Assembly (NCBI RefSeq): GCF_029581575.1
Contig: NZ_CP089975.1
Coordinates: 558,001 to 622,000, forward strand
DNA length: 64,000 bases
Direction of reading: 5' to 3'
From: Moraxella nasibovis
Lineage (GTDB): Bacteria; Pseudomonadota; Gammaproteobacteria; Pseudomonadales; Moraxellaceae
How positions within the stretch are numbered: the stretch's first letter is position 1; every line of letters starts with the position of its first letter. Positions 1 through 64,000 of this stretch are shown here, one piece after another. The translations under genes and the position numbers were made by a program. The notes under the pieces are model-generated. The model searched no databases, was not told where the DNA came from, and saw nothing but the letters and a program-made list of their open reading frames with translations.

Positions 1-830
1 TTAGCCGTTTGCAAAAAGCTGAACAAGCGGTGAATCTTGCGTTTGAAACTTATCGTTTGGACTTGGCAAGTGCTGCAATTTATGATTTTATTTGGAATGA
101 ATATTGCGATTGGTATGTGGAACTCACCAAACCTGTATTAAATGACCCCAATGTCAGTGATGAAAGAAAGGCGCAGGTGCGTTATGTGCTGTTGTCGGTG
201 ATGGAAGTGGCGTTAAGACTTACACACCCAATCATGCCGTTCATCACCGAAGAGATTTGGCAGACGCTCGCTCCAATGATTGGTCGTGGTGGCGAAAGCA
301 TTATGCTGGCAAATTATCCAATCGCCAACGAGAGTCGTATTAACGAACAAGCTGAAAATGACATGGCGTGGTTACAAGGCTTGATTGGGGCCGTGCGAAA
401 TATTCGTGGCGAAATGAATTTGGGTAATGCCAAATTATTGCCTGTGCTTTTGCAAAACATCACAGACGATGAAAAGAGACAAATTGAGCGTATCGAGCCG
501 TTGTTTAAAGCCCTTGCTAAAGTAGAAAGTTTGGCGTTTTTGGGCAATGATGAAAAAGCTCCATTGTCATCATCAAGCGTGGTGGGCAGTGCGGTGGTGC
601 TTGTACCGATGAAAGGCTTAATTGACCCTGCGGTGGAATTGGCTCGTCTAAATAAAGAACTGGACAAACTCACCAAACAATACGACCAAATCGCAAACAA
701 ACTTGCCAATGAAGGCTTTGTCGCCAAAGCACCACCTGCGGTTGTTGAAGCTGAAAAAGCGAAATTGGTGAAATTGGAAGGGCAGATTGGGAAAATTAAA
801 GAGAATGTTGCGGAGTTAAAGGCTCTTTAA
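1..830 (+). CDS. valS: Valyl-tRNA synthetase, C-terminal part (partial)
   Basis: The frame is open from the left edge of the window, so only the C-terminal part of about 275 residues is seen. Class I ValRS charges tRNA-Val with valine in the cytoplasm. Visible here are the anticodon-binding helical domain, with HPIMPFITEEIWQ near residue 75, and the C-terminal coiled-coil arm (about residues 205-273), rich in Lys, Glu and Leu heptads, which in this family contacts the tRNA elbow. The Rossmann catalytic domain with HIGH and KMSKS lies outside the window. A strong hairpin terminator follows about 115 bp after the stop. The GTG/TTG codons near position 9 are internal and are not the start. Confidence 0.95.
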   Translation, partial: SRLQKAEQAVNLAFETYRLDLASAAIYDFIWNEYCDWYVELTKPVLNDPNVSDERKAQVRYVLLSVMEVALRLTHPIMPFITEEIWQTLAPMIGRGGESIMLANYPIANESRINEQAENDMAWLQGLIGAVRNIRGEMNLGNAKLLPVLLQNITDDEKRQIERIEPLFKALAKVESLAFLGNDEKAPLSSSSVVGSAVVLVPMKGLIDPAVELARLNKELDKLTKQYDQIANKLANEGFVAKAPPAVVEAEKAKLVKLEGQIGKIKENVAELKAL

Positions 831-942
831 TTTGTGATGTTTGCCTAGGTATGTGAAAACTGATAAAAATTGACATCAAGCTTATAGTGGTTGCAATTTA
901 TCTTATCCATAAACTTGATCAATTTTTAAGTTTGATCGATAT

Positions 943-978
943 AAAAAAACGGATGCGCATACAAGCATCCGTTTTTTT
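943..978. terminator. Bidirectional intrinsic terminator between convergent genes
   Basis: An 8-bp perfect stem (ACGGATGC at 949-956 with GCATCCGT at 965-972) is flanked by an A-run on the left and a T-run on the right. It can therefore end transcription of valS on the plus strand and of the transporter gene on the minus strand. Confidence 0.85.
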
Positions 979-1021
979 AAACTACTAAGAAATACAAGAT
1001 AAATCAAGGTGGCGATTGATT

Positions 1022-1996
1022 TTAGTGTGTTTTTATTGGCTGTTTTTGTGCTTGTCGCTTATCCCACCAGCCAAAGGCGTTACCAAGTACGGTGCCTGAA
1101 ACCGAGTGCCACACGCAGGCAACGGCAGTGGCAATGGCGGATTCGGCATTGGCAGGGAAAAATTTGGCACTAAGACCTGTGGCAAGTCCTGCATTTTGCA
1201 CGCCAACCTCGATCGCCAGTGTGCGTTTTTTGGCGGTGCTCATGCCTAAAGCCTTGCCAGAAAAATAGCCCAAAATATAGCCGCCAAAATTATGCAGTGC
1301 AATAGCCGCCACCATAACCAACGCCGACTCTAAGAAACGACCGCCATGCACAGCAGCAACACCACCTACGATGGCAGCAAAAGCCAAGACAGCAACGCCA
1401 GGCATGATTTTTTGGACATCGGCGAACCAAGATTTTTTGTGTAATAAAATGTTGGCTGCTGAGCCGATTAAGACAGGAAATAAAGTTACCAGCAGCATGA
1501 ATTTGAACATGCCCCATCCATCCATCGCAACTGTCTCACCGACCAAATACATCATCCACAAAGGCGCAGCTATCGGTGCAAGTAGCGTAGAGACGGTCGT
1601 CATGCCCACCGAAAAAGCGACATCGCCACGAGCCAGATAGCTCATGATGTTCGATGACACGCCACCAGGACAGGAGCCAACCAATACCAAGCCCAAGGTT
1701 AAGCCATCAGACAGACCCAGACCACGACCGATGGCGATGGCAAGCAGTGGCATGATGGTGTATTGTGCGATCGTACCAACGAGAATGTCCAGCGGTCGCT
1801 GTGCCAAAATGCGATAGTCCTCTTTACCCAGGGTCATGCCCATGCCAAGCATGATGGTGCCAAGCACGAGAATTTGAATGTCGCCTTTTACCCAAGAAAA
1901 GCTGGCAGGCTCAATCATGGCGATGATGGCGGCGATGATGATGACAATGGCGGTAAAGCGCGTCAAAAACTGACTGACTGTAACCAAAGATTGCAT
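1022..1996 (-). CDS. Bile acid:sodium symporter (BASS) family transporter
   Basis: A 324-residue inner-membrane protein with about nine to ten hydrophobic segments. Family marks are GSCPGGVSSNIMSYLARGD near residue 108, which is the conserved crossover motif of the BASS/SBF fold, and EVGVQNAGLA near residue 264. BASS proteins are sodium-coupled symporters of organic anions; bacterial members carry bile acids, pantoate, pyruvate-like acids or unknown solutes, so the substrate here cannot be named. The length matches the family. The start at 1996 is an ATG directly before a hydrophobic helix. The gene stands alone, convergent with valS and separated from it by the shared terminator. Nothing in the neighbourhood points to a substrate. 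Confidence 0.85.
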   Translation of the reverse strand: MQSLVTVSQFLTRFTAIVIIIAAIIAMIEPASFSWVKGDIQILVLGTIMLGMGMTLGKEDYRILAQRPLDILVGTIAQYTIMPLLAIAIGRGLGLSDGLTLGLVLVGSCPGGVSSNIMSYLARGDVAFSVGMTTVSTLLAPIAAPLWMMYLVGETVAMDGWGMFKFMLLVTLFPVLIGSAANILLHKKSWFADVQKIMPGVAVLAFAAIVGGVAAVHGGRFLESALVMVAAIALHNFGGYILGYFSGKALGMSTAKKRTLAIEVGVQNAGLATGLSAKFFPANAESAIATAVACVWHSVSGTVLGNAFGWWDKRQAQKQPIKTH

Positions 1997-2205
1997 TATG
2001 ATCCTTATTGTTGCTGTATTATGTCAGCTGATTGTGCTTAAATTGGCTTTGAATGTCAAATGAAAATATGTTTGCCTAGACCAATCTAAAAATATGGAAT
2101 GGGGGTTGGTGAAAGTGTTTTGATTGGGTGATTGACTGTCCCAAATGCTTAAAAAGTCTAATATTTGCATTGACGAAAAATGAGGTAGGTGTTAAAACAT
2201 CGCTC

Positions 2206-3126
2206 TTAACACTCAGCCGTTGATCTTATAAAAACCTCCCCCGCCACCCCAAACACCACACTATGCCCCTGTACAATCACATCAATATCAGGGGCATAGC
2301 CGCCGCCCATTGTTACCGCCATTGGAATTTGCCGATGATACATCGTCTCTACCACATACCGCTCTCGCTCGTATAGTCCGTTCATCGTTAGATTGATTCG
2401 CCCAAGCCTGTCATCAGCAAGGACATCCACCCCTGCTTGATAAAAGACAAAATCGGGTTTAAGGTCATCAAGCACTTTGGGCAGATGATATTTTAACAAA
2501 CTTAAATATTCATCATCGCCCACACCGTCCGCCAAACCAATGTCCAAATCCGACTTAGGCTTATGATAGGGATAATTTTTCTCGCCATGCATACTCATTA
2601 CAAAGACGGACGCATTCTCCTCCATAATGGACGCATTGCCATTACCTTGATGCACATCCAGATCAAGGATTAAAATGCGTTTGGCAAGCCCTTCTTTTAA
2701 CAGCACATTGCTCGCCACACAGACATCGTTTAGAATACAAAAGCCTTCGCCACTGTCAGCAAAGGCGTGGTGCGTCCCGCCTGAGGTGGAAAGGGCGATG
2801 CCGTCCGTCAAGGCGTATTTGGCGCATTGTATGGTTGCTCCCACGACCAGCCGTTCTCGGTCTATCAGCTCTTTGCTCATTGGCAAGCCAATTTTACGAC
2901 AGTCTTTGGCGGACAAAGTCAGGCTGTCGAGTGCATGCCAATACTCTGCCGTGTGCGTGGTCAAAACTTCATCAACCGTTGCCATTCTTGGGGTAAAAAA
3001 TTGGGAAGGCTTAGCGATACCGTCCGCAATCAGTTTTTTGGGCAAAAGTTCATATTTTGCCATCGGAAAACGGTGTCCGTCTGGCAAGGGTAAAGTAAAC
3101 TCTGGGTAATGGGCGACCTTGAACAT
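2206..3126 (-). CDS. Histone deacetylase-like (arginase-fold) amidohydrolase
   Basis: A 306-residue member of the bacterial HDAC / acetylpolyamine amidohydrolase family, which uses Zn to remove acyl groups from lysine or polyamines. The catalytic His pair appears in STSGGTHHAF, zinc ligands in DLDVHQGNG, another ligand region in YQAGVDVLADDRLG, and the glycine loop in MGGGYA. The frame runs upstream to 3201, but that would overlap the next gene and adds no family sequence. The ATG at 3126 begins MFKVAHYPEF, the usual N-terminus of these enzymes, and is chosen here. It lies 20 bp downstream of the YbjN-like gene in the same direction, so the two are probably co-transcribed. The true substrate is unknown. 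Confidence 0.88.
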   Translation of the reverse strand: MFKVAHYPEFTLPLPDGHRFPMAKYELLPKKLIADGIAKPSQFFTPRMATVDEVLTTHTAEYWHALDSLTLSAKDCRKIGLPMSKELIDRERLVVGATIQCAKYALTDGIALSTSGGTHHAFADSGEGFCILNDVCVASNVLLKEGLAKRILILDLDVHQGNGNASIMEENASVFVMSMHGEKNYPYHKPKSDLDIGLADGVGDDEYLSLLKYHLPKVLDDLKPDFVFYQAGVDVLADDRLGRINLTMNGLYERERYVVETMYHRQIPMAVTMGGGYAPDIDVIVQGHSVVFGVAGEVFIRSTAEC

Positions 3127-3145
3127 ACAAATTTCCAAACCATGG

Positions 3146-3781
3146 CTACTGCCGTGCCTGCGTCGGCATAAAAAAGCCGCCATCAGTATGAGTACCATCA
3201 CCTGTCATTTCTTGTGATTCTAGCAAGTAGTCTTGCCAAAAAGGGCTCGGTTCAAGCTCGCTCATCGCATCGTCATAAAGCCGCTGCGCAAGCTCGGTGA
3301 GACTTGCCACACCTTGCAAATAGCAGCCGAGCGCCTTATCGCTGAGCGCGCTAAATTCGCCATCTACCGAGATTTTGGTGCGCACTTCGCCATCGGAAGG
3401 GTCAAGCTCAATGCTGCCAAATGATAGGCTGGTGTTGGTGTAGGCGATTTTCATCAGCATTGGCGCAAAATGACTGGGCGGCACGGTGTCTGGCAGCACA
3501 CCAAAGATGGCGATGAGCTGATTGCTCTCGTTGATGCGAAAGACGCAAGTCCAGTCGCTGCGATTGTCCGTAAAGCTCAAAATCAGATGGTGCGTGTGTT
3601 CATGATGCTCGGGCTTTCGGTGTTCGTAGTGCCAGTTTTGGGTGTCAAGCCACGCCATGATGCGTGCGGTCACAGGGTGGCTGTGATCGGTGGGGCTGTC
3701 AATGGGGGTTTGTCTGCCTGCATTGGGCGAGGTGCTTTGTTTGTTTTTGAGAAGTTGTTTTAGTTTGTCTAGTAGTTTCAT
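3146..3781 (-). CDS. YbjN-like domain protein of unknown role
   Basis: A protein of about 211 residues. The N-terminus (MKLLDKLKQLLKNKQ) is basic and amphipathic and is followed by a polar, Ser/Thr/His-rich linker. The body from about residue 40 has the alternating beta-strand pattern of YbjN-type domains, which resemble type III secretion chaperones in fold: a Trp-rich strand pair (WHYEHRKPEHH, WTCVFRINESNQL) and a C-terminal helix. This assignment is from overall pattern and is tentative. The ATG at 3781 is preferred; a TTG at 3820 gives 13 more residues and has no clear ribosome binding site. It sits directly upstream of the HDAC-like gene on the same strand. Confidence 0.6.
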   Translation of the reverse strand: MKLLDKLKQLLKNKQSTSPNAGRQTPIDSPTDHSHPVTARIMAWLDTQNWHYEHRKPEHHEHTHHLILSFTDNRSDWTCVFRINESNQLIAIFGVLPDTVPPSHFAPMLMKIAYTNTSLSFGSIELDPSDGEVRTKISVDGEFSALSDKALGCYLQGVASLTELAQRLYDDAMSELEPSPFWQDYLLESQEMTGDGTHTDGGFFMPTQARQ

Positions 3782-3941
3782 GAAAATATCGACCGTCTTT
3801 TTTGGTAAATTGTAGCCCAAAGAGGTTGATTATGCAAAGTAAATCGCACAAAAACGCATAAACAGGTTTTGCTTGTGGGTGTTTTTTGGTATGATGGGCG
3901 ATATTTTAAACCATATTCTAAAACCTAAAAACAGTGTTGTC

Positions 3942-4577
3942 ATGAATTCATCAAATCAGTCGTCCGCCATGCCAAGCATCATCACCTTAGACGGCATCGA
4001 TGTGCAGCGAGGTGATTTTGTGCTGTGTCAGGCGGTGAGCTTGACGCTGAGTGCTGGGGAAGTGTGTCATTTGGTCGGTGAAAATGGACTGGGTAAGACG
4101 ACGCTTTTGTCGCAGGTGGCGGGACTGTTGCCCATCATGACAGGTAGGGTGGTCTATCATCAGCCAGACATCAGACCTGTCTATGTGTCGCATCAGCTTG
4201 GTATCAGTGGCAGTTTGACTGTCGAGCAGAATTTGCACTTTTTGTTGTCGCTGTACGGCATAGATGCAGACCGTGAGATCATTGACTTTGCACTTGATCA
4301 GGTGGGACTGTATGGGCTTCATGATGTGTCGAGCGTGCAGCTGTCAGCAGGGCAAATGCGCCGTGTGGGGCTGTCTAGACTGTTTGTGATGACGCCTGAT
4401 GAGTCACCTTTTTGGCTGCTCGATGAGCCACTGACGGCGCTTGATGTGAGCATGGTGGCACGCATTGAGACTCGCATCAGTGAGTTTGCCAGTATGGGCG
4501 GTGCGGTGCTCATGACCAGTCATCAGCAGATCGGCGCTAAGACGAGCGTGCTGGATTTGGCGGAGTTTGCATTATGA
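3942..4577 (+). CDS. ccmA: Haem exporter ATP-binding subunit CcmA
   Basis: A 211-residue ABC ATPase. Walker A is GENGLGKTT, the signature is LSAGQMRRVGLSRL, Walker B runs into FWLLDEPLTALD, and the H-loop is MTSHQQ. CcmA with CcmB powers release of holo-CcmE from CcmC during system I cytochrome c maturation. The short length and the 4-bp overlap with ccmB support this over other ABC ATPases. The frame extends back to 3873 (ATG or GTG choices), but the ATG at 3942 fits the family length best. The remaining ccm genes are not in this neighbourhood. The same window encodes several c-type cytochromes that would need this pathway. Confidence 0.88.
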   Translation: MNSSNQSSAMPSIITLDGIDVQRGDFVLCQAVSLTLSAGEVCHLVGENGLGKTTLLSQVAGLLPIMTGRVVYHQPDIRPVYVSHQLGISGSLTVEQNLHFLLSLYGIDADREIIDFALDQVGLYGLHDVSSVQLSAGQMRRVGLSRLFVMTPDESPFWLLDEPLTALDVSMVARIETRISEFASMGGAVLMTSHQQIGAKTSVLDLAEFAL

Positions 4578-5248
4578 TGAAACATCCTTTTAAGACCATG
4601 CTGGTGCGTGAGTGGCAGATCAAGCGCCAAGGGGCGGTGCAGTGGCTGTTTCCTTTGATGATTTTTTTGATCATCATTACGCTATTTCCGCTGGCGGTGG
4701 GCAGTGAACCTGAGCTTTTGCTGCGCCTTGCACCTTCGGCGGTGTGGATCGCTGCGCTGCTGTCGTTGGTGATGGGGGTGGATGAGCTGTTTAAGGCGGA
4801 TCTTGAAAATGGCACGCTGGCGCAGATTGTGGTGTCCGATGCGCCTTTGTCTGTGTGGGTGCTTGCAAGGCTGTTGATTCATTGGCTGTTTAGTGCAGGC
4901 TTTGTGGCGGTGCTTGCGCTTTTGGCGGCGCCGTTATTTAAGATGCCACTAAATGAGACGCTCATGCTCATGCTGTCTATCGTGGTGGGCTCACCGCTCA
5001 TGCTCATGCTTTCTGCCATCGCCAGCAGCCTGACTTTGAGCCTTAAAAATGGCGCTGTATTGGTGCCGCTGATCGCCTTACCGATGCAGTTGCCAGTGCT
5101 GATTTTTGCGACAGGGGCGGTGGATTTGTATGCCACAGGCTTAAATGGACTGCCGACGCTTGCTTTGCTTGGGGCGATGAGCATTGTCTCGGTCATCGTC
5201 ACGCCTTGGGTGGTGGCGCAGACCTTAAAGATGGCGTGGTCGCATTAA
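4574..5248 (+). CDS. ccmB: Haem exporter permease CcmB
   Basis: A 224-residue inner-membrane protein with about six hydrophobic helices. It starts MMKHPFKTMLVREWQIKRQGA, a basic cytoplasmic N-terminus typical of CcmB (the second ATG is equally possible). Length and membrane layout match the CcmB family, and its ATG overlaps the ccmA stop by 4 bp, so translation is coupled. CcmB is the membrane partner of CcmA and CcmC in cytochrome c maturation. The next gene is convergent, so the operon here ends after ccmB; ccmC, D, E, F, G and H must lie elsewhere. Confidence 0.88.
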   Translation: MMKHPFKTMLVREWQIKRQGAVQWLFPLMIFLIIITLFPLAVGSEPELLLRLAPSAVWIAALLSLVMGVDELFKADLENGTLAQIVVSDAPLSVWVLARLLIHWLFSAGFVAVLALLAAPLFKMPLNETLMLMLSIVVGSPLMLMLSAIASSLTLSLKNGAVLVPLIALPMQLPVLIFATGAVDLYATGLNGLPTLALLGAMSIVSVIVTPWVVAQTLKMAWSH

Positions 5249-5274
5249 ATCACATCAAATCCGTCATTGATCAT

Positions 5275-5304
5275 AATAAAGGGTGGGATTGTCCGCCCTT
5301 TATT
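5275..5304. terminator. Hairpin after ccmB
   Basis: A 12-bp stem with one G-T pair (AATAAAGGGTGG at 5275-5286 with CCGCCCTTTATT at 5293-5304) and a 6-nt loop lies 27 bp after the ccmB stop. The stem itself ends in A/T runs on both sides, so it may serve both convergent genes, although the 3' T-run beyond the stem is weak. Confidence 0.55.
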
Positions 5305-5351
5305 GTTTATGGCTGTCTTTGGAATCATTGCCCTGATGCCAATGTCAATGC

Positions 5352-5795
5352 TTACCAATACCAAGGCGCAAAAAATGGCGAATGACCAAAAGGATGACCA
5401 TAATAAGGGCGGTGTATGCGTCTGTGGAGATGATACTGCTCAAGCCCCATCATATTGGCGTGGTGCAATTCGTCCAAATTGTCTTCGCAGACGCCAGTGA
5501 GTGTGTAGCCGTGCCTGCCTAGATCATAGGCATTGGCTTTGGTGCAGTAGTTTTTTAGCCCGATTTGCCGACCTTCTTCCCATAGGGCGATGTTTGGCGT
5601 AACGCCTGATTTTTGGCAAGTTTTTTGATGGCTTAGGATTCTTTGGGCGTTACGACCGTGTGTGCCATCGGTGATGCCGATTTGTTTCCAGTCGGCGGTT
5701 TGGCAGTCGCTTGTTTGAAATGATGATTGTGTGGTGGCACAGCCTGTGATGGTAGCACCGATGATAAAAGCGGTGAATAACAGTGATTTTTTCAT
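5352..5795 (-). CDS. DUF2799 outer-membrane-type lipoprotein
   Basis: A 147-residue predicted lipoprotein. The signal peptide MKKSLLFTAFIIGATITGC ends in a lipobox with Cys19. The mature part has the DUF2799 pattern: DWKQIGITDGTHG, a conserved RILSHQKTC, EEGRQIGLKNYC and GRHGYTLTGVC. Four to five cysteines remain after the lipid-linked one, suggesting disulfides. The C-terminus is rich in His, Pro and aromatic residues. The function of the family is not known to me. The gene is convergent with ccmB and stands alone. Confidence 0.78.
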   Translation of the reverse strand: MKKSLLFTAFIIGATITGCATTQSSFQTSDCQTADWKQIGITDGTHGRNAQRILSHQKTCQKSGVTPNIALWEEGRQIGLKNYCTKANAYDLGRHGYTLTGVCEDNLDELHHANMMGLEQYHLHRRIHRPYYGHPFGHSPFFAPWYW

Positions 5796-5936
5796 GATTT
5801 TTGCTTTGGTGGTTGCTTGTTTTGGGGTTGGTGAAGCTTAAAATTTGATGATGCTTGATTGTATTTTATTATAAATACTTGCGTAGGGCGGTGCTGTATG
5901 AGTTTGGTAAAGCTGTTTAACACTTGACTTCCCAAC

Positions 5937-5966
5937 AAAAAACCCTGCCGAACGACAGGGTTTTTG
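5937..5966 (-). terminator. Terminator of the puuP-like gene
   Basis: A 10-bp stem (AAAAACCCTG at 5938-5947 with CAGGGTTTTT at 5956-5965) begins 15 bp beyond the stop of the permease gene, with an A/T run giving the U-tract on the minus strand. Confidence 0.8.
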
Positions 5967-5980
5967 TCAAAGAAGGTGGA

Positions 5981-7366
5981 TTATACATCTTCTTCTTTAA
6001 ATTGTGGGACTGGTTTTTTGAAACCGCCAGTTTTGATGCCAAGCCATACAAAACCGATCGCCGCCCAGAACAGACCGACCTTAAAGGTGGTGCTGTCCAC
6101 TTCAAGCCACATCAAGAATACGCTGATGAAACCCGCCACAGGAATGACGATGTAGTTGAACACATCTTTACCGCTTTGGATCAGCTTATTGCGGAACGCA
6201 TAGTGGAAAATCACTGATAGGTTCACAAAGCTGAACGCCGTCAATGCGCCAAAGCTGATTAGGTTTACCACGGCTTCTAGGGTAATAAAACCTGCGGTCA
6301 ATGCCACTGCACCTGCGATTAGGATGTTGTTCACAGGGGTTAGGAATTTTGGATGGATTTTACCAAAGATGTTTTTGCTGATGACGCCATCACGACCCAT
6401 CACATACATCAAGCGAGACACACCAGCGTGAGCAGAGATGCCAGACGCCATCACAGTGACAATGGCAAAGCCAAGAACGGCTGCTTTGAAGGCTGCACCG
6501 CCGACCGCTTCTAGGATCTCAGGCTGAGTCTCATCTACCAGCTCAAAATAAGTCTCTGGGCTGTTTGGGAAGTAGATTTGCATGAAATAAGTACTGATGA
6601 TGAACACGATACCTGCGATCAGCGTCGTTAGAATCATCGCTTTGGGTAGCACTCGTTTGGCATCTTTGGTCTCTTCGGCAAGCGTCGATAGCGCATCAAA
6701 GCCTGTGAATGAGAAACATAGAATGGTCGCACCAGTGATCAGCGCACCCACAGAAGTCATGCTGTCCCAGAACGGTGCCATGCTCCACAGATGGTAAGCG
6801 TTGTCTGGGCTGATGATGCCGTCTGCGTTTTGACCTGCTGATAGGGCGTTGTAGGTTAGGAATACAAACACCGCAATCACCGCCAGCTGTACAAATACGA
6901 TCCAGCTGTTGAAATACGCCACGATTTTTGAGCCAAACAAGTTGACGCCAGTCATCAGCGCTGTCAAGCCAATCACCCATACCCAGCTGTTTACGGCGGG
7001 GAATAGTGCGTTTAGATAAATCACGGCAAGGATGATATTGACCAGTGGCGACAGCAGATAGTCAAGCCAGCTTGACCAGCCGACCATAAAGCCCATTGAT
7101 GGGTTGATTGAGCGCTGAGTATAAGTATAAGCAGAGCCTGATGAAGGATAGGCACGGATCATATGACCGTAGCTAATCGAAGTCAGCAAAATGGCAATCA
7201 GGGCAAAAATATAAGACATCGGTACATGACCGCCGCTGTCACGAGATACCATACCAAAAGTATCTAATAGCGTCATGGGCTGGATATAGGCAAGACCAAT
7301 GATGATCACATGCCAAAGACCGAGATTTCGTTGCAACTTTGCAACATTATTAACAGGTGTACTCAA
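5981..7366 (-). CDS. puuP: APC-family putrescine importer, PuuP-like
   Basis: A 461-residue amino acid-polyamine-organocation transporter with about twelve membrane helices. It follows the E. coli PuuP pattern closely: LWHVIIIGLAYIQPMT, DTFGMVSRDSGGHVP, PSSGSAYTYTQRSINP, GFMVGWSSWLDYL, and FSFTGFDALSTLAEET in the sixth helix. Proton-driven putrescine uptake is therefore the best guess, though amino acid uptake cannot be excluded. The start is a TTG at 7366 because an ideal ribosome binding site, GGAGGA at 7380-7375, lies 8 nt before it; the frame itself runs on to an ATG at 7462 whose extra 32 residues look unlike the family. It is monocistronic, with its own terminator. Confidence 0.82.
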   Translation of the reverse strand: MSTPVNNVAKLQRNLGLWHVIIIGLAYIQPMTLLDTFGMVSRDSGGHVPMSYIFALIAILLTSISYGHMIRAYPSSGSAYTYTQRSINPSMGFMVGWSSWLDYLLSPLVNIILAVIYLNALFPAVNSWVWVIGLTALMTGVNLFGSKIVAYFNSWIVFVQLAVIAVFVFLTYNALSAGQNADGIISPDNAYHLWSMAPFWDSMTSVGALITGATILCFSFTGFDALSTLAEETKDAKRVLPKAMILTTLIAGIVFIISTYFMQIYFPNSPETYFELVDETQPEILEAVGGAAFKAAVLGFAIVTVMASGISAHAGVSRLMYVMGRDGVISKNIFGKIHPKFLTPVNNILIAGAVALTAGFITLEAVVNLISFGALTAFSFVNLSVIFHYAFRNKLIQSGKDVFNYIVIPVAGFISVFLMWLEVDSTTFKVGLFWAAIGFVWLGIKTGGFKKPVPQFKEEDV

Positions 7367-7743
7367 CGGTAGAGTCCTCCAAAAAGCGTGCGTAAACGCA
7401 AAAAAGAGAAAAGGCGTTGGGGTGCTAATACTGTTATCAAACTTACTTTTGGCAGATTGCAATTTAGCATAGCTAATAATCTGTTAGCGGGCGTGTTTGA
7501 GATTTGATTAAGCTATCAACTCCGAGTTAAATTTTTGTCGCCCACAATGAGCGGCATTCCTACGATTTTTACAAGTGTAAAAAATGACTAATTTTACCCT
7601 AAAATTACTGATATGCCAATCATATTTTGATAAAATTTATGACATTGAGCAATATTTTTGTAATTTTTGAGAAATGTTGGCTTAAAAAATCCCTTGTTTT
7701 TATAGTGGTTTTGCGATGCAAGATGTGATTTTGGGTGTATGAT
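7367..7743. other. Intergenic region upstream of puuP, no gene seen
   Basis: This AT-rich stretch of about 375 bp between two minus-strand genes should hold the puuP promoter. I see the ribosome binding site at 7375-7380 but no convincing -35/-10 pair, operator palindrome or small RNA. Confidence 0.4.
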
Positions 7744-8514
7744 TTACCCACCTTTTAAGGTCAAGCTGCGCCCACCGTCCACCGCAATCACTTGCCCTGT
7801 GATGTAAGGGGCGTTGATGAGAAACAGCACGGTTTGGGCGATGTCTTGGGGCGTGCCGATTTTACCAAGCGGAATGGAGCAGGTCAAGGCGTCTTTGGTT
7901 GATGAGTTGAGTGCTGAATTTTGGTCGTCATCGGGGAAAATATTTACCCCAGGGGAGACGCCATTGACACGAATGCGGGGAGCTAATTCTAATGCCAGCG
8001 ACTGCACCAGCCCCAGATGAGCCGACTTTGCCATGTTATAAATCGGATAGCCGACAAAGGGCTTGTCTCGTGCGTGAATGTCAAGCAGGCTGATGATGGC
8101 GCCATGATTGTTGGCAAGCTCGCCCCCAAAAGCATGACTTAAAAATAAGGGGGCTTTGGCATTGGTTAAAAACAAATCTTGCCAATGCTGTTGTAGCGTT
8201 TGCCAGTCATCATGAAAATCACTTGGATAAAAACTGGACGCATTATGCACCAATACATCCACCCGCCCAAACAAAGCGATGGCGGTGTTTTTAAACCGTT
8301 CAAGTGCCAGCTTGTCATCAACGATATTCAAATCCGCCTTGATGATACGAGCAGAATTGGGGCGAATGGCGTTTAGCGTGCCTGCAAGCTCGTCCGCCAG
8401 CCGCTCACTTTTGGCATAGTGAATGATGACATTAAAGCCAGCATGGTGCAACACTTCGCCAATCTTCGCCCCAATGCGTTTTGCTCCGCCTGTAATCAAT
8501 GCGACCTTATTCAT
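7744..8514 (-). CDS. Pteridine reductase-like short-chain dehydrogenase
   Basis: A 256-residue SDR. The NAD(P) motif is TGGAKRIG (about residues 8-15), in which an Arg after the glycine loop is typical of pteridine reductases (PTR1/FolM). Other marks are HNASSFYPS in the place of NNAG, the catalytic YNMAK, and ALELAPRIRVNGVSPG. Such enzymes reduce dihydrobiopterin or dihydrofolate with NADPH, so a role in pterin or tetrahydromonapterin metabolism is likely. The ATG at 8514 (MNKVALI) is chosen; an ATG at 8520 adds two residues. It overlaps the end of cca by 8 bp and is probably translated from the same mRNA. Confidence 0.82.
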   Translation of the reverse strand: MNKVALITGGAKRIGAKIGEVLHHAGFNVIIHYAKSERLADELAGTLNAIRPNSARIIKADLNIVDDKLALERFKNTAIALFGRVDVLVHNASSFYPSDFHDDWQTLQQHWQDLFLTNAKAPLFLSHAFGGELANNHGAIISLLDIHARDKPFVGYPIYNMAKSAHLGLVQSLALELAPRIRVNGVSPGVNIFPDDDQNSALNSSTKDALTCSIPLGKIGTPQDIAQTVLFLINAPYITGQVIAVDGGRSLTLKGG

Positions 8515-9679
8515 AAACATACTCGCTTAATAATTGTGTGATTTTTTGTTCTCTAAGCCGATTTAACGCCAAGCCAATCTCTTTGCCTGTCAAATTTTTA
8601 TCAATATCATCAATACTCACCGATTTATACATGGCGATGGCGTGGCTTAAAAGCTCATCAATTTTCACGATGTCCAAATCCGCCTGCACCATGCCAATCG
8701 CAGTGAGCGTGTCTTTTAGGGTTTGCGTGTTGCCTTGATGGGCTTTGGTTTTTTCTATGAGTCTAAGAATATTATTGGTGTTTGGTTTTTGGGCGAAAAT
8801 TCCCCAAAATTCTGTCAATAAATTGGCGATTTGTACAGGATATTTTGGCGTGTTTAACTGCTTTGCGGTCTGATTGATGAGTGTTTTGGATAAATTTTCA
8901 TTGTCTAGGCCATCTAAATAACCACTGCATAGCATCGCAAACTGCACGGCAACTGGGCTGTTTTTTGCCAAGGCTAGACGCTTAAGCACCGTTTGCAAAA
9001 TCTGATGATCATCAAAACATTCGTCCAATTCTGCCAAAAAATACGGCAAAATGTTCAGCTCTTTTAAAAATTGCCAATAATAATGCCCTGTCCCACTCTC
9101 CATCGCCTTGACGCTTTCTGCCCAAAACCGCTCACGGCTTAGGTGTGACAGCTCGCCAGCCTTTGCCATCGTTTGCATTAAGACAATGGTTTCGTCAGCG
9201 ATTGTAAAACCCCGCTCAAAATAACGAGCCAAAAACCGCACCGTGCGTAAAATCCGCAAAGGATCTTCACAAAAAGCAGGCGAGATGTGGCGTAAGATTT
9301 TGTTGTTCAAATCATCAACACCGCCATAAAAATCAACGACTTGCCCAGTTTTTGGCGTATCGTCAAAGAGTCCACCCACTTCTATGGCAAGAGCGTTGAT
9401 GGTCAAATCTCGGCGGATTAGGTCGTCCGCCAGCGTTACGCCTTTGGTTTGGGTGGCAAAGCCTTGATAGCCTGTGCCGTTTTTGCGTTCAATGCGGGCA
9501 AGGGCGTATTCAAAGTGCGTGTCAGGGTGCAAAAATACAGGAAAATCCGCCCCCACTTGCACAAAGCCGAGCGATTTCATCGTGTCGAAATCCGCCCCGA
9601 CCACGACAAAATCCTTGTCCTGTACGGCAATGCCCAAAAGTGCGTCTCTGACCGCGCCGCCAACGAGATAAACTTGCAT
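8507..9679 (-). CDS. cca: CCA tRNA nucleotidyltransferase
   Basis: A 390-residue class II nucleotidyltransferase that builds or repairs the CCA end of tRNAs. Seen are LVGGAVRDALLG (residues 5-16), the metal-binding DKDF (DxD) and RRDLTINALA. The ATG at 9679 starts exactly at the family's MQVYLVGG; the open frame further upstream (to 9862) covers the intergenic terminator and is not coding. In E. coli-type Cca an HD phosphohydrolase domain follows; here the corresponding stretch reads LCSGYLDGL, where family members have HD followed by GK, so the HD activity is probably lost. The tRNAs in this window encode CCA, so the enzyme would mainly act in repair. Confidence 0.92.
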   Translation of the reverse strand: MQVYLVGGAVRDALLGIAVQDKDFVVVGADFDTMKSLGFVQVGADFPVFLHPDTHFEYALARIERKNGTGYQGFATQTKGVTLADDLIRRDLTINALAIEVGGLFDDTPKTGQVVDFYGGVDDLNNKILRHISPAFCEDPLRILRTVRFLARYFERGFTIADETIVLMQTMAKAGELSHLSRERFWAESVKAMESGTGHYYWQFLKELNILPYFLAELDECFDDHQILQTVLKRLALAKNSPVAVQFAMLCSGYLDGLDNENLSKTLINQTAKQLNTPKYPVQIANLLTEFWGIFAQKPNTNNILRLIEKTKAHQGNTQTLKDTLTAIGMVQADLDIVKIDELLSHAIAMYKSVSIDDIDKNLTGKEIGLALNRLREQKITQLLSEYVYE

Positions 9680-9804
9680 GATGATTTGTACCAAATAATT
9701 GCCAAATGATAGCCAAATATTGCCCAATGATTGAAAATTGCCAAAACTTACGGTTCGTGGTTTGGTTGTGTTTTGGTTTTTGGATTGTACTTGTTTTTTG
9801 CCAT

Positions 9805-9836
9805 AAAAAAAAGACCCCACAAGAGAGTCTTTTTTG
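9805..9836 (-). terminator. Terminator of hom
   Basis: A 9-bp stem (AAAAAAGAC with GTCTTTTTT) lies about 35 bp beyond the hom stop. It has A-rich and T-rich arms, giving a U-tract on the minus strand. Confidence 0.75.
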
Positions 9837-9870
9837 TGCCAAGTGATGGATTGGCTCATCATCGGCTTGG

Positions 9871-11175
9871 TTATTCATCAAGGCTTTCTAGGCGAATGCG
9901 TACCACAGGTTCGGTAACGGCATTAAGCTGTTCGATTTGCTTGATGGCGGTGTTCATTTGTTTTTCTAGCACAGGCAGGGTGAGAATGATGATTGGCACC
10001 AGTCCTGACTTGTGTGCGTCTCTTTGCAAGATGGCGTCAATGTTAATGCCGTTGTCGCTTAAAATGCGTGTGGTGTCCGCCAATACACCAAGCTCATCTT
10101 TGACAGTCAGACGCAGGTAGTAGCCACAGGTCATCTCATCGCTGGGCAGAATGCGAGTGTCTGACAGCTCTTCTGGAACGAATGCCAAATGCGGCACATC
10201 GCTTGGGGTGGCAGCAGTGATGACATAAATCAAATCCATCACATCTGCCATGACAGCAGAAGCTGTTGCCCCAGCACCAGCACCATCGCCATAGTACAGC
10301 GACTGCCCCAGTGGGTGAGCATCCACCATCACGGCATTTTTTACGCCATGCACATTGGCAAGCAAGGTGGTGTCTGGAATGAGCGTTGGATGCACACGCA
10401 GTTCAAAGCCGTTTTCACGGCGAATGGCAAAGCCTAGGTGCTTGATGTTATAGCCCAGCTCTTTGGCATAGATGACATCTTGTAGGCTGACCTTAGTGAT
10501 GCCTTCGCAGTACACTTTGTCAAACTGAATGGGAATACCAAAGGCGATAGACGCCAGTAGCGACAGCTTGTGTGCCGCGTCAATGCCTTCCACATCAAAG
10601 GTAGGATCGGCTTCGGCGTAGCCTAGGGCTTGAGCTTCGGCAAGCACTTCACCGAATTTGCGGTTTTTGGTTTGCATTTCGGTCATGATGAAGTTGCCAG
10701 TACCGTTGATGATACCAGCCAGCCAGTCAATTTTGTTGGCGGCTAAGGCTTCACGAATGATTTTGATGATAGGAATGCCACCTGCAACCGCCGCTTCATA
10801 ACGAACTTGTACGCCGTATTCATCTGCTAGGGCAAAAATCTCGTTGCCGTATTTGGCAAGCAGGGCTTTGTTGGCGGTAACGACATGTTTTTTGTGGCGG
10901 ATGGCGTGCATGATGACATCTTTGGCGACATCAGTACCACCAATGACTTCAATGACAATATCCACATCGTCAGCGGCAGCGATGGCAAGCAAATCATCGC
11001 TTTGTTTGATGGTGGCATCAATGTCATCACGATGACGGCGTGTGCCAACATGAGTGATGTTGATGACATGACCACTACGGCGAGCCAGTTCGCCTGCGTT
11101 GTCTTTTAATAGATTGACCACGCCAGTACCGACAGTGCCAAGACCTAATACGGCAAGATTGATGGATTTATTCAC
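9871..11175 (-). CDS. hom: Homoserine dehydrogenase
   Basis: A 434-residue NAD(P)-dependent enzyme that reduces aspartate semialdehyde to homoserine for threonine and methionine synthesis. The N-terminal Rossmann motif is LAVLGLGTVGTGVV, the catalytic region holds AAVAGGIPIIK and GIINGTGNFIM, and GYAEADPTFDVEG is also conserved. A C-terminal ACT domain (about residues 350-430, LRLTVKDELGVLADTTRIL) suggests threonine feedback inhibition. It is monofunctional, without an aspartokinase part. The start is taken as GTG at 11175 (read VNKSINLAV); a TTG at 11187 is possible. A terminator follows, so hom is transcribed separately from cca. Confidence 0.95.
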   Translation of the reverse strand: MNKSINLAVLGLGTVGTGVVNLLKDNAGELARRSGHVINITHVGTRRHRDDIDATIKQSDDLLAIAAADDVDIVIEVIGGTDVAKDVIMHAIRHKKHVVTANKALLAKYGNEIFALADEYGVQVRYEAAVAGGIPIIKIIREALAANKIDWLAGIINGTGNFIMTEMQTKNRKFGEVLAEAQALGYAEADPTFDVEGIDAAHKLSLLASIAFGIPIQFDKVYCEGITKVSLQDVIYAKELGYNIKHLGFAIRRENGFELRVHPTLIPDTTLLANVHGVKNAVMVDAHPLGQSLYYGDGAGAGATASAVMADVMDLIYVITAATPSDVPHLAFVPEELSDTRILPSDEMTCGYYLRLTVKDELGVLADTTRILSDNGINIDAILQRDAHKSGLVPIIILTLPVLEKQMNTAIKQIEQLNAVTEPVVRIRLESLDE

Positions 11176-11376
11176 GGTAATTCTCAAAATGCTGGTTGTT
11201 AAAAATGCGTCAAAAGAGTTGTTGAAAATTTGTGGTTGCTTAACTTATCACAACTTCAAAAAACTTGCTAGATGTTTTCATCATTCTTTTGCATATTTTT
11301 AAAATATTTCATAAATATTTAGATGAATGTCTGGATAATTTGTTTAAGTTTGTTTGGGCGATGTGTTTTGGTGCGC

Positions 11377-12267
11377 TCAGTTTTTGTGGGCGATGGCTTG
11401 TTTGGCAAGCTCGTCTGCTGGCAGATAACCGCCAATTTGTACGCCAGACTCGGTAAAGATGGCAGGCGTGCCACTGACACCAATTTGATGACCAAGCGTC
11501 ATGTGCTTTGCCACTGGATTGTCGCATGCTGGGGCGGTGATGTCGTCGCCTTGTTTGGCAAGGCTCAGCGCTTCTTGACGGTCGCTTGCGCACCAGACAC
11601 GCTCGGCAAGCTGGATGAATTGCTCATTTCTAGGCCAGGCCAAATAGCGCACTTCGACGCCTTTTGCGTTGATTTCTTTGATTTCTTTATGCAGTTTTTG
11701 GCAATAATGGCAAGTGGGGTCGGTAAAGACATAGACTGTCGCCAAGCGCTCTTTGGCGGGGTAGATGATCATTTCGCTGGCATCGACTTGACTGAGCTGT
11801 TCTTTGGCAAGGCTTGCTTGGATTTCATCAACGATGTCAAAAGGCTGTTCTACGCCCACTCTTGCGATCTGTCCTTGAATGAGATATTCGCCCTTGGCAT
11901 CTGTAAACATGGGCGGCGAGTTGTCAAATGTCGCCCAATAAATGCCATCAATAGGCGTGGCGACGGCAGAAATGACATTCAGCGCAATGTCTGATTTTTC
12001 AAGGTTTTGTTGTAGCGCTTGAACCACCGTGCTGTCATTTTGACTGGGAGGGGTGGACAACTTGGGCTGAGCGCTGTTTTGGGTGTAAGCAGGCGCAGAT
12101 TCATCGGCGGTCTTTTCATTGGCGGTCTTGGTGTCACAAGCACTTAGAAAGCCGCTCAAAAGTGCGGCAATGATGATCGTGGATTTGCCATATCTGGGTA
12201 AAAATCTGGGCAAAAAAGACTTGCTAAAATCTGAACGAAAGCTGGCTTGAGAAACTAAAAAACGCAT
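11377..12267 (-). CDS. dsbC: DsbC-type thiol:disulfide interchange lipoprotein
   Basis: A 296-residue periplasmic disulfide isomerase of the DsbC/DsbG family. Domains in order: a long basic N-region, a hydrophobic segment ending in LSAC (lipobox, Cys44), a Ser/Thr/Ala-rich linker, the N-terminal dimerisation domain, and a thioredoxin domain with the active site TDPTCHYCQK near residue 190. A second, structural Cys pair is present (VWCAS and APACDN), as in E. coli DsbC. The lipobox suggests membrane anchoring, unlike soluble E. coli DsbC. It probably reshuffles disulfides in envelope proteins. It lies alone between hom and guaB. Confidence 0.9.
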   Translation of the reverse strand: MRFLVSQASFRSDFSKSFLPRFLPRYGKSTIIIAALLSGFLSACDTKTANEKTADESAPAYTQNSAQPKLSTPPSQNDSTVVQALQQNLEKSDIALNVISAVATPIDGIYWATFDNSPPMFTDAKGEYLIQGQIARVGVEQPFDIVDEIQASLAKEQLSQVDASEMIIYPAKERLATVYVFTDPTCHYCQKLHKEIKEINAKGVEVRYLAWPRNEQFIQLAERVWCASDRQEALSLAKQGDDITAPACDNPVAKHMTLGHQIGVSGTPAIFTESGVQIGGYLPADELAKQAIAHKN

Positions 12268-12371
12268 AATGTGGGGTGTTGAATGAATATGGATAAAGAA
12301 TTATGCCAAAAATCAACCCAAAATACCAACGAAAATTTGCCAAACATACAGAAAATTGTGTCAAAATTTGC

Positions 12372-12401
12372 TTGATTTTTATGGTTGAATTTTGATACAA
12401 T
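12372..12401 (+). promoter_or_regulatory. Likely guaB promoter
   Basis: TTGATT (12372-12377) and TACAAT (12396-12401) are spaced by 18 bp, about 85 bp before the guaB start. The leader then contains a possible stem, CCTGCT at 12419 with AGCAGG at 12458. AAGGAA precedes the ATG as ribosome binding site. Confidence 0.5.
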
Positions 12402-12485
12402 ACGGCGTTATTTCAGAACCTGCTTTCAAGTGATGGGTGGATTTTCCGGCTGTCATGAGCAGGGCAATTTCTAAGGAAATAACCT

Positions 12486-13958
12486 ATGCTACGCATTGCT
12501 TATGACGCTTTAACTTTTGATGATGTGCTGCTTTTGCCCGCCTATTCAGAAGTCCTTCCAAAAGAAACAAATCTCACCACTCGCCTAACCACCGACATCA
12601 ATCTAAACCTACCAATCATCTCTGCTGCGATGGATACGGTTACCGAATCTAAGATGGCAATCGCCATGGCACAGCTGGGCGGTCTGGGTATCATCCATAA
12701 AAACATGAGTATTGAGCATCAAGCCAGCCGTGTCCGCCATGTCAAGAAATTTGAGGCGGGTACGGTAGCTGACCCTGTTACGGTCAATCCAGAGGCGACC
12801 GTAGGCGAGCTGCTACGCATTACTCGTGAGCATAAGATCAGCGGTGTCCCTGTCGTTGAGCGTGGCACGGATAAAGTGGTGGGTATCGTTACGCACCGTG
12901 ATTTGCGTTTTGAGACCAATTTGGATCAGCCTGTGGCGAATGTCATGACGCCAAAAGATAAGCTGGTTACGGTCAAAGAAGGCACACCACAAGAGCAAAT
13001 CAAGGCACTGCTACACGAACACCGCATTGAAAAAGTGGTGGTGATTGACGATGATTTTCGTCTAAAAGGCTTGATTACGGTCAATGACTTTACCAAAGCT
13101 GAAAACAACCCAAACGCCTGCAAAGACGACAAAGGTCGCCTGCGTGTGGGTGCGGCTGTCGGTACGGGCGCAGATACCGAAGCTCGTGTAGAAGCATTGG
13201 TTGCGGCAAATGCTGATGTCATCATTGTGGATACCGCTCATGGTCATTCAAAGGGTGTCATTGATCGTGTGGCGTGGATTAAGAAAAACTACCCAAATGT
13301 ACAAGTCATCGGTGGCAACATTGCCACAGGCGATGCGGCGCTTGCCTTGATGGACGCTGGTGCAAATGCTGTTAAGGTGGGTATCGGTCCAGGCTCTATC
13401 TGTACTACTCGTATCATCGCAGGTATTGGCGTGCCACAAATCAGCGCGATTGACAATGTCGCCACGGCACTACAAGACCGCATTCCATTGATCGCTGATG
13501 GCGGCATCCGTTTCTCTGGCGATATGGCAAAAGCCATCGCAGCAGGTGCGTCTTGCATCATGGTGGGCAGTCTTTTGGCAGGTACAGAAGAAGCACCGGG
13601 TGAAGTGGAGCTGTTCCAAGGTCGTTATTATAAGGCGTATCGTGGCATGGGTTCTTTGGGTGCGATGAGCGGTCAAAACGGCTCATCTGACCGCTATTTC
13701 CAAGATGCCAAAGAAGGCGTGGAAAAACTGGTGCCAGAAGGTATTGAAGGTCGTGTGCCTTATAAAGGTCCTGTGGCAGGCATCATCGGTCAGCTTGCTG
13801 GCGGTCTAAAATCATCCATGGGCTACACAGGCTGCAAGACGATTGAAGAGATGCGTAAAAATACCACTTTTGTGAAAGTAACATCGGCAGGCATGAAAGA
13901 ATCTCATGTGCATGATGTACAAATCACCAAAGAAGCACCGAACTATCGTCAAAACTAA
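12486..13958 (+). CDS. guaB: Inosine-5'-monophosphate dehydrogenase
   Basis: A 490-residue enzyme catalysing NAD-dependent oxidation of IMP to XMP, the committed step of GMP synthesis. Order: barrel N-terminus with the phrase [13 protein letters not shown], two CBS domains inserted at about residues 95-205 ([20 protein letters not shown]), then the catalytic loop [11 protein letters not shown] with the active-site Cys, the flap sequence [10 protein letters not shown] and the C-terminal [11 protein letters not shown]. Length and all motifs are standard. AAGGAA lies 8 nt before the ATG. A strong terminator follows at once, so the gene is monocistronic and not paired with guaA here. Confidence 0.98.
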
Positions 13959-13968
13959 ATCGTTCAAT

Positions 13969-14010
13969 AAAAAAATCACTCAATGTTTTGTGCATTGAGT
14001 GATTTTTTTT
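13969..14010. terminator. guaB terminator
   Basis: A 16-bp stem (AAAAAATCACTCAATG with its complement starting at 13993) and a 7-nt loop are followed by a run of T. The A/T arms could also act for the tRNA gene on the other strand. Confidence 0.9.
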
Positions 14011-14024
14011 AGATGGAATGAAAA

Positions 14025-14101
14025 TGGCGCACCTAGCGGGAATCGAACCCACGACCTTCAGCTTCGGAGGCTGACACTCTATCCAACTGAGCTATAGGTG
14101 C
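14025..14101 (-). tRNA. tRNA-Arg (CCG)
   Basis: The minus strand folds as a 77-nt tRNA: acceptor GCACCTA pairs with TAGGTGC, the D-arm contains AGCTCAGTTGGATAGAG, the anticodon arm is TCAGC-CTCCGAA-GCTGA with anticodon CCG, and the T-arm contains GGTTCGAATCC. CCA is encoded. It reads the rare Arg codon CGG. Confidence 0.96.
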
Positions 14102-14368
14102 TGATGACTTATCTTAAAAAGACCTGCGAATTTTACCAAGTTTTGTATAAAAATGCCAGTCATCCGCCCAAAAAGTTAGGAAATTTTAAAAATATTGCCA
14201 AATTTTTACCGATTTATTGAGATATTACATAAAAAACATGGCATTTTGCCCCCTTTTTCCCTTATAATAGCAGGGAGAAATTTTATTCGTTTGGGTGTTG
14301 GTGGGTGTCTGCCGATTTGCCCAATTTACCCAGAGTTTGTTACTCAAGGCTAAGACGAGATGATGACA

Positions 14369-14965
14369 ATGAAAAAATTTGTAATGTTATCTGCCGCTGC
14401 TACGCTGGCGATTTTCACCATGGCAAGTCAGGCTCAAGAGGCTGCCAAGCCTGCTGAGGCTGCTCCGCAAGCTGGCGAGGCGACCACTGAGACTGCTGCG
14501 ACTGAGGCGACCACAGAGGCGGCTGCCCAAACGACAGCCGAGACTGCTGAGGCAGCTAAGCCCGCTGATCCAGTAGAGGCAATCCCTGAGGACAGCGACC
14601 AAGTCAAAAAGCTGATCGCTCTACACCCAAAGCTCATCTCACGCATCGCCCCTTATGGCAAGGTTTGCTTTGATGGCGAAGAGTGCGACATCAACATCAC
14701 CGTACTTGCGCCTGCCGTAGAAGGCGAGGCACGCCCAGGCGATATGCTATATAAAGCCATCTGTGCTACCTGTCATGACGCAGGTCTGGTGGGCGCACCA
14801 AAGACTGGTACGGCTGACTGGGCGCCACGCATTGCCAAAGGTACAGCGACCTTGTACGACCACGCCATCAATGGCTTTAACGCCATGCCTGCTCGTGGTG
14901 GTGCAGACATCTCTGATGACGAAGTGAAAAACGCGGTTGATTACATCATCGCCCAATCGCAATAA
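14369..14965 (+). CDS. Cytochrome c5-family periplasmic cytochrome c
   Basis: A protein of about 198 residues. It has a signal peptide (MKKFVMLSAAATLAIFTMASQAQ), then a linker of about 50 residues made almost only of Ala, Glu, Thr and Pro, then the cytochrome domain. The haem site is CATCH (about residue 132) and the sixth ligand is Met in AMPARGG, giving one haem c. The domain follows cytochrome c5 (GAPKTGTADWAPRIAKG). It lacks the second Cys pair often found in c5 after the Met ligand, but has a new pair in CFDGEEC before the haem domain. It probably carries electrons in the periplasm, possibly to the cbb3 oxidase encoded in this window. ATGs at 14360 and 14363 are alternative starts. Confidence 0.88.
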   Translation: MKKFVMLSAAATLAIFTMASQAQEAAKPAEAAPQAGEATTETAATEATTEAAAQTTAETAEAAKPADPVEAIPEDSDQVKKLIALHPKLISRIAPYGKVCFDGEECDINITVLAPAVEGEARPGDMLYKAICATCHDAGLVGAPKTGTADWAPRIAKGTATLYDHAINGFNAMPARGGADISDDEVKNAVDYIIAQSQ

Positions 14966-15047
14966 TTCATTCAGCGATACCAAATGGCTTAGGTGGTTTG
15001 CCGCTTAGGCTGTTTGGTGTTTTTGTGATTTTATAAAAATAAAAATT

Positions 15048-16028
15048 ATGTCAAACTTACCAGCCTTAAAAATATCCAACCTTCAAAAAACCTATCCCAA
15101 TGGCACTGCCGCTTTAAAAGGGGTGGACTTGACCGTGCCAGAGGGCGAATTTTTCGCTTTGCTTGGCGCAAATGGGGCAGGCAAATCTACGATGATTGGC
15201 ATCATCAGCTCATTATTTCCACCGACAGAAGGGTCGGTGGAGATTTTTGGGGTGGATTTGCGTGCTAATCCAAGCCTTGCCAAATCCTATCTGGGCGTGG
15301 TTCCTCAAGAGTTTAATTTTAACCAATTTGAAAAGTGCATTGACATTCTCATCACGCAGGCAGGCTATTATGGCATTAAGCGTGTGGATGCTTTACCCAG
15401 AGCGGAGTTTTTACTAAAAGAGCTGGGGCTTTGGGAGAAAAAAGACACCAAATCTCGCTCGTTGTCTGGCGGTATGAAACGCCGTCTGATGATTGCTCGT
15501 GCCTTGATGCACCGCCCACGCTTGTTGATTTTGGACGAGCCGACCGCAGGCGTGGATATTGAACTTCGCCGTTCGATGTGGGAGTTTATGCAAAAAATCA
15601 ACCAAGAAGAAAAAACCACCATCATCTTGACCACGCATTATCTTGAAGAGGCGGAGCAATTATGCAAATACATCGCCATTTTAAATCATGGCGAGATTTT
15701 GATAAATACCGAGATGAAGTCGCTATTGACACAGTTGTCGCTTGAAACTTTTGTATTTGATTTAAAAGATGAATTAACTGCTGTGCCGACTTTTGAGCAT
15801 ATTGTTCATGCAAAACTGGCTGATGCCAAAACTTTGGAAATCACGCTCAATCAAGAGCAAGACCTAAATGCCGTCTTTGCCCAATTAAACACCGCAAACA
15901 TCAAAGTGCTGAGCATGAGAAATAAAGCCAACCGCTTAGAAGAGCTGTTTATGGGCGTGGTGGACAGTCATTTTCACGGTGGCAAGATGAGCGATGTCAA
16001 TCAAGACCTAAGCAACGGCGGAGAATAA
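15048..16028 (+). CDS. ABC-2 type exporter ATP-binding protein (YadG-like)
   Basis: A 326-residue ABC ATPase. Walker A is GANGAGKST (about residues 39-47), the Q-loop region is GVVPQEFNF, the signature is LSGGMKRRLMIARAL, Walker B is LLILDEPTAGVD, and the H-loop is TTHYLEEAE. About 90 residues follow the nucleotide-binding domain, as in YadG/DrrA-like exporters. It overlaps nothing but is only 2 bp from the permease gene downstream, so they form one transporter. The exported substrate is unknown. The start at 15048 is an ATG after an AT-rich stretch without a strong ribosome binding site. Confidence 0.9.
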   Translation: MSNLPALKISNLQKTYPNGTAALKGVDLTVPEGEFFALLGANGAGKSTMIGIISSLFPPTEGSVEIFGVDLRANPSLAKSYLGVVPQEFNFNQFEKCIDILITQAGYYGIKRVDALPRAEFLLKELGLWEKKDTKSRSLSGGMKRRLMIARALMHRPRLLILDEPTAGVDIELRRSMWEFMQKINQEEKTTIILTTHYLEEAEQLCKYIAILNHGEILINTEMKSLLTQLSLETFVFDLKDELTAVPTFEHIVHAKLADAKTLEITLNQEQDLNAVFAQLNTANIKVLSMRNKANRLEELFMGVVDSHFHGGKMSDVNQDLSNGGE

Positions 16029-16030
16029 CC

Positions 16031-16813
16031 ATGAATCCTTCCATGAGAAATCAACTGGTCGCCTTTAATACCTTATTATCCAAAGAAATCAAGCGCATTT
16101 TACGCATTTGGCCGCAGACGCTATTGCCGCCTGTGATTACCATGACGCTGTATTTTGTGATTTTTGGGCAGATGATCGGCGCTCGTGTCGGTGAGATGGG
16201 CGGTGTGAGCTATATGCAGTTCATCGTGCCGGGGCTGATTATGATGGCGGTGATTACCAATAGCTATTCTAATGTGGTGTCAAGTTTTTTTAGCACCAAA
16301 TTTCATGGCAGCATCGATGAGCTGCTCGTCTCGCCTGTCTCCAAGCACACCATTTTGCTCGGCTATGTCGCAGGGGGTGTGTTTCGTGGGCTTGCCATCG
16401 CACTCATTGTGAGTGTCGTGGCACTGTTTTTTACCAAACTTGCCATCGTTCATCTGGGCGTGATGCTTTTGACGATCCTGGGGACTTCGGTGCTGTTTTC
16501 GCTTGGCGGTTTTATCAATGCGGTATTTGCTCGTTCGTTTGATGACATTTCTATCGTGCCAAGTTTTATTTTAACGCCACTGACTTATCTGGGCGGGGTG
16601 TTTTATTCTTTGGAAAATTTATCGCCATTTTGGCAAAATCTGTCGCTACTAAACCCCATTGTCTATATGGTCAATGCCTTTCGCTATGGCATTTTGGGGC
16701 ATTCTGATGTCAATGTCGGCTATTCTTTGGTGGCGATTTTGGCATTTTGTGCGGTGTTTTATGGCGTGGCGTATCGTTTGTTAAAAGATGGTCAAAGAAT
16801 TCGCATTGCCTAA
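16031..16813 (+). CDS. ABC-2 type exporter permease (YadH-like)
   Basis: A 260-residue inner-membrane protein with six hydrophobic helices and the ABC-2 signature region near the C-terminus (TPLTYLGGVFYSLENLSPFWQ, then LNPIVYMVNAFRYG). It partners with the ATPase gene 2 bp upstream. YadGH-type pairs are widespread in Gram-negatives and their substrate is not established. It starts MNPSMRNQLVAFNTLLSKEIKRI, the usual amphipathic N-terminus. queF follows 24 bp downstream and may share the transcript. Confidence 0.9.
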   Translation: MNPSMRNQLVAFNTLLSKEIKRILRIWPQTLLPPVITMTLYFVIFGQMIGARVGEMGGVSYMQFIVPGLIMMAVITNSYSNVVSSFFSTKFHGSIDELLVSPVSKHTILLGYVAGGVFRGLAIALIVSVVALFFTKLAIVHLGVMLLTILGTSVLFSLGGFINAVFARSFDDISIVPSFILTPLTYLGGVFYSLENLSPFWQNLSLLNPIVYMVNAFRYGILGHSDVNVGYSLVAILAFCAVFYGVAYRLLKDGQRIRIA

Positions 16814-16836
16814 GCAAAACAATATAGGAAAAGAAA

Positions 16837-17679
16837 ATGAGCATTCATGGCGTATTGGGTGAAAGCACCAGTTATTCAAAAACTTACGACCCTACCATTT
16901 TATTTGCCATCTCACGGCAAATCGGACGAGATGAGATTGTCAAAGAAACGGGATTTGTTTTTGATGATGGTACAAAAGGCGTTGATGTGTGGCAGGCTTT
17001 TGAGATTTCATGGCTCAATCCTGTGGGCGTCTCAGAGGTGGCGATGGCACGGCTGACCATACCGGCGACTTCGCCTAATATCGTGGAGTCTAAGTCTTTA
17101 AAGCTGTATTTAAACAGCCTAAATTTTACCAAATTTACCAGTGTTCAAGAAGTCAAGCAGACCATCGAGCAGGATTTGTCAAACTGTGTGGGCGTGGCGG
17201 TGCAGGTTGAAATCATTGATTTGGACAGCGATGCGCTTGGTATCGTAAAGCCTGTTGGTATTTGTATTGATGAAGTGTTAAATAAGGGCGGAAATATTGA
17301 GCTGACTGATGATATTGATCATTCGTTTTTGATGAATACCAAACAAGCCGAATTAAAACGCCATCAATTTTATAGCAATCTTTTGCGTTCAAATTGCCCT
17401 GTAACCAATCAGCCAGACTGGGGAACGGTGCAAATTGACATCAGCACCGATTATGAATTGGATTTTGGGGATTTATTAAAATACATTTTGTCATTCAGAC
17501 AGCACAATGGCTTTCATGAGCAGTGCGTGGAGCGGATTTTTGCTGATTTGATGGTGAATTTTAAACCGCAGTCTTTGAAAGTGTCCGCCAATTATACCAG
17601 ACGGGGTGGTATTGACATCAATCCTGTGCGAGTGTTCAATCAGGAAATTGGCGAAATCAGGCGTTTGGTGCGTCAGTGA
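16837..17679 (+). CDS. queF: NADPH-dependent 7-cyano-7-deazaguanine reductase
   Basis: A 280-residue bimodular QueF of the E. coli type, which reduces preQ0 to preQ1 for queuosine in tRNA. The QueF motif ESKSLKLYLNSLN is at about residues 89-101, the catalytic Cys lies in RSNCPVTNQPDWGT (about residue 188), and FRQHNGFHEQCVERIF plus YTRRGGIDINPVR are also conserved. The start ATG has GGAAAAG 8 nt upstream. It ends in the family's RLVRQ. Two hairpin terminators follow before tRNA-Glu. The other queuosine genes are not in the window. Confidence 0.97.
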   Translation: MSIHGVLGESTSYSKTYDPTILFAISRQIGRDEIVKETGFVFDDGTKGVDVWQAFEISWLNPVGVSEVAMARLTIPATSPNIVESKSLKLYLNSLNFTKFTSVQEVKQTIEQDLSNCVGVAVQVEIIDLDSDALGIVKPVGICIDEVLNKGGNIELTDDIDHSFLMNTKQAELKRHQFYSNLLRSNCPVTNQPDWGTVQIDISTDYELDFGDLLKYILSFRQHNGFHEQCVERIFADLMVNFKPQSLKVSANYTRRGGIDINPVRVFNQEIGEIRRLVRQ

Positions 17680-17688
17680 TTTAACAAT

Positions 17689-17724
17689 AAAAACCGCACA
17701 TGAGTATGAAATGTGCGGTTTTTG
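17689..17724 (+). terminator. queF terminator
   Basis: An 11-bp stem (AAACCGCACAT with ATGTGCGGTTT) and a short loop, followed by T-rich sequence, starts 9 bp after the queF stop. Confidence 0.85.
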
Positions 17725-17745
17725 ATTTATCCATAAATGACAAAT

Positions 17746-17777
17746 AAAAAAACAGCCCTTAAAATTAAGGGCTGTTT
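17746..17777. terminator. Second hairpin, probably terminating tRNA-Glu
   Basis: A stem AAACAGCCCTTAA with TTAAGGGCTGTTT carries A and T runs on both sides. It lies 8 bp beyond the 3' end of the minus-strand tRNA and can serve both strands. Confidence 0.8.
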
Positions 17778-17784
17778 TGAATAT

Positions 17785-17860
17785 TGGCACTCCATAGGGG
17801 ATTCGAACCCCTGTTACCGCCGTGAAAGGGCGGTGTCCTAGGCCTCTAGACGAATGGAGC
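17785..17860 (-). tRNA. tRNA-Glu (TTC)
   Basis: A 76-nt cloverleaf on the minus strand: acceptor GCTCCAT with ATGGAGT (a G-U pair at the end), D-arm with CGTCTAGAGG, anticodon arm CCGCC-CTTTCAC-GGCGG with anticodon TTC, and T-arm GGGTTCGAATCCCC. CCA is encoded. Confidence 0.96.
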
Positions 17861-18035
17861 GCAGGACTTGTAAAACTGATTTAATTAAAATCGTTTTACC
17901 AACTTTTGAACGCTTTCACCGTATCTCTCAAAAGTGGTGCTATTATAGCAAATTTTTTCTTTCCGTCAAGCAATTATTTTAAAAAATGTAAAATAATTTC
18001 TAAGATATTGATTTTAAAAGAAAAATTATTGAAAA

Positions 18036-18524
18036 TTAATCCTTAAAGTTGTTGAATTGTAGTGGCACGCCAAAAGATTTTTCCTTTAAAAATGCCATGC
18101 ACGCTTGCAGATTGTCTTTTTTCTTGTCAGAAACACGGATTTTGTCGCCTTGAATGCTTGCCGAGACTTTCAGATCACTCTCTTTGATGGCTTTGCTGAT
18201 TTTTTTGGCGGTGTCGGAGTCTAGCCCGTCTTTTAGATTGATGGTTTGTTTGGTGTGTTTGCCTGATTGGGCTTTGTCCTGTGGGTCTAGGCTTTGCAAA
18301 TCCACGCCACGCTTGATGAGCTGTTTTTCAAAGATGGCATAGACATTGTCTGCTTGCAGTTCGTTGTCGGTGGTGATGGTGACGGTTTTGGCTTTGTCGT
18401 TTAGCTCGACCGTGATGTCGCTACCCTTGAAGTCAAAGCGAGTGGCGATTTCTTTGTCGGTGTTGCCGATGGCGTTACGCACTTCTTGGACATTGAGTTC
18501 TGAAACGATGTCAAATGATGGCAT
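18036..18524 (-). CDS. yajQ: YajQ-family nucleotide-binding protein
   Basis: A 162-residue protein starting MPSFDIVSELNVQEVRNA, the invariant N-terminus of the YajQ/DUF520 family, with ATRFDFKGSD (about residue 28) and GVDLQSLDPQ further on. It has two ferredoxin-like domains. Family members bind cyclic di-GMP or nucleic acid; in Xanthomonas a relative acts as a c-di-GMP effector, but the role in this organism is not known. Length is standard. A purine-rich AAAAGGAAAAA precedes the ATG. It is followed on the same strand by sequence without a clear terminator. Confidence 0.94.
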   Translation of the reverse strand: MPSFDIVSELNVQEVRNAIGNTDKEIATRFDFKGSDITVELNDKAKTVTITTDNELQADNVYAIFEKQLIKRGVDLQSLDPQDKAQSGKHTKQTINLKDGLDSDTAKKISKAIKESDLKVSASIQGDKIRVSDKKKDNLQACMAFLKEKSFGVPLQFNNFKD

Positions 18525-18558
18525 GGTTTTTCCTTTTAAGTGATTAAAAATTAAAAAA

Positions 18559-18879
18559 TTAGGGCAAATAAGGCGTCAGACTTAGCGTGATTAATTCTAC
18601 CAATTCATCGTCCATATAGCCATAGTCATCTAAAATATCAAGTACAATCAATGCTTTATCATCAAGTAAATCTGCAAAAGATTGTTTTAGCTGTTTTTGG
18701 TGCTTATACTCCATGACAAAAATCTTATCCGCCCAAGCAATGTCGTCGCTCGTTACTGTGTGGCGAGCGTTTTGGCTGGTGCCAGCGGAGCGGGTGGATA
18801 TGCCATAGCCGTGCTTAAAAATTCGCTCGGCAGTAGGGCTGCGCCACTGATTTTTTGAGCAGACAAACAAAAAATTCAT
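18559..18879 (-). CDS. Short protein-tyrosine-phosphatase-like protein
   Basis: A 106-residue protein of the small 'predicted protein tyrosine phosphatase' group related to low-molecular-weight PTPs. The P-loop is CSKNQWRSPTAE (Cys7, Arg13), fitting C-x5-R, followed by TRSAGTSQNARH and FVMEYKHQKQL. It is much shorter than ordinary LMW-PTPs (about 150 residues), and the usual DP general-acid loop is represented only by LDILDDY. Phosphatase activity is therefore plausible but unproven. Its start overlaps the end of rnt by 4 bp, so it is translationally coupled in a pyrC-rnt-PTP operon. Confidence 0.75.
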   Translation of the reverse strand: MNFLFVCSKNQWRSPTAERIFKHGYGISTRSAGTSQNARHTVTSDDIAWADKIFVMEYKHQKQLKQSFADLLDDKALIVLDILDDYGYMDDELVELITLSLTPYLP

Positions 18880-19574
18880 GGTTCAATCCCATCATGGGCT
18901 TCGTCTGTCTCGTCCGCTGTCTGCACGGCAGCCAGCATGGGAAGTTCATTAAAAATCTTGCAAAACAGTTCGGCGGTTTTTTGGGTGTCGTAGAGTGCTG
19001 AGTGGGCGTGGCTGTTGTCAAAGTCAATGCCTGCCATCTTGCAAGTGCGAGCCAGCACCGTGTGACCGTACGCCAATGCCGACAAGCTTGCGGTGTCCAG
19101 CACGCTAAAGGCGTGAAAGGGCGAGTGGTTCTTTGAATTGGTGCGAGCGATGGCGGCATTTAAAAAACCCAAATCAAAATGAGCATTATGCCCCACCAAA
19201 ATGCACTGACGGCAATCGTACTGCTTACGAATGTCTTTGAGTGCCTTAAAAATGCGTCTTAATGCCACTTTTTCATCTTCGCTGATGGCTTTGCGAAAGG
19301 GGCTGTCTAGGTTAATGCCAGTAAATTTCAAGGCGGACGGCTCAAGGTTTGCCCCGACAAATGGCTCAATGTGAGCATTTAGGGGTTCGCCTTGATACAG
19401 TTTGCCCTCATCGTCCATCAAAATCGGCACGCAAGCGATTTCAAGCAGTGCGTCCGTCTGTGCATTAAATCCTGCCGTCTCCACATCCACGACCACAGGC
19501 ATAAAGCCACGAAACCGCTCTTTTAGGGTGGCAGGCTTGTCGGCAAAAGTTTGGCTTGTCTGAATGTCGCTCAT
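18876..19574 (-). CDS. rnt: Ribonuclease T
   Basis: A 232-residue DEDDh 3'-5' exonuclease that trims the 3' ends of tRNAs and other stable RNAs. Exo I is [11 protein letters not shown] (Asp and Glu ligands), Exo II is [14 protein letters not shown], and Exo III is [14 protein letters not shown] with the catalytic His and Asp. The ATG at 19574 overlaps the pyrC stop as ATGA; an in-frame ATG at 19589 lies inside pyrC and is less likely. It is followed by the mini phosphatase with a 4-bp overlap. The tail after residue 215 is acidic. Confidence 0.94.
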
Positions 19575-20632
19575 GAAATCTGCGTCCATGCCAAAGTCTG
19601 CCCTGCCAGTAGTGGCGTGAGTGTTTTGCCGTCTAGGTAGTCATAGGCATCTGCTATGACTTGATCTTGTTTGGCAAGCGTGATGGTCGTCTGATTGATG
19701 GGTAGACCGTAGAAATTTGCCCCAAAACGACTGGCGAAGTTTTCCATTTTATCAAGCGCCCCCACGCTTTCAAAGGCGGTCGCATACAAAGGCAGAGCAT
19801 GAACGGCAGAATAACAGCCTGCACAGCCACAGGCAGACTCTTTGGTGTGCGTGGCGTGTGGGGCAGAATCCGTGCCTAAGAAAAACTTAGGATTGCCAGA
19901 AGTTGCCACTTCAAGCAGGCGTTTTTGATGATCAGCTCGTTTTAGAATTGGCAAGCAATAATAATGGGGCTTGACACCGCCAACGAGCATGTGATTGCGG
20001 TTAAATAATAAATGCTGGGGCGTGATGGTCGCTGCCACATTGTCTTTTTGGGCAAGGCAAAAATCGGCAGCGTCAGCGGTGGTGATGTGCTCCATCACGA
20101 TTTTAAGCTCTGGGAAATTGGCAATAATTACGCTTAAAATCTCGTCCAAAAAGCGTTTTTCACGGTCAAAAATATCCACATCAGCGTGCGTGACTTCGCC
20201 ATGTACCAAAAGCGGTAAGCCGATTTGTTGCATGGCTTCAAAGACGCAAGCTCGCCCCAAAATGTCAGTAACACCATCGGCAGAGTTAGTAGTCGCCCCA
20301 GCAGGGTAGAGCTTGACGGCTTGCACCACGCCTGACGCTTTGGCAAGGCGGATTTCTTCGGCGGTGGTGTGGTCGGTCAGATACAAGACCATGCGTGGGT
20401 CAAAGGCGGATTTGCGGTCATCGCTAATGACAGAGTTTGCCAATGCCGTCAAAATCCGCTCACGATAGGCGACTGCTTGTTCGGTGGTTTTGACTGGTGG
20501 TACAAGATTTGGCATGCAAATCACACGGTTAAAGCTGTTTGCGGCGTGGGGTACGGTGGTCGCTAGGGCATCGCCATCACGCAGATGAATGTGCCAATCG
20601 TCTGGCTGGATAAGGGTCAAAGTTTGGGTCAT
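19571..20632 (-). CDS. pyrC: Dihydroorotase
   Basis: A 353-residue class II dihydroorotase of pyrimidine synthesis, which interconverts carbamoyl-aspartate and dihydroorotate. The metal-binding [10 protein letters not shown] is at about residue 12, the lysine that becomes carboxylated is in [12 protein letters not shown] (about residue 104), histidine ligands lie in VHGEVTH and MEHITT, and the catalytic Asp is in [12 protein letters not shown]. Length and all motifs are standard. It is the first gene of the pyrC-rnt-PTP cluster; the region upstream is AT-rich and no attenuator was recognised. Confidence 0.97.
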
Positions 20633-20927
20633 GGTCGGCTCTTTTGAATTGCAAATTTTTCTTATTTTAGCATGAAATGAGCATTTACCAAAATGGATTT
20701 GTGCAAAATTTTCGGTGGGCTGGTGGTGGGTTTATGGCAGATTTTTGGCGTGATTTTTGATGGTATGTGGTTTTAAAAATTATCAAAAATCGTGGCGTGG
20801 TTGATTTTTATGTTTGGGTTACTGTGGGTTGGATGGGGTAGGTTTTACCCACCGTTTTATTTGTAACTTATTGAATTGTTAAATTTTAAACCAATCCACG
20901 CCAACAAAAATGACGGCAGTTTATGGC

Positions 20928-21554
20928 TTAGTAGCCTATATTCAAAGCGTATTTAATCAGGCTAAAAGCAATTGCCCACATGACCACGCCGATAAAGCCA
21001 TCTAACACACGCCAAGTATTTGGCTTGGCAAATAGCGGAATGAGTAGTCTTGCCCCATAGCCCAGCCCAAAAAACCACAAAGCGGACGCACACACCGCAC
21101 CGATGAGAAATTGATACTTTTCGCTGGTGGCGAGCGGACTGGCAATGCTGCCGACCAGCACCAGCGTGTCCAGATAGACATGGGGGTTTAGTAGGGTCAA
21201 GGCGAGTGTGGTGGCGATGGTCTGTTTTAGCGTGGCTTGGCTGCGTGTGCCATCAACGGACAGATTGGCTCCACCTTGATAAGCCGAGCGAAACGAACGA
21301 AAGCCATACCACAGCAAAAACACCGCCCCAAAGATGGCAAGCGATAAAGTGGCGATTTTGCTTTGTCCGATTAAGCTGCCAAGCCCAAGTACGCCAAGGC
21401 TTAGCAAGGTAAAATCGCACAAAAAGCACACCAAGCATACCCAAAAGATGTGCTGTTTTAATAAGCCTTGTTTTAGGACATAGGCATTTTGAGCACCGAT
21501 GGCGACAATTAAGCCAAACGATACAAAAAAGCCTTGAATGATGGTAGATGACAT
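20928..21554 (-). CDS. argO: LysE/ArgO-family amino acid exporter
   Basis: A 208-residue inner-membrane protein with six helices. The LysE signature is seen as GLIVAIGAQNAYVLKQGLL near the N-terminus and TLLNPHVYLDTLVLVG in the middle. E. coli ArgO and Corynebacterium LysE export arginine and lysine. The gene lies directly downstream of argG on the same strand, which favours arginine as substrate, but a terminator separates the two. The start is the ATG at 21554. No argP-like regulator is adjacent; the LysR gene at 24101 is 2.5 kb away. Confidence 0.85.
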   Translation of the reverse strand: MSSTIIQGFFVSFGLIVAIGAQNAYVLKQGLLKQHIFWVCLVCFLCDFTLLSLGVLGLGSLIGQSKIATLSLAIFGAVFLLWYGFRSFRSAYQGGANLSVDGTRSQATLKQTIATTLALTLLNPHVYLDTLVLVGSIASPLATSEKYQFLIGAVCASALWFFGLGYGARLLIPLFAKPNTWRVLDGFIGVVMWAIAFSLIKYALNIGY

Positions 21555-21563
21555 GATAAAAGC

Positions 21564-21597
21564 TCAAAAAAAGCACACCCCATCATAGAGTGTGCTT
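21564..21597 (-). terminator. argG terminator
   Basis: An 8-bp stem (AAGCACAC at 21571-21578 with GTGTGCTT at 21590-21597) is followed on the minus strand by a run of seven T, between argG and argO. Confidence 0.85.
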
Positions 21598-21611
21598 GTG
21601 ATGGACAAAGG

Positions 21612-23078
<1,467 letters not shown>

Positions 23079-23282
23079 TTATAAAATTGCCCGTATTGAT
23101 GGGTGAATTGATGATTTTTGATGAAAAAATGGGCGAAAAATTTACAAAAATTTGTTAGACTATGGCATTAACATTTTATAAAATATCCATCATTTTTAAA
23201 TGTGATGGTTTAATTTTTTACCCAACAATTTAAAAATATACCTACCGAATGATAAAATTGCCACAAAATTATTGTGGTGTCG

Positions 23283-23368
23283 TAGGTTGGATTGGGCAAA
23301 GCGAAAACCCAACAAATTTAAAGACTTGCGATAAAAATGTTGGGTTGGGCTGTCGCTAACCCAACCCA
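23283..23368. repeat. REP-like GTAGGTTGG inverted-repeat element
   Basis: Two adjacent palindromic pieces: GTAGGTTGGATTGGGCAAAG with its return arm AAAACCCAAC (23283-23313), and a perfect 9-bp stem TGGGTTGGG (23341-23349) with CCCAACCCA (23360-23368). A related single copy lies at 24009-24041 beyond the next gene. The rest of the 22950-23442 gap is AT-rich with no gene seen. Confidence 0.6.
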
Positions 23369-23442
23369 AAAAAAGCTGTATTATTTTATCGGTTCGGTTG
23401 GTATGGCATTCACACATTGATTTTGACAAATTGGCGGTGTTT

Positions 23443-23946
23443 ATGACAACTAAAACTGGCATTCATCTGGTGGTTGATACCAGCATACAGCAGATGAGCG
23501 TGTATGATGGCGATGTGCTTTTGTGCCATTTTCCTGTTTCTACCGCCAAAAATGGCACAGGTCAGCTGATCAACACAGGCTGTACGCCACTAGGTCGGCA
23601 CAAAATCGCCCAAAAAATCGGCGGCGAATACCCAAAAAATGCCGTCTTTGTCGGCAGACAATTCACAGGCGAGATTTATGATGACACGCTTGGGAAAGCC
23701 AATCCTGACAGAGACTGGATATTAAGCCGTATTTTGTGGCTAGAAGGCTGTGAAATGGGTGTAAATCAAGGCGAAAATGCCAATGGCGTGTGTGATAGTT
23801 TTGCTCGTTACATCTACATTCACGGCACGCCAGATACCGAGCCTATGGGCGTGCCACGCTCGCATGGCTGTGTGCGTATGCGTAATGATGATGTCATTGC
23901 ATTGTATGACATGGTGGGCGTGGATACGAAGGTATTGATTGCTTGA
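23443..23946 (+). CDS. L,D-transpeptidase (YkuD) domain protein without signal peptide
   Basis: A 167-residue protein consisting of little more than a YkuD domain. The catalytic motif is seen as YIHGTPDTEPMG and SHGCVRMRN (His, Ser-x-Gly-Cys-Arg). The start at 23443 (MTTKTGIHLVVDTS) follows GGCGGTG; the frame goes back to 23398 but adds no hydrophobic segment. No signal peptide, lipobox or membrane helix is seen, so the protein is probably cytoplasmic. A cytoplasmic YkuD protein of Acinetobacter, ElsL, is an L,D-carboxypeptidase in murein recycling, and this gene may be its counterpart. It is flanked by REP-like repeats and followed by a LysR gene on the same strand. Confidence 0.85.
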   Translation: MTTKTGIHLVVDTSIQQMSVYDGDVLLCHFPVSTAKNGTGQLINTGCTPLGRHKIAQKIGGEYPKNAVFVGRQFTGEIYDDTLGKANPDRDWILSRILWLEGCEMGVNQGENANGVCDSFARYIYIHGTPDTEPMGVPRSHGCVRMRNDDVIALYDMVGVDTKVLIA

Positions 23947-24008
23947 TGGTTGATTGATGGCAGCTTAGCTCGCCAAATCCAAAAGGCAGTACAAAATCAT
24001 GTGGTTTG

Positions 24009-24041
24009 GTAGGTTGGATTGAGTAAGGCGAAAACCAACGG
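24009..24041. repeat. REP-like GTAGGTTGG element, second copy
   Basis: GTAGGTTGGATTGAGTAAGG followed by CGAAAACCAACGG matches the element at 23283-23313 with a few substitutions. The two copies flank the YkuD gene in the same orientation. Confidence 0.55.
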
Positions 24042-24100
24042 TTTGGTATGGCTGATTGAATTTATTGGCTAAAAAATCGCAAAAAATTAAAGGAAAGCTC

Positions 24101-25072
24101 ATGAATTTACAAAAAGTTGATTTAAATTTGCTCGTCTATTTAGATGTGCTGTTGCGTGAAAAAAATGTCACTCGTGCCGCCGAACAGCTTGGCATCACAC
24201 AGCCTGCGATGAGTAATATTTTACGCAGACTTCGCTCGCTGTTCAATGATCCGCTCTTAGTGCGATCCAGCGAGGGCATGACGCCGACCGAACGAGCAGG
24301 CGAGCTACAGCCACGCATTCGTGAGATACTCTCGGACATCAGCACGCTACTTGAGCCACGCACCGAGTTCCGTCCGTACAGCACTTCTCGTGTTTTTCGC
24401 ATCATGACATCAGACTATGCTGAGGCGACCCTTGTGCCACGCCTTGTCAAGGCACTTCGCTCTGAGGCGCCGAATGTGATTTTGGACTTTTTGACGCCGT
24501 CTGATGTGTCGTATCGAGACATGGAGCAGGGGCGAGTGGATTTGGCGATCAACCGCTTTAACGAGATTCCCCAGAGCTTTCATCAGGTCTTGGTGTGGCG
24601 TGATACTTTTAGCTGTCTGTTGTCGGCGGACAGCCCTTATGTGGGGCGATTTAATCTAAAAAACTACCTAAAAGCTCAGCATGTCTGGGTGTCAAAGACA
24701 GGCATGGGCGTAGGCTTTGGGGTAAATCCTGAAAAATCAGGCGGTCTGGGTTCGATTGACCAAGCCCTGCAACGCCTTGGGCAAAAACGCCAAATCAGTG
24801 TCTTTACTCGTCATTACCAAATGCCCGCCATGCTCGCTGCCAACAAGGACTTAATCGCCACTTTGCCGACTCGTGTCGCCAAGCTCCAAGCACACAATAA
24901 CCCTGAGATTGTCGTCAAAGAACCGCCATTTTTCATTCCAGAATTTGAGCTGACGATGGCATGGTCGCCGCTACTTCAGCACCACCCAGCCCACCGCTGG
25001 CTAAGACAGCTCATCTTGCATGTGGCACGCCAAGTCATCGCCGAAGAAGAGCAGGCAATGAAAGGCTTATGA
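24101..25072 (+). CDS. LysR-family transcriptional regulator
   Basis: A 323-residue regulator. The N-terminal winged helix-turn-helix is at about residues 5-65 (VDLNLLVYLDVLLREKNVTR, then AAEQLGITQPAMSNILRRLR), and an effector-binding domain of about 210 residues follows. The start ATG at 24101 has AGGAAAG at 24091-24097; the frame extends upstream to 24056 without a ribosome binding site. The HTH wording resembles the NodD/LeuO/SyrM branch. No divergent partner gene exists, so the target cannot be inferred from position. A strong terminator follows. Confidence 0.88.
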   Translation: MNLQKVDLNLLVYLDVLLREKNVTRAAEQLGITQPAMSNILRRLRSLFNDPLLVRSSEGMTPTERAGELQPRIREILSDISTLLEPRTEFRPYSTSRVFRIMTSDYAEATLVPRLVKALRSEAPNVILDFLTPSDVSYRDMEQGRVDLAINRFNEIPQSFHQVLVWRDTFSCLLSADSPYVGRFNLKNYLKAQHVWVSKTGMGVGFGVNPEKSGGLGSIDQALQRLGQKRQISVFTRHYQMPAMLAANKDLIATLPTRVAKLQAHNNPEIVVKEPPFFIPEFELTMAWSPLLQHHPAHRWLRQLILHVARQVIAEEEQAMKGL

Positions 25073-25115
25073 TCTGATTTGGCGAATCGGCTTTGGCTAA
25101 TCTGATTGGTTGAAA

Positions 25116-25149
25116 TAAAAAAGACTGTGCCGATGCGCAGTCTTTTTTT
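25116..25149. terminator. Terminator after the LysR gene
   Basis: A stem of about 14 bp (AAAAAAGACTGTGC with GCGCAGTCTTTTTT, one mismatch or G-T step) and a 4-nt loop, with A and T tracts on both sides. It can serve the LysR gene and the convergent ccoH gene. Confidence 0.85.
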
Positions 25150-25208
25150 GTATAAAATCAGCTTTGCTTAGCCATCAAAAGCCATAACAAGGAAAAAGGC
25201 TCATCGGC

Positions 25209-25826
25209 TTATCTCGGATGATCGCTCAAATCGGCACGCTTATCACGCTGATCGGGAAGGGTGCTGGCACCCTCATCAAAGCTTGACAGTGGCGAGAGGA
25301 CGACATTTTGCGCAGGCAGCTTTTGGGCGTGTCTTAGGCGCCAGTTATGAATGCCATCATTACTGACTTGTAGATAATACTTGGCATCAGTGGCATCCAG
25401 ACTGACCTTACCAGCATAGACATTCTCGCCGATGTGCTTGATGGTGAAGTCTCTGTCTTTGCTGCTGTCGGTGGCGTGCGAGATGGAGACGGCAAGCGAC
25501 TTAGGGTAGGTCAAAGGCGTGCCATCTCGGAGTGTGCCAGTATCCAGCGTGTTTTTGGGATAGTTGAGTTCAAAGCGCACCGCCTCGCCATCAAAGCGCA
25601 TCACGCCAAACACGCCCAAATCGTGCGCAAGCTTATCACGAGTGGCGTCTTGGTAGAGCGTCTTACCGTCCATGTACCAGTCATCACGCACGGTGCTGTC
25701 TTGGATGCGGATCGACCAGACGATAAAAAATATACACACCGCCACGACCAGCACAGGTAAGCCGACCACAAAGACGGTCATGAAGGGGTTTTTGTACCAA
25801 GGTTCTTGTTGGAGGTGTTTGGACAT
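25209..25826 (-). CDS. ccoH: FixH/CcoH-family cbb3 oxidase assembly protein
   Basis: A 205-residue protein. The N-terminus MSKHLQQEPWYKNPFMTVFV, then one hydrophobic helix (about residues 17-38), then an extracytoplasmic domain with DDWYMDGKTLYQD is the FixH pattern; the W-Y-x-N/Q-P-W/F start is typical. CcoH interacts with CcoN and helps assemble the cbb3 oxidase. It lies downstream of ccoG on the same strand, but a hairpin stands between them. The C-terminus is charged and probably disordered. Confidence 0.86.
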   Translation of the reverse strand: MSKHLQQEPWYKNPFMTVFVVGLPVLVVAVCIFFIVWSIRIQDSTVRDDWYMDGKTLYQDATRDKLAHDLGVFGVMRFDGEAVRFELNYPKNTLDTGTLRDGTPLTYPKSLAVSISHATDSSKDRDFTIKHIGENVYAGKVSLDATDAKYYLQVSNDGIHNWRLRHAQKLPAQNVVLSPLSSFDEGASTLPDQRDKRADLSDHPR

Positions 25827-26020
25827 GACGCACTTAATGATAAAAATTTAGCGCATTGTAGCACAGTTTACCACATTTCCCAAATCACTCTATATAAATC
25901 ACTCCATATAAATCATTTTATGTTTTGTGCTGACTTAATCACCCTATGGACATAAGACTGGCAGGGGTGAAAATATTTGTTTTTGTAGGAAATTTTTTCT
26001 TGTGGGATATTTTTAGGAAA

Positions 26021-26052
26021 TAAGAAAAGCCACCCATAGAAGGGCGGCTTTA
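26021..26052 (-). terminator. Hairpin between ccoG and ccoH
   Basis: On the minus strand AAGCCGCCC pairs with GGGTGGCTT (one G-U) over a 6-nt loop and is followed by TTTTCTTATTT. It starts 14 bp after the ccoG stop and may reduce readthrough into ccoH. Confidence 0.65.
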
Positions 26053-26063
26053 CAAATGTGGGC

Positions 26064-27551
26064 TTATTTTTTGGGCTGATAGACAAAGTTGTCCGTAGCA
26101 CTGGCGCTGTATTTGCCATCTTCGGTATATACCGTGATGGTGACAGGCGTGCTACCCACCTTCACGACATTGGCATCGCCGATGATACTCACTGGCAGAT
26201 CGTACGGCTCGTTGGCTTGTAGTGGCAGCTTGTCAAAGCGAGAACGCAGCGTCATGCCAGCGGTGTTGTCGCCGTCCAAGCGCACTCGATAGACTTGGCG
26301 TTCGTCAGTTTTATTGACGATTTTTAGCACATAGCTGTTTTCTACTTGACCGTGTCGCTCATGGCTCAGCTGCTTGCGGTCATGGCGGATTTCAAGCTCC
26401 AATGGCGCTCGCCCTGTGGCGACGAGTGTTGCAGCCACGATGGACGCACCCAGTACGAAAATGTAGGCAAAGATGCGAGGGCTGATGATTTTGGTTTTTT
26501 GTTTTTCGAGCATCTGACGCTCAGTGGTGTAGCGAATCAAGCCACGAGGGTAGCCGACTTTATCCATGATGTCATTACACGCATCGACGCAGGCGGCGCA
26601 CTGGATACACTCCACTTGCAAGCCATCACGGATGTCAATGCCAGTTGGGCAGACCTGCACGCACATATTGCAGTCCACGCAGTCGCCGTAGCCCTCTGGG
26701 TGGTCGCCTTTTTTGCGAGCACCACGAGGTTCGCCACGCTCGTAGTCGTATGAGACCAAAAGCGTGTCTTTGTCAAACATCACCGACTGGAAACGACCAT
26801 AAGGACACAGATGCACACACATATGCTCACGCATATAGCCACCATTGGTCTGGGTGACGAAAGTGATGAGCAGGAAAAATATCCATGTCATCTTGCTCCA
26901 ACCCATAAAAAATGGCGTATGCCCATTAAAAAACAGATAATCCGTACCGACAATAAAGGCAATAAAGGTCAATGCCGTAATTGCTGAGATGACAAGCCAA
27001 ATGGCGTGTACCGCCAGAGTCTTCATGATTTTCTCGGCATTCCAAGGCTGCTTGTCAAATTTGATGCGTTTATTACGCTCGCCGATGATCCATTTTTCAA
27101 CATGCTGATACAGATGTACATAGATAGTCTGCGGACAGGCATAGCCACACCACACACGCCCAGCATAGACCGTCACCATAAACAGCAGCATGGCGGCAAT
27201 GATGAACACAAAGGCAAAGAAATAAAAATCCTGCGGCATAAAAGTCGCCCCAAAGATATAAAACTTCGGCTCAATCACATCCAGCAAGATCGCCTGTCGC
27301 CCGTTCCAGCGAATCCAAGGGGCGACCAAAAATGCCACCAATATGGCATACATCGTAAACAGGCGAATGTTCTGATATTTACCCTTGACAAAGCGAGGAT
27401 GTACACGCTGCTTGGTGGCGTCCATGTCCTTTGAGGTGGGGATGATTTTCTCTGGTGGCGGACGCTGTTTTTTGGGCTTGGCGGTGGTGGGTGCGGCGTG
27501 TTTGTCGTCGCTTTTGGGTGGGATGGGTTTTGAATCTGGCTTGTCTGACAT
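26064..27551 (-). CDS. ccoG: Cytochrome c oxidase accessory protein CcoG (RdxA/FixG)
   Basis: A 495-residue inner-membrane ferredoxin-like protein needed for copper handling and assembly of cbb3 oxidase. A Pro/Lys-rich N-terminus of about 55 residues precedes five hydrophobic helices. CGYACPQT is at about residue 138; two 4Fe-4S clusters are indicated by CNMCVQVCP and CIQCAACVDACN (about residues 270-310). The C-terminal domain (from about 375) is an Ig-like fold of FixG type ending in the last 100 residues. The ATG at 27551 is used. ccoNOQP lie 12 kb away on the other strand. Confidence 0.95.
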   Translation of the reverse strand: MSDKPDSKPIPPKSDDKHAAPTTAKPKKQRPPPEKIIPTSKDMDATKQRVHPRFVKGKYQNIRLFTMYAILVAFLVAPWIRWNGRQAILLDVIEPKFYIFGATFMPQDFYFFAFVFIIAAMLLFMVTVYAGRVWCGYACPQTIYVHLYQHVEKWIIGERNKRIKFDKQPWNAEKIMKTLAVHAIWLVISAITALTFIAFIVGTDYLFFNGHTPFFMGWSKMTWIFFLLITFVTQTNGGYMREHMCVHLCPYGRFQSVMFDKDTLLVSYDYERGEPRGARKKGDHPEGYGDCVDCNMCVQVCPTGIDIRDGLQVECIQCAACVDACNDIMDKVGYPRGLIRYTTERQMLEKQKTKIISPRIFAYIFVLGASIVAATLVATGRAPLELEIRHDRKQLSHERHGQVENSYVLKIVNKTDERQVYRVRLDGDNTAGMTLRSRFDKLPLQANEPYDLPVSIIGDANVVKVGSTPVTITVYTEDGKYSASATDNFVYQPKK

Positions 27552-27700
27552 GATGAGTACCTTTGTTTTGCTGGCTAACTGGCAGCTGGCTTGGATTCAT
27601 GGATTTTGTCTATTGTAGCATTTTTTGGGGCGTTTGTGGGTGTTGTTGGCAAGTGTTTTTGTCATGATGATTGCCAATTTATAATTTTTACAAATGGATG

Positions 27701-27900
27701 GTAGGGGCGAAAAATCTTTCGCCCATTGGCATAAATACGGTCTGTGCGGTGGTACGGGCGAATATTATTCGCCCCTACGATAAAATCACGCACAACGCAA
27801 ATTGTGCGGTTAAATTGCAATTCGCCCCTACGGAAAACCTGTGTAAATGCCGTTCGGTAGGGGTGAAAAATATTCCACCCCTACGATAAAATCCTGCATA
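27701..27900. repeat. Cluster of three GTAGGGGCGAA-type palindromes
   Basis: Three palindromes of one kind: GGGCGAAA..TTTCGCCC at 27705-27724, GGGCGAAT..ATTCGCCC at 27755-27774, and GTAGGGGTG..CACCCCTAC at 27858-27884. Copies two and three are each followed by ACGATAAAATC and then a hairpin-like CGCACAACGCAA or TGCATAACGCAA. They look like REP/MITE-type non-coding repeats. The remaining part of the 27552-28701 gap, apart from the C-tract, is AT-rich and holds no convincing gene. Confidence 0.65.
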
Positions 27901-28335
27901 ACGCAAAAAACCACGCACCCCACCAACCAAAATCATACCAAATCCATTATTTAAAATTTCTAAACAATATTTTTGCTCACCGCCACCCACCACAGACGAC
28001 AAAGCACAGGCACAGCCTATGCACTACAAGATTTCGCCAATTTGTCTGTAATTTGGCTGTATTGTTGCAGCTGTCATGCCGTACGCCACACACCGCCCTA
28101 ATTCATCAATAAAATCCACAAAAAATGCGGATTTTCCCACTCAAATCTCCCTCAGATACAGTTACAATAGGCAAGCCCGCCACCTGCCAAATCAATGCAC
28201 CAAAAATACGGTAAACACTTGTATTCTAAGAACTCTAACCAACTCAATCATACATCAAGTATTTACAATTCATTAACAAAACAGCACACAAATCACTATA
28301 AATCAAGCAAAAAAACAGTTATAATATGCACATAA

Positions 28336-28344
28336 CCCCCCCCC
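28336..28344. repeat. Homopolymeric C9 tract upstream of the adhesin
   Basis: Nine consecutive C, 11 bp after a TATAAT-like hexamer (28320-28325) and 358 bp before the autotransporter start. Poly-G/C tracts near adhesin genes mediate phase variation in Moraxella catarrhalis (uspA1, hag). Here it lies outside the coding frame, so any effect would be on transcription. Confidence 0.55.
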
Positions 28345-28409
28345 ATGCGCTCGCCATTTTGGCACGGTCATTGGTGATTCTTGACTGGTGTTGGTTTGTT
28401 AATGTGGTT

Positions 28410-28437
28410 TTGACATTATATTGATGTTTTTTATTGG
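28410..28437 (+). promoter_or_regulatory. Possible adhesin promoter
   Basis: A perfect TTGACA at 28410-28415 is followed after 16 bp by TATTGG, a weak -10. It would give a leader of about 255 nt. The alternative is a start near the TATAAT at 28320, which has no good -35. Confidence 0.3.
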
Positions 28438-28701
28438 ATATTTTTTTTAAATTGAATTTTTGATTTAATTAAATTAACTTTCAAAAATACGACTGATATT
28501 ATGATGCACAGCACCCCTGATATTCAGACACCCAAGTCCTTCCGCTCTGTGTCGGTGAGCTGCATGAGGTTCTTTTATCTTTTCAAGGTTTTTCAAGTTT
28601 TTTCACTCGTCGTCCAAGTCTCTCCCCATCCTAGCGATGGTGGTGCAGCCGTGGGCAGCGCATCGCCGAGCCTGATTCGGCATCTTTATAGGTAATCATC
28701 T

Positions 28702-30915
28702 ATGAACAACATCTATCGTGTGATTTATAACAAATCCACCCAAACTTTCCAAGCGGTCTGCGAATTCGCTCGTGCACAAGGCAAGGGCAGCACCACTACC
28801 GTCGGCAGCGGTGAGGCGCCGTCGGCAGTCGGCAGGCTCATCCGCTTTACGCTCATCATGTCGGGCATGATTTTATCGGCACAGGCAGTTGCAGCTACTG
28901 GCACAGAGTACCAAGCAGGCACTGATAATGTCTGTTATTTTGACACCGCAACTAACAGTGTTGTCTGTGGTAATGCGACCACCCAAGTAACCGATCAAGG
29001 CAAAAATGCTGTATCCGTCGGTATCGGCGCCGAAGCTCGTAATAATAATGACATTGCTATCGGTCAAGAGGCAGGCAACGGGCTAAAAGATCGTGGTACG
29101 AATTTTGATCCTGCAACAACTATATTCAAAAAAGATGGCGTAGACGCGCCAAATGCAGAAAGTATCGTAACCCATTCAAACATCAGTATCGGTAAACAAT
29201 CTGGCAAAGACAGCACAGGTATCGATATGATTAACCTTGGCAGCTTTGCTGGTCAAAATCTCAATAGTGCTGGCAGCAGTATGATCTCTATTGGTAAAAA
29301 TGCCAATAAATTTAAAACATTAACCAAGGTTGAAAAATCTGTTGCCATCGGTCATGGTGCAACAACAGAAGGCTCAAGCTCGGTCGCCATCGGTGATGGT
29401 GCAATTAACCAAGGCTATAAATCGGTTGTGATGGGGCCAGGTGCCAAAATAGAAAGAAATGCCTCTGGGATAACACCAGTAGACAGTGTTGTGTTTGGTG
29501 CGAGTGCTTATAGCAATCAAAGCAATGATGTGGTTATCGGTAGGGGTGCAGGTACACGAACTACTGGTGCAGGCGGTAATGTCATATTGGGTTCGGGTTC
29601 AGGGACTAGCTCTGACATTCAGCAAAATGTGATTATTGGTACTGATGCAGGTCATAATGTTAATTTTACTACTCCTGATAATAGGGGGGTTGTTTCTGAT
29701 TTAAATATCTTTATCGGTCAAGCAACTGGTCAAAATGTCAATGGGCGTGCCAATATCGCTATTGGTGAAAAAAACGCACAGTATGTGGGCAAGGTAAATC
29801 GAGCCAGCATAATGAAAGAGGCGATAGAGACACCACAAGCTAACAATAGCACGCAATTTACAATCCAAGAAGGCCAAGTATTTGATACAGACCGAAGAAG
29901 TGATTACAACTTCGCCATCGGTGCTCGTTCAGGCTCTAATGTGCTTGGTGGTGGCAATTATACTATTGGTGGCGGTAGTTATGTCGTTGGTACTGGCAAC
30001 TTATCGTTTGGTGACGGTTCTGGTTCATACATCAGCGGTAGTAATAATATCTCCATCGGAGCGGGTGCTGGTGTTGAAAACTTGTACGAGCAAAATGGTA
30101 AACTTCGTACACATTATGAAGCACTTAGCAAGCGTCAGGGTTCTATCTCTATTGGCCTGTATAGCAAAGGCGTGGCAAACCGTGCCATCGCTATTGGTAC
30201 GGGGATAGATCATAACACACCTGCAGCACGTGCGACCGCAACAGATTCGCTTGCGATCGGTACAGACAGTGTCGCCACAGGGGTCAATGCCACTTCTATT
30301 GGTAAAGCCGCCATTGCCACAGGCAAAAATGCCGTTGCGATTGGTAGCTCTACCCCAAACACTTATGAGTATTTTGATCGTGCAACAGGCAGATTACAAG
30401 ATTTGGCAGATAACAGTCACGAACATGCAGGTCGAGCCACTCGTGCCAATGCAGAAAACGCCGTTGCTATCGGTAATACCAGCCAAGCAAATGCTATCAA
30501 TTCTCTTGCGATTGGTACAGGGGCAAAAGCCACAGGCACACAATCCATCTCTATCGGTACAGGTAACGTGGTATCAGGTAATAACTCAGGTGCATTGGGT
30601 GACCCATCGATCGTCTCAGGTGCAGGCTCTTATACCGTTGGTAACGATAACGCTGTGGGTAGCACATCGACCAATGTCGGTGCCTTTGGTAACAACAACC
30701 AAATCGGTGCCACAGCCACTTATGATGCAGCTGGTAAATTACAGCTTGCCGATGGTCTGACTGACACCGCAGCGGTATCAGGCTCTCGTGTGGTAGGTAA
30801 CAACAACACCATCACCACCAACGAAACTTTCGTACTGGGCAACCGTGTAACCACTACCGCTGACAACTCAGTATTCTTAGGCACCGAGTCTGGCCTACAC
30901 TGCCAAAGGCGATAG
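28702..30915 (+). CDS. N-terminal open frame of the trimeric autotransporter
   Basis: This frame gives 737 residues: the ESPR signal peptide (about residues 1-66), then head repeats such as SVAIGDGAI, NISIGAGAG and NAVAIGNTS through to about residue 725. It leaves the true frame after FLGTES; the last residues (GLHCQRR) are out-of-frame and end at TAG. If translated alone it would be exported to the periplasm but has no stalk or anchor. The start is the ATG at 28702 with TAGGTAA upstream. Confidence 0.75.
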   Translation: MNNIYRVIYNKSTQTFQAVCEFARAQGKGSTTTVGSGEAPSAVGRLIRFTLIMSGMILSAQAVAATGTEYQAGTDNVCYFDTATNSVVCGNATTQVTDQGKNAVSVGIGAEARNNNDIAIGQEAGNGLKDRGTNFDPATTIFKKDGVDAPNAESIVTHSNISIGKQSGKDSTGIDMINLGSFAGQNLNSAGSSMISIGKNANKFKTLTKVEKSVAIGHGATTEGSSSVAIGDGAINQGYKSVVMGPGAKIERNASGITPVDSVVFGASAYSNQSNDVVIGRGAGTRTTGAGGNVILGSGSGTSSDIQQNVIIGTDAGHNVNFTTPDNRGVVSDLNIFIGQATGQNVNGRANIAIGEKNAQYVGKVNRASIMKEAIETPQANNSTQFTIQEGQVFDTDRRSDYNFAIGARSGSNVLGGGNYTIGGGSYVVGTGNLSFGDGSGSYISGSNNISIGAGAGVENLYEQNGKLRTHYEALSKRQGSISIGLYSKGVANRAIAIGTGIDHNTPAARATATDSLAIGTDSVATGVNATSIGKAAIATGKNAVAIGSSTPNTYEYFDRATGRLQDLADNSHEHAGRATRANAENAVAIGNTSQANAINSLAIGTGAKATGTQSISIGTGNVVSGNNSGALGDPSIVSGAGSYTVGNDNAVGSTSTNVGAFGNNNQIGATATYDAAGKLQLADGLTDTAAVSGSRVVGNNNTITTNETFVLGNRVTTTADNSVFLGTESGLHCQRR

Positions 30916-33900
30916 CACAGATGGCATCGGTGCAGTAACCGAGCCTGTCAATGTCAATGGCGTAAGCTATGGCGACTTTGCAGGTAAAACATCGGTCGGC
31001 GTGGTATCAGTGGGCGATGTTGGCAAAGAACGCCGTATCCAAAATGTCGCCGCAGGTCTAATCTCAGCGACTTCAACCGATGCGATTAACGGCTCACAGT
31101 TGTATGCCGTGGCGGATAAATTGGCTGCTGTTGATGCCGCAGCAAACCGCACCAATTATTTCCATGTAAACACTGACGCTCTCGATCAGCCTGCTGGCAA
31201 TCCTGACACCAATGAAGGCACGGTCGATGCTAAGGGTGGTGCTGTTGGTCAATATGCAGTCGCAGCAGGTATCGATGCTCAGGCGAAAGGATCTGCTGCC
31301 ATTGCCATCGGTTTAAATGCAGGTAAGGACTCAGAAGGCACCCTTACTCGAAATACAATCATGATCGGTAATCATGCTGGAAATCTCTCATCATTAGAAC
31401 AGGGTGTCTTGCTAGGTATTGGTGTTGGCACCAACCGAACAGGTGCTAATGTCATTGCTATTGGTGAGCATGCCGGCTCTTATCGCCCACCACAACTAGA
31501 TGTGTTCAATCCACCAGAACCAGATGATCAAGTTCATTGGCAAGATCTTGGCTATACGACCAACGAAGTACTTAGTAATTCAACTGTGATAGGTCGTTTT
31601 GCCGGGCTTAATGCAACGGGATTTTCTAACGACTATTTAGGTTGGAATGCAGGCGAACTTAGACATGGCGATGCCAATATTGCGATGGGTCATCTGGCGG
31701 GTGCGGCAGCTGGAGGCTATCTTGACCATACTGGCTCAAGAGTGGGTGTCATTGGCAGTTACAATGTTGCATTAGGCGCTGCTTCTGGGCAAGGCATAAA
31801 CGGTTACAATAATATTGCCATTGGCATTAACTCCAATCATAGCATTAATTTCTCAGAAGATAACAAAACCCCAACCAAATTAAACCCCGATGTAAAAGTC
31901 CCATATGTCAATGACGCCATCGCCATCGGTCAAGACACCACCGCCCAAAAAGACACCGCCATCGCCATCGGTAAAAATGCCAAGGCAGCAGTCGCTGAGG
32001 GTGATGTGGCACTGGGTGCAGACTCAGAGACTACCCAAGTAACACCAACTGCCAATGCAGCGGTCAATGGCATCACTTATGGCAACTTTGCAGGTGCAGC
32101 GCCGACCAGCGCAGTATCAATCGGCGCTGCTGGCAGTGAGCGTCAGCTTCAGAATGTCGCCGCAGGTCGTATCTCAGCGACTTCAACCGATGCGATTAAC
32201 GGCTCGCAGTTGTACATCGTAGCAGATGAGCTGAGTAAAAGAATCGGCACTGAACCTGAAACCTATTTCCATGTAAATACAGGTGCAAACAGAGGTACAG
32301 GCAATGCTGTCACCAACTTGGGTAAGATCAGTGAGGCGGCTGGTGCTACTGCACCTGGCGCCATCACAGGCGGTATCAATGCCCAAGCAACCGAAGGTGG
32401 TGCCATCGCCATCGGTCAAGACAGCCGTGCTGTAGCCAATCATGCCATCGCCATTGGCGTGGAGGCAGGTAAAGAGTCAACCGAGCCCACAGGAACCATC
32501 ATGATCGGCGAACAGGCTGGTTACCGCACATCAGCACAGAGCAGTGTTCTTTTGGGCCGTATGTCTGGTCATAGCCGCACAGCTTCTGGCATCGTTGCGA
32601 TTGGTACTGATGCTGCCAGTTATGATCTTACAGAGGAACAAAACCAAATGGGCATGTCCTATCTGGCTTATACCACGGCGATCGGTATGTCCGCTGCCAC
32701 CAACGCAACAGGTCATTATAATGACTATGTTGGTGGTCAGGCAGGCTACACTAGGCATGGCGATTATAATGTCGCCATGGGCTATTTAGCGGGCGCAGGC
32801 AAAGCAAGTAGCAATGAAGTGGATCTAACGGGTATGAGAGCAGGCTCTATGGGCGACAATAATGTCTCATTAGGCACCTACTCCGCCTTGGCTTTAAATG
32901 GCAATGATAATATCACCATCGGTCAGAAGGCTAACCAAGGCTGGGCATTTACTGAAGACAACATGACCGCAACCGAAGAGAAGCCTGACATCAAAGTCGC
33001 CTATGTTAATGACACCATCGCCATCGGTCAAGACACCAAGGCTCAAAAAGACACCGCCATCGCCATCGGTAAAAATGCCAAGGCAGCGGCCGCTGTCGGT
33101 GATGTGGCACTAGGTGCTGGCTCAGAAACCCTCGCCGTAACCCCAACCTCTAATGCGACTGTCAATGGCATCACTTACGGCAACTTTGCAGGTAGTGCGC
33201 CTAAGAGCGCTGTGTCTGTTGGTGCAAAAGATAGCGAGCGCCAGATCCAGCATGTCGCCGCAGGTCGTATCACAGCAGACAGCACCGATGCGATTAACGG
33301 CAGCCAGCTGTATATGGTCACCCAAGGCACGCTAGACCAAATGCCAGTGGTTTATACCAAAGCTGATGGCACTAAAGTATTCAAACAGCCAGATGGTAAG
33401 TTCTTAGATGCTGACGGTAATGAGGTTGATGCAGGCGATGTAATTGCCTCGATGAACAATCCACAAAACAGCACCACAGCTCCGATGACCTTGACTAACA
33501 TCAAGTCAAACTTGGCACCGGTGACTACGGCAACTACAGAACAGCCAAATGCAAACCACCCAGTATTGCTAGAAGAAAACGCTAACAATGCTGCAACGCT
33601 AGGCGATGTACTAAACGCTGGTTGGAACCTACAAGAAAATGGTGATGCAAGAGATGTTGTAGTACACGCTGACACCGTAAACTTCGTTAATGGTGCAGGT
33701 ACAACAGCAGTTGTAGAAACAGATGGAAAAACTTCAACCATCAAATATGATGTGAATGTAGATGGTGAGACCATCACAACGAAGACAGATCCAAACGATC
33801 CGACTAAGACTGTGATTACTGTCAACACCACACCATTGGCTGATGCGGATAATGACGGTAAAGTGGACGAACCTGCTGCACCAAATGCACTTGTTACGGC

Positions 33901-36900
33901 ACAAACTGTGGCGAATGCAATCAACAACTCAGGTTGGAAATTGGATGTATCACAATCAGAAGGTCAAGCAGTTGGTACGGGTGAAGAGCTGATTAACCCA
34001 TCAGACAAAGTGACTATTGATGCAGGTAAAAACATCAGCATTACTCAAGCAGGTAGTACAATCAGCATTGCAACCGCTGATGATGTTGAGTTTGCAAGCG
34101 TGAAAACCAATAGCCTAGAAGTACCAACTGACAACGGCAGCTCGGTGAAGATTGACAACAACGGCGTTGATGTTGGTGGCAATGTAATCAGCAATGTAGC
34201 GGATGGTGTTGAAGATGGTGATGCTGTCAATGTAAGTCAGTTGAATGCAGCCAAAGCAAATGTTGTAGGCGAAGAAGGTATTGAAGTAACTTCTGAATCA
34301 ACTCCAGAAGGTACCACTTACACCGTTTCTGCTAAGACTGATGGTGTAACCACCTATGTAGACAACAATGGTAACATTGCTGCCATCACAGGTGATCTAA
34401 ACACATCAACCGATGGTTCAGTAAGCTCTGAGATGCCAAATTCATTGGTAACAGGCGATCAAGTAGCCAACGCCATCAACAACTCAGGCTTTAATGTAAC
34501 CTCAGGTGCTACTGGTTCAGGTGAAGTTGATGGTAAAACCACAGAACTGATCAACCCATCAGAAACTGTGACTTTCCAAGCTGGTGATAACTTGGTTCTA
34601 AACCAAGCTGAAAATGTATTCACATACAGCTTGAATGATGACATCAACATCAACAGCGTACAGTTCAACGACGGTCCTAAGATCACGAGCGATGGCGACA
34701 ACATCAAAGTTGAAGGTCCTAACGGCGAAGCTACTAAGATCACTAATGTTGCAGACGGTACTGGTGACAACGACGCAGTCAATGTAAGTCAGCTTAAAGA
34801 TGCTCAAGCAGCAGCAACTACCAAAGTTGAAGAAGCTGACGGCATCAATGTAGAAGCCACTGAAAATGAAGACGGCTCTACCACTTACACCGTTTCTGCT
34901 AAGACTGATGGTGTAACCACCTATGTAGACAACAATGGTAACATTGCTGCCATCACAGGTGATCTAAACACATCAACCGATGGTTCAGTAAGCTCTGAGA
35001 TGCCAAATTCATTGGTAACAGGCGATCAAGTAGCCAACGCCATCAACAACTCAGGCTTTAATGTAACCTCAGGTGCTACTGGTTCAGGTGAAGTTAATGG
35101 TACAACCACAGAACTGATCAACCCATCAGAAACTGTGACTTTCCAAGCTGGCGATAACTTGGTTCTAAACCAAGCTGAAAATGTATTCACATACAGCTTG
35201 AATGATGACATCAACATCAACAGCGTACAGTTCAACGACGGTCCTAAGATCACGAGCGATGGCGACAACATCAAAGTTGAAGGTCCTAACGGCGAAGCTA
35301 CTAAGATCACTAATGTTGCAGACGGTACTGATGACAACGACGCAGTCAATGTAAGTCAGCTTAAAGATGCTCAAGCAGCAGCAACCACCAAAGTTGAAGA
35401 AGCTGACGGCATCAATGTAGAAGCCACTGAAAATGCAGACGGCTCTACCACTTACACTGTTTCTGCTAAGACTGATGGCACTACCACGAAGATTGATGAC
35501 AACGGCAACATCGCAGCTGTTACCACCACCTTCACACCATCTACTGATGGTAAAGTAGGCGCACCTGCTGACAATGGCGATTCACTAGTAACTGCTAACA
35601 CCGTTGCTGATGCCATCAACAACTCTGGTTGGAACCTAGCAGCTGATGGTACTGAGGGTACTGAGCTGATCAACCCATCAGACACTGTTACCTTCAAAAC
35701 TGGTAGCGACAACCTAACTGTTAAGCGTGAAGGTGCTGACATCATTTATGACCTAGCAGATGACATCAATGTAAGCAGCGTACAGTTCAACGATGGTCCT
35801 AAGATCACGAGCGATGGCGACAACATCAAAGTTGAAGGTCCTAACGGCGAAGCTACTAAGATCACCAATGTGGCTGATGGTACTGGTGACAACGACGCAG
35901 TCAATGTAAGTCAGCTTAAAGATGCTCAAGCAGCAGCAACCACCAAAGTTGAAGAAGCTGACGGCATCAATGTAGAAGCCACTGAAAATGCAGACGGCTC
36001 TACCACTTACACTGTTTCTGCTAAGACTGATGGCGTAACCACCTATGTAGACAACAATGGTAACATTGCTGCCATCACAGGTGATCTAAACACATCAACC
36101 GATGGTTCAGTAAGCTCTGAAATGCCAAATTCATTGGTAACAGGCGATCAAGTAGCCAACGCTATTAACAACTCTGGTTGGAACTTGCTAAACAATGGCG
36201 CACAGCGTGATGTGGTTCGCCCAGCCGATGCTGTAAACTTCATCAACGGTAAAGGCACGACAGCTGTGGTAGAAACTGCTGCTGATGGTAAGTCTAGCAC
36301 CGTGAAGTTTGATATCAATGTAGATGGTGAGACCATCACAGTTGATGAAGACGGCAACTTGACAGTGAATAAAGATGCGGTTGATACAAATACTGTAACC
36401 ACCGTAACTGCTGGCAAGAATATGGTTGTAACGAACACTGGCACAGACGATGCACCAAACTACGAAGTTAAAACTGCTGATGATGTGAACTTCAACAGCG
36501 TAACCGTAGGTCCTGTAGTGATTAACCAAAACGGCATCAATGCTGGTGATAAGAAGATCACCAATGTGGCAGCTGGCGACATCTCAGCCACCAGCAAAGA
36601 TGCGGTAAATGGTAGCCAGTTGTATGCGTTGGCAGATCAGTTCAATACTAAGATTGAAACTGCCAAGACTGTGGTAGATTCGGCTGATAAGTCAGTGACT
36701 GTTACACCAAGCACTACCGATACTGGTGCAACTAAATACGATCTGTCAGTGAAAACTGATGGTGATACCATTAAGAAAAATCCTGATGGTTCATTGGCTG
36801 TGAATACCACACCATTGACTAACAATGCTAATGGTGCGGTCAATACTCCAGCGGCACCAAATGCGATTGCAACCGCAGGTGATGTGGCAAATGCCATCAA

Positions 36901-37519
36901 TAACTCAGGCTTTACTTTGACAGCCCAAGGCGCTAATGGCTCTGTGGTAAATCCAGGTGAAACTGTTGACATGAACAACACTGATGGCAATATTGTCATC
37001 ACCAAACCAGCTGATAGTAACAATGTTACCTATAATCTGGCTAAAGATGTGAAAGTTGACAGCGTAACTGCTGGCGGCACAGAGGTAAATAACGATGGCA
37101 TCACCATCGCAGCACCGACTGAGAACAACCCTGACAATGTGGTCAGCCTAACTCAGACTGGTCTGAACAACGGTGGCAACCGCATCACCAATGTCGCACC
37201 AGGTGTGGATGCAACTGATGCTGTCAATGTCAGCCAGCTACAAGGCACAGCGAACTACCTGAACAACCGCATTGACGGTGTGGCAGACGATGCCAACGCA
37301 GGTGTTTCATCAGCGATGGCGATGGCAGCACTACCACAAGCTTACATCCCAGGTAAGTCAATGCTAACTGGTGGTATCGCCAGCTACAATGGCGAAGGTG
37401 CTGTGGCAGTGGGCTTCTCGAAGCTGTCTGACAACGGCCGCTGGGTGCTTAAAGTGTCTGGCTCTGCCGACACCCAAGGCAATGCTGGTGGTGCAGTGGG
37501 TGCAGGTTTCCACTTCTAA
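30893..37519 (+). CDS. C-terminal open frame of the trimeric autotransporter
   Basis: The frame resumes with AYTAKGDSTDG, directly continuing the head of the upstream frame, and runs 2,208 residues to the anchor. First possible independent starts are GTG/ATG codons near 31001, without signal sequence or ribosome binding site, so it should not be made as a functional protein. It contains necks ISATSTDAINGSQLY (two close copies plus variants), two repeated heads, Asp/Asn/Thr-rich stalk modules and four membrane strands at the end, with terminal Phe as in outer-membrane barrels. Confidence 0.75.
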   Translation, partial: AYTAKGDSTDGIGAVTEPVNVNGVSYGDFAGKTSVGVVSVGDVGKERRIQNVAAGLISATSTDAINGSQLYAVADKLAAVDAAANRTNYFHVNTDALDQPAGNPDTNEGTVDAKGGAVGQYAVAAGIDAQAKGSAAIAIGLNAGKDSEGTLTRNTIMIGNHAGNLSSLEQGVLLGIGVGTNRTGANVIAIGEHAGSYRPPQLDVFNPPEPDDQVHWQDLGYTTNEVLSNSTVIGRFAGLNATGFSNDYLGWNAGELRHGDANIAMGHLAGAAAGGYLDHTGSRVGVIGSYNVALGAASGQGINGYNNIAIGINSNHSINFSEDNKTPTKLNPDVKVPYVNDAIAIGQDTTAQKDTAIAIGKNAKAAVAEGDVALGADSETTQVTPTANAAVNGITYGNFAGAAPTSAVSIGAAGSERQLQNVAAGRISATSTDAINGSQLYIVADELSKRIGTEPETYFHVNTGANRGTGNAVTNLGKISEAAGATAPGAITGGINAQATEGGAIAIGQDSRAVANHAIAIGVEAGKESTEPTGTIMIGEQAGYRTSAQSSVLLGRMSGHSRTASGIVAIGTDAASYDLTEEQNQMGMSYLAYTTAIGMSAATNATGHYNDYVGGQAGYTRHGDYNVAMGYLAGAGKASSNEVDLTGMRAGSMGDNNVSLGTYSALALNGNDNITIGQKANQGWAFTEDNMTATEEKPDIKVAYVNDTIAIGQDTKAQKDTAIAIGKNAKAAAAVGDVALGAGSETLAVTPTSNATVNGITYGNFAGSAPKSAVSVGAKDSERQIQHVAAGRITADSTDAINGSQLYMVTQGTLDQMPVVYTKADGTKVFKQPDGKFLDADGNEVDAGDVIASMNNPQNSTTAPMTLTNIKSNLAPVTTATTEQPNANHPVLLEENANNAATLGDVLNAGWNLQENGDARDVVVHADTVNFVNGAGTTAVVETDGKTSTIKYDVNVDGETITTKTDPNDPTKTVITVNTTPLADADNDGKVDEPAAPNALVTAQTVANAINNSGWKLDVSQSEGQAVGTGEELINPSDKVTIDAGKNISITQAGSTISIATADDVEFASVKTNSLEVPTDNGSSVKIDNNGVDVGGNVISNVADGVEDGDAVNVSQLNAAKANVVGEEGIEVTSESTPEGTTYTVSAKTDGVTTYVDNNGNIAAITGDLNTSTDGSVSSEMPNSLVTGDQVANAINNSGFNVTSGATGSGEVDGKTTELINPSETVTFQAGDNLVLNQAENVFTYSLNDDININSVQFNDGPKITSDGDNIKVEGPNGEATKITNVADGTGDNDAVNVSQLKDAQAAATTKVEEADGINVEATENEDGSTTYTVSAKTDGVTTYVDNNGNIAAITGDLNTSTDGSVSSEMPNSLVTGDQVANAINNSGFNVTSGATGSGEVNGTTTELINPSETVTFQAGDNLVLNQAENVFTYSLNDDININSVQFNDGPKITSDGDNIKVEGPNGEATKITNVADGTDDNDAVNVSQLKDAQAAATTKVEEADGINVEATENADGSTTYTVSAKTDGTTTKIDDNGNIAAVTTTFTPSTDGKVGAPADNGDSLVTANTVADAINNSGWNLAADGTEGTELINPSDTVTFKTGSDNLTVKREGADIIYDLADDINVSSVQFNDGPKITSDGDNIKVEGPNGEATKITNVADGTGDNDAVNVSQLKDAQAAATTKVEEADGINVEATENADGSTTYTVSAKTDGVTTYVDNNGNIAAITGDLNTSTDGSVSSEMPNSLVTGDQVANAINNSGWNLLNNGAQRDVVRPADAVNFINGKGTTAVVETAADGKSSTVKFDINVDGETITVDEDGNLTVNKDAVDTNTVTTVTAGKNMVVTNTGTDDAPNYEVKTADDVNFNSVTVGPVVINQNGINAGDKKITNVAAGDISATSKDAVNGSQLYALADQFNTKIETAKTVVDSADKSVTVTPSTTDTGATKYDLSVKTDGDTIKKNPDGSLAVNTTPLTNNANGAVNTPAAPNAIATAGDVANAINNSGFTLTAQGANGSVVNPGETVDMNNTDGNIVITKPADSNNVTYNLAKDVKVDSVTAGGTEVNNDGITIAAPTENNPDNVVSLTQTGLNNGGNRITNVAPGVDATDAVNVSQLQGTANYLNNRIDGVADDANAGVSSAMAMAALPQAYIPGKSMLTGGIASYNGEGAVAVGFSKLSDNGRWVLKVSGSADTQGNAGGAVGAGFHF
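31157..33325 (+). repeat. Two diverged head modules of about 369 and 354 residues
   Basis: The units start at YFHVNT (31157 and 32264, 1,107 bp apart) and both end in DAINGSQLY plus a short helix. Shared landmarks are IMIG, ATNATGxxNDY, RHGDxNxAMGxLAGA and AIAIGQDTxAQKDTAIAIGK. The protein patterns are alike throughout while DNA identity is high only in blocks, indicating an old internal duplication followed by divergence. Confidence 0.8.
34321..36176 (+). repeat. Tandem stalk repeats of 567, 567 and 555 bp
   Basis: Units begin at 34321, 34888 and 35455, with a partial unit from 36010 to about 36176. The first two are almost identical over the whole 567 bp. The third shares both ends but has a different middle (35480-35775). 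Each encodes about 189 residues with VTTYVDNNGNIAAITGDLNT, INSVQFNDGPKITSDGD, and NDAVNVSQLKDAQ. Perfect stretches of several hundred bp would allow recombinational gain or loss of stalk units. Confidence 0.9.
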
Positions 37520-37637
37520 GCTGCATTTAGGTAGATCAATCCATGCTTCGTGAAATTCGGAGCATGGCGTTGATTAAAATTTTCAATTCCTTTACAATAT
37601 TGACAAAATATTAGTTTTTGTTACTTAGGATAACATC

Positions 37638-38573
37638 ATGAAAAAAATTACCGCATTAAGTGCTGCTGTGGCAATGCTTGCACTAACAGGCTGTATGGGT
37701 ACAAAGCAAGTCAGCCAAAACATCTCAGATAAAGGCACTATTGCTGCTGAGGACATCTACTTTCCTAAGTTGGATGACGCATGGCAAAAAGACGGTCAAT
37801 TCCCAAACCGTGAAAACCTGTCTAAGATCCGCCCAGGTATCGCCAAAGATGAGCTGTATCAGCTGATCGGTCGTCCGCATTTTAACGAATCAAACCGTGC
37901 TCGTGAGTGGGACTACATCATGAAGTTTTATAAGGCTGACGACAGCGTCAAAGTCTGCCAATATAAAGTCATTTTTGATGAGAAGTTCCGTGGTCAAGAG
38001 TTCTACTGGCTGCCAGCGGACTGTGCTGCTTATGCCAAGCCGCCAGCAGCTGGTCAGACCATCATTGTTAATCAGCCAGCACCAGTTGCACCAGCAGAGC
38101 CGATTGTCAAAGAGCGCATCAACCTAGAAGCTGATGCTCTGTTCAAGTTTGACAAGTGGAAGCTTGAAGACATGCTACCAGCAGGTCGTGCAAGATTGGA
38201 TGAGTTGGCAGCTCAGCTACTTGCTTGGGAAGCTCGTGGTGAGTCTCGTGTACATCTGACAGGTCACACCGACCGCTACGGCGATGACATGTACAACATG
38301 AACCTGTCAATGCTGCGTGCTAACACTGTTCGTCAATACCTGATCTCAAAAGGCGTGACCGCAAGCACGCTGACCGCATCAGGCGCAGGCGAATCACAGC
38401 CGCTACCGCATGTGGTCTGCGACATCAATGCACCAAAATCTGTACAGATCGTGTGCTTGCAGCCAAACCGCCGTGTAGAAGTGGATGTGACGGTTTATGC
38501 TCGTGTTGCCGAAGGTGGCGTACAGCAAATCCAAATGAACCAAGATTACCAAAACTTCAATCAAGCTCAGTAA
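37638..38573 (+). CDS. tpgA: TpgA-like lipoprotein (BamE-like plus OmpA-like domain)
   Basis: A 311-residue lipoprotein: signal peptide with lipobox LTGC (Cys19), an SmpA/OmlA (BamE-like) domain at about residues 55-130 (LSKIRPGIAKDELYQLIGRP), a Pro/Ala linker, and a C-terminal OmpA-type peptidoglycan-binding domain at about 165-300 (LTGHTDRYGDDMYNMNLSML). This architecture and the place right after a trimeric autotransporter match TpgA of Acinetobacter, which ties the adhesin AtaA to peptidoglycan and supports its display. The gap to the adhesin stop is 118 bp, so it may share the transcript or have its own promoter. A strong terminator follows. Confidence 0.88.
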   Translation: MKKITALSAAVAMLALTGCMGTKQVSQNISDKGTIAAEDIYFPKLDDAWQKDGQFPNRENLSKIRPGIAKDELYQLIGRPHFNESNRAREWDYIMKFYKADDSVKVCQYKVIFDEKFRGQEFYWLPADCAAYAKPPAAGQTIIVNQPAPVAPAEPIVKERINLEADALFKFDKWKLEDMLPAGRARLDELAAQLLAWEARGESRVHLTGHTDRYGDDMYNMNLSMLRANTVRQYLISKGVTASTLTASGAGESQPLPHVVCDINAPKSVQIVCLQPNRRVEVDVTVYARVAEGGVQQIQMNQDYQNFNQAQ

Positions 38574-38601
38574 TCGGTCAAATTGGATCTATTCACCAAA
38601 A

Positions 38602-38635
38602 CAAACCGCTCATTTGATGAGCGGTTTGTTTTTTT
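38602..38635 (+). terminator. tpgA terminator
   Basis: A 12-bp perfect stem (CAAACCGCTCAT with ATGAGCGGTTTG), a 3-nt loop and seven T lie 29 bp after the tpgA stop. Confidence 0.92.
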
Positions 38636-38662
38636 GGAGGAGATTTGAAAAGAGTAGTGTTC

Positions 38663-39049
38663 TTAGGTGAACTCGGTATTTTTTAAGATGTCTTTAAAAA
38701 GTGCCTTTTGTTCAGGGCTTGGTTTGGCGGATTGTAAAGACATGACGGCACTCATGTCGCCATCGATACGGATTTTGCCCGTCATGAAGGCTTCGATGGC
38801 GATGTTGGTGTCGCCAGTTTTGATGATGTCGCCCAAGGTTTCTTGGTCGATTTTGATGGTGCTGACGGCATCATCGGCATGACCTTGGTGGATTTTACCG
38901 CCTTTTAGGTGGAGTAGGGTAGGGCTGTCTTGCTCGATGGTGGCGTTTACCACGAGATTGGCAAGTGCTGGCGGTAGGTTCAGTTCGCCTGCTGATTCGT
39001 TCAATTTGGCGACGGTGTCAAACCATGCTGGTGAGAGAAATAGGCTCAT
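38663..39049 (-). CDS. SCP2 sterol-binding domain protein
   Basis: A 128-residue single-domain protein with the SCP2 pattern: an amphipathic N-terminal helix, a strand pair (LVVNATIEQDSPTLLHLKGG), then TIKIDQETLGDIIKTGDTNI and the typical AFMTGKIRIDGDMSAVMSLQS. These domains bind lipids or hydrophobic ligands; some bacterial members assist ubiquinone synthesis (UbiJ, UbiT). No partner gene is next to it, so the role is open. It is convergent with tpgA. The ATG at 39049 follows AAAGGACATTTT. Confidence 0.82.
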   Translation of the reverse strand: MSLFLSPAWFDTVAKLNESAGELNLPPALANLVVNATIEQDSPTLLHLKGGKIHQGHADDAVSTIKIDQETLGDIIKTGDTNIAIEAFMTGKIRIDGDMSAVMSLQSAKPSPEQKALFKDILKNTEFT

Positions 39050-39750
39050 AAAATGTCCTTTGGTTGGTTAAAGATGGTTGGTTAAAAAAATCGAAAAAAA
39101 CGGCGACGGCTAGATGATGACTTATGTCTTGTAAATGCCGAATTTGCTTGTATGGCGTCTTGTGTCCAAGTCATTATCTAGGTCAATATCTAAGTTGATA
39201 TCTAATTCATTATAAAGCAATTTTGGCAAAAAGTCTGAATTTTCATGAGTGGTGTGATTCATCGGGCATGATGCGCCAAAAACAGGGCAAATTTCGCTCA
39301 AAACCTGCCGATATTTGCTCAAAAATTACATCAATGCCAAAAATCTTGCCAAAAATCTCAAAAATTTTTACAAAAGATAGCCTAAACTTACATTTGTGTT
39401 GTATAATAAAGGGTGAAAATTTTCAATAATCCCATACTGTGAGTATGGAATTGATTTAATTTGGGTGAATCAGACAGGTTCATCAAGACGCAAGCCAAGC
39501 CAATCATCGCTGAGCAAGCACGGACATTGTACACATTAAGTGGATTTTAATCGTCTTTGTTGTATTTTCCTTAAAAAAATTAAGGATTTTTTGCAGTTAT
39601 TTGTTCAATATGGATGATATTTACGGCACTTTGCGTTAAAATATACAAATATAACTTAAAAAGCGTTGCATTATTGTTACTGCCATCTGTTACAGACACG
39701 CCGAGCGATGATGCCGCTACACAAAATCGGGCTGCACAGGAAAATATCCA
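39050..39750. other. 700-bp gap upstream of ccoN, regulatory region
   Basis: No convincing gene. It contains two hairpins: CCATAC/GTATGG (39432-39448) and CCTTAA/TTAAGG followed by ATTTTTTG (about 39569-39592), the second terminator-like. An FNR/Anr box (TTGAT-N4-ATCAA) would be expected before a cbb3 operon; only a half-site, TTGAT at 39451, was found. TACGGCACT and TATACA motifs near 39640 could belong to the promoter. Confidence 0.4.
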
Positions 39751-41241
39751 ATGAGTCTATCTAAAACAGCAGTAGTGCCGAATGTCGACCATGAGTATGA
39801 AATCACGATTGTGCGTTTCTTTACCATCATGGCGGTATTTTGGGGCATCGTTGGCATGACAGTGGGTGTGTTCATCGCATCTCAGCTAGCTTGGCCAGCG
39901 CTTAATTTTGATACTTCTTGGCTGTCTTTCGGACGACTAAGACCGCTTCACACGAATGCGGTGATTTTTGCGTTTGGGGGTTCAGCACTTTTTGCAACTT
40001 CTTATTACATCGTACAGCGTACTTGTAAGACTCGCCTATTTGCGCCGTATTTGGCGTGGTTCACCTTCTGGGGTTGGCAGGCGGTCATCGTCGCTGCGGT
40101 CATCACCTTGCCGCTAGGCTTTACTTCTGGCAAAGAATATGCCGAGCTAGAATGGCCGATCGACATCATGATTGCGCTGGTGTGGGTGTCTTATGCCATC
40201 GTATTCTTTGGTACGCTGATCAAGCGCCAGACCTCGCACATCTATGTGGCGAACTGGTTCTTTGCTGCGTTCATCATCACGATCGCACTACTTCACATCG
40301 TCAATAACCTAGCAATCCCTGTGGGTGCGTTTAAATCGTATTCACTGTTTGGTGGTGCGACTGATGCGATGGTGCAATGGTGGTACGGTCATAATGCCGT
40401 AGGTTTCTATCTGACCGCAGCATTCTTGGGTATGATGTATTATTTTATTCCTGTGCAAGTAGGTCGTCCGGTTTATTCATATCGTCTATCTATCGTTCAC
40501 TTTTGGGCATTGATTGCGTCTTATATGTGGGCAGGTGGTCACCATCTACACTATTCAGCACTGCCTGACTGGACACAGTCTTTAGGCATGGTGTTCTCAT
40601 TGATTCTATTTGCGCCATCTTGGGGTGGTATGATTAACGGTGTCTTGACGCTGTCTGGCAGCTGGGATAAGCTGCGTACTGACCCGATCATTCGTTTCTT
40701 GATTGTGGCATTGTCATTCTATGCGATGAGTACCTTTGAAGGTCCGATGCTGTCTATCAAGGCGGTGAACGCCATCAGCCACAACACCGACTGGACAGTA
40801 GGTCATGTTCACTCTGGTGCATTAGGCTGGGTGGGTATGATCACCATCGGTTCGATCTATGTGCTGCTGCCACGCATCTGGAACAAAGCTAAGATGTACT
40901 CCACCAATCTGATCACCGTGCATTTCTGGCTTGCGACCACAGGTACTGTCCTATACATCGTGGCACTTTGGATCTCTGGTATCACTCAGGGCATGATGTG
41001 GCGTGCCACCAACCCAGATGGTACTTTGGCATACGACTTCATTCAGACTGTCGTGGTCTCACACTGGCCGTTTGTGGTGCGTGCGCTCGGTGGTGCATTG
41101 TATGTGGCGGGTATGTTTGTGATGGCATACAACTGCTACAAGACCATCAAAATGCCAAGCGTGCCTGAGCACATCGCAGAGCCAGAAGAAGTGAATACTG
41201 GTCGTGATGAAGTGTTTGATAATGACACCGTCAAGGCTTAA
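39751..41241 (+). CDS. ccoN: cbb3-type cytochrome c oxidase subunit I
   Basis: A 496-residue catalytic haem-copper subunit with about twelve helices. Seen are [18 protein letters not shown] (haem b His), [14 protein letters not shown] with a CuB histidine, the double His of [14 protein letters not shown], and [16 protein letters not shown] near the C-terminal haem ligands. It reduces oxygen to water under low oxygen and pumps protons. First gene of ccoNOQP, with 11 bp to ccoO. The ATG at 39751 is used; upstream AGGAAAATATCC supplies the ribosome binding site. Confidence 0.97.
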
Positions 41242-41252
41242 GGGGGAGAGTC

Positions 41253-41891
41253 ATGTCAAATATTACTCATGAAATCGTAGAAAAAAACACAGGTCTGTTG
41301 GTCATCTTTATCGTCATTGCGATCAGCTTTGCCACTTTGGTTGAGATTGTACCTTTGATTTTTGATGCCAATGACCCTGAAAATGGCGGCGTAAATAAGC
41401 CGCTGCCAAACATGCGTCCTTGGACAGCGTTAGAGCTTGAAGGTCGTGATATTTATATCCGTGAAGGCTGCCATGTGTGCCATACACAGATGGTACGCCC
41501 ATTGCGTGCAGAAGTTGAGCGTTATGGACCATACAGCCGTGCTGCTGAGTCGGCTTGGGATCACCCATTCCTATGGGGTTCTAAGCGTACAGGTCCAGAT
41601 CTTGCTCGTGTGGGTGGTCGTTATTCTGACCAGTGGCATGTAGATCACTTGATCGACCCACGCTCTGTTGTGCCTGATTCGGTGATGCCTGCTTATCCTT
41701 GGCTTGCCAAGAATGAAGTGAATGGTGTAAAAGTGCAACAAAAAATGCGCATCTTTAAAGAGCGTTTTGGCTTGCCTTATACCGAAGAAGACATTGCAGC
41801 AGCACCTGACCAAGTACAAGGTGCGACTGAGCTTGATGCGGTGGTTGCCTACCTGCAGCAGCTTGGTATTGCGATGCAAGGTCAGCGCTAA
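41253..41891 (+). CDS. ccoO: cbb3-type cytochrome c oxidase subunit II (monohaem)
   Basis: A 212-residue membrane-anchored cytochrome c. One N-terminal helix (about residues 13-35) is followed by a periplasmic domain with the haem site [12 protein letters not shown] and the Met ligand region SVMPAYPWL. It passes electrons from CcoP to CcoN. GGGGGAG precedes the ATG. Its TAA stop overlaps the ATG of ccoQ by one base (TAATG). Confidence 0.97.
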
Positions 41892-42067
41892 TGAACTGGG
41901 GCGTTTTACATAGTATTGCGACGGTGGCGGCGTTCATCGCCTTCATCGGCATCGCATGGTGGGCATACTCACCAAAGAATAAAAAACGCTTTGAAGAAGA
42001 TGCACAACTTGCGCTCGATGACAAGGATCTCTTGTCATTCAAAGAGCGCACTAAGGATACACAATGA
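41891..42067 (+). CDS. ccoQ: cbb3-type cytochrome c oxidase subunit CcoQ
   Basis: A 58-residue protein, [20 protein letters not shown] followed by IAWWAYSPKNKKRFEEDAQL. One membrane helix, then the FixQ motif WAYSPKNKKRFEEDA. CcoQ stabilises the oxidase complex. It starts at the ccoO stop (TAATG) and its TGA overlaps the ccoP start (ATGA), so the four genes are translationally coupled. Confidence 0.93.
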   Translation: MNWGVLHSIATVAAFIAFIGIAWWAYSPKNKKRFEEDAQLALDDKDLLSFKERTKDTQ

Positions 42068-43134
42068 GCTTTTTTTGGGGTTCTTGGATTACTGTCCTAT
42101 CACTCGGCTGCTGGTTATTTATCTTCGGCGTGTTGGTGTGGACACTAAAATCAAAGCCTGTCTTGGAAGAAGATGAGACGACAGGTCACTCATACGACGG
42201 CATTCGAGAGTATGATAAGCCATTACCGAAGTGGTGGTTGGTGATTTTCTTTGGTACACTTATTTGGGGTTTGGGTTACTTCATTTTGTTCCCTGCCATT
42301 CAGCCGAATGCGTGGAAAGGCATCACTACGGTTGAGGTCGATGGTCAAAAAGTGCCTTGGACATCAGAGAATGAACTAAACAGCCAGCTACAAGCCAACA
42401 ACAAAGTCTTCACTGAAAACTTTGAACAAGGCATTTTGGCAAACGCAGGTGCGAGCGAAGCGACTGCCGTGTTGGCAAAATTAAACGAACTGCAAGCGCA
42501 AAAGAAAGATCAGGCAGAGCCATCTAAGGAACTACAAGATCAGATTGATGCGCAAGTAGCGCTACTTGCCCCTTATGTTGATAAGTTATCGACTGATCCA
42601 GAAGCATTAAAAGTGGGTAACCGTCTGTTCCTACAAAACTGTGCGCTGTGCCACGGCTCAAATGCCAAGGGTGGCTTGGGTTATCCTGATTTGACGGATA
42701 ATGATTGGCTGTTTGGCGGTGAGGCTGAAAATGTCCTACTGTCAATCCATAATGGTCGTGTTGGTGCGATGGCAGCATGGCAAAAGCAGCTGGGTGAATC
42801 TGGCGTGCGTGCAGCCGCAGAGTATGTGCTTGACATCTCGGGCAACCAAAACGGCTACGACTTAGACCAAGCGCAGGTCGCTCAGGGTAAAGCCATCTTT
42901 GAGCAAAACTGCGTGCTGTGCCACGGTCCTGATGCCAAAGGCTTGACCACCATGGGTGCGCCAAACTTGACCGATGACATTTGGCTGTTTGGTGGCGATC
43001 GTGAAGCCATTCGTACTACCATTCGTCATGGTCGTTCTGGTGTGATGCCAGAATGGCAAACCAAGCTGGGTAATGAGCGCATCATGCTACTAGCAGCTTA
43101 TGTGCGTTCACTGTCACAAAACCCAACCGAATAA
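42064..43134 (+). CDS. ccoP: cbb3-type cytochrome c oxidase subunit III (dihaem)
   Basis: A 356-residue membrane-bound dihaem cytochrome c. There are two N-terminal hydrophobic segments (about residues 5-25 and 57-78), and a charged, partly helical insert of about 80 residues. The haem sites CALCHGSNAKGG (about residue 195) and CVLCHGPDAKG (about 281) each have a distal Met region (GRVGAMAAWQ, GRSGVMPEWQ). It takes electrons from soluble cytochromes. It overlaps ccoQ by 4 bp; a strong terminator ends the operon. ccoI and ccoS are not in the window. Confidence 0.97.
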   Translation: MSFFWGSWITVLSLGCWLFIFGVLVWTLKSKPVLEEDETTGHSYDGIREYDKPLPKWWLVIFFGTLIWGLGYFILFPAIQPNAWKGITTVEVDGQKVPWTSENELNSQLQANNKVFTENFEQGILANAGASEATAVLAKLNELQAQKKDQAEPSKELQDQIDAQVALLAPYVDKLSTDPEALKVGNRLFLQNCALCHGSNAKGGLGYPDLTDNDWLFGGEAENVLLSIHNGRVGAMAAWQKQLGESGVRAAAEYVLDISGNQNGYDLDQAQVAQGKAIFEQNCVLCHGPDAKGLTTMGAPNLTDDIWLFGGDREAIRTTIRHGRSGVMPEWQTKLGNERIMLLAAYVRSLSQNPTE

Positions 43135-43157
43135 CTCAGTCAAGTCTGATTATTTCA

Positions 43158-43187
43158 AAAAAGAGCCGAACTGTTCGGCTCTTTTTA
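43158..43187 (+). terminator. ccoNOQP terminator
   Basis: A 13-bp perfect stem (AAAAAGAGCCGAA with TTCGGCTCTTTTT) and a 3-nt loop begin 23 bp after the ccoP stop. Confidence 0.92.
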
Positions 43188-43320
43188 TTGACCTTCAACG
43201 ACCGTATTTGACAATCCAGACGCCATCCTAAGTCCGCTATGCATAAACATCGTTACTTATGATGGTTGTGGTGTGGTTTAAAGTTATTGACGCATCAATT
43301 CATGGATGATGTATGCTGAC

Positions 43321-43349
43321 TTGACAATGGATTTAAAGTGTTTTACAAT
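43321..43349 (+). promoter_or_regulatory. Consensus-like promoter of the rtcB leader
   Basis: TTGACA (43321-43326) and TACAAT (43344-43349) are separated by exactly 17 bp. A transcript would start near 43356, about 310 nt before rtcB and ahead of the leader ORF, inverted repeat and terminator. No sigma-54 (GG-N10-GC) site or RtcR gene was seen. Confidence 0.65.
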
Positions 43350-43418
43350 CTGTCCAAATTCCATTCACCTGCGTTATAAATATCCAATTTAACGCCCTAA
43401 TTCGATGTGGGAGGCATC

Positions 43419-43472
43419 ATGCAACAATTTAATTTACATTTCGCCTTTACAGGTTTAAGCGTTTTTGCATGA
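43419..43472 (+). CDS. Putative 17-residue leader peptide upstream of rtcB
   Basis: ATG at 43419 follows GGGAGG (43409-43414) with a 4-nt gap and gives MQQFNLHFAFTGLSVFA before TGA. The strong ribosome binding site in an otherwise gene-free leader is the reason for calling it. It has no run of one amino acid that would suggest classical attenuation. It may be a leader peptide, a small-RNA-encoded peptide or the remnant of a lost gene. Confidence 0.35.
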   Translation: MQQFNLHFAFTGLSVFA

Positions 43473-43483
43473 TGTTTCGCTGG

Positions 43484-43649
43484 TTCGGACAAAATGCAAA
43501 AATCAACATAGATTTAATTTTGTCCGAATGTCATAGATTAAAAAAGTATTTTTTTAGCCTAGCATTCGCTAGGTTTTTTATTGTCTGTATTTTGCCGATA
43601 TGATGTCGATATTGTGGCAAAATGGATAATATTTTGCCATTCGGACAAA
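43484..43649 (+). promoter_or_regulatory. TTCGGACAAAA inverted repeat and third copy before rtcB
   Basis: The left arm TTCGGACAAAAT (43484-43495) and right arm ATTTTGTCCGAA (43517-43528) are perfect 12-bp complements. A second left-type copy, CATTCGGACAAA (43638-43649), is a perfect 12-bp complement of the right arm (TTTGTCCGAATG, 43519-43530) and lies 18 nt before the rtcB ATG. The right arm can thus pair with either copy. Protein-binding half-sites are the alternative explanation. Confidence 0.6.
43556..43580 (+). terminator. Intrinsic terminator inside the rtcB leader
   Basis: CCTAGC (43558-43563) pairs with GCTAGG (43568-43573) over a 4-nt loop and is followed by six T. It stands 88 nt before the rtcB start, so transcription from 43356 would end as an RNA of about 225 nt unless it reads through. 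Confidence 0.75.
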
Positions 43650-43667
43650 TTCAAGAGATTGATTTTT

Positions 43668-44882
43668 ATGGCAATACAACTGATTTTAAATGCCAAAGCT
43701 GAAGAGGCAAGCTATGGCGTTCCTGTGAAAATTTATACGCAAGATGTCGATGAAGAAAGCCTAGACCAACTGCGTAAAATGGCACAACTGAATTTTATTC
43801 ACTCACATATTGCGGTGATGCCTGATGTACATTTGGGCAAAGGAGCAACGGTGGGCAGTGTGATTCCGACGAAAAATGCGATTATCCCGTCAGCGGTGGG
43901 CGTAGATATTGGGTGCGGAATGAATGCTGTTCGCCTAAGTTTAAAGGCGTATCAGCTGCCTGATAATTTATCTGCCTTGCGCAATGCGATAGAGCGTAAA
44001 GTGCCTGTCGGTTTTGAACAGCATAAGCAGGTCAAGGCAAAGGCATCGACTTTATCACCACTCGATAAACGCCTAAAACAAATTACCGATAAACATCCTG
44101 CTTTACGCCGAATGCTGCGTCAATTTGATGCCACTTGGCAAAAGCAGCTTGGCACATTGGGCGGTGGTAATCATTTTATTGAACTCTGTATCGATGAAAA
44201 TGATGATGTTTGGGTGATGCTCCATTCAGGCAGTCGTGGTTTGGGCAATGTGATTGGCACTTATTTTATCGAGCGAGCGAAGAAAGAGGCGCAAAGTCGT
44301 TTTGGTCATGTGCCTGATAAAGATTTGTCCTATTTTGCCGAAGGTTCAGCCAATTTTGATGATTATGTCGAGGCGGTGGCGTGGGCTCAAGATTATGCCT
44401 ATGAAAATCGCCGTGAAATGATGCGGTTGATTTTGGAGGCAATCCGCCCATTATTACCCAGTTTTCAGATGACCAAAGAGGCGATTAACTGTCATCATAA
44501 TTATGTTGAAAAAGAACATCATTTTGGTGAAGATGTGTATGTGACTCGTAAAGGGGCAATCCGTGCAGGGCTTGATGAATATGGCATTATCCCCGGCTCG
44601 ATGGGAGCAAAATCCTATATCGTGAAAGGTAAGGGCAATCCTGATAGTTTTTGTTCGTGTTCGCACGGGGCTGGACGAAAAATGAGCCGTTCTAAAGCCA
44701 AATTATTGTTTAATCAGCAAGATTTAATCGCTCAAACGCAAGGTATCGAATGTCGTAAAGACAAAGGCGTGGTCGATGAAATTCCATCTGCCTATAAAGA
44801 TATTGATGAAGTGATGGCAAATCAAAGTGATTTAATTGAGGTGGTACATACGCTTAAACAAGTGATGTGTATTAAGGGGTGA
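43668..44882 (+). CDS. rtcB: RNA-splicing ligase RtcB
   Basis: A 404-residue GTP- and Mn-dependent ligase that joins 2',3'-cyclic-phosphate or 3'-phosphate ends to 5'-OH RNA ends, in RNA repair. Motifs in order: MPDVHLGKGATVGSV, GVDIGCGMNAVR (Asp and Cys metal ligands), GTLGGGNHFIE, HSGSRGLGN, NCHHNYV, and the guanylylated His in CSHGAGRKMSR. The length is that of the shorter bacterial subgroup. The ATG at 43668 (MAIQLILNA) is chosen over the open frame from 43581, which crosses the leader. The next gene begins right at its stop. No rtcA or rtcR is adjacent. Confidence 0.96.
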   Translation: MAIQLILNAKAEEASYGVPVKIYTQDVDEESLDQLRKMAQLNFIHSHIAVMPDVHLGKGATVGSVIPTKNAIIPSAVGVDIGCGMNAVRLSLKAYQLPDNLSALRNAIERKVPVGFEQHKQVKAKASTLSPLDKRLKQITDKHPALRRMLRQFDATWQKQLGTLGGGNHFIELCIDENDDVWVMLHSGSRGLGNVIGTYFIERAKKEAQSRFGHVPDKDLSYFAEGSANFDDYVEAVAWAQDYAYENRREMMRLILEAIRPLLPSFQMTKEAINCHHNYVEKEHHFGEDVYVTRKGAIRAGLDEYGIIPGSMGAKSYIVKGKGNPDSFCSCSHGAGRKMSRSKAKLLFNQQDLIAQTQGIECRKDKGVVDEIPSAYKDIDEVMANQSDLIEVVHTLKQVMCIKG

Positions 44883-44884
44883 TT

Positions 44885-45406
44885 ATGACCTATCCTTATT
44901 TTAATGAAAACGGCAAACGCCGAGCCAATCATAAAGAATGGGACGAGATAAGAGCGGAATTATCGCAATTAAAGGTTAAATTGCAATTAAATGATGATGA
45001 ATTTCGCTTGTTGTCGCCTTATGATAATTGGCGTGAAATTCAAACTAAGATTTATCAAACCTTTTGTAAAAATAGCCTGTTACACAATTTACCAACAATT
45101 TGGCAAAATCTTGATGAGTGTTATTCTGTTGACTGTTTAACTGATAGACCAGAAATTTATTTAAATCGGTTGATTGATAATAATGAGAAAATTTGGTTTA
45201 TTGCAACAAGTTTTGGTAATGGCAAACAATGGTTTTGTGAAGGTAAAATTTTAACCATTCAAAAAATTATTAATGAAATGTACTTTTTTGATGAAGTGTA
45301 TTTTGTTTCTAAAAAATATCAATGGTTAATCGCCATAAATCATCATGATGTTTTAATTGGTACAGGTGATATTATTAACCCATTGAAATATTTAAACCTA
45401 AAATAG
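44885..45406 (+). CDS. Unknown 173-residue protein coupled to rtcB
   Basis: A soluble protein of 173 residues, visibly more AT-rich than rtcB. AAGGGG (44874-44879), within the end of rtcB, lies 5 nt before the ATG at 44885; a GTG at 44879 is an alternative overlapping the stop. The N-terminal half is helical (HKEWDEIRAELSQLKVKLQL), and the C-terminal half has a Trp/Tyr/Phe-rich beta pattern with conserved-looking NNEKIWFIATSFGNGKQWF and KKYQWLIAINHHDVLIGTGD. It recalls the DUF6756 family from memory only. No catalytic motif is evident. Position suggests a partner or immunity-like companion of RtcB, which is inference only. Confidence 0.7.
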   Translation: MTYPYFNENGKRRANHKEWDEIRAELSQLKVKLQLNDDEFRLLSPYDNWREIQTKIYQTFCKNSLLHNLPTIWQNLDECYSVDCLTDRPEIYLNRLIDNNEKIWFIATSFGNGKQWFCEGKILTIQKIINEMYFFDEVYFVSKKYQWLIAINHHDVLIGTGDIINPLKYLNLK

Positions 45407-45416
45407 GAAAATGTAT

Positions 45417-45578
45417 ATGAAACTCAAACCCTTACCTAAAATTAAAGTGCGTAATCATGTCGCATTATCGCCTTTATTGCAAAAAGGCGGTGTATTTGAA
45501 ACGCAAAAACCCAAAGCCGTGCATCGCCGTGAGCGCAGACAAAGTAAGCAGCAGCTTAATAAAACTGCATGGTTGTAG
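45417..45578 (+). CDS. Small basic protein (53 aa) of the rtcB cassette
   Basis: AGGA (45405-45408) precedes the ATG at 45417 by 8 nt; an ATG at 45411 is too close. The product starts MKLKPLPKIKVRNHVALSPL and ends TAWL, with the core LLQKGGVFETQKPK followed by HRRERRQSKQQLNK. It has about a third Lys/Arg and few acidic residues, so it may bind RNA or ribosomes. Small basic proteins with an (R/K)KGG(V/P) core occur in proteobacteria, but I do not recognise a named family. The ribosome binding site and the 10-bp gap to the 173-aa gene support it as the third gene of the operon. Confidence 0.6.
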   Translation: MKLKPLPKIKVRNHVALSPLLQKGGVFETQKPKAVHRRERRQSKQQLNKTAWL

Positions 45579-45623
45579 GAGTATTTTAAAATGTACTTCA
45601 TTGAAATGACAGGAGAAAAGGGC

Positions 45624-45644
45624 GAGCGTGAATCGCTCTTTTTT
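45624..45644 (+). terminator. Terminator of the rtcB cassette
   Basis: GAGCG (45624-45628) pairs with CGCTC (45634-45638) over a 5-nt loop and is followed by six T, 45 bp after the small basic gene. Confidence 0.65.
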
Positions 45645-45715
45645 GTTTTAGATGGGATCGCAAGCTGGCAATGGTGTCTGCAAGGCGGATGTTATCCTTG
45701 CAGACTTAGGTGTGC

Positions 45716-46672
45716 TTATCTTTGGTTTTGGGCGTAAATGGCGGCTTGTAGCCAAATGTTCGCCTGAATGTAATCATGTACTTTGATGGCTTGGGTTTGT
45801 GGTGTGCTGACGGCAGCGATGCGCACCACCAATGGGCTGGCATCAGGCTCACGCAAGATGACCACATCAAACAGCGTGATGTCTGTCTCAAAAAACTTCG
45901 TCTGGCTGATGCCCAGCACTTGACCTTGACACCACGCCTCATCTTCTTGACCAAAAGTTTCACCAAACAGATAAATGCAGCTGTGTCCAAAGTTGATCTC
46001 CACAGGAGCGAGTGCCTCGCCTTCTGGCAGATCGGTCGGCTGCCATGCTTGGATTTGTGCCTCGATGTCATCTGGTACTTGACCGCCATTGGCACTGACG
46101 ATGTCATTAAACGCTCGGTGGTAGCGAATGGCAGCAGGATCATCCACTAAGATGGTCTCATTTTGATCGCTTGGCGTGATGTTGTACGCCCATGCGCTCA
46201 GATTGGCGTAGTAGGTTTTTGGGGTTTTGTATTCATGTCGATTGACCGCATAAAGCTGATCAAAAGCATAGATGATCGCTCCGTCTTTGCTTTTTAGGCG
46301 CAAGATGGCGTCCGAAGTCGCTTCACAGCGAATGATACGCTCGATGTGACACTCGACACCATAAGGGCTATCCACCGCAGGAAAGGCGTTAATGAATGCC
46401 TTGGGTGCGCCATTTTCAAGGCTTAAAATTTGCTTGATGTGGCAGGGCGAGTTGTGAGCGAGCAGAAGTTTGTTATCTGATGGGTGACTTTGTGTTAATC
46501 CGCTTGGCAAAGTGGCATCATCGAGCATGGCATGCAGCCATTCTGGCACATCATTGCTGATGTCTTGGGTTAAGATTGCCCAGTGGTCGCCATGACCTGC
46601 GTTTTTATCGCAGGGTAGGTCCACTTTGGCGGGTGGTACTTCGTGCTTGTAGGTGTAGCGCATTTCGTTCAT
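45716..46672 (-). CDS. Hypothetical protein, 318 aa
   Basis: A soluble protein of 318 residues with no signal peptide or membrane helix. I do not recognise the family. It is acidic, with several His/Cys/Trp positions (KNAGHGDHWAILTQ near residue 23; HNSPCHIKQILSLENGAPK near 73; PYGVECHIERIIRCE near 103; INFGHSCIYLFGETFGQED near 230). The C-terminal third (LFDVVILREPDASPLVVRIA) has beta-strand character. It is flanked by the convergent rtcB cassette and the divergent Lol operon, so it is probably transcribed alone. The ATG at 46672 is taken; an ATG at 46663 is also possible. Confidence 0.65.
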   Translation of the reverse strand: MNEMRYTYKHEVPPAKVDLPCDKNAGHGDHWAILTQDISNDVPEWLHAMLDDATLPSGLTQSHPSDNKLLLAHNSPCHIKQILSLENGAPKAFINAFPAVDSPYGVECHIERIIRCEATSDAILRLKSKDGAIIYAFDQLYAVNRHEYKTPKTYYANLSAWAYNITPSDQNETILVDDPAAIRYHRAFNDIVSANGGQVPDDIEAQIQAWQPTDLPEGEALAPVEINFGHSCIYLFGETFGQEDEAWCQGQVLGISQTKFFETDITLFDVVILREPDASPLVVRIAAVSTPQTQAIKVHDYIQANIWLQAAIYAQNQR

Positions 46673-46850
46673 GATACATTCTCAAAAAAATCTGCTACTT
46701 TAATAAGGGATTTTGTTCAAAAAATCAAGGCAGGGGTGCAAATTGGTCATAAATTTTCAATATTTTTGGTAAATTTCACAGTCAATTCATGCCAAAGTTG
46801 CCCAAATGGTGTAAACTATGGGGTTTGTGATTATGATTGAGTAAAACTTT

Positions 46851-48092
46851 ATGTTTCGTCCCTTAGCCTTATTTATTGGGCTTAGATATACCAAAGCCGA
46901 GCGTAAAAACGGCTTTATTTCGTTCATTTCGCTCATCTCGATGATTGGGCTGACGCTTGGTGTGGCGGCGTTGATTACGGTGTTGTCCGTGATGAATGGC
47001 TTTGATCGTGAGATGAAAACTCGCATTCTGGGCATGATTCCGCAAGCGTCTGTCATGTCTTATGACATCATGCCAGACTGGCAAGGGCTGTCTGATAGCA
47101 TTGCTGAGCAGGACAAGAATGTCTTGGCGACCGCCCCTTTTATCCAGCTACAAGGCATGCTGGCGGCAAATGGTCAGGTCTCTGGCGTGATGATCACAGG
47201 CATCGAGCCTGAATATGAAAAAAATGTCTCCATCGTTGATGAGTTTATCACCCAAGGCAGCTTAGATCAGCTAAAAGCGGGTGAATTTGGCATCGTGCTG
47301 GGCGAGAGCATGGCAATGAATATGGGCGTGGGCATGGGCGATAAGGTGACGCTTGTGCTGCCAGAGGCGTCGCCGTCGGTGGTGGGGGTGATCCCTAGAT
47401 TTAAGCAGTTTACCTTGGTCGGCACTTTTAATATCAGTAAAGATGTCGATGGCATGATGGGCTTTGTCGCCATGCGTGATGCTGGCGTGATGCTAAGGCT
47501 GCCTGAGGGAGCGCAGGGCGTGCGAATGCTGACCAAAGACATATTCCAAGCGCCTGCCGCTGCCCAAAAGGCTGCAAGTCTTGATGATAATCTGTATCCG
47601 ACCGACTGGACGATGACGCATGGCAATCTGTTCAATGCCGTCAAGATGGAAAAGTCGATCATCGGTCTATTATTGTTTCTCATCGTCGTCGTCGCTGCCT
47701 TTAATATCGTTTCTAGCCTCATCATGCTGGTGACCGACAAGAAATCTGACATCGCCATTTTAAAGACTTTTGGGGCATCGTCCAAGCTCATCATGCAGGT
47801 TTTCATCGTGCAAGGCATGATTATTGGTGTGATTGGGACGGTGGCAGGCACGATCTTGGGGCTGGCGCTCACCTTTACGGTGAATGACATCGTCACTTAT
47901 ATCGGGCAGCTGTTTGGCGTGTCGCTTTTGACATCGGGGGCGTATCCGGTGGACTTTTTGCCGACGCAGGTGAAGGCTGTGGATATTGCCATCATTGTGA
48001 TTGCGTCATTTTTATTGAGTTTCTTTATGACGATTTATCCTGCGCTCAGAGCTTCTCGCATTCAGCCCGCCCAAGCGCTACGCTATGAATAA
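46851..48092 (+). CDS. lolC: Lipoprotein-releasing ABC transporter permease (LolC/E family, LolF-like)
   Basis: A 413-residue inner-membrane protein. The N-terminus RPLALFIGLRYTKAERKNGF is diagnostic of LolC/LolE. One helix (about residues 25-48) precedes a large periplasmic domain, and three helices follow at the C-terminus, with LIMLVTDKKSDIAILKTFGAS, the coupling helix region. It extracts mature lipoproteins from the inner membrane and hands them to LolA. Only one permease gene accompanies lolD, which suggests a homodimer (LolF type) and not LolC plus LolE. lolD starts about 10 bp later with its ribosome binding site at the stop. Confidence 0.92.
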   Translation: MFRPLALFIGLRYTKAERKNGFISFISLISMIGLTLGVAALITVLSVMNGFDREMKTRILGMIPQASVMSYDIMPDWQGLSDSIAEQDKNVLATAPFIQLQGMLAANGQVSGVMITGIEPEYEKNVSIVDEFITQGSLDQLKAGEFGIVLGESMAMNMGVGMGDKVTLVLPEASPSVVGVIPRFKQFTLVGTFNISKDVDGMMGFVAMRDAGVMLRLPEGAQGVRMLTKDIFQAPAAAQKAASLDDNLYPTDWTMTHGNLFNAVKMEKSIIGLLLFLIVVVAAFNIVSSLIMLVTDKKSDIAILKTFGASSKLIMQVFIVQGMIIGVIGTVAGTILGLALTFTVNDIVTYIGQLFGVSLLTSGAYPVDFLPTQVKAVDIAIIVIASFLLSFFMTIYPALRASRIQPAQALRYE

Positions 48093-48101
48093 GGAGTGAT
48101 G

Positions 48102-48776
48102 ATGAGTATTATTTTGCAGGCAAAAAACATCACCAAAGTCTATGATGAAGGTAAAATTCGCACGCCAGTATTGGCAGGTCTGGACCTGACGATTCATGCT
48201 GGTGAGAGAGTCGCCATCGTTGGTAGCAGTGGCTCGGGTAAAAGTACGCTATTGCATCTTTTGGGTGGTCTGGACACGCCGACCACAGGCGAGGTGTGGC
48301 TGGGCGATCATTGCTTGACACAGCTTAATGAGACCGAGCGTGGCAAACTTCGTAATCAGCATTTAGGCTTTATTTATCAGTTTCATCATCTGTTGCCTGA
48401 ATTTAGCGCCACCGAAAATGTCGCCATGCCACTGCTCATGCGTGCCGAAGTTTCTATCAGTGAGGCGACCCGCCGTGCCAATGAGCTGCTTGATCGGGTG
48501 GGGCTGTCGCACCGCATCCACCACAGACCCAGCGAGCTGTCTGGCGGTGAGCGTCAGCGTGTGGCGATTGCCAGAGCGTTGGTGACTCATCCTGCACTCA
48601 TTTTGGCGGACGAGCCAACGGGTAATTTGGATGATGATAACGCTCGTGCGGTGTTTGAGCTGCTCTCAGAGCTGCAAGCCACTTCGGGCACGGCACTGCT
48701 GATGGTGACGCATGATAAGAACTTGGCGGCTCGTGCGGACAGAAAGCTTGAAATGCGTAGCGGACAGTGGGTCTGA
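48102..48776 (+). CDS. lolD: Lipoprotein-releasing ABC transporter ATPase LolD
   Basis: A 224-residue ABC ATPase: Walker [11 protein letters not shown]-loop [17 protein letters not shown] (the QFHHLLPEF phrase is characteristic of LolD), signature [15 protein letters not shown], Walker [14 protein letters not shown]-loop VTHD. It energises lipoprotein release by the permease upstream. AAGGAG (48091-48096) sits 5 nt before the ATG at 48102; GTG at 48096 and ATG at 48099 are too close. A terminator follows 9 bp after the stop. Confidence 0.95.
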
Positions 48777-48785
48777 TTGATGCAT

Positions 48786-48813
48786 AAAAAAACGCTGTGC
48801 TTGGCGTTTTTTT
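48786..48813. terminator. lolD terminator
   Basis: AAAAAAACGC pairs with GCGTTTTTTT over an 8-nt loop. The A and T arms make it possible on both strands. Confidence 0.8.
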
Positions 48814-48972
48814 ATGATTGCTGTCACGAGAAAAAATGGGTTGTCATGCCAAAAGCGACTTAAAAAGTAAAGTCTGGTTACCTTTCATCTTGAATGACTT
48901 GGGCTAATGCATGGGGCATCTTTGCCAGCGTGGATTTTTGTGTAGTGAGCTTCTTATGTTCCAAAAACTAGA

Positions 48973-49611
48973 TTAAATGGAGAAATCTTCATCATGATTG
49001 TCTTGGCTTTGCTTATTTTCTCGCTGTTTATGACCTTTTTGCGTGTGAAAGCGTGGGGCGTTGGCATTGTAGCCAGCTCGTTTTTGCCAGCTATTGATGA
49101 TGTGATACTGAAACACCAAGCGAAAAATCAGCCCTAAAAGCAGGCTTGTGACGATGCCAGAGACGCTAAGACCGATGACAAATGCCTTGATGGAAAAAAG
49201 ATGGTGCGCAAAAGGATTGGTGCCGTGACCTGTGATCCATAGCGTAAAGTCGGATAAAATCACACCGATGGTACGAATGCCAATCAGTGGTTCACCAGTG
49301 ATGAACGCGCCAACGCAATAAGCAAACCAAAACACAGGAATCGTCGTCAGTGGGTTGGTGATCCAAGTCAGGGCGACCGCCATCGGAATGTTTGCACGCA
49401 AAAGCAGTGCGCCGATGATGGCAAGCGGCATCTGTCCAGGCAATGGAAAAAAAGCACAAAGCACGCCGATATACACCGCACGAGTCAAAGAATCTCGGTG
49501 CATGTGCCATAGGCGTGGGTCAGCGATGAAAGGGGCGAACCATTTCATCACTCGACTTTCGTGTAGCTTTTCAGGCGTGGGTAGCCATTTTTTGAGTTTT
49601 TGCTTGGGCAT
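48973..49611 (-). CDS. DUF2062 membrane protein
   Basis: A 212-residue protein with the DUF2062 pattern: a basic N-terminus (MPKQKLKKWLPTPEKLHESRV), then RDSLTRAVYIGVLCAFFPLPGQM, then a helix ending in WITNPLTTIPVFWFAYCVGA, and another pair of hydrophobic helices near residues 145-170. The C-terminal tail is polar, rich in Gln, Asn, His and Lys. The family is widespread in proteobacteria and its function is unknown. The gene stands alone, convergent with lolD. The ATG at 49611 is used. Confidence 0.82.
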   Translation of the reverse strand: MPKQKLKKWLPTPEKLHESRVMKWFAPFIADPRLWHMHRDSLTRAVYIGVLCAFFPLPGQMPLAIIGALLLRANIPMAVALTWITNPLTTIPVFWFAYCVGAFITGEPLIGIRTIGVILSDFTLWITGHGTNPFAHHLFSIKAFVIGLSVSGIVTSLLLGLIFRLVFQYHIINSWQKRAGYNANAPRFHTQKGHKQRENKQSQDNHDEDFSI

Positions 49612-49946
49612 GATGTCATTATGATGTTGTCACCGTGCAATTATACCAAAAAACTTCGCTTTTGGCTTTGATAATTTTGTTTGGCTTGTGTTTCATGTAA
49701 ACCCATCAGGCGGTAAAGTCACCACAAGATCAGGCGGCTGTGTAGGGTGGGTTGTGGCATCATTTTTAGTATAAGTTCTTACATTTGCTAGGGTTTTGTT
49801 TTATTGTGCTTAACTTACGGCTGATGGTTCTGGCTGTGCATACTGGACGAATTTTTGCAAAAAATCCTGACAATGTTCTGCCAACTTGTAAAAGGTGTGA
49901 TAAAATGAACGGCTTAACATAATAAAGCCGTGATGAGTGATGACAG
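49612..49946. other. Intergenic gap between divergent genes, no gene seen
   Basis: About 335 bp between the DUF2062 gene and orn. It must hold promoters for both. TAAAAT near 49900 could be the orn -10 but lacks a good -35. No repeat or RNA gene was recognised. Confidence 0.4.
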
Positions 49947-50537
49947 ATGAGCGATAAAATTCAAATCAACCACCCAAAACCTTCCAAAAAACCTACAAAA
50001 AAAGCCCTAATCTGGATTGACCTTGAGATGACAGGGCTTGACACCCAAAACGATGAAATCATTGAGATTGCCACCATCGTGACCGATGATCATCTGAACA
50101 TCTTGGCGGAAGGCCCTGTGATTGCCATCAAAGTGCCTGATATTGTACTTAATGCGATGGACGACTGGAATAAAAAGCAGCACGGACAGTCAGGTCTGAT
50201 TGACCGAGTTCGCCGTAGCACGATGACCCTTGCCGATGCGGAAAATGCCACGATTGAATTTCTCTCTAAATGGTGTGATGAGGGTATTTCGCCCATGTGT
50301 GGTAATTCCATTTGCCAAGACCGCAGATTTTTGGCACGGCAAATGCCACGACTAGAACGCTATTTTCATTACCGCAATCTTGATGTCTCTAGTGTCAAGG
50401 AGCTGTGCTATCGCTGGCGTCCTGATGTGGCAGCAGGCTATCACAAGGGTGGGGCTCATCTGGCGTTAGATGACATTCGTGATTCCATTCGTGAGCTTCG
50501 CCACTATCGTGAGCATTTTTTTAAATTGCTTGATTGA
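49947..50537 (+). CDS. orn: Oligoribonuclease
   Basis: A 196-residue DEDDh exonuclease that degrades di- and short oligoribonucleotides, including pGpG. Exo I is [20 protein letters not shown], Exo II is [16 protein letters not shown], and Exo III is [14 protein letters not shown]. The N-terminus carries an extra basic stretch ([14 protein letters not shown]). The ATG at 49947 follows TGATGAGTGATGAC without a strong ribosome binding site. A strong terminator follows. Confidence 0.96.
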
Positions 50538-50552
50538 GTGAAAATTGAGCAT

Positions 50553-50590
50553 AAAAAAACCGCCAAGATGTTGTCTTTTGGCGGTTTTTG
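50553..50590. terminator. Terminator shared by orn and the DUF3144 gene
   Basis: A stem of about 12 bp (AAAAACCGCCAA with TTGGCGGTTTTT), with A/T arms on both sides, lies between two convergent genes. Confidence 0.88.
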
Positions 50591-50599
50591 TTTGGGTGG

Positions 50600-50932
50600 T
50601 TATTTGCTAAGTCCTGTGTATTTATCAAAGTTTTTGATGTAATCGTCTAGATTGTCTGACAGCATTTGCTCGTATTGGGCGGTGTAGAATTTGATGATGT
50701 CTTCTTTTTCTTTTTCAAAATCAGACGCTTTGACAAAGCCGATGGATGCGACAGACGCACTATAACGAGCGGCGGCATATAGCAGTGATGAGCCAACTTG
50801 ACCTGCGTGTGATTGTGGCGATAATTGGCTGTTGGCAAGATTGATAAAAGCGTCTGCTCGCTCGTAGAATGCTTGCATTTGTGCATTAAATTCTTCTGGG
50901 GTGAGTTTGGGTTGGTTGCTTTGTTCGCTCAT
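50600..50932 (-). CDS. DUF3144 protein
   Basis: A 110-residue, mostly helical cytoplasmic protein matching DUF3144: FYERADAFINLANSQ near residue 23, SSLLYAAARYSASVAS near 48, and the C-terminal YEQMLSDNLDDYIKNFDKY. No function is established for this family to my knowledge. The ATG at 50932 is preceded by AAGGAAAA. It is monocistronic, convergent with orn. Confidence 0.82.
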   Translation of the reverse strand: MSEQSNQPKLTPEEFNAQMQAFYERADAFINLANSQLSPQSHAGQVGSSLLYAAARYSASVASIGFVKASDFEKEKEDIIKFYTAQYEQMLSDNLDDYIKNFDKYTGLSK

Positions 50933-50963
50933 GAGTTTTCCTTATAAGATAAAGCCAAAATTA

Positions 50964-50990
50964 AAAAAGGGCGTAAACACACCCTTTTTA
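50964..50990 (-). terminator. Probable metK terminator
   Basis: On the minus strand AAAAAGGG pairs with CCCTTTTT over a 10-nt loop and is followed by T and AAT. It lies about 130 bp beyond the metK stop and 30 bp before the DUF3144 gene. Confidence 0.6.
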
Positions 50991-51120
50991 TATTGTGATG
51001 ATTGGCTAAATTGCAAGTAAAGTTACAAATTATCATCTGTCATCACAAATCAGATGGGTCATGGCTTTTTTTGACCAGACTGTGCTGGTGTCATCACTTA
51101 CCCATTGATTTGTCTATTGA

Positions 51121-52287
51121 TTACAAGCCTGCATCTGCACGCAAGGCTTCGGCACGGTCGGTTTTTTCCCAGGTAAAGGCATTATCCAGACCTGTGCGAC
51201 CAAAATGTCCGTAGCTGGCGGTGATTTCGTACATTGGCTGTAGTAGGTTTAGCATACGAGTAATGCCATATGGACGCAGGTCAAAATGTGCACGAATTAA
51301 GCGTTCAATGGCTTGGTCGCTGATTTTGCCTGTGTTAAAGGTATTGACCGAGATGGAGGTTGGTTCAGCAACGCCAATGGCATAGCTGACTTGTACTTCA
51401 CAGCGGTCAGCAAGACCTGCCGCTACGATGTTTTTGGCAACATAACGACCTGCATAGGCGGCACTTCTATCCACCTTACTTGGGTCCTTGCCACTAAACG
51501 CACCACCGCCGTGGCGAGCCATACCACCGTAGGTATCTACGATGATTTTGCGACCTGTCAGACCTGCATCGCCCACTGGACCGCCGATGACGAATTTGCC
51601 TGTTGGGTTGATGTGGTATAGCGTGTCTTTGTGTAGCAGTTCGCTTGGAATGACAGGCTTGATGATTTCTTCAATCACAGCTTCTTTTAGGGCATCATGA
51701 CTGATGTCTGGGTCATGCTGAGTGGATAGCACCAGTGCATCGACGGCGATTGGCTTGTGATTTGCGTCATAACGCAGGGTAACTTGTGCCTTAGCGTCTG
51801 GGCGTAACCAGCTAAGTGTGCCGTCTTTACGAAGTTTGGCTTGGCGTTCCATCAGGCGGTGCGACAGCTGAATCGGTGCTGGCATAAGGACATCGGTTTC
51901 GTTAGTGGCGTAGCCGAACATTAAGCCCTGATCGCCTGCCCCTTGGTCTTCTGGGCGACTTCTATCTACGCCTTGGGCGATTTCTGGTGACTGCTTGCCA
52001 ATCATGTTGATGACCGCACAGCTGTTGCCATCAAAGCCTAAATCTGAGTGGTTGTAGCCGATTTTATTGACAGTGGCACGCACAATGCCTTCAACATCAA
52101 TGTTGGCGTGTGTGCTGATTTCACCTGCCAAGACCACTGCCCCTGTTTTGGTTAGGGTTTCGCACGCCACACGAGCGTCTTTGTCTTCGGTTAAAATGGC
52201 GTCCAGCAGAGCATCGGAAATCTGATCTGCCATCTTGTCTGGATGACCTTCAGAGACGGATTCTGAAGTGAATACTTGATAGTTCAT
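51121..52287 (-). CDS. metK: S-adenosylmethionine synthetase
   Basis: A 388-residue enzyme forming SAM from methionine and ATP. Seen are [20 protein letters not shown] (His and metal ligands), the ATP-binding loop [35 protein letters not shown], and the P-loop-like [19 protein letters not shown]. Length is standard. It is monocistronic. The leader of about 160 nt has two mutually exclusive structures, so regulation by attenuation or a ligand is possible. Confidence 0.98.
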
Positions 52288-52303
52288 AAAAAATCACTTA
52301 ATA

Positions 52304-52460
52304 AAAAAGATAAAAAATTGTGCGAATTTTGGTGGCTTTTCTAGGCTTGACAAAATGATCTGACGACCGAACGCACAAAGCGAATTACGATGTGTGGTCA
52401 GGACTGTATTGATAAAAGCTAATACAGCTAAAATCACAAGGTATTTGGGGGAGAATTATA
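52304..52460 (-). promoter_or_regulatory. Structured metK leader with possible attenuator
   Basis: On the minus strand a TATAAT -10 lies at 52460-52455. The leader then holds a 7-bp hairpin (CTGTATT/AATACAG, 52404-52427), a stem joining 52394-52401 to 52360-52367 (CTGACCAC with GTCGTCAG, one mismatch) that encloses a CACA/TGTG pair, and a competing 7-bp stem TTGTGCG (52378-52372) with CGCACAA (52324-52318) followed at once by six T (52317-52312), 25 nt before the start codon. It matches no riboswitch class I recognise. Confidence 0.5.
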
Positions 52461-52548
52461 AGATATTTTTGGGGAAATTGCTAATGAATATTTTTCATAT
52501 AGTGATGAAAAATGGTGTATTCAATTTTAGTGAGAAGTTCCAGACTTA

Positions 52549-53715
52549 TCACCTTCTCATCAGCACCCATACCACCACCAAAGCGACCACTTGCACGGCG
52601 ATGATCAGTGCCACCGTCAATCCCCATTGTCCTTGTGCATAGGCGATGGCACACGCCCATGCACCAATACTGCCACCGCCATAATAACCCATATAATACA
52701 GCCCAGATGCCAAAGACCGCCCCTGACTGACCTGACTGCCGATGTAGCTGATGGTCGCCGCCTGCGTGATAAACACCCCTGATGACATCACCGTCAAGCC
52801 CACAATGATGAGCGGCAGCGGCGTACTCAGCGTCAAAAGCATGCCTGCGATGGAGCAAAACACCGCCCCCACAATCACCCAAATCATACCAAAACGAGCA
52901 ATCAAACGCCCAGCCATCGGCGTGATAACCATACCAATCAAATACAGGGCAAAAATATTGGCAAGATCTGACGCATTCAAGTGATACGGTGCGTCCGCTA
53001 GGTGCAGATTGATAAAAGTAAAACAGCCCACCAGCGAGAACAGCACACAGCCACCGAGCAGACACGCACTTAATACTTGGCGGTTTTTGGTGTGGCTAAT
53101 CAGTAAGTTTAGAGAATTGCTAAAATTACCACTTTTGACAAAATGCCGAGATTTGGGCAAAGCCTTAAACGCCCAAATCGCCCCAATCAGCGTACAGACC
53201 GCCATCACGCCATAGCCAGACCGCCAGCCAATCAGTTCGTGCAAATGCCCTGCAAAAAACCGTCCACTAAAACCGCCCAGCACCGTCCCTGCGACATACA
53301 GGCTCATCATTTGGGCGACATTTTCGCTGTATTCTTCGCCCACATAAGCGATCAAAACCACCGTAATCCCAGGGATTGCCAAGCCTTGCAAAAACCGCCA
53401 AACAGACAGCTCGTCCGTCGTACCGCTAAAACCAATCATCGCTGTCGGCAAGGCAAGTAATAATAGCGAACCGACAACAAATACCTTTCGCCCAAAAGCG
53501 TCCGACAGCATACCCATAAATGGCGAAATGAGTGCGATGGCAAGCACGGTCGCCCCCACCGCCACACCGATCGCTACTTCTGATGCCCGAAAGTCTGCCA
53601 TCAACACTGGTAAAATCGCCTGCACCGAATACACTTGCAAAAAAGCAAAAAATCCAATCATGGCGACGGTGAATTTTTCAAGCAAAGTGGGTGCAAGATG
53701 AGCTTTGGTATTCAT
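52549..53715 (-). CDS. MFS transporter
   Basis: A 388-residue major facilitator with twelve predicted helices. Motif A appears in the loop between helices 2 and 3 as GMLSDAFGRK, and a related GRLIARFG in the second half. The pattern (LQVYSVQAILPVLMADFRAS; WRFLQGLAIPGITVVLIAY) resembles the YnfM branch of drug/arabinose-type exporters. The substrate is not known. The ATG at 53715 is used. It lies upstream of metK on the same strand, but the metK promoter is separate. The region before it contains a hairpin and no regulator gene. Confidence 0.85.
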   Translation of the reverse strand: MNTKAHLAPTLLEKFTVAMIGFFAFLQVYSVQAILPVLMADFRASEVAIGVAVGATVLAIALISPFMGMLSDAFGRKVFVVGSLLLLALPTAMIGFSGTTDELSVWRFLQGLAIPGITVVLIAYVGEEYSENVAQMMSLYVAGTVLGGFSGRFFAGHLHELIGWRSGYGVMAVCTLIGAIWAFKALPKSRHFVKSGNFSNSLNLLISHTKNRQVLSACLLGGCVLFSLVGCFTFINLHLADAPYHLNASDLANIFALYLIGMVITPMAGRLIARFGMIWVIVGAVFCSIAGMLLTLSTPLPLIIVGLTVMSSGVFITQAATISYIGSQVSQGRSLASGLYYMGYYGGGSIGAWACAIAYAQGQWGLTVALIIAVQVVALVVVWVLMRR

Positions 53716-53846
53716 GGCGGCGGCTCTTTATGGTTGTTTTTAAAGATTGATACTTTTATAGATATTTATCAATGTTTATCAATGTAGCGATATTTTAACA
53801 TGATTTTTGGGCGATGGCAGGCATAAAAAGCACAAAAATTTACCCC

Positions 53847-53892
53847 AAAAAGCCATCCAAAAAAACCAAGCGATGACCGATGGATGGCTTTT
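53847..53892. other. Long-loop hairpin in the MFS-ubiH intergenic region
   Basis: AAAAGCCATCC (53847-53857) is an 11-bp perfect complement of GGATGGCTTTT (53882-53892) with a 24-nt loop. It lies between divergent genes, so it is unlikely to be a terminator and could be an operator or a remnant repeat. The rest of the 314-bp gap shows nothing. Confidence 0.4.
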
Positions 53893-54029
53893 GTGAATAA
53901 AAATCCGCTGTTTTTGGGTGGATTGTGGTACAATTTGGGTAGGTTTTTAAGTTTTTCTAAGTATAAGTTTTTCTTAGATTGTTAAATTTTCACTATCAAC
54001 AAGCTTTTTCATTATAAATCATCAAAACC

Positions 54030-55295
54030 ATGACAACCGACCATCACACCCAAACCACTCATCATGTCGTCATCATTGGCGGCGGTCAAGTGGGCTTATC
54101 TTTTGCACTTTTACTTGCTCATCAGGGTATTCGTAGCACGCTGATTGAGCAATTTTGTTATCCTACCATCAGTCCTGATGACGACATTTATCGCAGTGAA
54201 TATTTGGACAGTCGTAACACGGCTTTATCTCGGCGGACGGTGCAGATTTATACCGAAATTGGACTGTGGGAGCGTATGCAAAGCCATGCGTGCCGCATTG
54301 ATGGCGTGGAGATTAGCGAGCTTGGCAGTTTTGGACGGGCAAGGCTGGATAAGGCGGCAGAAGGCGTGGAGAGCTTTGGTCAGGTGATGGAAAATGCGTG
54401 GATGGGGCGACAGCTACTTTTGGCGGTGCAGGCGAGCGAATTGATCTGTTTGATTGATGGAGCGAGCGTGGTGGATATTCGTCAAGACGAGCATTCGGCG
54501 ACCGTGGTATTTGATAAAGATGGTCAAACGCAAGAAGTGGCCGCACCGCTGGTCGTGGCGTGCGATGGGCGAGATAGCATCAGTCGCAACATTCTAAATA
54601 TCGGTGCGGACAGCCATGATTATGGGCAAGTGGGCATCGTGGGCGTGGTGCAGACCGACCAGCCACATCGGCACATCGGCATTGAGCGATTTTCCTCGGT
54701 TGGACCGCTTGCGGTATTGCCTTTGACAGATGGGCGTGGCGATGGTGCTGATGGCACAACGCAAGGTTATCGCCGTTCGGTGGTGTTTATTTGCAAAACT
54801 GGCGAAGAATCACGCTACCTAGAAGATGATGAGTATTTCAAACAGACGCTCCAGCAGGTCTTTGGCGAGACGGCAGGGCGATTTGTGGCGGTGGGTCGCC
54901 GTGGAGCGTATCCTTTGAGTAAGGTGCTGGCTCATCGGCAGGTGGTCGGTCGCTGTGTGATCATGGGCAATGCTGCTCACACTTTGCACCCTGTGGCAGG
55001 GCAGGGCTTTAATCTGTGTCTAAGAGACGCTCATGCGTTGGCGACCATGCTTGGCGAGAACATTCGCCGTCAGCCTGATTATGACTTGGGTCATCATGCT
55101 AATCTTGTCGCTTATGAGCAGGCTCGCCAAAAAGACCAAAAGCGTGTGATTCGTTTTTGTGATACGGTGGTGGGCAGTTTTTGCCACCCCAATCCTGTGA
55201 TGAAATTCGCCAGAAATGTCGGTCTGATTGCCTTTGATAAAATCCCTGGTATCAAGCCTTTGGTGGCAAGCTATGCGATGGGCTTAAAATCCTAA
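54030..55295 (+). CDS. ubiH: UbiH/COQ6-family FAD monooxygenase
   Basis: A 421-residue flavoprotein of ubiquinone synthesis. The FAD-binding motif is VVIIGGGQVGLSFALLLA near the N-terminus, then LDSRNTALSRRTVQIY, the middle sequence VACDGRDSISR, and the second FAD motif GNAAHTLHPVAGQGFNLCLRDAH. The family includes UbiH, UbiF and UbiI, which hydroxylate different ring positions; the C-terminus (KFARNVGLIAFDKIPGIKP) fits UbiH best. The enzyme acts at the inner membrane with the Ubi complex. It provides quinone for the respiratory chain. The start ATG at 54030 is a reasonable choice without a strong ribosome binding site. Confidence 0.88.
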   Translation: MTTDHHTQTTHHVVIIGGGQVGLSFALLLAHQGIRSTLIEQFCYPTISPDDDIYRSEYLDSRNTALSRRTVQIYTEIGLWERMQSHACRIDGVEISELGSFGRARLDKAAEGVESFGQVMENAWMGRQLLLAVQASELICLIDGASVVDIRQDEHSATVVFDKDGQTQEVAAPLVVACDGRDSISRNILNIGADSHDYGQVGIVGVVQTDQPHRHIGIERFSSVGPLAVLPLTDGRGDGADGTTQGYRRSVVFICKTGEESRYLEDDEYFKQTLQQVFGETAGRFVAVGRRGAYPLSKVLAHRQVVGRCVIMGNAAHTLHPVAGQGFNLCLRDAHALATMLGENIRRQPDYDLGHHANLVAYEQARQKDQKRVIRFCDTVVGSFCHPNPVMKFARNVGLIAFDKIPGIKPLVASYAMGLKS

Positions 55296-55382
55296 ATCTT
55301 TGCAGTGCAAAAAAGTGTGTGCTGATTTTGGAAGTTTTTTTTGGGAGTTTTTGATAATTTTTAAAAAATTGTCAAAAAATAC

Positions 55383-55410
55383 TTGCAATCAATCAAAAAA
55401 TCGCTATAAT
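55383..55410 (+). promoter_or_regulatory. Promoter of the tRNA-Ser genes
   Basis: TTGCAA (55383-55388) and a perfect TATAAT (55405-55410) are spaced by 16 bp and followed by ACACGCC, a GC-rich discriminator typical of stable RNA promoters, 11 bp before the first tRNA. Confidence 0.75.
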
Positions 55411-55420
55411 ACACGCCTAC

Positions 55421-55511
55421 GGAAGCTTGGCAGAGCGGTTGAATGCACCGGTCTTGAAAACCGGCGTGGGTTTGTAGCCCACCGAGAGTTCGAATCTCTC
55501 AGCTTCCGCCA
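55421..55511 (+). tRNA. tRNA-Ser (TGA), copy 1
   Basis: A 91-nt class II tRNA: acceptor GGAAGCT with AGCTTCC, anticodon arm CCGGT-CTTGAAA-ACCGG with anticodon TGA, a long variable arm (GTGGGTTTGTAGCCCAC), T-arm GAGAGTTCGAATCTCTC, discriminator G and encoded CCA. Confidence 0.97.
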
Positions 55512-55547
55512 TTATTTTTATTTATCCCTTTGGGGATTGACCGCTTA

Positions 55548-55638
55548 GGAAGCTTGGCAGAGCGGTTGAATGCACCGGTCTTGAAAACCGGCGTGGGTTT
55601 GTAGCCCACCGAGAGTTCGAATCTCTCAGCTTCCGCCA
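55548..55638 (+). tRNA. tRNA-Ser (TGA), copy 2
   Basis: Identical over all 91 nt to the copy 127 bp upstream, and followed by the same ATTATTTTT. The two are a recent or homogenised tandem duplication transcribed from the same promoter, ending at the hairpin at 55659. Confidence 0.97.
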
Positions 55639-55658
55639 TTATTTTTTGTTTTCATAGA

Positions 55659-55682
55659 GCCACCCGATTGGGTGGTTTTTTA
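55659..55682 (+). terminator. tRNA-Ser terminator
   Basis: CCACCC (55660-55665) pairs with GGGTGG (55670-55675) over the loop GATT and is followed by T6, 21 bp after the second tRNA. Confidence 0.85.
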
Positions 55683-55693
55683 TTGCAAAAAAT

Positions 55694-55722
55694 TTGTTCA
55701 AACAGGGCTTTTGCGTTACAAT
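55694..55722 (+). promoter_or_regulatory. Likely rsgA promoter
   Basis: TTGTTC (55694-55699) and TACAAT (55717-55722) are spaced by 17 bp, just after the tRNA terminator and about 38 bp before the rsgA start. Confidence 0.5.
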
Positions 55723-55759
55723 GGGCGTTTTGATGTTGAAAAATTGAATTGCTTAGCCT

Positions 55760-56848
55760 ATGTCTTTAATTCGCCGCCGTAAATTAACCAAAAATCAAAC
55801 TCGCCAAATCCAAAAAAACCAAGACAACTTTGCCGATGATGGCACGCTTGTCGGTGGTGTGATTGTCTCGCATTTTGGTAAGCAATTAGATGTTCAAATT
55901 ACCCAGTTGCCACGCATTTTGCCAGAATCTGACGGTGATGGCTTAGGCGATGGTCGTTTGCGTGTTGGTGAGATTTGGCGGTGCCATGCTCGCACCAATT
56001 TGCCGATGATGGCGGCAGGCGATGAAGTGAAATTTAGCGTAGATATGACCGCAGGCATGGGGCGGATTGAGCTACTTTCGGACAGACGCACGCTCATCAC
56101 TCGCCCTGACCGCTACAATAAAGTCAAGCCTGTGGCGGCAAATGTTGATACACTTGCCATTGTGTTTGCTCCATTGCCCAAGCCTGCGACCAATTTGATT
56201 GACCGTTATTTATTGGTGGCACGATTAAGCGGTGTTAGACCGCTGTTGGTATTAAACAAGGCGGATTTGTTGGCAGATTTTGATGAAGTCAATCAAATTT
56301 TCCAAGAATATCAAGCACTTGGCGAAAGATATGATTTTGACATCATTCAGACTTCAAGCCTAACCCAAGGTGGTTTGGACGAGCTGATGAGCCACCTTGA
56401 TGGCAAATTGACCATCTTTGCAGGACAATCTGGCGTGGGTAAGTCCAGCTTGATTAACCAAATTTTGCCCAACGCCAACCAATCCACCAATGTGATTTCG
56501 GTGGGATCGCAATTAGGGCAGCATACCACGACCACCAGTCGCCTGCTCGCCTTTGATGATCATGATTTGTCCAAAGGCGGTATCATTGACACCCCCGGTA
56601 TTCGTGAATATGGCATTTGGCATTTGTCTGGCGATGACATCATGGCAGGTTTTGATGAATTAAATGACCTTCGTGGTACTTGCCAATTTCGTGATTGTAA
56701 TCACGCCCAAAATGCCAAAGGCTGTGCGTTTTGGCAGGCGGTGGCAGATGGCGAAGTGCTGGCACGGCGAGTGGAGAGCTTTAATGAGCTGACCGAAGAA
56801 GCCAAGATGAATGCGTCTGCTGCCAGAAATCAATTTGCCAAAAACTGA
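55760..56848 (+). CDS. rsgA: Ribosome small subunit-dependent GTPase A
   Basis: A 362-residue circularly permuted GTPase that checks late 30S assembly. A basic N-terminus (MSLIRRRKLTKNQTRQIQKN) leads into an OB-fold (to about residue 125). The G motifs come in permuted order: G4 LVLNKADLL, G1 GQSGVGKSSLINQ, G3 DTPGIREYG. The C-terminal zinc finger is CQFRDCNHAQNAKGC. All ligands are present. The ATG at 55760 follows GCTTAGCCT without a strong ribosome binding site. Confidence 0.96.
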   Translation: MSLIRRRKLTKNQTRQIQKNQDNFADDGTLVGGVIVSHFGKQLDVQITQLPRILPESDGDGLGDGRLRVGEIWRCHARTNLPMMAAGDEVKFSVDMTAGMGRIELLSDRRTLITRPDRYNKVKPVAANVDTLAIVFAPLPKPATNLIDRYLLVARLSGVRPLLVLNKADLLADFDEVNQIFQEYQALGERYDFDIIQTSSLTQGGLDELMSHLDGKLTIFAGQSGVGKSSLINQILPNANQSTNVISVGSQLGQHTTTTSRLLAFDDHDLSKGGIIDTPGIREYGIWHLSGDDIMAGFDELNDLRGTCQFRDCNHAQNAKGCAFWQAVADGEVLARRVESFNELTEEAKMNASAARNQFAKN

Positions 56849-56982
56849 CCACCTGTGGTTGGCTTGAGATTGGCGGAATTTGCCTAAGATTTTGGCGAAT
56901 AAAACTGGATTTTTCAAAAATTTCGCCCAAAGTTTGGTATAATGGGCTTTTTATTAAATTGACTTAACAAATCGGAGTAATT

Positions 56983-57402
56983 GTGGAGCGTTGGCTAACT
57001 TTTGTGGGGAATCACCCTGTGTTGTTCGGCATTTTGGCGGTGCTGATTGTGGCGTTTTTTATGGTTGAAGGCAAGCGTAATGGCAAAAAAGTTACGCCTA
57101 ATGAGCTGGGTTTGCTTGTCAATAACCAGCACGCTCGCATCATTGACATTCGTCCTGCCAATAAATTTGCCGTCTCGCACATCTCTGGCAGTCGCAACAT
57201 TCCATTTACCGAACTAAAAAATCACCTAGATGAGCTGCGTGCTATTGATACGCCTGTGGTTTTTGTGTGCGATGTGGGTCTGCAAGCAGGTGCGGCGGTG
57301 AGCCTAATGGCAAAGCCAAATTTCATGCGTCTGGCAGGCGGTATCCAAGGCTATCAGGCGGCAGGTCTGCCATTGGCAGTGGCAAATAAAGCCAAAAAAT
57401 AA
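56983..57402 (+). CDS. yibN: Membrane-anchored rhodanese-like protein (YibN-like)
   Basis: A 139-residue protein with one N-terminal membrane helix (about residues 13-30, GILAVLIVAFFMVEG) and a rhodanese domain whose active Cys lies in VFVCDVGLQAG, with the end motif LAGGIQGYQAAGLPL. It may transfer sulfur or act in membrane redox. Start codon GTG at 56983 with CGGAG 6 nt upstream; TATAAT at 56938-56943 is a likely -10. It heads the conserved yibN-grxC-secB cluster, which links it to the secretion machinery. Confidence 0.86.
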   Translation: MERWLTFVGNHPVLFGILAVLIVAFFMVEGKRNGKKVTPNELGLLVNNQHARIIDIRPANKFAVSHISGSRNIPFTELKNHLDELRAIDTPVVFVCDVGLQAGAAVSLMAKPNFMRLAGGIQGYQAAGLPLAVANKAKK

Positions 57403-57582
57403 GCGTTATTGTCGCTAAAATCATCAAAAAAAGCAGAAAATGCCCAAAATGCGGACAAAAAGTGCGGTTTGGGCTTGAAAATCTGCCATTTGCACCCATA
57501 AACGCAAATAAGAATTGCTAATTTTAACACCATGCCGATGTTTGTTTATGCGACAATATTCGGCAAAATCAATGAGAGTATC

Positions 57583-57846
57583 ATGACCCAAGCAACTTTA
57601 TACATCAAAGAAGAATGCCCATACTGCAAGGCGGCAATCGCACTGCTTAATGACAAAGGTGTGTCGTATCAGGCGATCAGCGTCTATGACATGAGTGCTG
57701 ATGAGCGTGCGGCGGTGGCAGTGCGTACCAACAATCACCGCACTGTACCGCAGATTTTTATTGGCGAGACCTTCGTTGGTGGCTTTGACCAATTAAACAA
57801 ACTCAATCAAAGTGGCGAACTGGATGCCATGCTTGATGCTTTGTAA
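57583..57846 (+). CDS. grxC: Glutaredoxin 3
   Basis: An 87-residue dithiol glutaredoxin with the active site EECPYCKAA (residues 9-17) and the glutathione-binding TVPQIFIGETFVGGFDQL. It reduces disulfides and mixed disulfides with glutathione in the cytoplasm. The ATG at 57583 is taken; the frame runs back to 57532 but the added residues are not conserved. It lies between yibN and secB; the 180-bp gap after yibN is AT-rich. Confidence 0.94.
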   Translation: MTQATLYIKEECPYCKAAIALLNDKGVSYQAISVYDMSADERAAVAVRTNNHRTVPQIFIGETFVGGFDQLNKLNQSGELDAMLDAL

Positions 57847-57902
57847 TCGACGATTTATTCGGTATTTATCAATTTTAACCAAATTAACCAAAGGAGCTCA
57901 TT

Positions 57903-58340
57903 ATGACAGAGCAAGCACAACCACAATTAGGTCTTGAACGCATTTATGTCAAGGACATCTCATTTGAAGTATCAAGCGCTGAGGTATTCACCAAAGAATG
58001 GCAGCCTGAGATGGACATTAGCCTTGCGACTGCGACCAATGACCTAGATGAAGATCATAAAGAAATCGTCCTAACTGTCAATGTGACAGTAAAAAATGGC
58101 GGCAGCACCGCCTACATCGCCGAAGTGCAGCAGGCGGGTATTTTCCTACTAAAAAATATCCCAGAAGAAGACATGGCACACCTGCAACAAGCCTATTGCC
58201 CAAACATCTTGTTCCCTTACGCTCGTGAAGTGATCAGTGATTTGGTGTCTCGTGGTAGCTTCCCACAGTTGCTATTAGCACCAGTGAATTTTGATCAAGC
58301 CTATCTACAAGCCCAAGAGCAAGCTCAAAACGATGCTTGA
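57903..58340 (+). CDS. secB: Protein-export chaperone SecB
   Basis: A 145-residue tetrameric cytosolic chaperone that keeps preproteins unfolded and delivers them to SecA. Family sequences seen are [13 protein letters not shown], a strand [25 protein letters not shown], the very conserved [20 protein letters not shown], and [10 protein letters not shown]. The acidic SecA-contact region is present. AAGGAG lies 8 nt before the ATG. A terminator follows. Confidence 0.97.
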
Positions 58341-58354
58341 TGGCATTTGCCAAA

Positions 58355-58388
58355 CAAAAAAGCGGTCTTAATGATCGCTTTTTTTTTG
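58355..58388. terminator. secB terminator
   Basis: AAAAAAGCG pairs with CGCTTTTTT over a loop of about 11 nt. It is located between secB and a convergent gene, with A and T runs on both sides. Confidence 0.8.
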
Positions 58389-58399
58389 CTTTGGATTCA

Positions 58400-59134
58400 T
58401 CAAGAAAAAATCTTGGGCTGTCGTCTGGGCGTGCTGATTTCTTCTAGGCTGATTTGTGCTTGGCTACGGCAGTTTGGCTGTGGGCGAAAGATGTCTCGTG
58501 CTAGGGCGGCGATTTCGTAGATGGCACGGCGTGAATGCACAAGATTGGCATCAACATCCGTCCATGACAAAGGCGTGGCAAGCGGTGCAGGCTGTGGTGT
58601 GGTGGTGATGCCTGATAAGGCAAACTGTCGTCTGGCTCGTGCCATGTGGTAGCGGTCTGTGACAAGATAGACGCTCTTTGGTAGTTCGTGGTGCGTGAGC
58701 AATTTGGCGGTAAAGGCGGCATTTTCGCAGGTGTTCATGCTGGCATTTTCGCTGATGATGGTGGCTTTTTTTGGCGAGTCTTTGAGCGATGAACGCAAAT
58801 AATCGCCAAGCCAAGGAGATTCTGCACCACTGGTGATGATGACGGTGGCATGCTGTTTGTGGAGCATGACGGCGTGGTCGGCACGGCTTTGGCTGTAGTG
58901 ATTTAAGACGATGTCGTCATTGTTTTTGGTTAAACCGCCACCGAGTACAACCATCACGCTGGGTGTCTGCTTGTCATGTCCTAGCGTGATGGCGCTAAAT
59001 GCGTCCAGAAATAACACGCTGATGTTGGCAAAAATTGGCGTAAAAGGCGTGATGACGGCAAAAGCAATCATCAATACAAGCGCAAGTAAGGCTTGCCAAA
59101 GTCGCCGTGTAAATTTTTGCCAAAAAGACATCAT
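58400..59134 (-). CDS. YdcF/SanA-type (DUF218) envelope protein
   Basis: A 244-residue protein with one N-terminal membrane helix (about residues 12-35) and a DUF218 domain: MVVLGGGLTKNNDD, NHYSQSRADHAVML, TSGAESPWLG, ENASMNTCENAAFTAKLL and VTDRYHMARARRQF. ElyC, SanA and YdcF of this fold act in envelope integrity or undecaprenyl-phosphate metabolism. Its start overlaps the murB stop by 4 bp (ATGA), so it is coupled to cell-wall synthesis, which supports an envelope role. Confidence 0.82.
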   Translation of the reverse strand: MMSFWQKFTRRLWQALLALVLMIAFAVITPFTPIFANISVLFLDAFSAITLGHDKQTPSVMVVLGGGLTKNNDDIVLNHYSQSRADHAVMLHKQHATVIITSGAESPWLGDYLRSSLKDSPKKATIISENASMNTCENAAFTAKLLTHHELPKSVYLVTDRYHMARARRQFALSGITTTPQPAPLATPLSWTDVDANLVHSRRAIYEIAALARDIFRPQPNCRSQAQISLEEISTPRRQPKIFS

Positions 59135-60222
59135 GTTGGGGTCGTGCCTTTTTCATCAACCCACACAGGCTCACGCACAAGCGTTACGCCAAATCGCTCA
59201 AAGACCGTCTTGATGATGAACGCTTGGGCGGTGGCGATGTCGTCTTGGGTGGCGATGTATGGTGCGTGATTGGTCAGTACCAGCGCCTGTTTTTGATGGG
59301 TAAGAATGGGGGCGATGCCTTTGCCTTTTAAGCCTGCTTTATCAATCAGCCAGCCTGCGGGAATTTTGATGAAATCGTCATCAATGGGGTAGCTTGGCAG
59401 GTCGGCAAATGTCGCTTTTAGGCGTGTAAAATCCGCCATCGTGATGATGGGATTTTGAAAAAATGAACCGCAATTTGCCAAGACATTAGGGTCTGGCAAT
59501 TTGGCTTGACGAATCTGAACCACAGCATCAAACACATCGCACGGATGCGGAGTGTTGCGCCCATGTGCTTTGGCAATGTCGCCTGACACGGTACTAAGAT
59601 CGCCATAGCTGGTCAGCACTTGATCGCAGGTTTTGTGCAGTTTAAACACCACATGGCTGATGAGATGACGGTTTGGATTGTCCTTAAAAAAACTGTGCCG
59701 ATAATCAAACTCGCAAGATGAGTTGTCAAAGCTGATTTGTGAGCCATCCGCCAAATCAAAAGCGATGACTTTTTCAATAAAATCAGAGACTTGCACGCCA
59801 TAAGCACCGATGTTTTGCACAGGACTTGCTCCGACCAAACCAGGAATGAGTGCCAGATTTTCCAGTCCGTACCAGCCGTGATTTAGGCAGGTTTTGATAA
59901 AATCGTGCCAATTTTCTCCGCAGGCGACCTGTATGGTTATGCCATCATCGCTCTCGGATAAAACTTCAATACCCAACAAGCGTGGCAGCAGCACCAAAGC
60001 GTCCAGTCGTCTGGGCAAAAGCACATTGCTACCGCCAGAGAGTACGAATGTGGCAAGCTGTCTGTGTTTGGCAAAGTCAATGGCAAGCCTGATGTCATCT
60101 GCCAGCGTGTCTGCATTGTCCAAAATCATCGCATGGCTTGCCGTGCAGGACAGTGCCATGGTGTTATTTTTTGACAAATCGTAGTTGTCAAGGATAGTGC
60201 CTGATTGGGTGGGCTTAGTCAT
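59131..60222 (-). CDS. murB: UDP-N-acetylenolpyruvoylglucosamine reductase
   Basis: A 363-residue type I MurB, which reduces UDP-GlcNAc-enolpyruvate to UDP-MurNAc with NADPH and FAD. FAD-binding sequences are VLSGGSNVLLP and GLENLALIPGLVGASPVQNIGA; YRHSFFKDN, ANCGSFFQNPI (catalytic Ser) and the C-terminal E in VREPVWVDE are present. The N-terminus has about 20 extra residues. It overlaps the LMW-PTP gene upstream by 8 bp and the DUF218 gene downstream by 4 bp, a three-gene operon. Confidence 0.95.
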   Translation of the reverse strand: MTKPTQSGTILDNYDLSKNNTMALSCTASHAMILDNADTLADDIRLAIDFAKHRQLATFVLSGGSNVLLPRRLDALVLLPRLLGIEVLSESDDGITIQVACGENWHDFIKTCLNHGWYGLENLALIPGLVGASPVQNIGAYGVQVSDFIEKVIAFDLADGSQISFDNSSCEFDYRHSFFKDNPNRHLISHVVFKLHKTCDQVLTSYGDLSTVSGDIAKAHGRNTPHPCDVFDAVVQIRQAKLPDPNVLANCGSFFQNPIITMADFTRLKATFADLPSYPIDDDFIKIPAGWLIDKAGLKGKGIAPILTHQKQALVLTNHAPYIATQDDIATAQAFIIKTVFERFGVTLVREPVWVDEKGTTPT

Positions 60223-60673
60223 GTGTCGCCCCTTGTTGCCAGCGTGTCAGCCAGTGCTGGCTTGCCTTTTCAATGTGTGCAAACATACTTTGAAAGTCGC
60301 TGATGTCGCCATAATACGGATCGGCAACTGCCAATTCATCAAACATCGCCACTTGGGCGGTGGCATCGGCTGGCATGATTTTTTGTAGGTTGGCAAGGTT
60401 ATTGGCATCCATCGCAAAAATCATGTCAAATTCATAAAAATCATCTGGGCGAACTTGTCTGGCTCTAAGTGCGGACAAATCATAATCCAGCGATTTGCCC
60501 ACCGCCACCGCTCGCTCATCAGGCGGACTATTTGTGTGATAATTGGCAGTACCTGCCGAATCAAAATGAATGTTAAGTCCTTGATTTTTGGTGAGTTTTG
60601 TCATGACGGCTTCGGCAGATGGACTGCGACAAATATTGCCAAGACAGACGAATAGTACAGATTTTGGGTGCAT
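60215..60673 (-). CDS. Low-molecular-weight protein tyrosine phosphatase
   Basis: A 152-residue LMW-PTP with the P-loop VCLGNICRSPSAEA (Cys10, Arg16) and the general acid in VADPYYG. DSAGTANYH and MDANNLANL are also typical. In Gram-negatives such enzymes (Wzb, Etp) control tyrosine kinases of polysaccharide export, but no kinase is nearby. It is the first gene of the operon with murB. The ATG at 60673 is used. A second, shorter relative is at 18559. Confidence 0.92.
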   Translation of the reverse strand: MHPKSVLFVCLGNICRSPSAEAVMTKLTKNQGLNIHFDSAGTANYHTNSPPDERAVAVGKSLDYDLSALRARQVRPDDFYEFDMIFAMDANNLANLQKIMPADATAQVAMFDELAVADPYYGDISDFQSMFAHIEKASQHWLTRWQQGATHD

Positions 60674-60753
60674 GATGATTAAATTTTTTACTTTAAAAAT
60701 GCCTTCATTGTAGCATAAATTGCCAAGATGGGCATAAAATCTATGACGGTGGT

Positions 60754-61158
60754 TTACCAGCGATCTTTAAATTTCGCCAAATCTCGGCGTTGTTTTTTAT
60801 CGGGCTTGGTGTCGGGGCGAGCTAGGTTTTGTAGTTTTCGCTGTTCTGCAAAAAACGCTCGAGTCGCCATGCTTTCTTCGGTCTCTTCGTACAGCGTGGC
60901 GGCGATGGTGGCATTACCACGATTTTCGGATAAGGCTTTGATAATAACCACTTTTTCTTCCAATCGAGTGGCGTGTCCTTGACGAATGGATAATGTATCG
61001 CCCACTTGCAATTCTTTGCTGACTTTGATTTTTTGGCCATTCATGTGGACTTTTCCGCTTTCTATCGCTTCTTTGGCAAGAGTGCGAGTCTTAAAAAATC
61101 GTGCCGCCCACAGCCATTTGTCGGCTCGGACACGGGTCAATTCTGTTGTTTCAGCCAT
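60754..61158 (-). CDS. hslR: Heat-shock protein 15 (S4 RNA-binding)
   Basis: A 134-residue protein with an N-terminal S4 domain (VRADKWLWAARFFKTRTLA, KVHMNGQKIKVSKELQVGD) and a basic C-terminal tail (DTKPDKKQRRDLAKFKDRW). Hsp15 binds 50S subunits carrying nascent chains after heat stress and helps recycle them. Its start overlaps the end of the upstream membrane protein gene by 8 bp, so the two are co-translated. Length is standard. Confidence 0.92.
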   Translation of the reverse strand: MAETTELTRVRADKWLWAARFFKTRTLAKEAIESGKVHMNGQKIKVSKELQVGDTLSIRQGHATRLEEKVVIIKALSENRGNATIAATLYEETEESMATRAFFAEQRKLQNLARPDTKPDKKQRRDLAKFKDRW

Positions 61159-61633
61159 GTTTTATTTTCTCTTTCATGTGTTCAATCCATGCTTGCGTCT
61201 CTGGGGTTTGTGCAAATGGATTTAGGTTAAACTCTTTATTGTATCTGCTACTGTCCGCCCAACTGACAAAATACACCGTATCGCCAAGCTCATCATGTGG
61301 TTTGATGGTCAATTTAACGGCGTTATTTTGAAAGGCGAAAAAGTAATAGTCATAATTGATTTCCACGATGTCTTGATAACCAATTTCAACGCTGGTCTTG
61401 TGATTTTTGATTAAAAGACCTTTGCCAGTGTCAATGACTTCATGGGCGGTGCGTGGATAAATCTTTCTGGTGTGATAAAACGCTAGCCCACAAAGTAGCA
61501 AAATCACTAAAAAATCCGTGGGGCGAAATAGGGTCAGTATAAAAATAATCAACAAAACCCAACCGCCATGCTGATAACCAAGAGTTAGGTATTTGGTGTT
61601 ATGGTTGGCAATGCTTTTGGGGATTGGTATCAT
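61151..61633 (-). CDS. Small membrane protein with PH-like domain, unknown
   Basis: A 160-residue protein with two adjacent hydrophobic segments (about residues 25-55) followed by a soluble domain with beta-strand pattern (LIKNHKTSVEIGYQDIVEIN, YYFFAFQNNAVKLTIKPHDE), like YcxB/bPH-type membrane proteins. The C-terminus is an amphipathic helix (TQAWIEHMKEKIKHG). Function unknown. It is coupled to hslR by an 8-bp overlap and lies downstream of argS behind a terminator. Confidence 0.65.
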   Translation of the reverse strand: MIPIPKSIANHNTKYLTLGYQHGGWVLLIIFILTLFRPTDFLVILLLCGLAFYHTRKIYPRTAHEVIDTGKGLLIKNHKTSVEIGYQDIVEINYDYYFFAFQNNAVKLTIKPHDELGDTVYFVSWADSSRYNKEFNLNPFAQTPETQAWIEHMKEKIKHG

Positions 61634-61661
61634 GGTGTCTCAATGGTGTTTTATGAAGAAG

Positions 61662-61688
61662 CAAAAAAGGGCGAATAAATCCGCCCTA
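61662..61688 (-). terminator. argS terminator
   Basis: On the minus strand AGGGCG pairs with CGCCCT over an 8-nt loop and is followed by five to six T, 8 bp after the argS stop. Confidence 0.82.
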
Positions 61689-61695
61689 AGTGAAT

Positions 61696-63444
61696 TTACA
61701 TTCTCTCCACCGTTTTAATGCCAAGCAGTTCTAAGCCTTGTTTTAAGGTTTTGGCAGTCAAATCGGCAAGTTGCAAACGGCTGTTTTTAACCTCATCTTC
61801 GGCAGATAAAATCGGGCAATGCTCATAAAATGCCGAGAACACGCCTGCCAATTCGTACAGATACAGTGCCAGCGTGTTTGGCAAAGCGTCTTTGGCGGTG
61901 GTGATGAGACATTCTTCAAATTGTAAAAGTTTAATCGCAAGCGTGCGCTCTTTGTCATCACGGATGATGATGTCGCCTGTCAGCTCATCGCTTGCCACGC
62001 CTGCTTTGGCAAAGATGGAGCGCACCCGAGTGTACGCATATTGCATATACGGTGCGGTATTGCCTTCAAAAGACAGCATGGCGTCCCAGTCAAAGACATA
62101 ATCGGTATTGCGGTTTTTGGACAGGTCGGCATATTTGACCGCACCGATGGCGACCGCATTGATGACGGCTTGTTTTTCGTCAGCAGACAGCTCACTTTGG
62201 CGTTCGCTCATTAGGGCAGTGGCTCGCTCTACTGCTTCATCAAGCAGGTCGGCAAGTTTGACCGTGTCGCCTGAGCGAGTTTTAAAAGGCTTGCCATCTT
62301 TACCCATCATCATACCAAAGGTGTGATGCACCATGTCAAAATCAGCAGGGACAAATCCGCCCATTTTGGCAATGCCCCACGCCTGCTTAGAATGCTGGGC
62401 TTGGCGAGCGTCTGTAAACAAAATCACACGGTCGGCACCCAGCGTGTGCTTGCGGTACTGGGCAGCGGCGATGTCGGTGGTGGTGTATAGATAGCCACCG
62501 TCATTTTTTTGGACGATGACACCCAAAGGCTCACCTTCTTTGTTTTTAAATTCGTCCATATAGACGACTGTTGCACCGTCATCTTCTACGGCAAGTCCTT
62601 GCTCTTTTAGGCTCTCTACCACACCTTTGAGCATGGGGTTGTATAGGCTTTCGCCCATGGTGTCTTTGGGCGATAGGGTTACGCCTAGACGGTCGTACAG
62701 GGCTTGGCACTGGGTCATGGTCAAATCGACCAGTACTCGCCATTTGGCAAGCATGGCTTCATCGCCACTTTGCAAACGCACGACATACTGGCGAGAAGTC
62801 TCAGCAAAATCAGGGTCGGCATCATACAAGGCTTTGGCATTGCGGTAGAAATTTTCAATGTCAGCCAGTGCCATGTCGCTGGCGTTGTCGCCATTTTCTG
62901 CTTCAAATTTTTCCAAATAAGCAATCAGCATACCAAACTGCGTGCCCCAGTCGCCAATGTGGTTGGCACGAATGATGGTATTGCCCAAAAATTCAAGCGT
63001 ACGCACCACGCTGTCGCCAATAATCGTGCCACGCAAATGCCCGACATGCATTTCTTTGGCGACATTGGGCGATGAATAATCCACCACAATCGTGTCGTTT
63101 TGACTGTGGCTTACGCCCAAGTGCGAATCGGTGCGAGCGGTCTGTACAGATTTGGCAAGAAATGCGTTATCAAGAAAAATGTTGATAAAACCCGGTCCTG
63201 CGATTTCAAGCTTTTCTGCTACGCCTTGTAGGGCTTTGGTTTGGGTCAAGTCATCGACCACTTTTTGGGCGAATTCTCGTGGGTTTAGTCCTAATTTTTT
63301 GGCAGCACCCATGATGCCGTTGGCTTGATAATCGCCAAATTGTGGTTTGCCAGATTGTTTAATCACAGGGTCGGTGTGAGCGTCCGCCCCTGCGTTGTGC
63401 ATGGCGGTTTGAAAATGCGTGGAGAGTAGGGCTTGAATGTTCAT
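61696..63444 (-). CDS. argS: Arginyl-tRNA synthetase
   Basis: A 582-residue class I synthetase. The N-terminal additional domain (to about residue 110) is followed by the HIGH equivalent in [34 protein letters not shown] stands where the KMSKS loop is found, which in most ArgRS is replaced. The DALR anticodon-binding domain forms the C-terminus, ending in [13 protein letters not shown]. Its tRNA-Arg(CCG) substrate is encoded at 14025. Length is standard. The ATG at 63444 follows AAAAAGAGATCTC. Confidence 0.97.
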
Positions 63445-63848
63445 GAGATCTCTTTTTGTAAATTTGTCGTGTCAATTTGACGAAAATTTAATGATAATTT
63501 GACAATAATAAAACTGATAATAATACCAAAAAATCAGTGATTTTTGGGGAAAAAATGCAGTATTTTGCAAAAATTTTCTCACGGCTTGGCGCCATGATGC
63601 AGCACTTCTTACATTCTTAACTTCTTACATTCTTATAAATGGCGATTTGCGTGTTTGGCTGATTTTTAAATGTTGAGCTGTGAAAAATAAACCATGAAAG
63701 CCAAACCATAAAAAACCATTAAAAAAGTGCGCATTTGTCATGGAATTGTCATTTTTGCTTGCTAAACTTACTGCCATCAAGAGAGTGGCTGACAATGTGA
63801 GCGGTCATTCATTGAATAAAAATGTCAATCAGGCAACGGGAGCCAAAC
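63445..63848. other. Divergent intergenic region, no gene seen
   Basis: About 400 bp between argS and the lipoprotein gene. It is very AT-rich, with a short direct repeat CTTCTTACATTCTTA (around 63606-63635). Promoters for both genes must lie here, but none is convincing by eye. Confidence 0.4.
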
Positions 63849-64000
63849 ATGAAACTGAGCAAATTTTCTTTATCAATCTTAGCAGCGTGCGGCGTGCTGG
63901 CACTGACGGCGTGTCAAGACAACACCCCGCCACAGGCAGCGCAGCAAGCCCAAAGTAGCCAAAGCACAGGTAGCGAGCAGGTCGCCATGACTGTGACAGG
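63849..64000 (+). CDS. Putative lipoprotein, 5' end only
   Basis: The ATG at 63849 opens MKLSKFSLSILAACGVLALT followed by ACQDN: a signal peptide with lipobox LTAC (Cys22) and then a linker rich in Gln, Ala and Ser before the window ends. Such a start is common for Moraxellaceae lipoproteins; the mature domain is outside the window, so no function can be given. CAACGGGAGC supplies a GGGAG ribosome binding site about 10 nt upstream. Confidence 0.7.
   Translation, partial: MKLSKFSLSILAACGVLALTACQDNTPPQAAQQAQSSQSTGSEQVAMTVT

What the first reader, a model, noticed from the sequence alone, without database searches (positions are those of the whole stretch)
30886..30916. Single-base frameshift splits the giant adhesin
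Frame 1 ends in GLHCQRR-stop while the next frame continues exactly with the expected AYTAKGDSTDG. Removing one G at 30892/30893 (TGGCC to TGCC) restores a 2,938-residue protein with both signal peptide and anchor intact. The site is not a homopolymer, so slippage is not the obvious cause. Possible reasons: a recent null mutation, or a sequencing error at a GGCC site that may be methylated.
Basis: seen in the sequence. Interest (0 to 1): 0.6.

Follow-up and report, generated by a model that had tools for sequence, protein, structure and literature searches.

The report
Frameshift-broken giant trimeric adhesin gene
A very large bacterial surface-adhesin gene is split in two by a single small reading-frame change; it is probably a real, recent knock-out of a kind already known for such adhesins, although a sequencing slip cannot be ruled out without the raw reads.

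Summary
Window 28702-37519 (+) holds one trimeric autotransporter adhesin (TAA) gene in two frames: frame 1 (28702-30915) has the extended signal peptide and YadA head, frame 2 (open 30881-37519) has stalk and anchor. Uninterrupted relatives align across the site, leaving frame 1 near 30891 and resuming in frame 2 at 30887-30893. It is not a phase-variation tract: the gene has no long homopolymer, whereas another TAA of this genome and one in a relative are shifted at poly-G tracts. The methylated-GGCC idea is not supported: no C5-cytosine methylase was found. A recent real null is favoured over an assembly error: no other gene-breaking frameshift was seen in 111 kb compared with a relative (72% detection rate), the same locus in another species is broken independently by a repeat-element insertion, and single-base frameshift loss is published for the giant TAA BadA. 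The gene also shares a 97%-identical 1.07-kb head module with a second adhesin in the genome, and in one relative an inversion appears to break within the adhesin. Reads and same-species isolates were unavailable, so an error remains possible (about 0.3).

The parts
28702..30915 (+). Frame-1 ORF, 737 aa: extended signal peptide (ESPR) and YadA head repeats; first part of the broken adhesin
28702..28836 (+). ESPR domain (PF13018), residues 1-45
30881..30915 (+). Stretch in which the reading frame must change (both frames open); relatives place it at about 30887-30893
30881..37519 (+). Frame-2 open frame: further head modules, YadA stalk repeats and membrane anchor; second part of the broken adhesin, without a signal peptide
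31156..32227 (+). Head module 97.4% identical to the N-terminal head of the second TAA of this genome (L008:11681-12752, - strand)
37334..37516 (+). YadA_anchor domain (PF03895)
37638..38573 (+). TpgA-like OmpA-family lipoprotein gene; a homolog follows the TAA in most relatives examined
28336..28344 (+). C9 tract 358 bp upstream of the start codon; possible promoter-region slippage tract, untested
26064..27551 (-). ccoG, conserved left neighbour of the locus
39751..43134 (+). ccoN, ccoO and ccoP, conserved right neighbours of the locus

Best explanation
The gene is a YadA-type trimeric autotransporter adhesin of about 2.9 thousand residues, inactivated by a recent small frame change outside any slippage tract. 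Shown: one ancestral reading frame is split in two, the signal peptide lies in one part and the anchor in the other, and uninterrupted relatives run straight across the site. Inferred: translation stops after 737 residues; that product could be exported but has no anchor, while the second part has no signal peptide and would not be exported. This adhesin would therefore be missing from the surface, and the change would not be readily reversible, unlike poly-G phase variation. A second TAA in the genome has an intact ORF and may still be made.
For: Frame anatomy; uninterrupted relatives across the site; no homopolymer in the gene; no gene-breaking frameshift in 111 kb of G000 coding DNA compared with G009, with 43 of 60 artificial shifts recovered; no stop in either part, so neutral decay since loss is under about 1.3% substitutions per site; independent loss of the same locus in G005 by element insertion; published, protein-verified single-bp loss of the giant TAA BadA (PMC8859334); 27 PCR/Sanger-confirmed pseudogenes in M. 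bovoculi (PMC4073114).
Against: No reads and no second isolate could be examined. A single undecayed lesion in a long repetitive gene is also what one assembly error would look like; the 95% upper limit allows about 0.3 such errors in a gene of this length.
Confidence: 0.65

Rival explanations
1. Assembly or base-calling error: the gene is intact in the living strain.
For: Only one lesion, with no other decay in 8.8 kb; the junction overlaps GGCC, a word 20-fold depleted in the genome, which a newly introduced base, real or false, would explain better than an old one.
Against: No other gene-breaking frameshift in 111 kb compared; the genome is one contig rated 99.98% complete; the site is not a homopolymer; no C5-cytosine methylase was found that could modify GGCC.
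Confidence: 0.3
2. Reversible phase variation at this site.
For: Poly-G switching is real in TAAs of this genus and genome, and known for Hag (PMC1931440).
Against: There is no homopolymer or short tandem repeat at the site.
Confidence: 0.03
3. Programmed ribosomal or transcriptional frameshifting makes the full-length protein.
For: Both frames look coding on either side of the junction, as recoding would also give.
Against: No recognisable slippery motif in 30881-30915 by inspection; relatives encode the protein in a single frame.
Confidence: 0.02

Closest known systems
BadA of Bartonella henselae, frameshift nulls such as strain Berlin-I (PMC8859334)
   Same: Giant TAA lost through a small frameshift (a single-bp deletion in Berlin-I), at a locus that also shuffles modules with related copies.
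   Different: There the loss was verified at protein level in named isolates; here it is read from one assembly. Another genus and another domain layout.
Hag/MID of Moraxella catarrhalis (PMC1931440)
   Same: Large YadA-like TAA with an N-terminal head, disrupted by a frame change.
   Different: Hag is switched reversibly at a G tract near the start of the ORF; the window site is not a repeat and lies about 2.2 kb into the gene.
UspA1/UspA2 recombination in Moraxella catarrhalis (PMC3458076)
   Same: Exchange of modules between TAA genes, as the 97.4%-identical head module suggests here.
   Different: A different pair of adhesins; exchange here is inferred from identity only, and was not observed.
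Ata/TpgA of Acinetobacter (NCBIfam NF033481 and NF047726)
   Same: TAA gene followed by a TpgA-like OmpA-family lipoprotein gene; partial profile matches.
   Different: Scores far below the curated cut-offs, so neither Ata nor TpgA membership is claimed.

Membership tests
Trimeric autotransporter adhesin (YadA-like, type Vc) | C-terminal YadA anchor domain | tested here: met
   PF03895, E 1.8e-14, last 61 residues of the frame-2 part
Trimeric autotransporter adhesin (YadA-like, type Vc) | Head repeats and coiled stalk | tested here: met
   PF05658 in the frame-1 part, PF05662 with nine stretches in the frame-2 part
Trimeric autotransporter adhesin (YadA-like, type Vc) | N-terminal signal for export | tested here: met
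   ESPR PF13018, residues 1-45 of the frame-1 part
Trimeric autotransporter adhesin (YadA-like, type Vc) | Signal, passenger and anchor in one open frame | tested here: not met
   Signal and anchor lie in different frames; the locus is filed as a broken TAA gene
Poly-G phase-variable adhesin (Hag type) | Frame change in a homopolymer or short tandem repeat | tested here: not met
   No run of 7 or more G/C or 8 or more A/T in the gene, no tandem repeat at the site
Recent null allele (pseudogene) | Uninterrupted relatives across the lesion | tested here: met
   intact ORFs at the same locus or from the same family
Recent null allele (pseudogene) | Lesion present in the living strain | not testable with these tools
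   No reads and no same-species isolates held
TpgA (NF047726) for 37638-38573 | Curated score cut-off of the family | tested here: not met
   124.1 bits against a cut-off of 350; described as TpgA-like only

The most novel reading that the evidence does not exclude
The adhesin locus between ccoG and ccoNOP is a hot spot in this genus in which a giant adhesin is repeatedly rebuilt (module exchange with a paralog, inversion breakpoint) and repeatedly lost by unrelated lesions (small frame change here, repeat-element insertion in G005), which would suggest that lasting loss of this adhesin is favoured in some hosts, on top of reversible poly-G switching of other adhesins.
Probability: 0.2. Interest if true: 0.5.

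Novelty: new member of a known kind. Interest (0 to 1): 0.27.

Why it matters
If real, the two ORFs should be annotated as one inactivated adhesin rather than two genes, and the strain should lack one of its giant surface fibres. It would add a case in which adhesin loss comes from a non-repeat mutation, beside loss by element insertion in a relative and poly-G switching of other adhesins. If it is an error, a large surface antigen is mis-annotated in a genome that stands for its species.

Tried and rejected
Methylated GGCC as error source: no PF00145 methylase; PF01555 N6/N4 methylase matches exist, so N4-cytosine methylation is not strictly excluded. Phase variation at the site: no repeat. 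Programmed frameshift: no slippery motif seen, and relatives use one frame. Apparent broken TAAs in G016 and G019 were set aside because each holds a 100-N scaffold gap. A codon-bias screen of 384 kb gave the adhesin as its only strong frame switch, but calibration showed only 3% sensitivity, so it is not used. The homolog screen's one G000 candidate (565384) appeared in both directions near the N-terminus of two full-length ORFs and is not a gene break. The genome-contig scan gave one distant MAG only. No tool named the species; Moraxella is an inference (best plasmid TpgA-like hit Moraxella osloensis, 64% identity; gene content). I considered whether the module exchange at 31156 caused the frame change and found no evidence for it.

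Full report
WHAT IS THERE. The window lies in a single-contig genome of 2.23 Mb (G000, positions 558001-622000). At 28702 an ORF starts on the + strand with an extended signal peptide and YadA head repeats and ends at 30915. Frame 2 has its last upstream stop at 30878-30880 and is open from 30881 to 37519, carrying head modules, stalk repeats and the YadA anchor. Neither part is a complete adhesin: signal and anchor, both needed for an outer-membrane trimer (general knowledge of type Vc secretion), lie in different frames.

IS IT ONE GENE? Yes. Relatives from the same genus were aligned to the region by tblastn. Uninterrupted homologous ORFs match frame 1 up to about 30891 and frame 2 from 30887-30893 onward. 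In one case (G008, L024) consecutive residues 378 and 379 fall on either side of the junction. Here relatives read NSVFLGxxSAYTxK, which the window shows across its two frames.

WHAT KIND OF LESION? The gene has no G/C run of 7 or more and no A/T run of 8 or more; the nearest runs, C9 at 28336 and T8 at 28441, are upstream of the start codon. True slippage tracts occur in related genes. In G004, two TAA copies compared over 620 bp differ only by one G in a poly-G tract, and one is out of frame. In the window's own genome a third TAA (L047:6745-11199, C1 about 1715.7-1720.2 kb) has its signal-peptide codons out of frame with the body at a poly-G tract. The second TAA (C1 about 213.7-217.9 kb) is an intact 1,419-codon ORF with a 12-G tract just upstream of its start. 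The window lesion is of a different type and would not be readily reversible.

MUTATION OR ERROR? Reads were not available, and no second isolate of this species is held. Indirect tests: (1) In 111 kb of G000 coding DNA compared with relative G009, no gene-breaking frameshift was seen, with 43 of 60 artificial shifts recovered (control). That gives an upper limit of about one undetected indel per 27 kb, so at most about 0.3 expected in 8.8 kb, with a central guess nearer 0.05. (2) The genome is one contig rated 99.98% complete. (3) With no stop in either part, neutral decay since inactivation is below about 1.3% substitutions per site; if real, the loss is recent. (4) GGCC, which overlaps the junction, is 20-fold depleted (96 observed, 1,940 expected in 384 kb). 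A random single-base duplication would create a GGCC about 3.9% of the time, while only 0.1% of bases lie in one. This fits a newly introduced base, mutation or error, better than an old one, and does not separate the two. (5) No C5-cytosine methylase was found, and a GGCC that exists only if the disputed base is real cannot have caused that base to be miscalled. I put a real recent null at 0.65 and an error at 0.3; these are judgements, not computed values.

THE LOCUS IN RELATIVES. The order ccoG (opposite strand), TAA, TpgA-like lipoprotein, ccoNOP is conserved in several relatives. In G001 the TAA there is intact (3,786 codons). In G005 it is interrupted just after the signal peptide by a repeat element of about 134 bp with terminal inverted repeats, flanked by an 8-bp direct repeat; 41 full-length, near-identical copies were listed in that genome. 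In G009 the ccoG side and the ccoN side lie about 0.84 Mb apart, each next to an intact TAA, the two TAAs in opposite orientation, with synteny to G000 running in opposite directions on the two sides. An inversion through two adhesin genes would give this. Counting TAAs whose ESPR and anchor lie on one gap-free contig (my tally), 16 are intact and three are broken by three different lesions: poly-G slip (G004), element insertion (G005) and the window's frame change.

MODULE EXCHANGE. Window 31156-32227 is 97.4% identical to the paralog's head, while other related stretches of the two genes are 79-82% identical. The segment begins about 264 bp after the frame change. It points to recent exchange between the two adhesins, comparable to recombination among UspA genes (PMC3458076). 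I found no evidence that the exchange caused the frame change.

COMPARISON WITH THE KNOWN. The closest precedent is BadA of Bartonella henselae, lost in strain Berlin-I by a single-bp deletion and confirmed at protein level (PMC8859334). M. catarrhalis Hag is switched at a G tract near the start of its ORF (PMC1931440). The M. bovoculi type-strain paper reports 27 pseudogenes confirmed by PCR and Sanger sequencing (PMC4073114). The finding is a plausible further member of a known kind.

LIMITS. The neighbour 37638-38573 is TpgA-like but scores below that family's cut-off. Loss of surface display is inferred from domain layout, not measured. Selection for loss at this locus is a conjecture resting on two broken copies.

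Noticed in passing
L047:6745-11199 (own genome, C1 about 1715.7-1720.2 kb, - strand): A third TAA (1,484 codons) has its signal-peptide codons in another frame across a poly-G tract, with a hexamer repeat upstream: looks like a phase-variable gene in the OFF state.
   Followed up: partly
L029:13718-13851 (G005): A 134-bp repeat element with terminal inverted repeats interrupts the related adhesin; 41 full-length near-identical copies listed in G005, only diverged partial matches in G000, G001 and G009.
   Followed up: partly
L036, L043, L044 (G009) against G000 C1:563-661 kb: The two flanks of the adhesin locus are about 0.84 Mb apart in G009, each beside a TAA in opposite orientation: probable inversion through two adhesin genes.
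   Followed up: partly
G000 C1:398001-782000, window included: Strong avoidance of ACGT, GGCC, CGCG and CCGG (observed/expected 0.04-0.12), although no C5-cytosine methylase was found; ACGT is absent from the window outside the adhesin.
   Followed up: partly
window 28336-28344 and L008:12946-12957: C9 upstream of the window TAA and a 12-G tract (C12 on the + strand) just upstream of the second TAA: possible expression-switching tracts.
   Followed up: no
window 27700-27890: Repeated GTAGGGGCGAA-like motifs in the intergenic region between ccoG and the adhesin.
   Followed up: no
window 55421-55638: Two tandem tRNA-Ser (tga) genes with equal Rfam scores.
   Followed up: no
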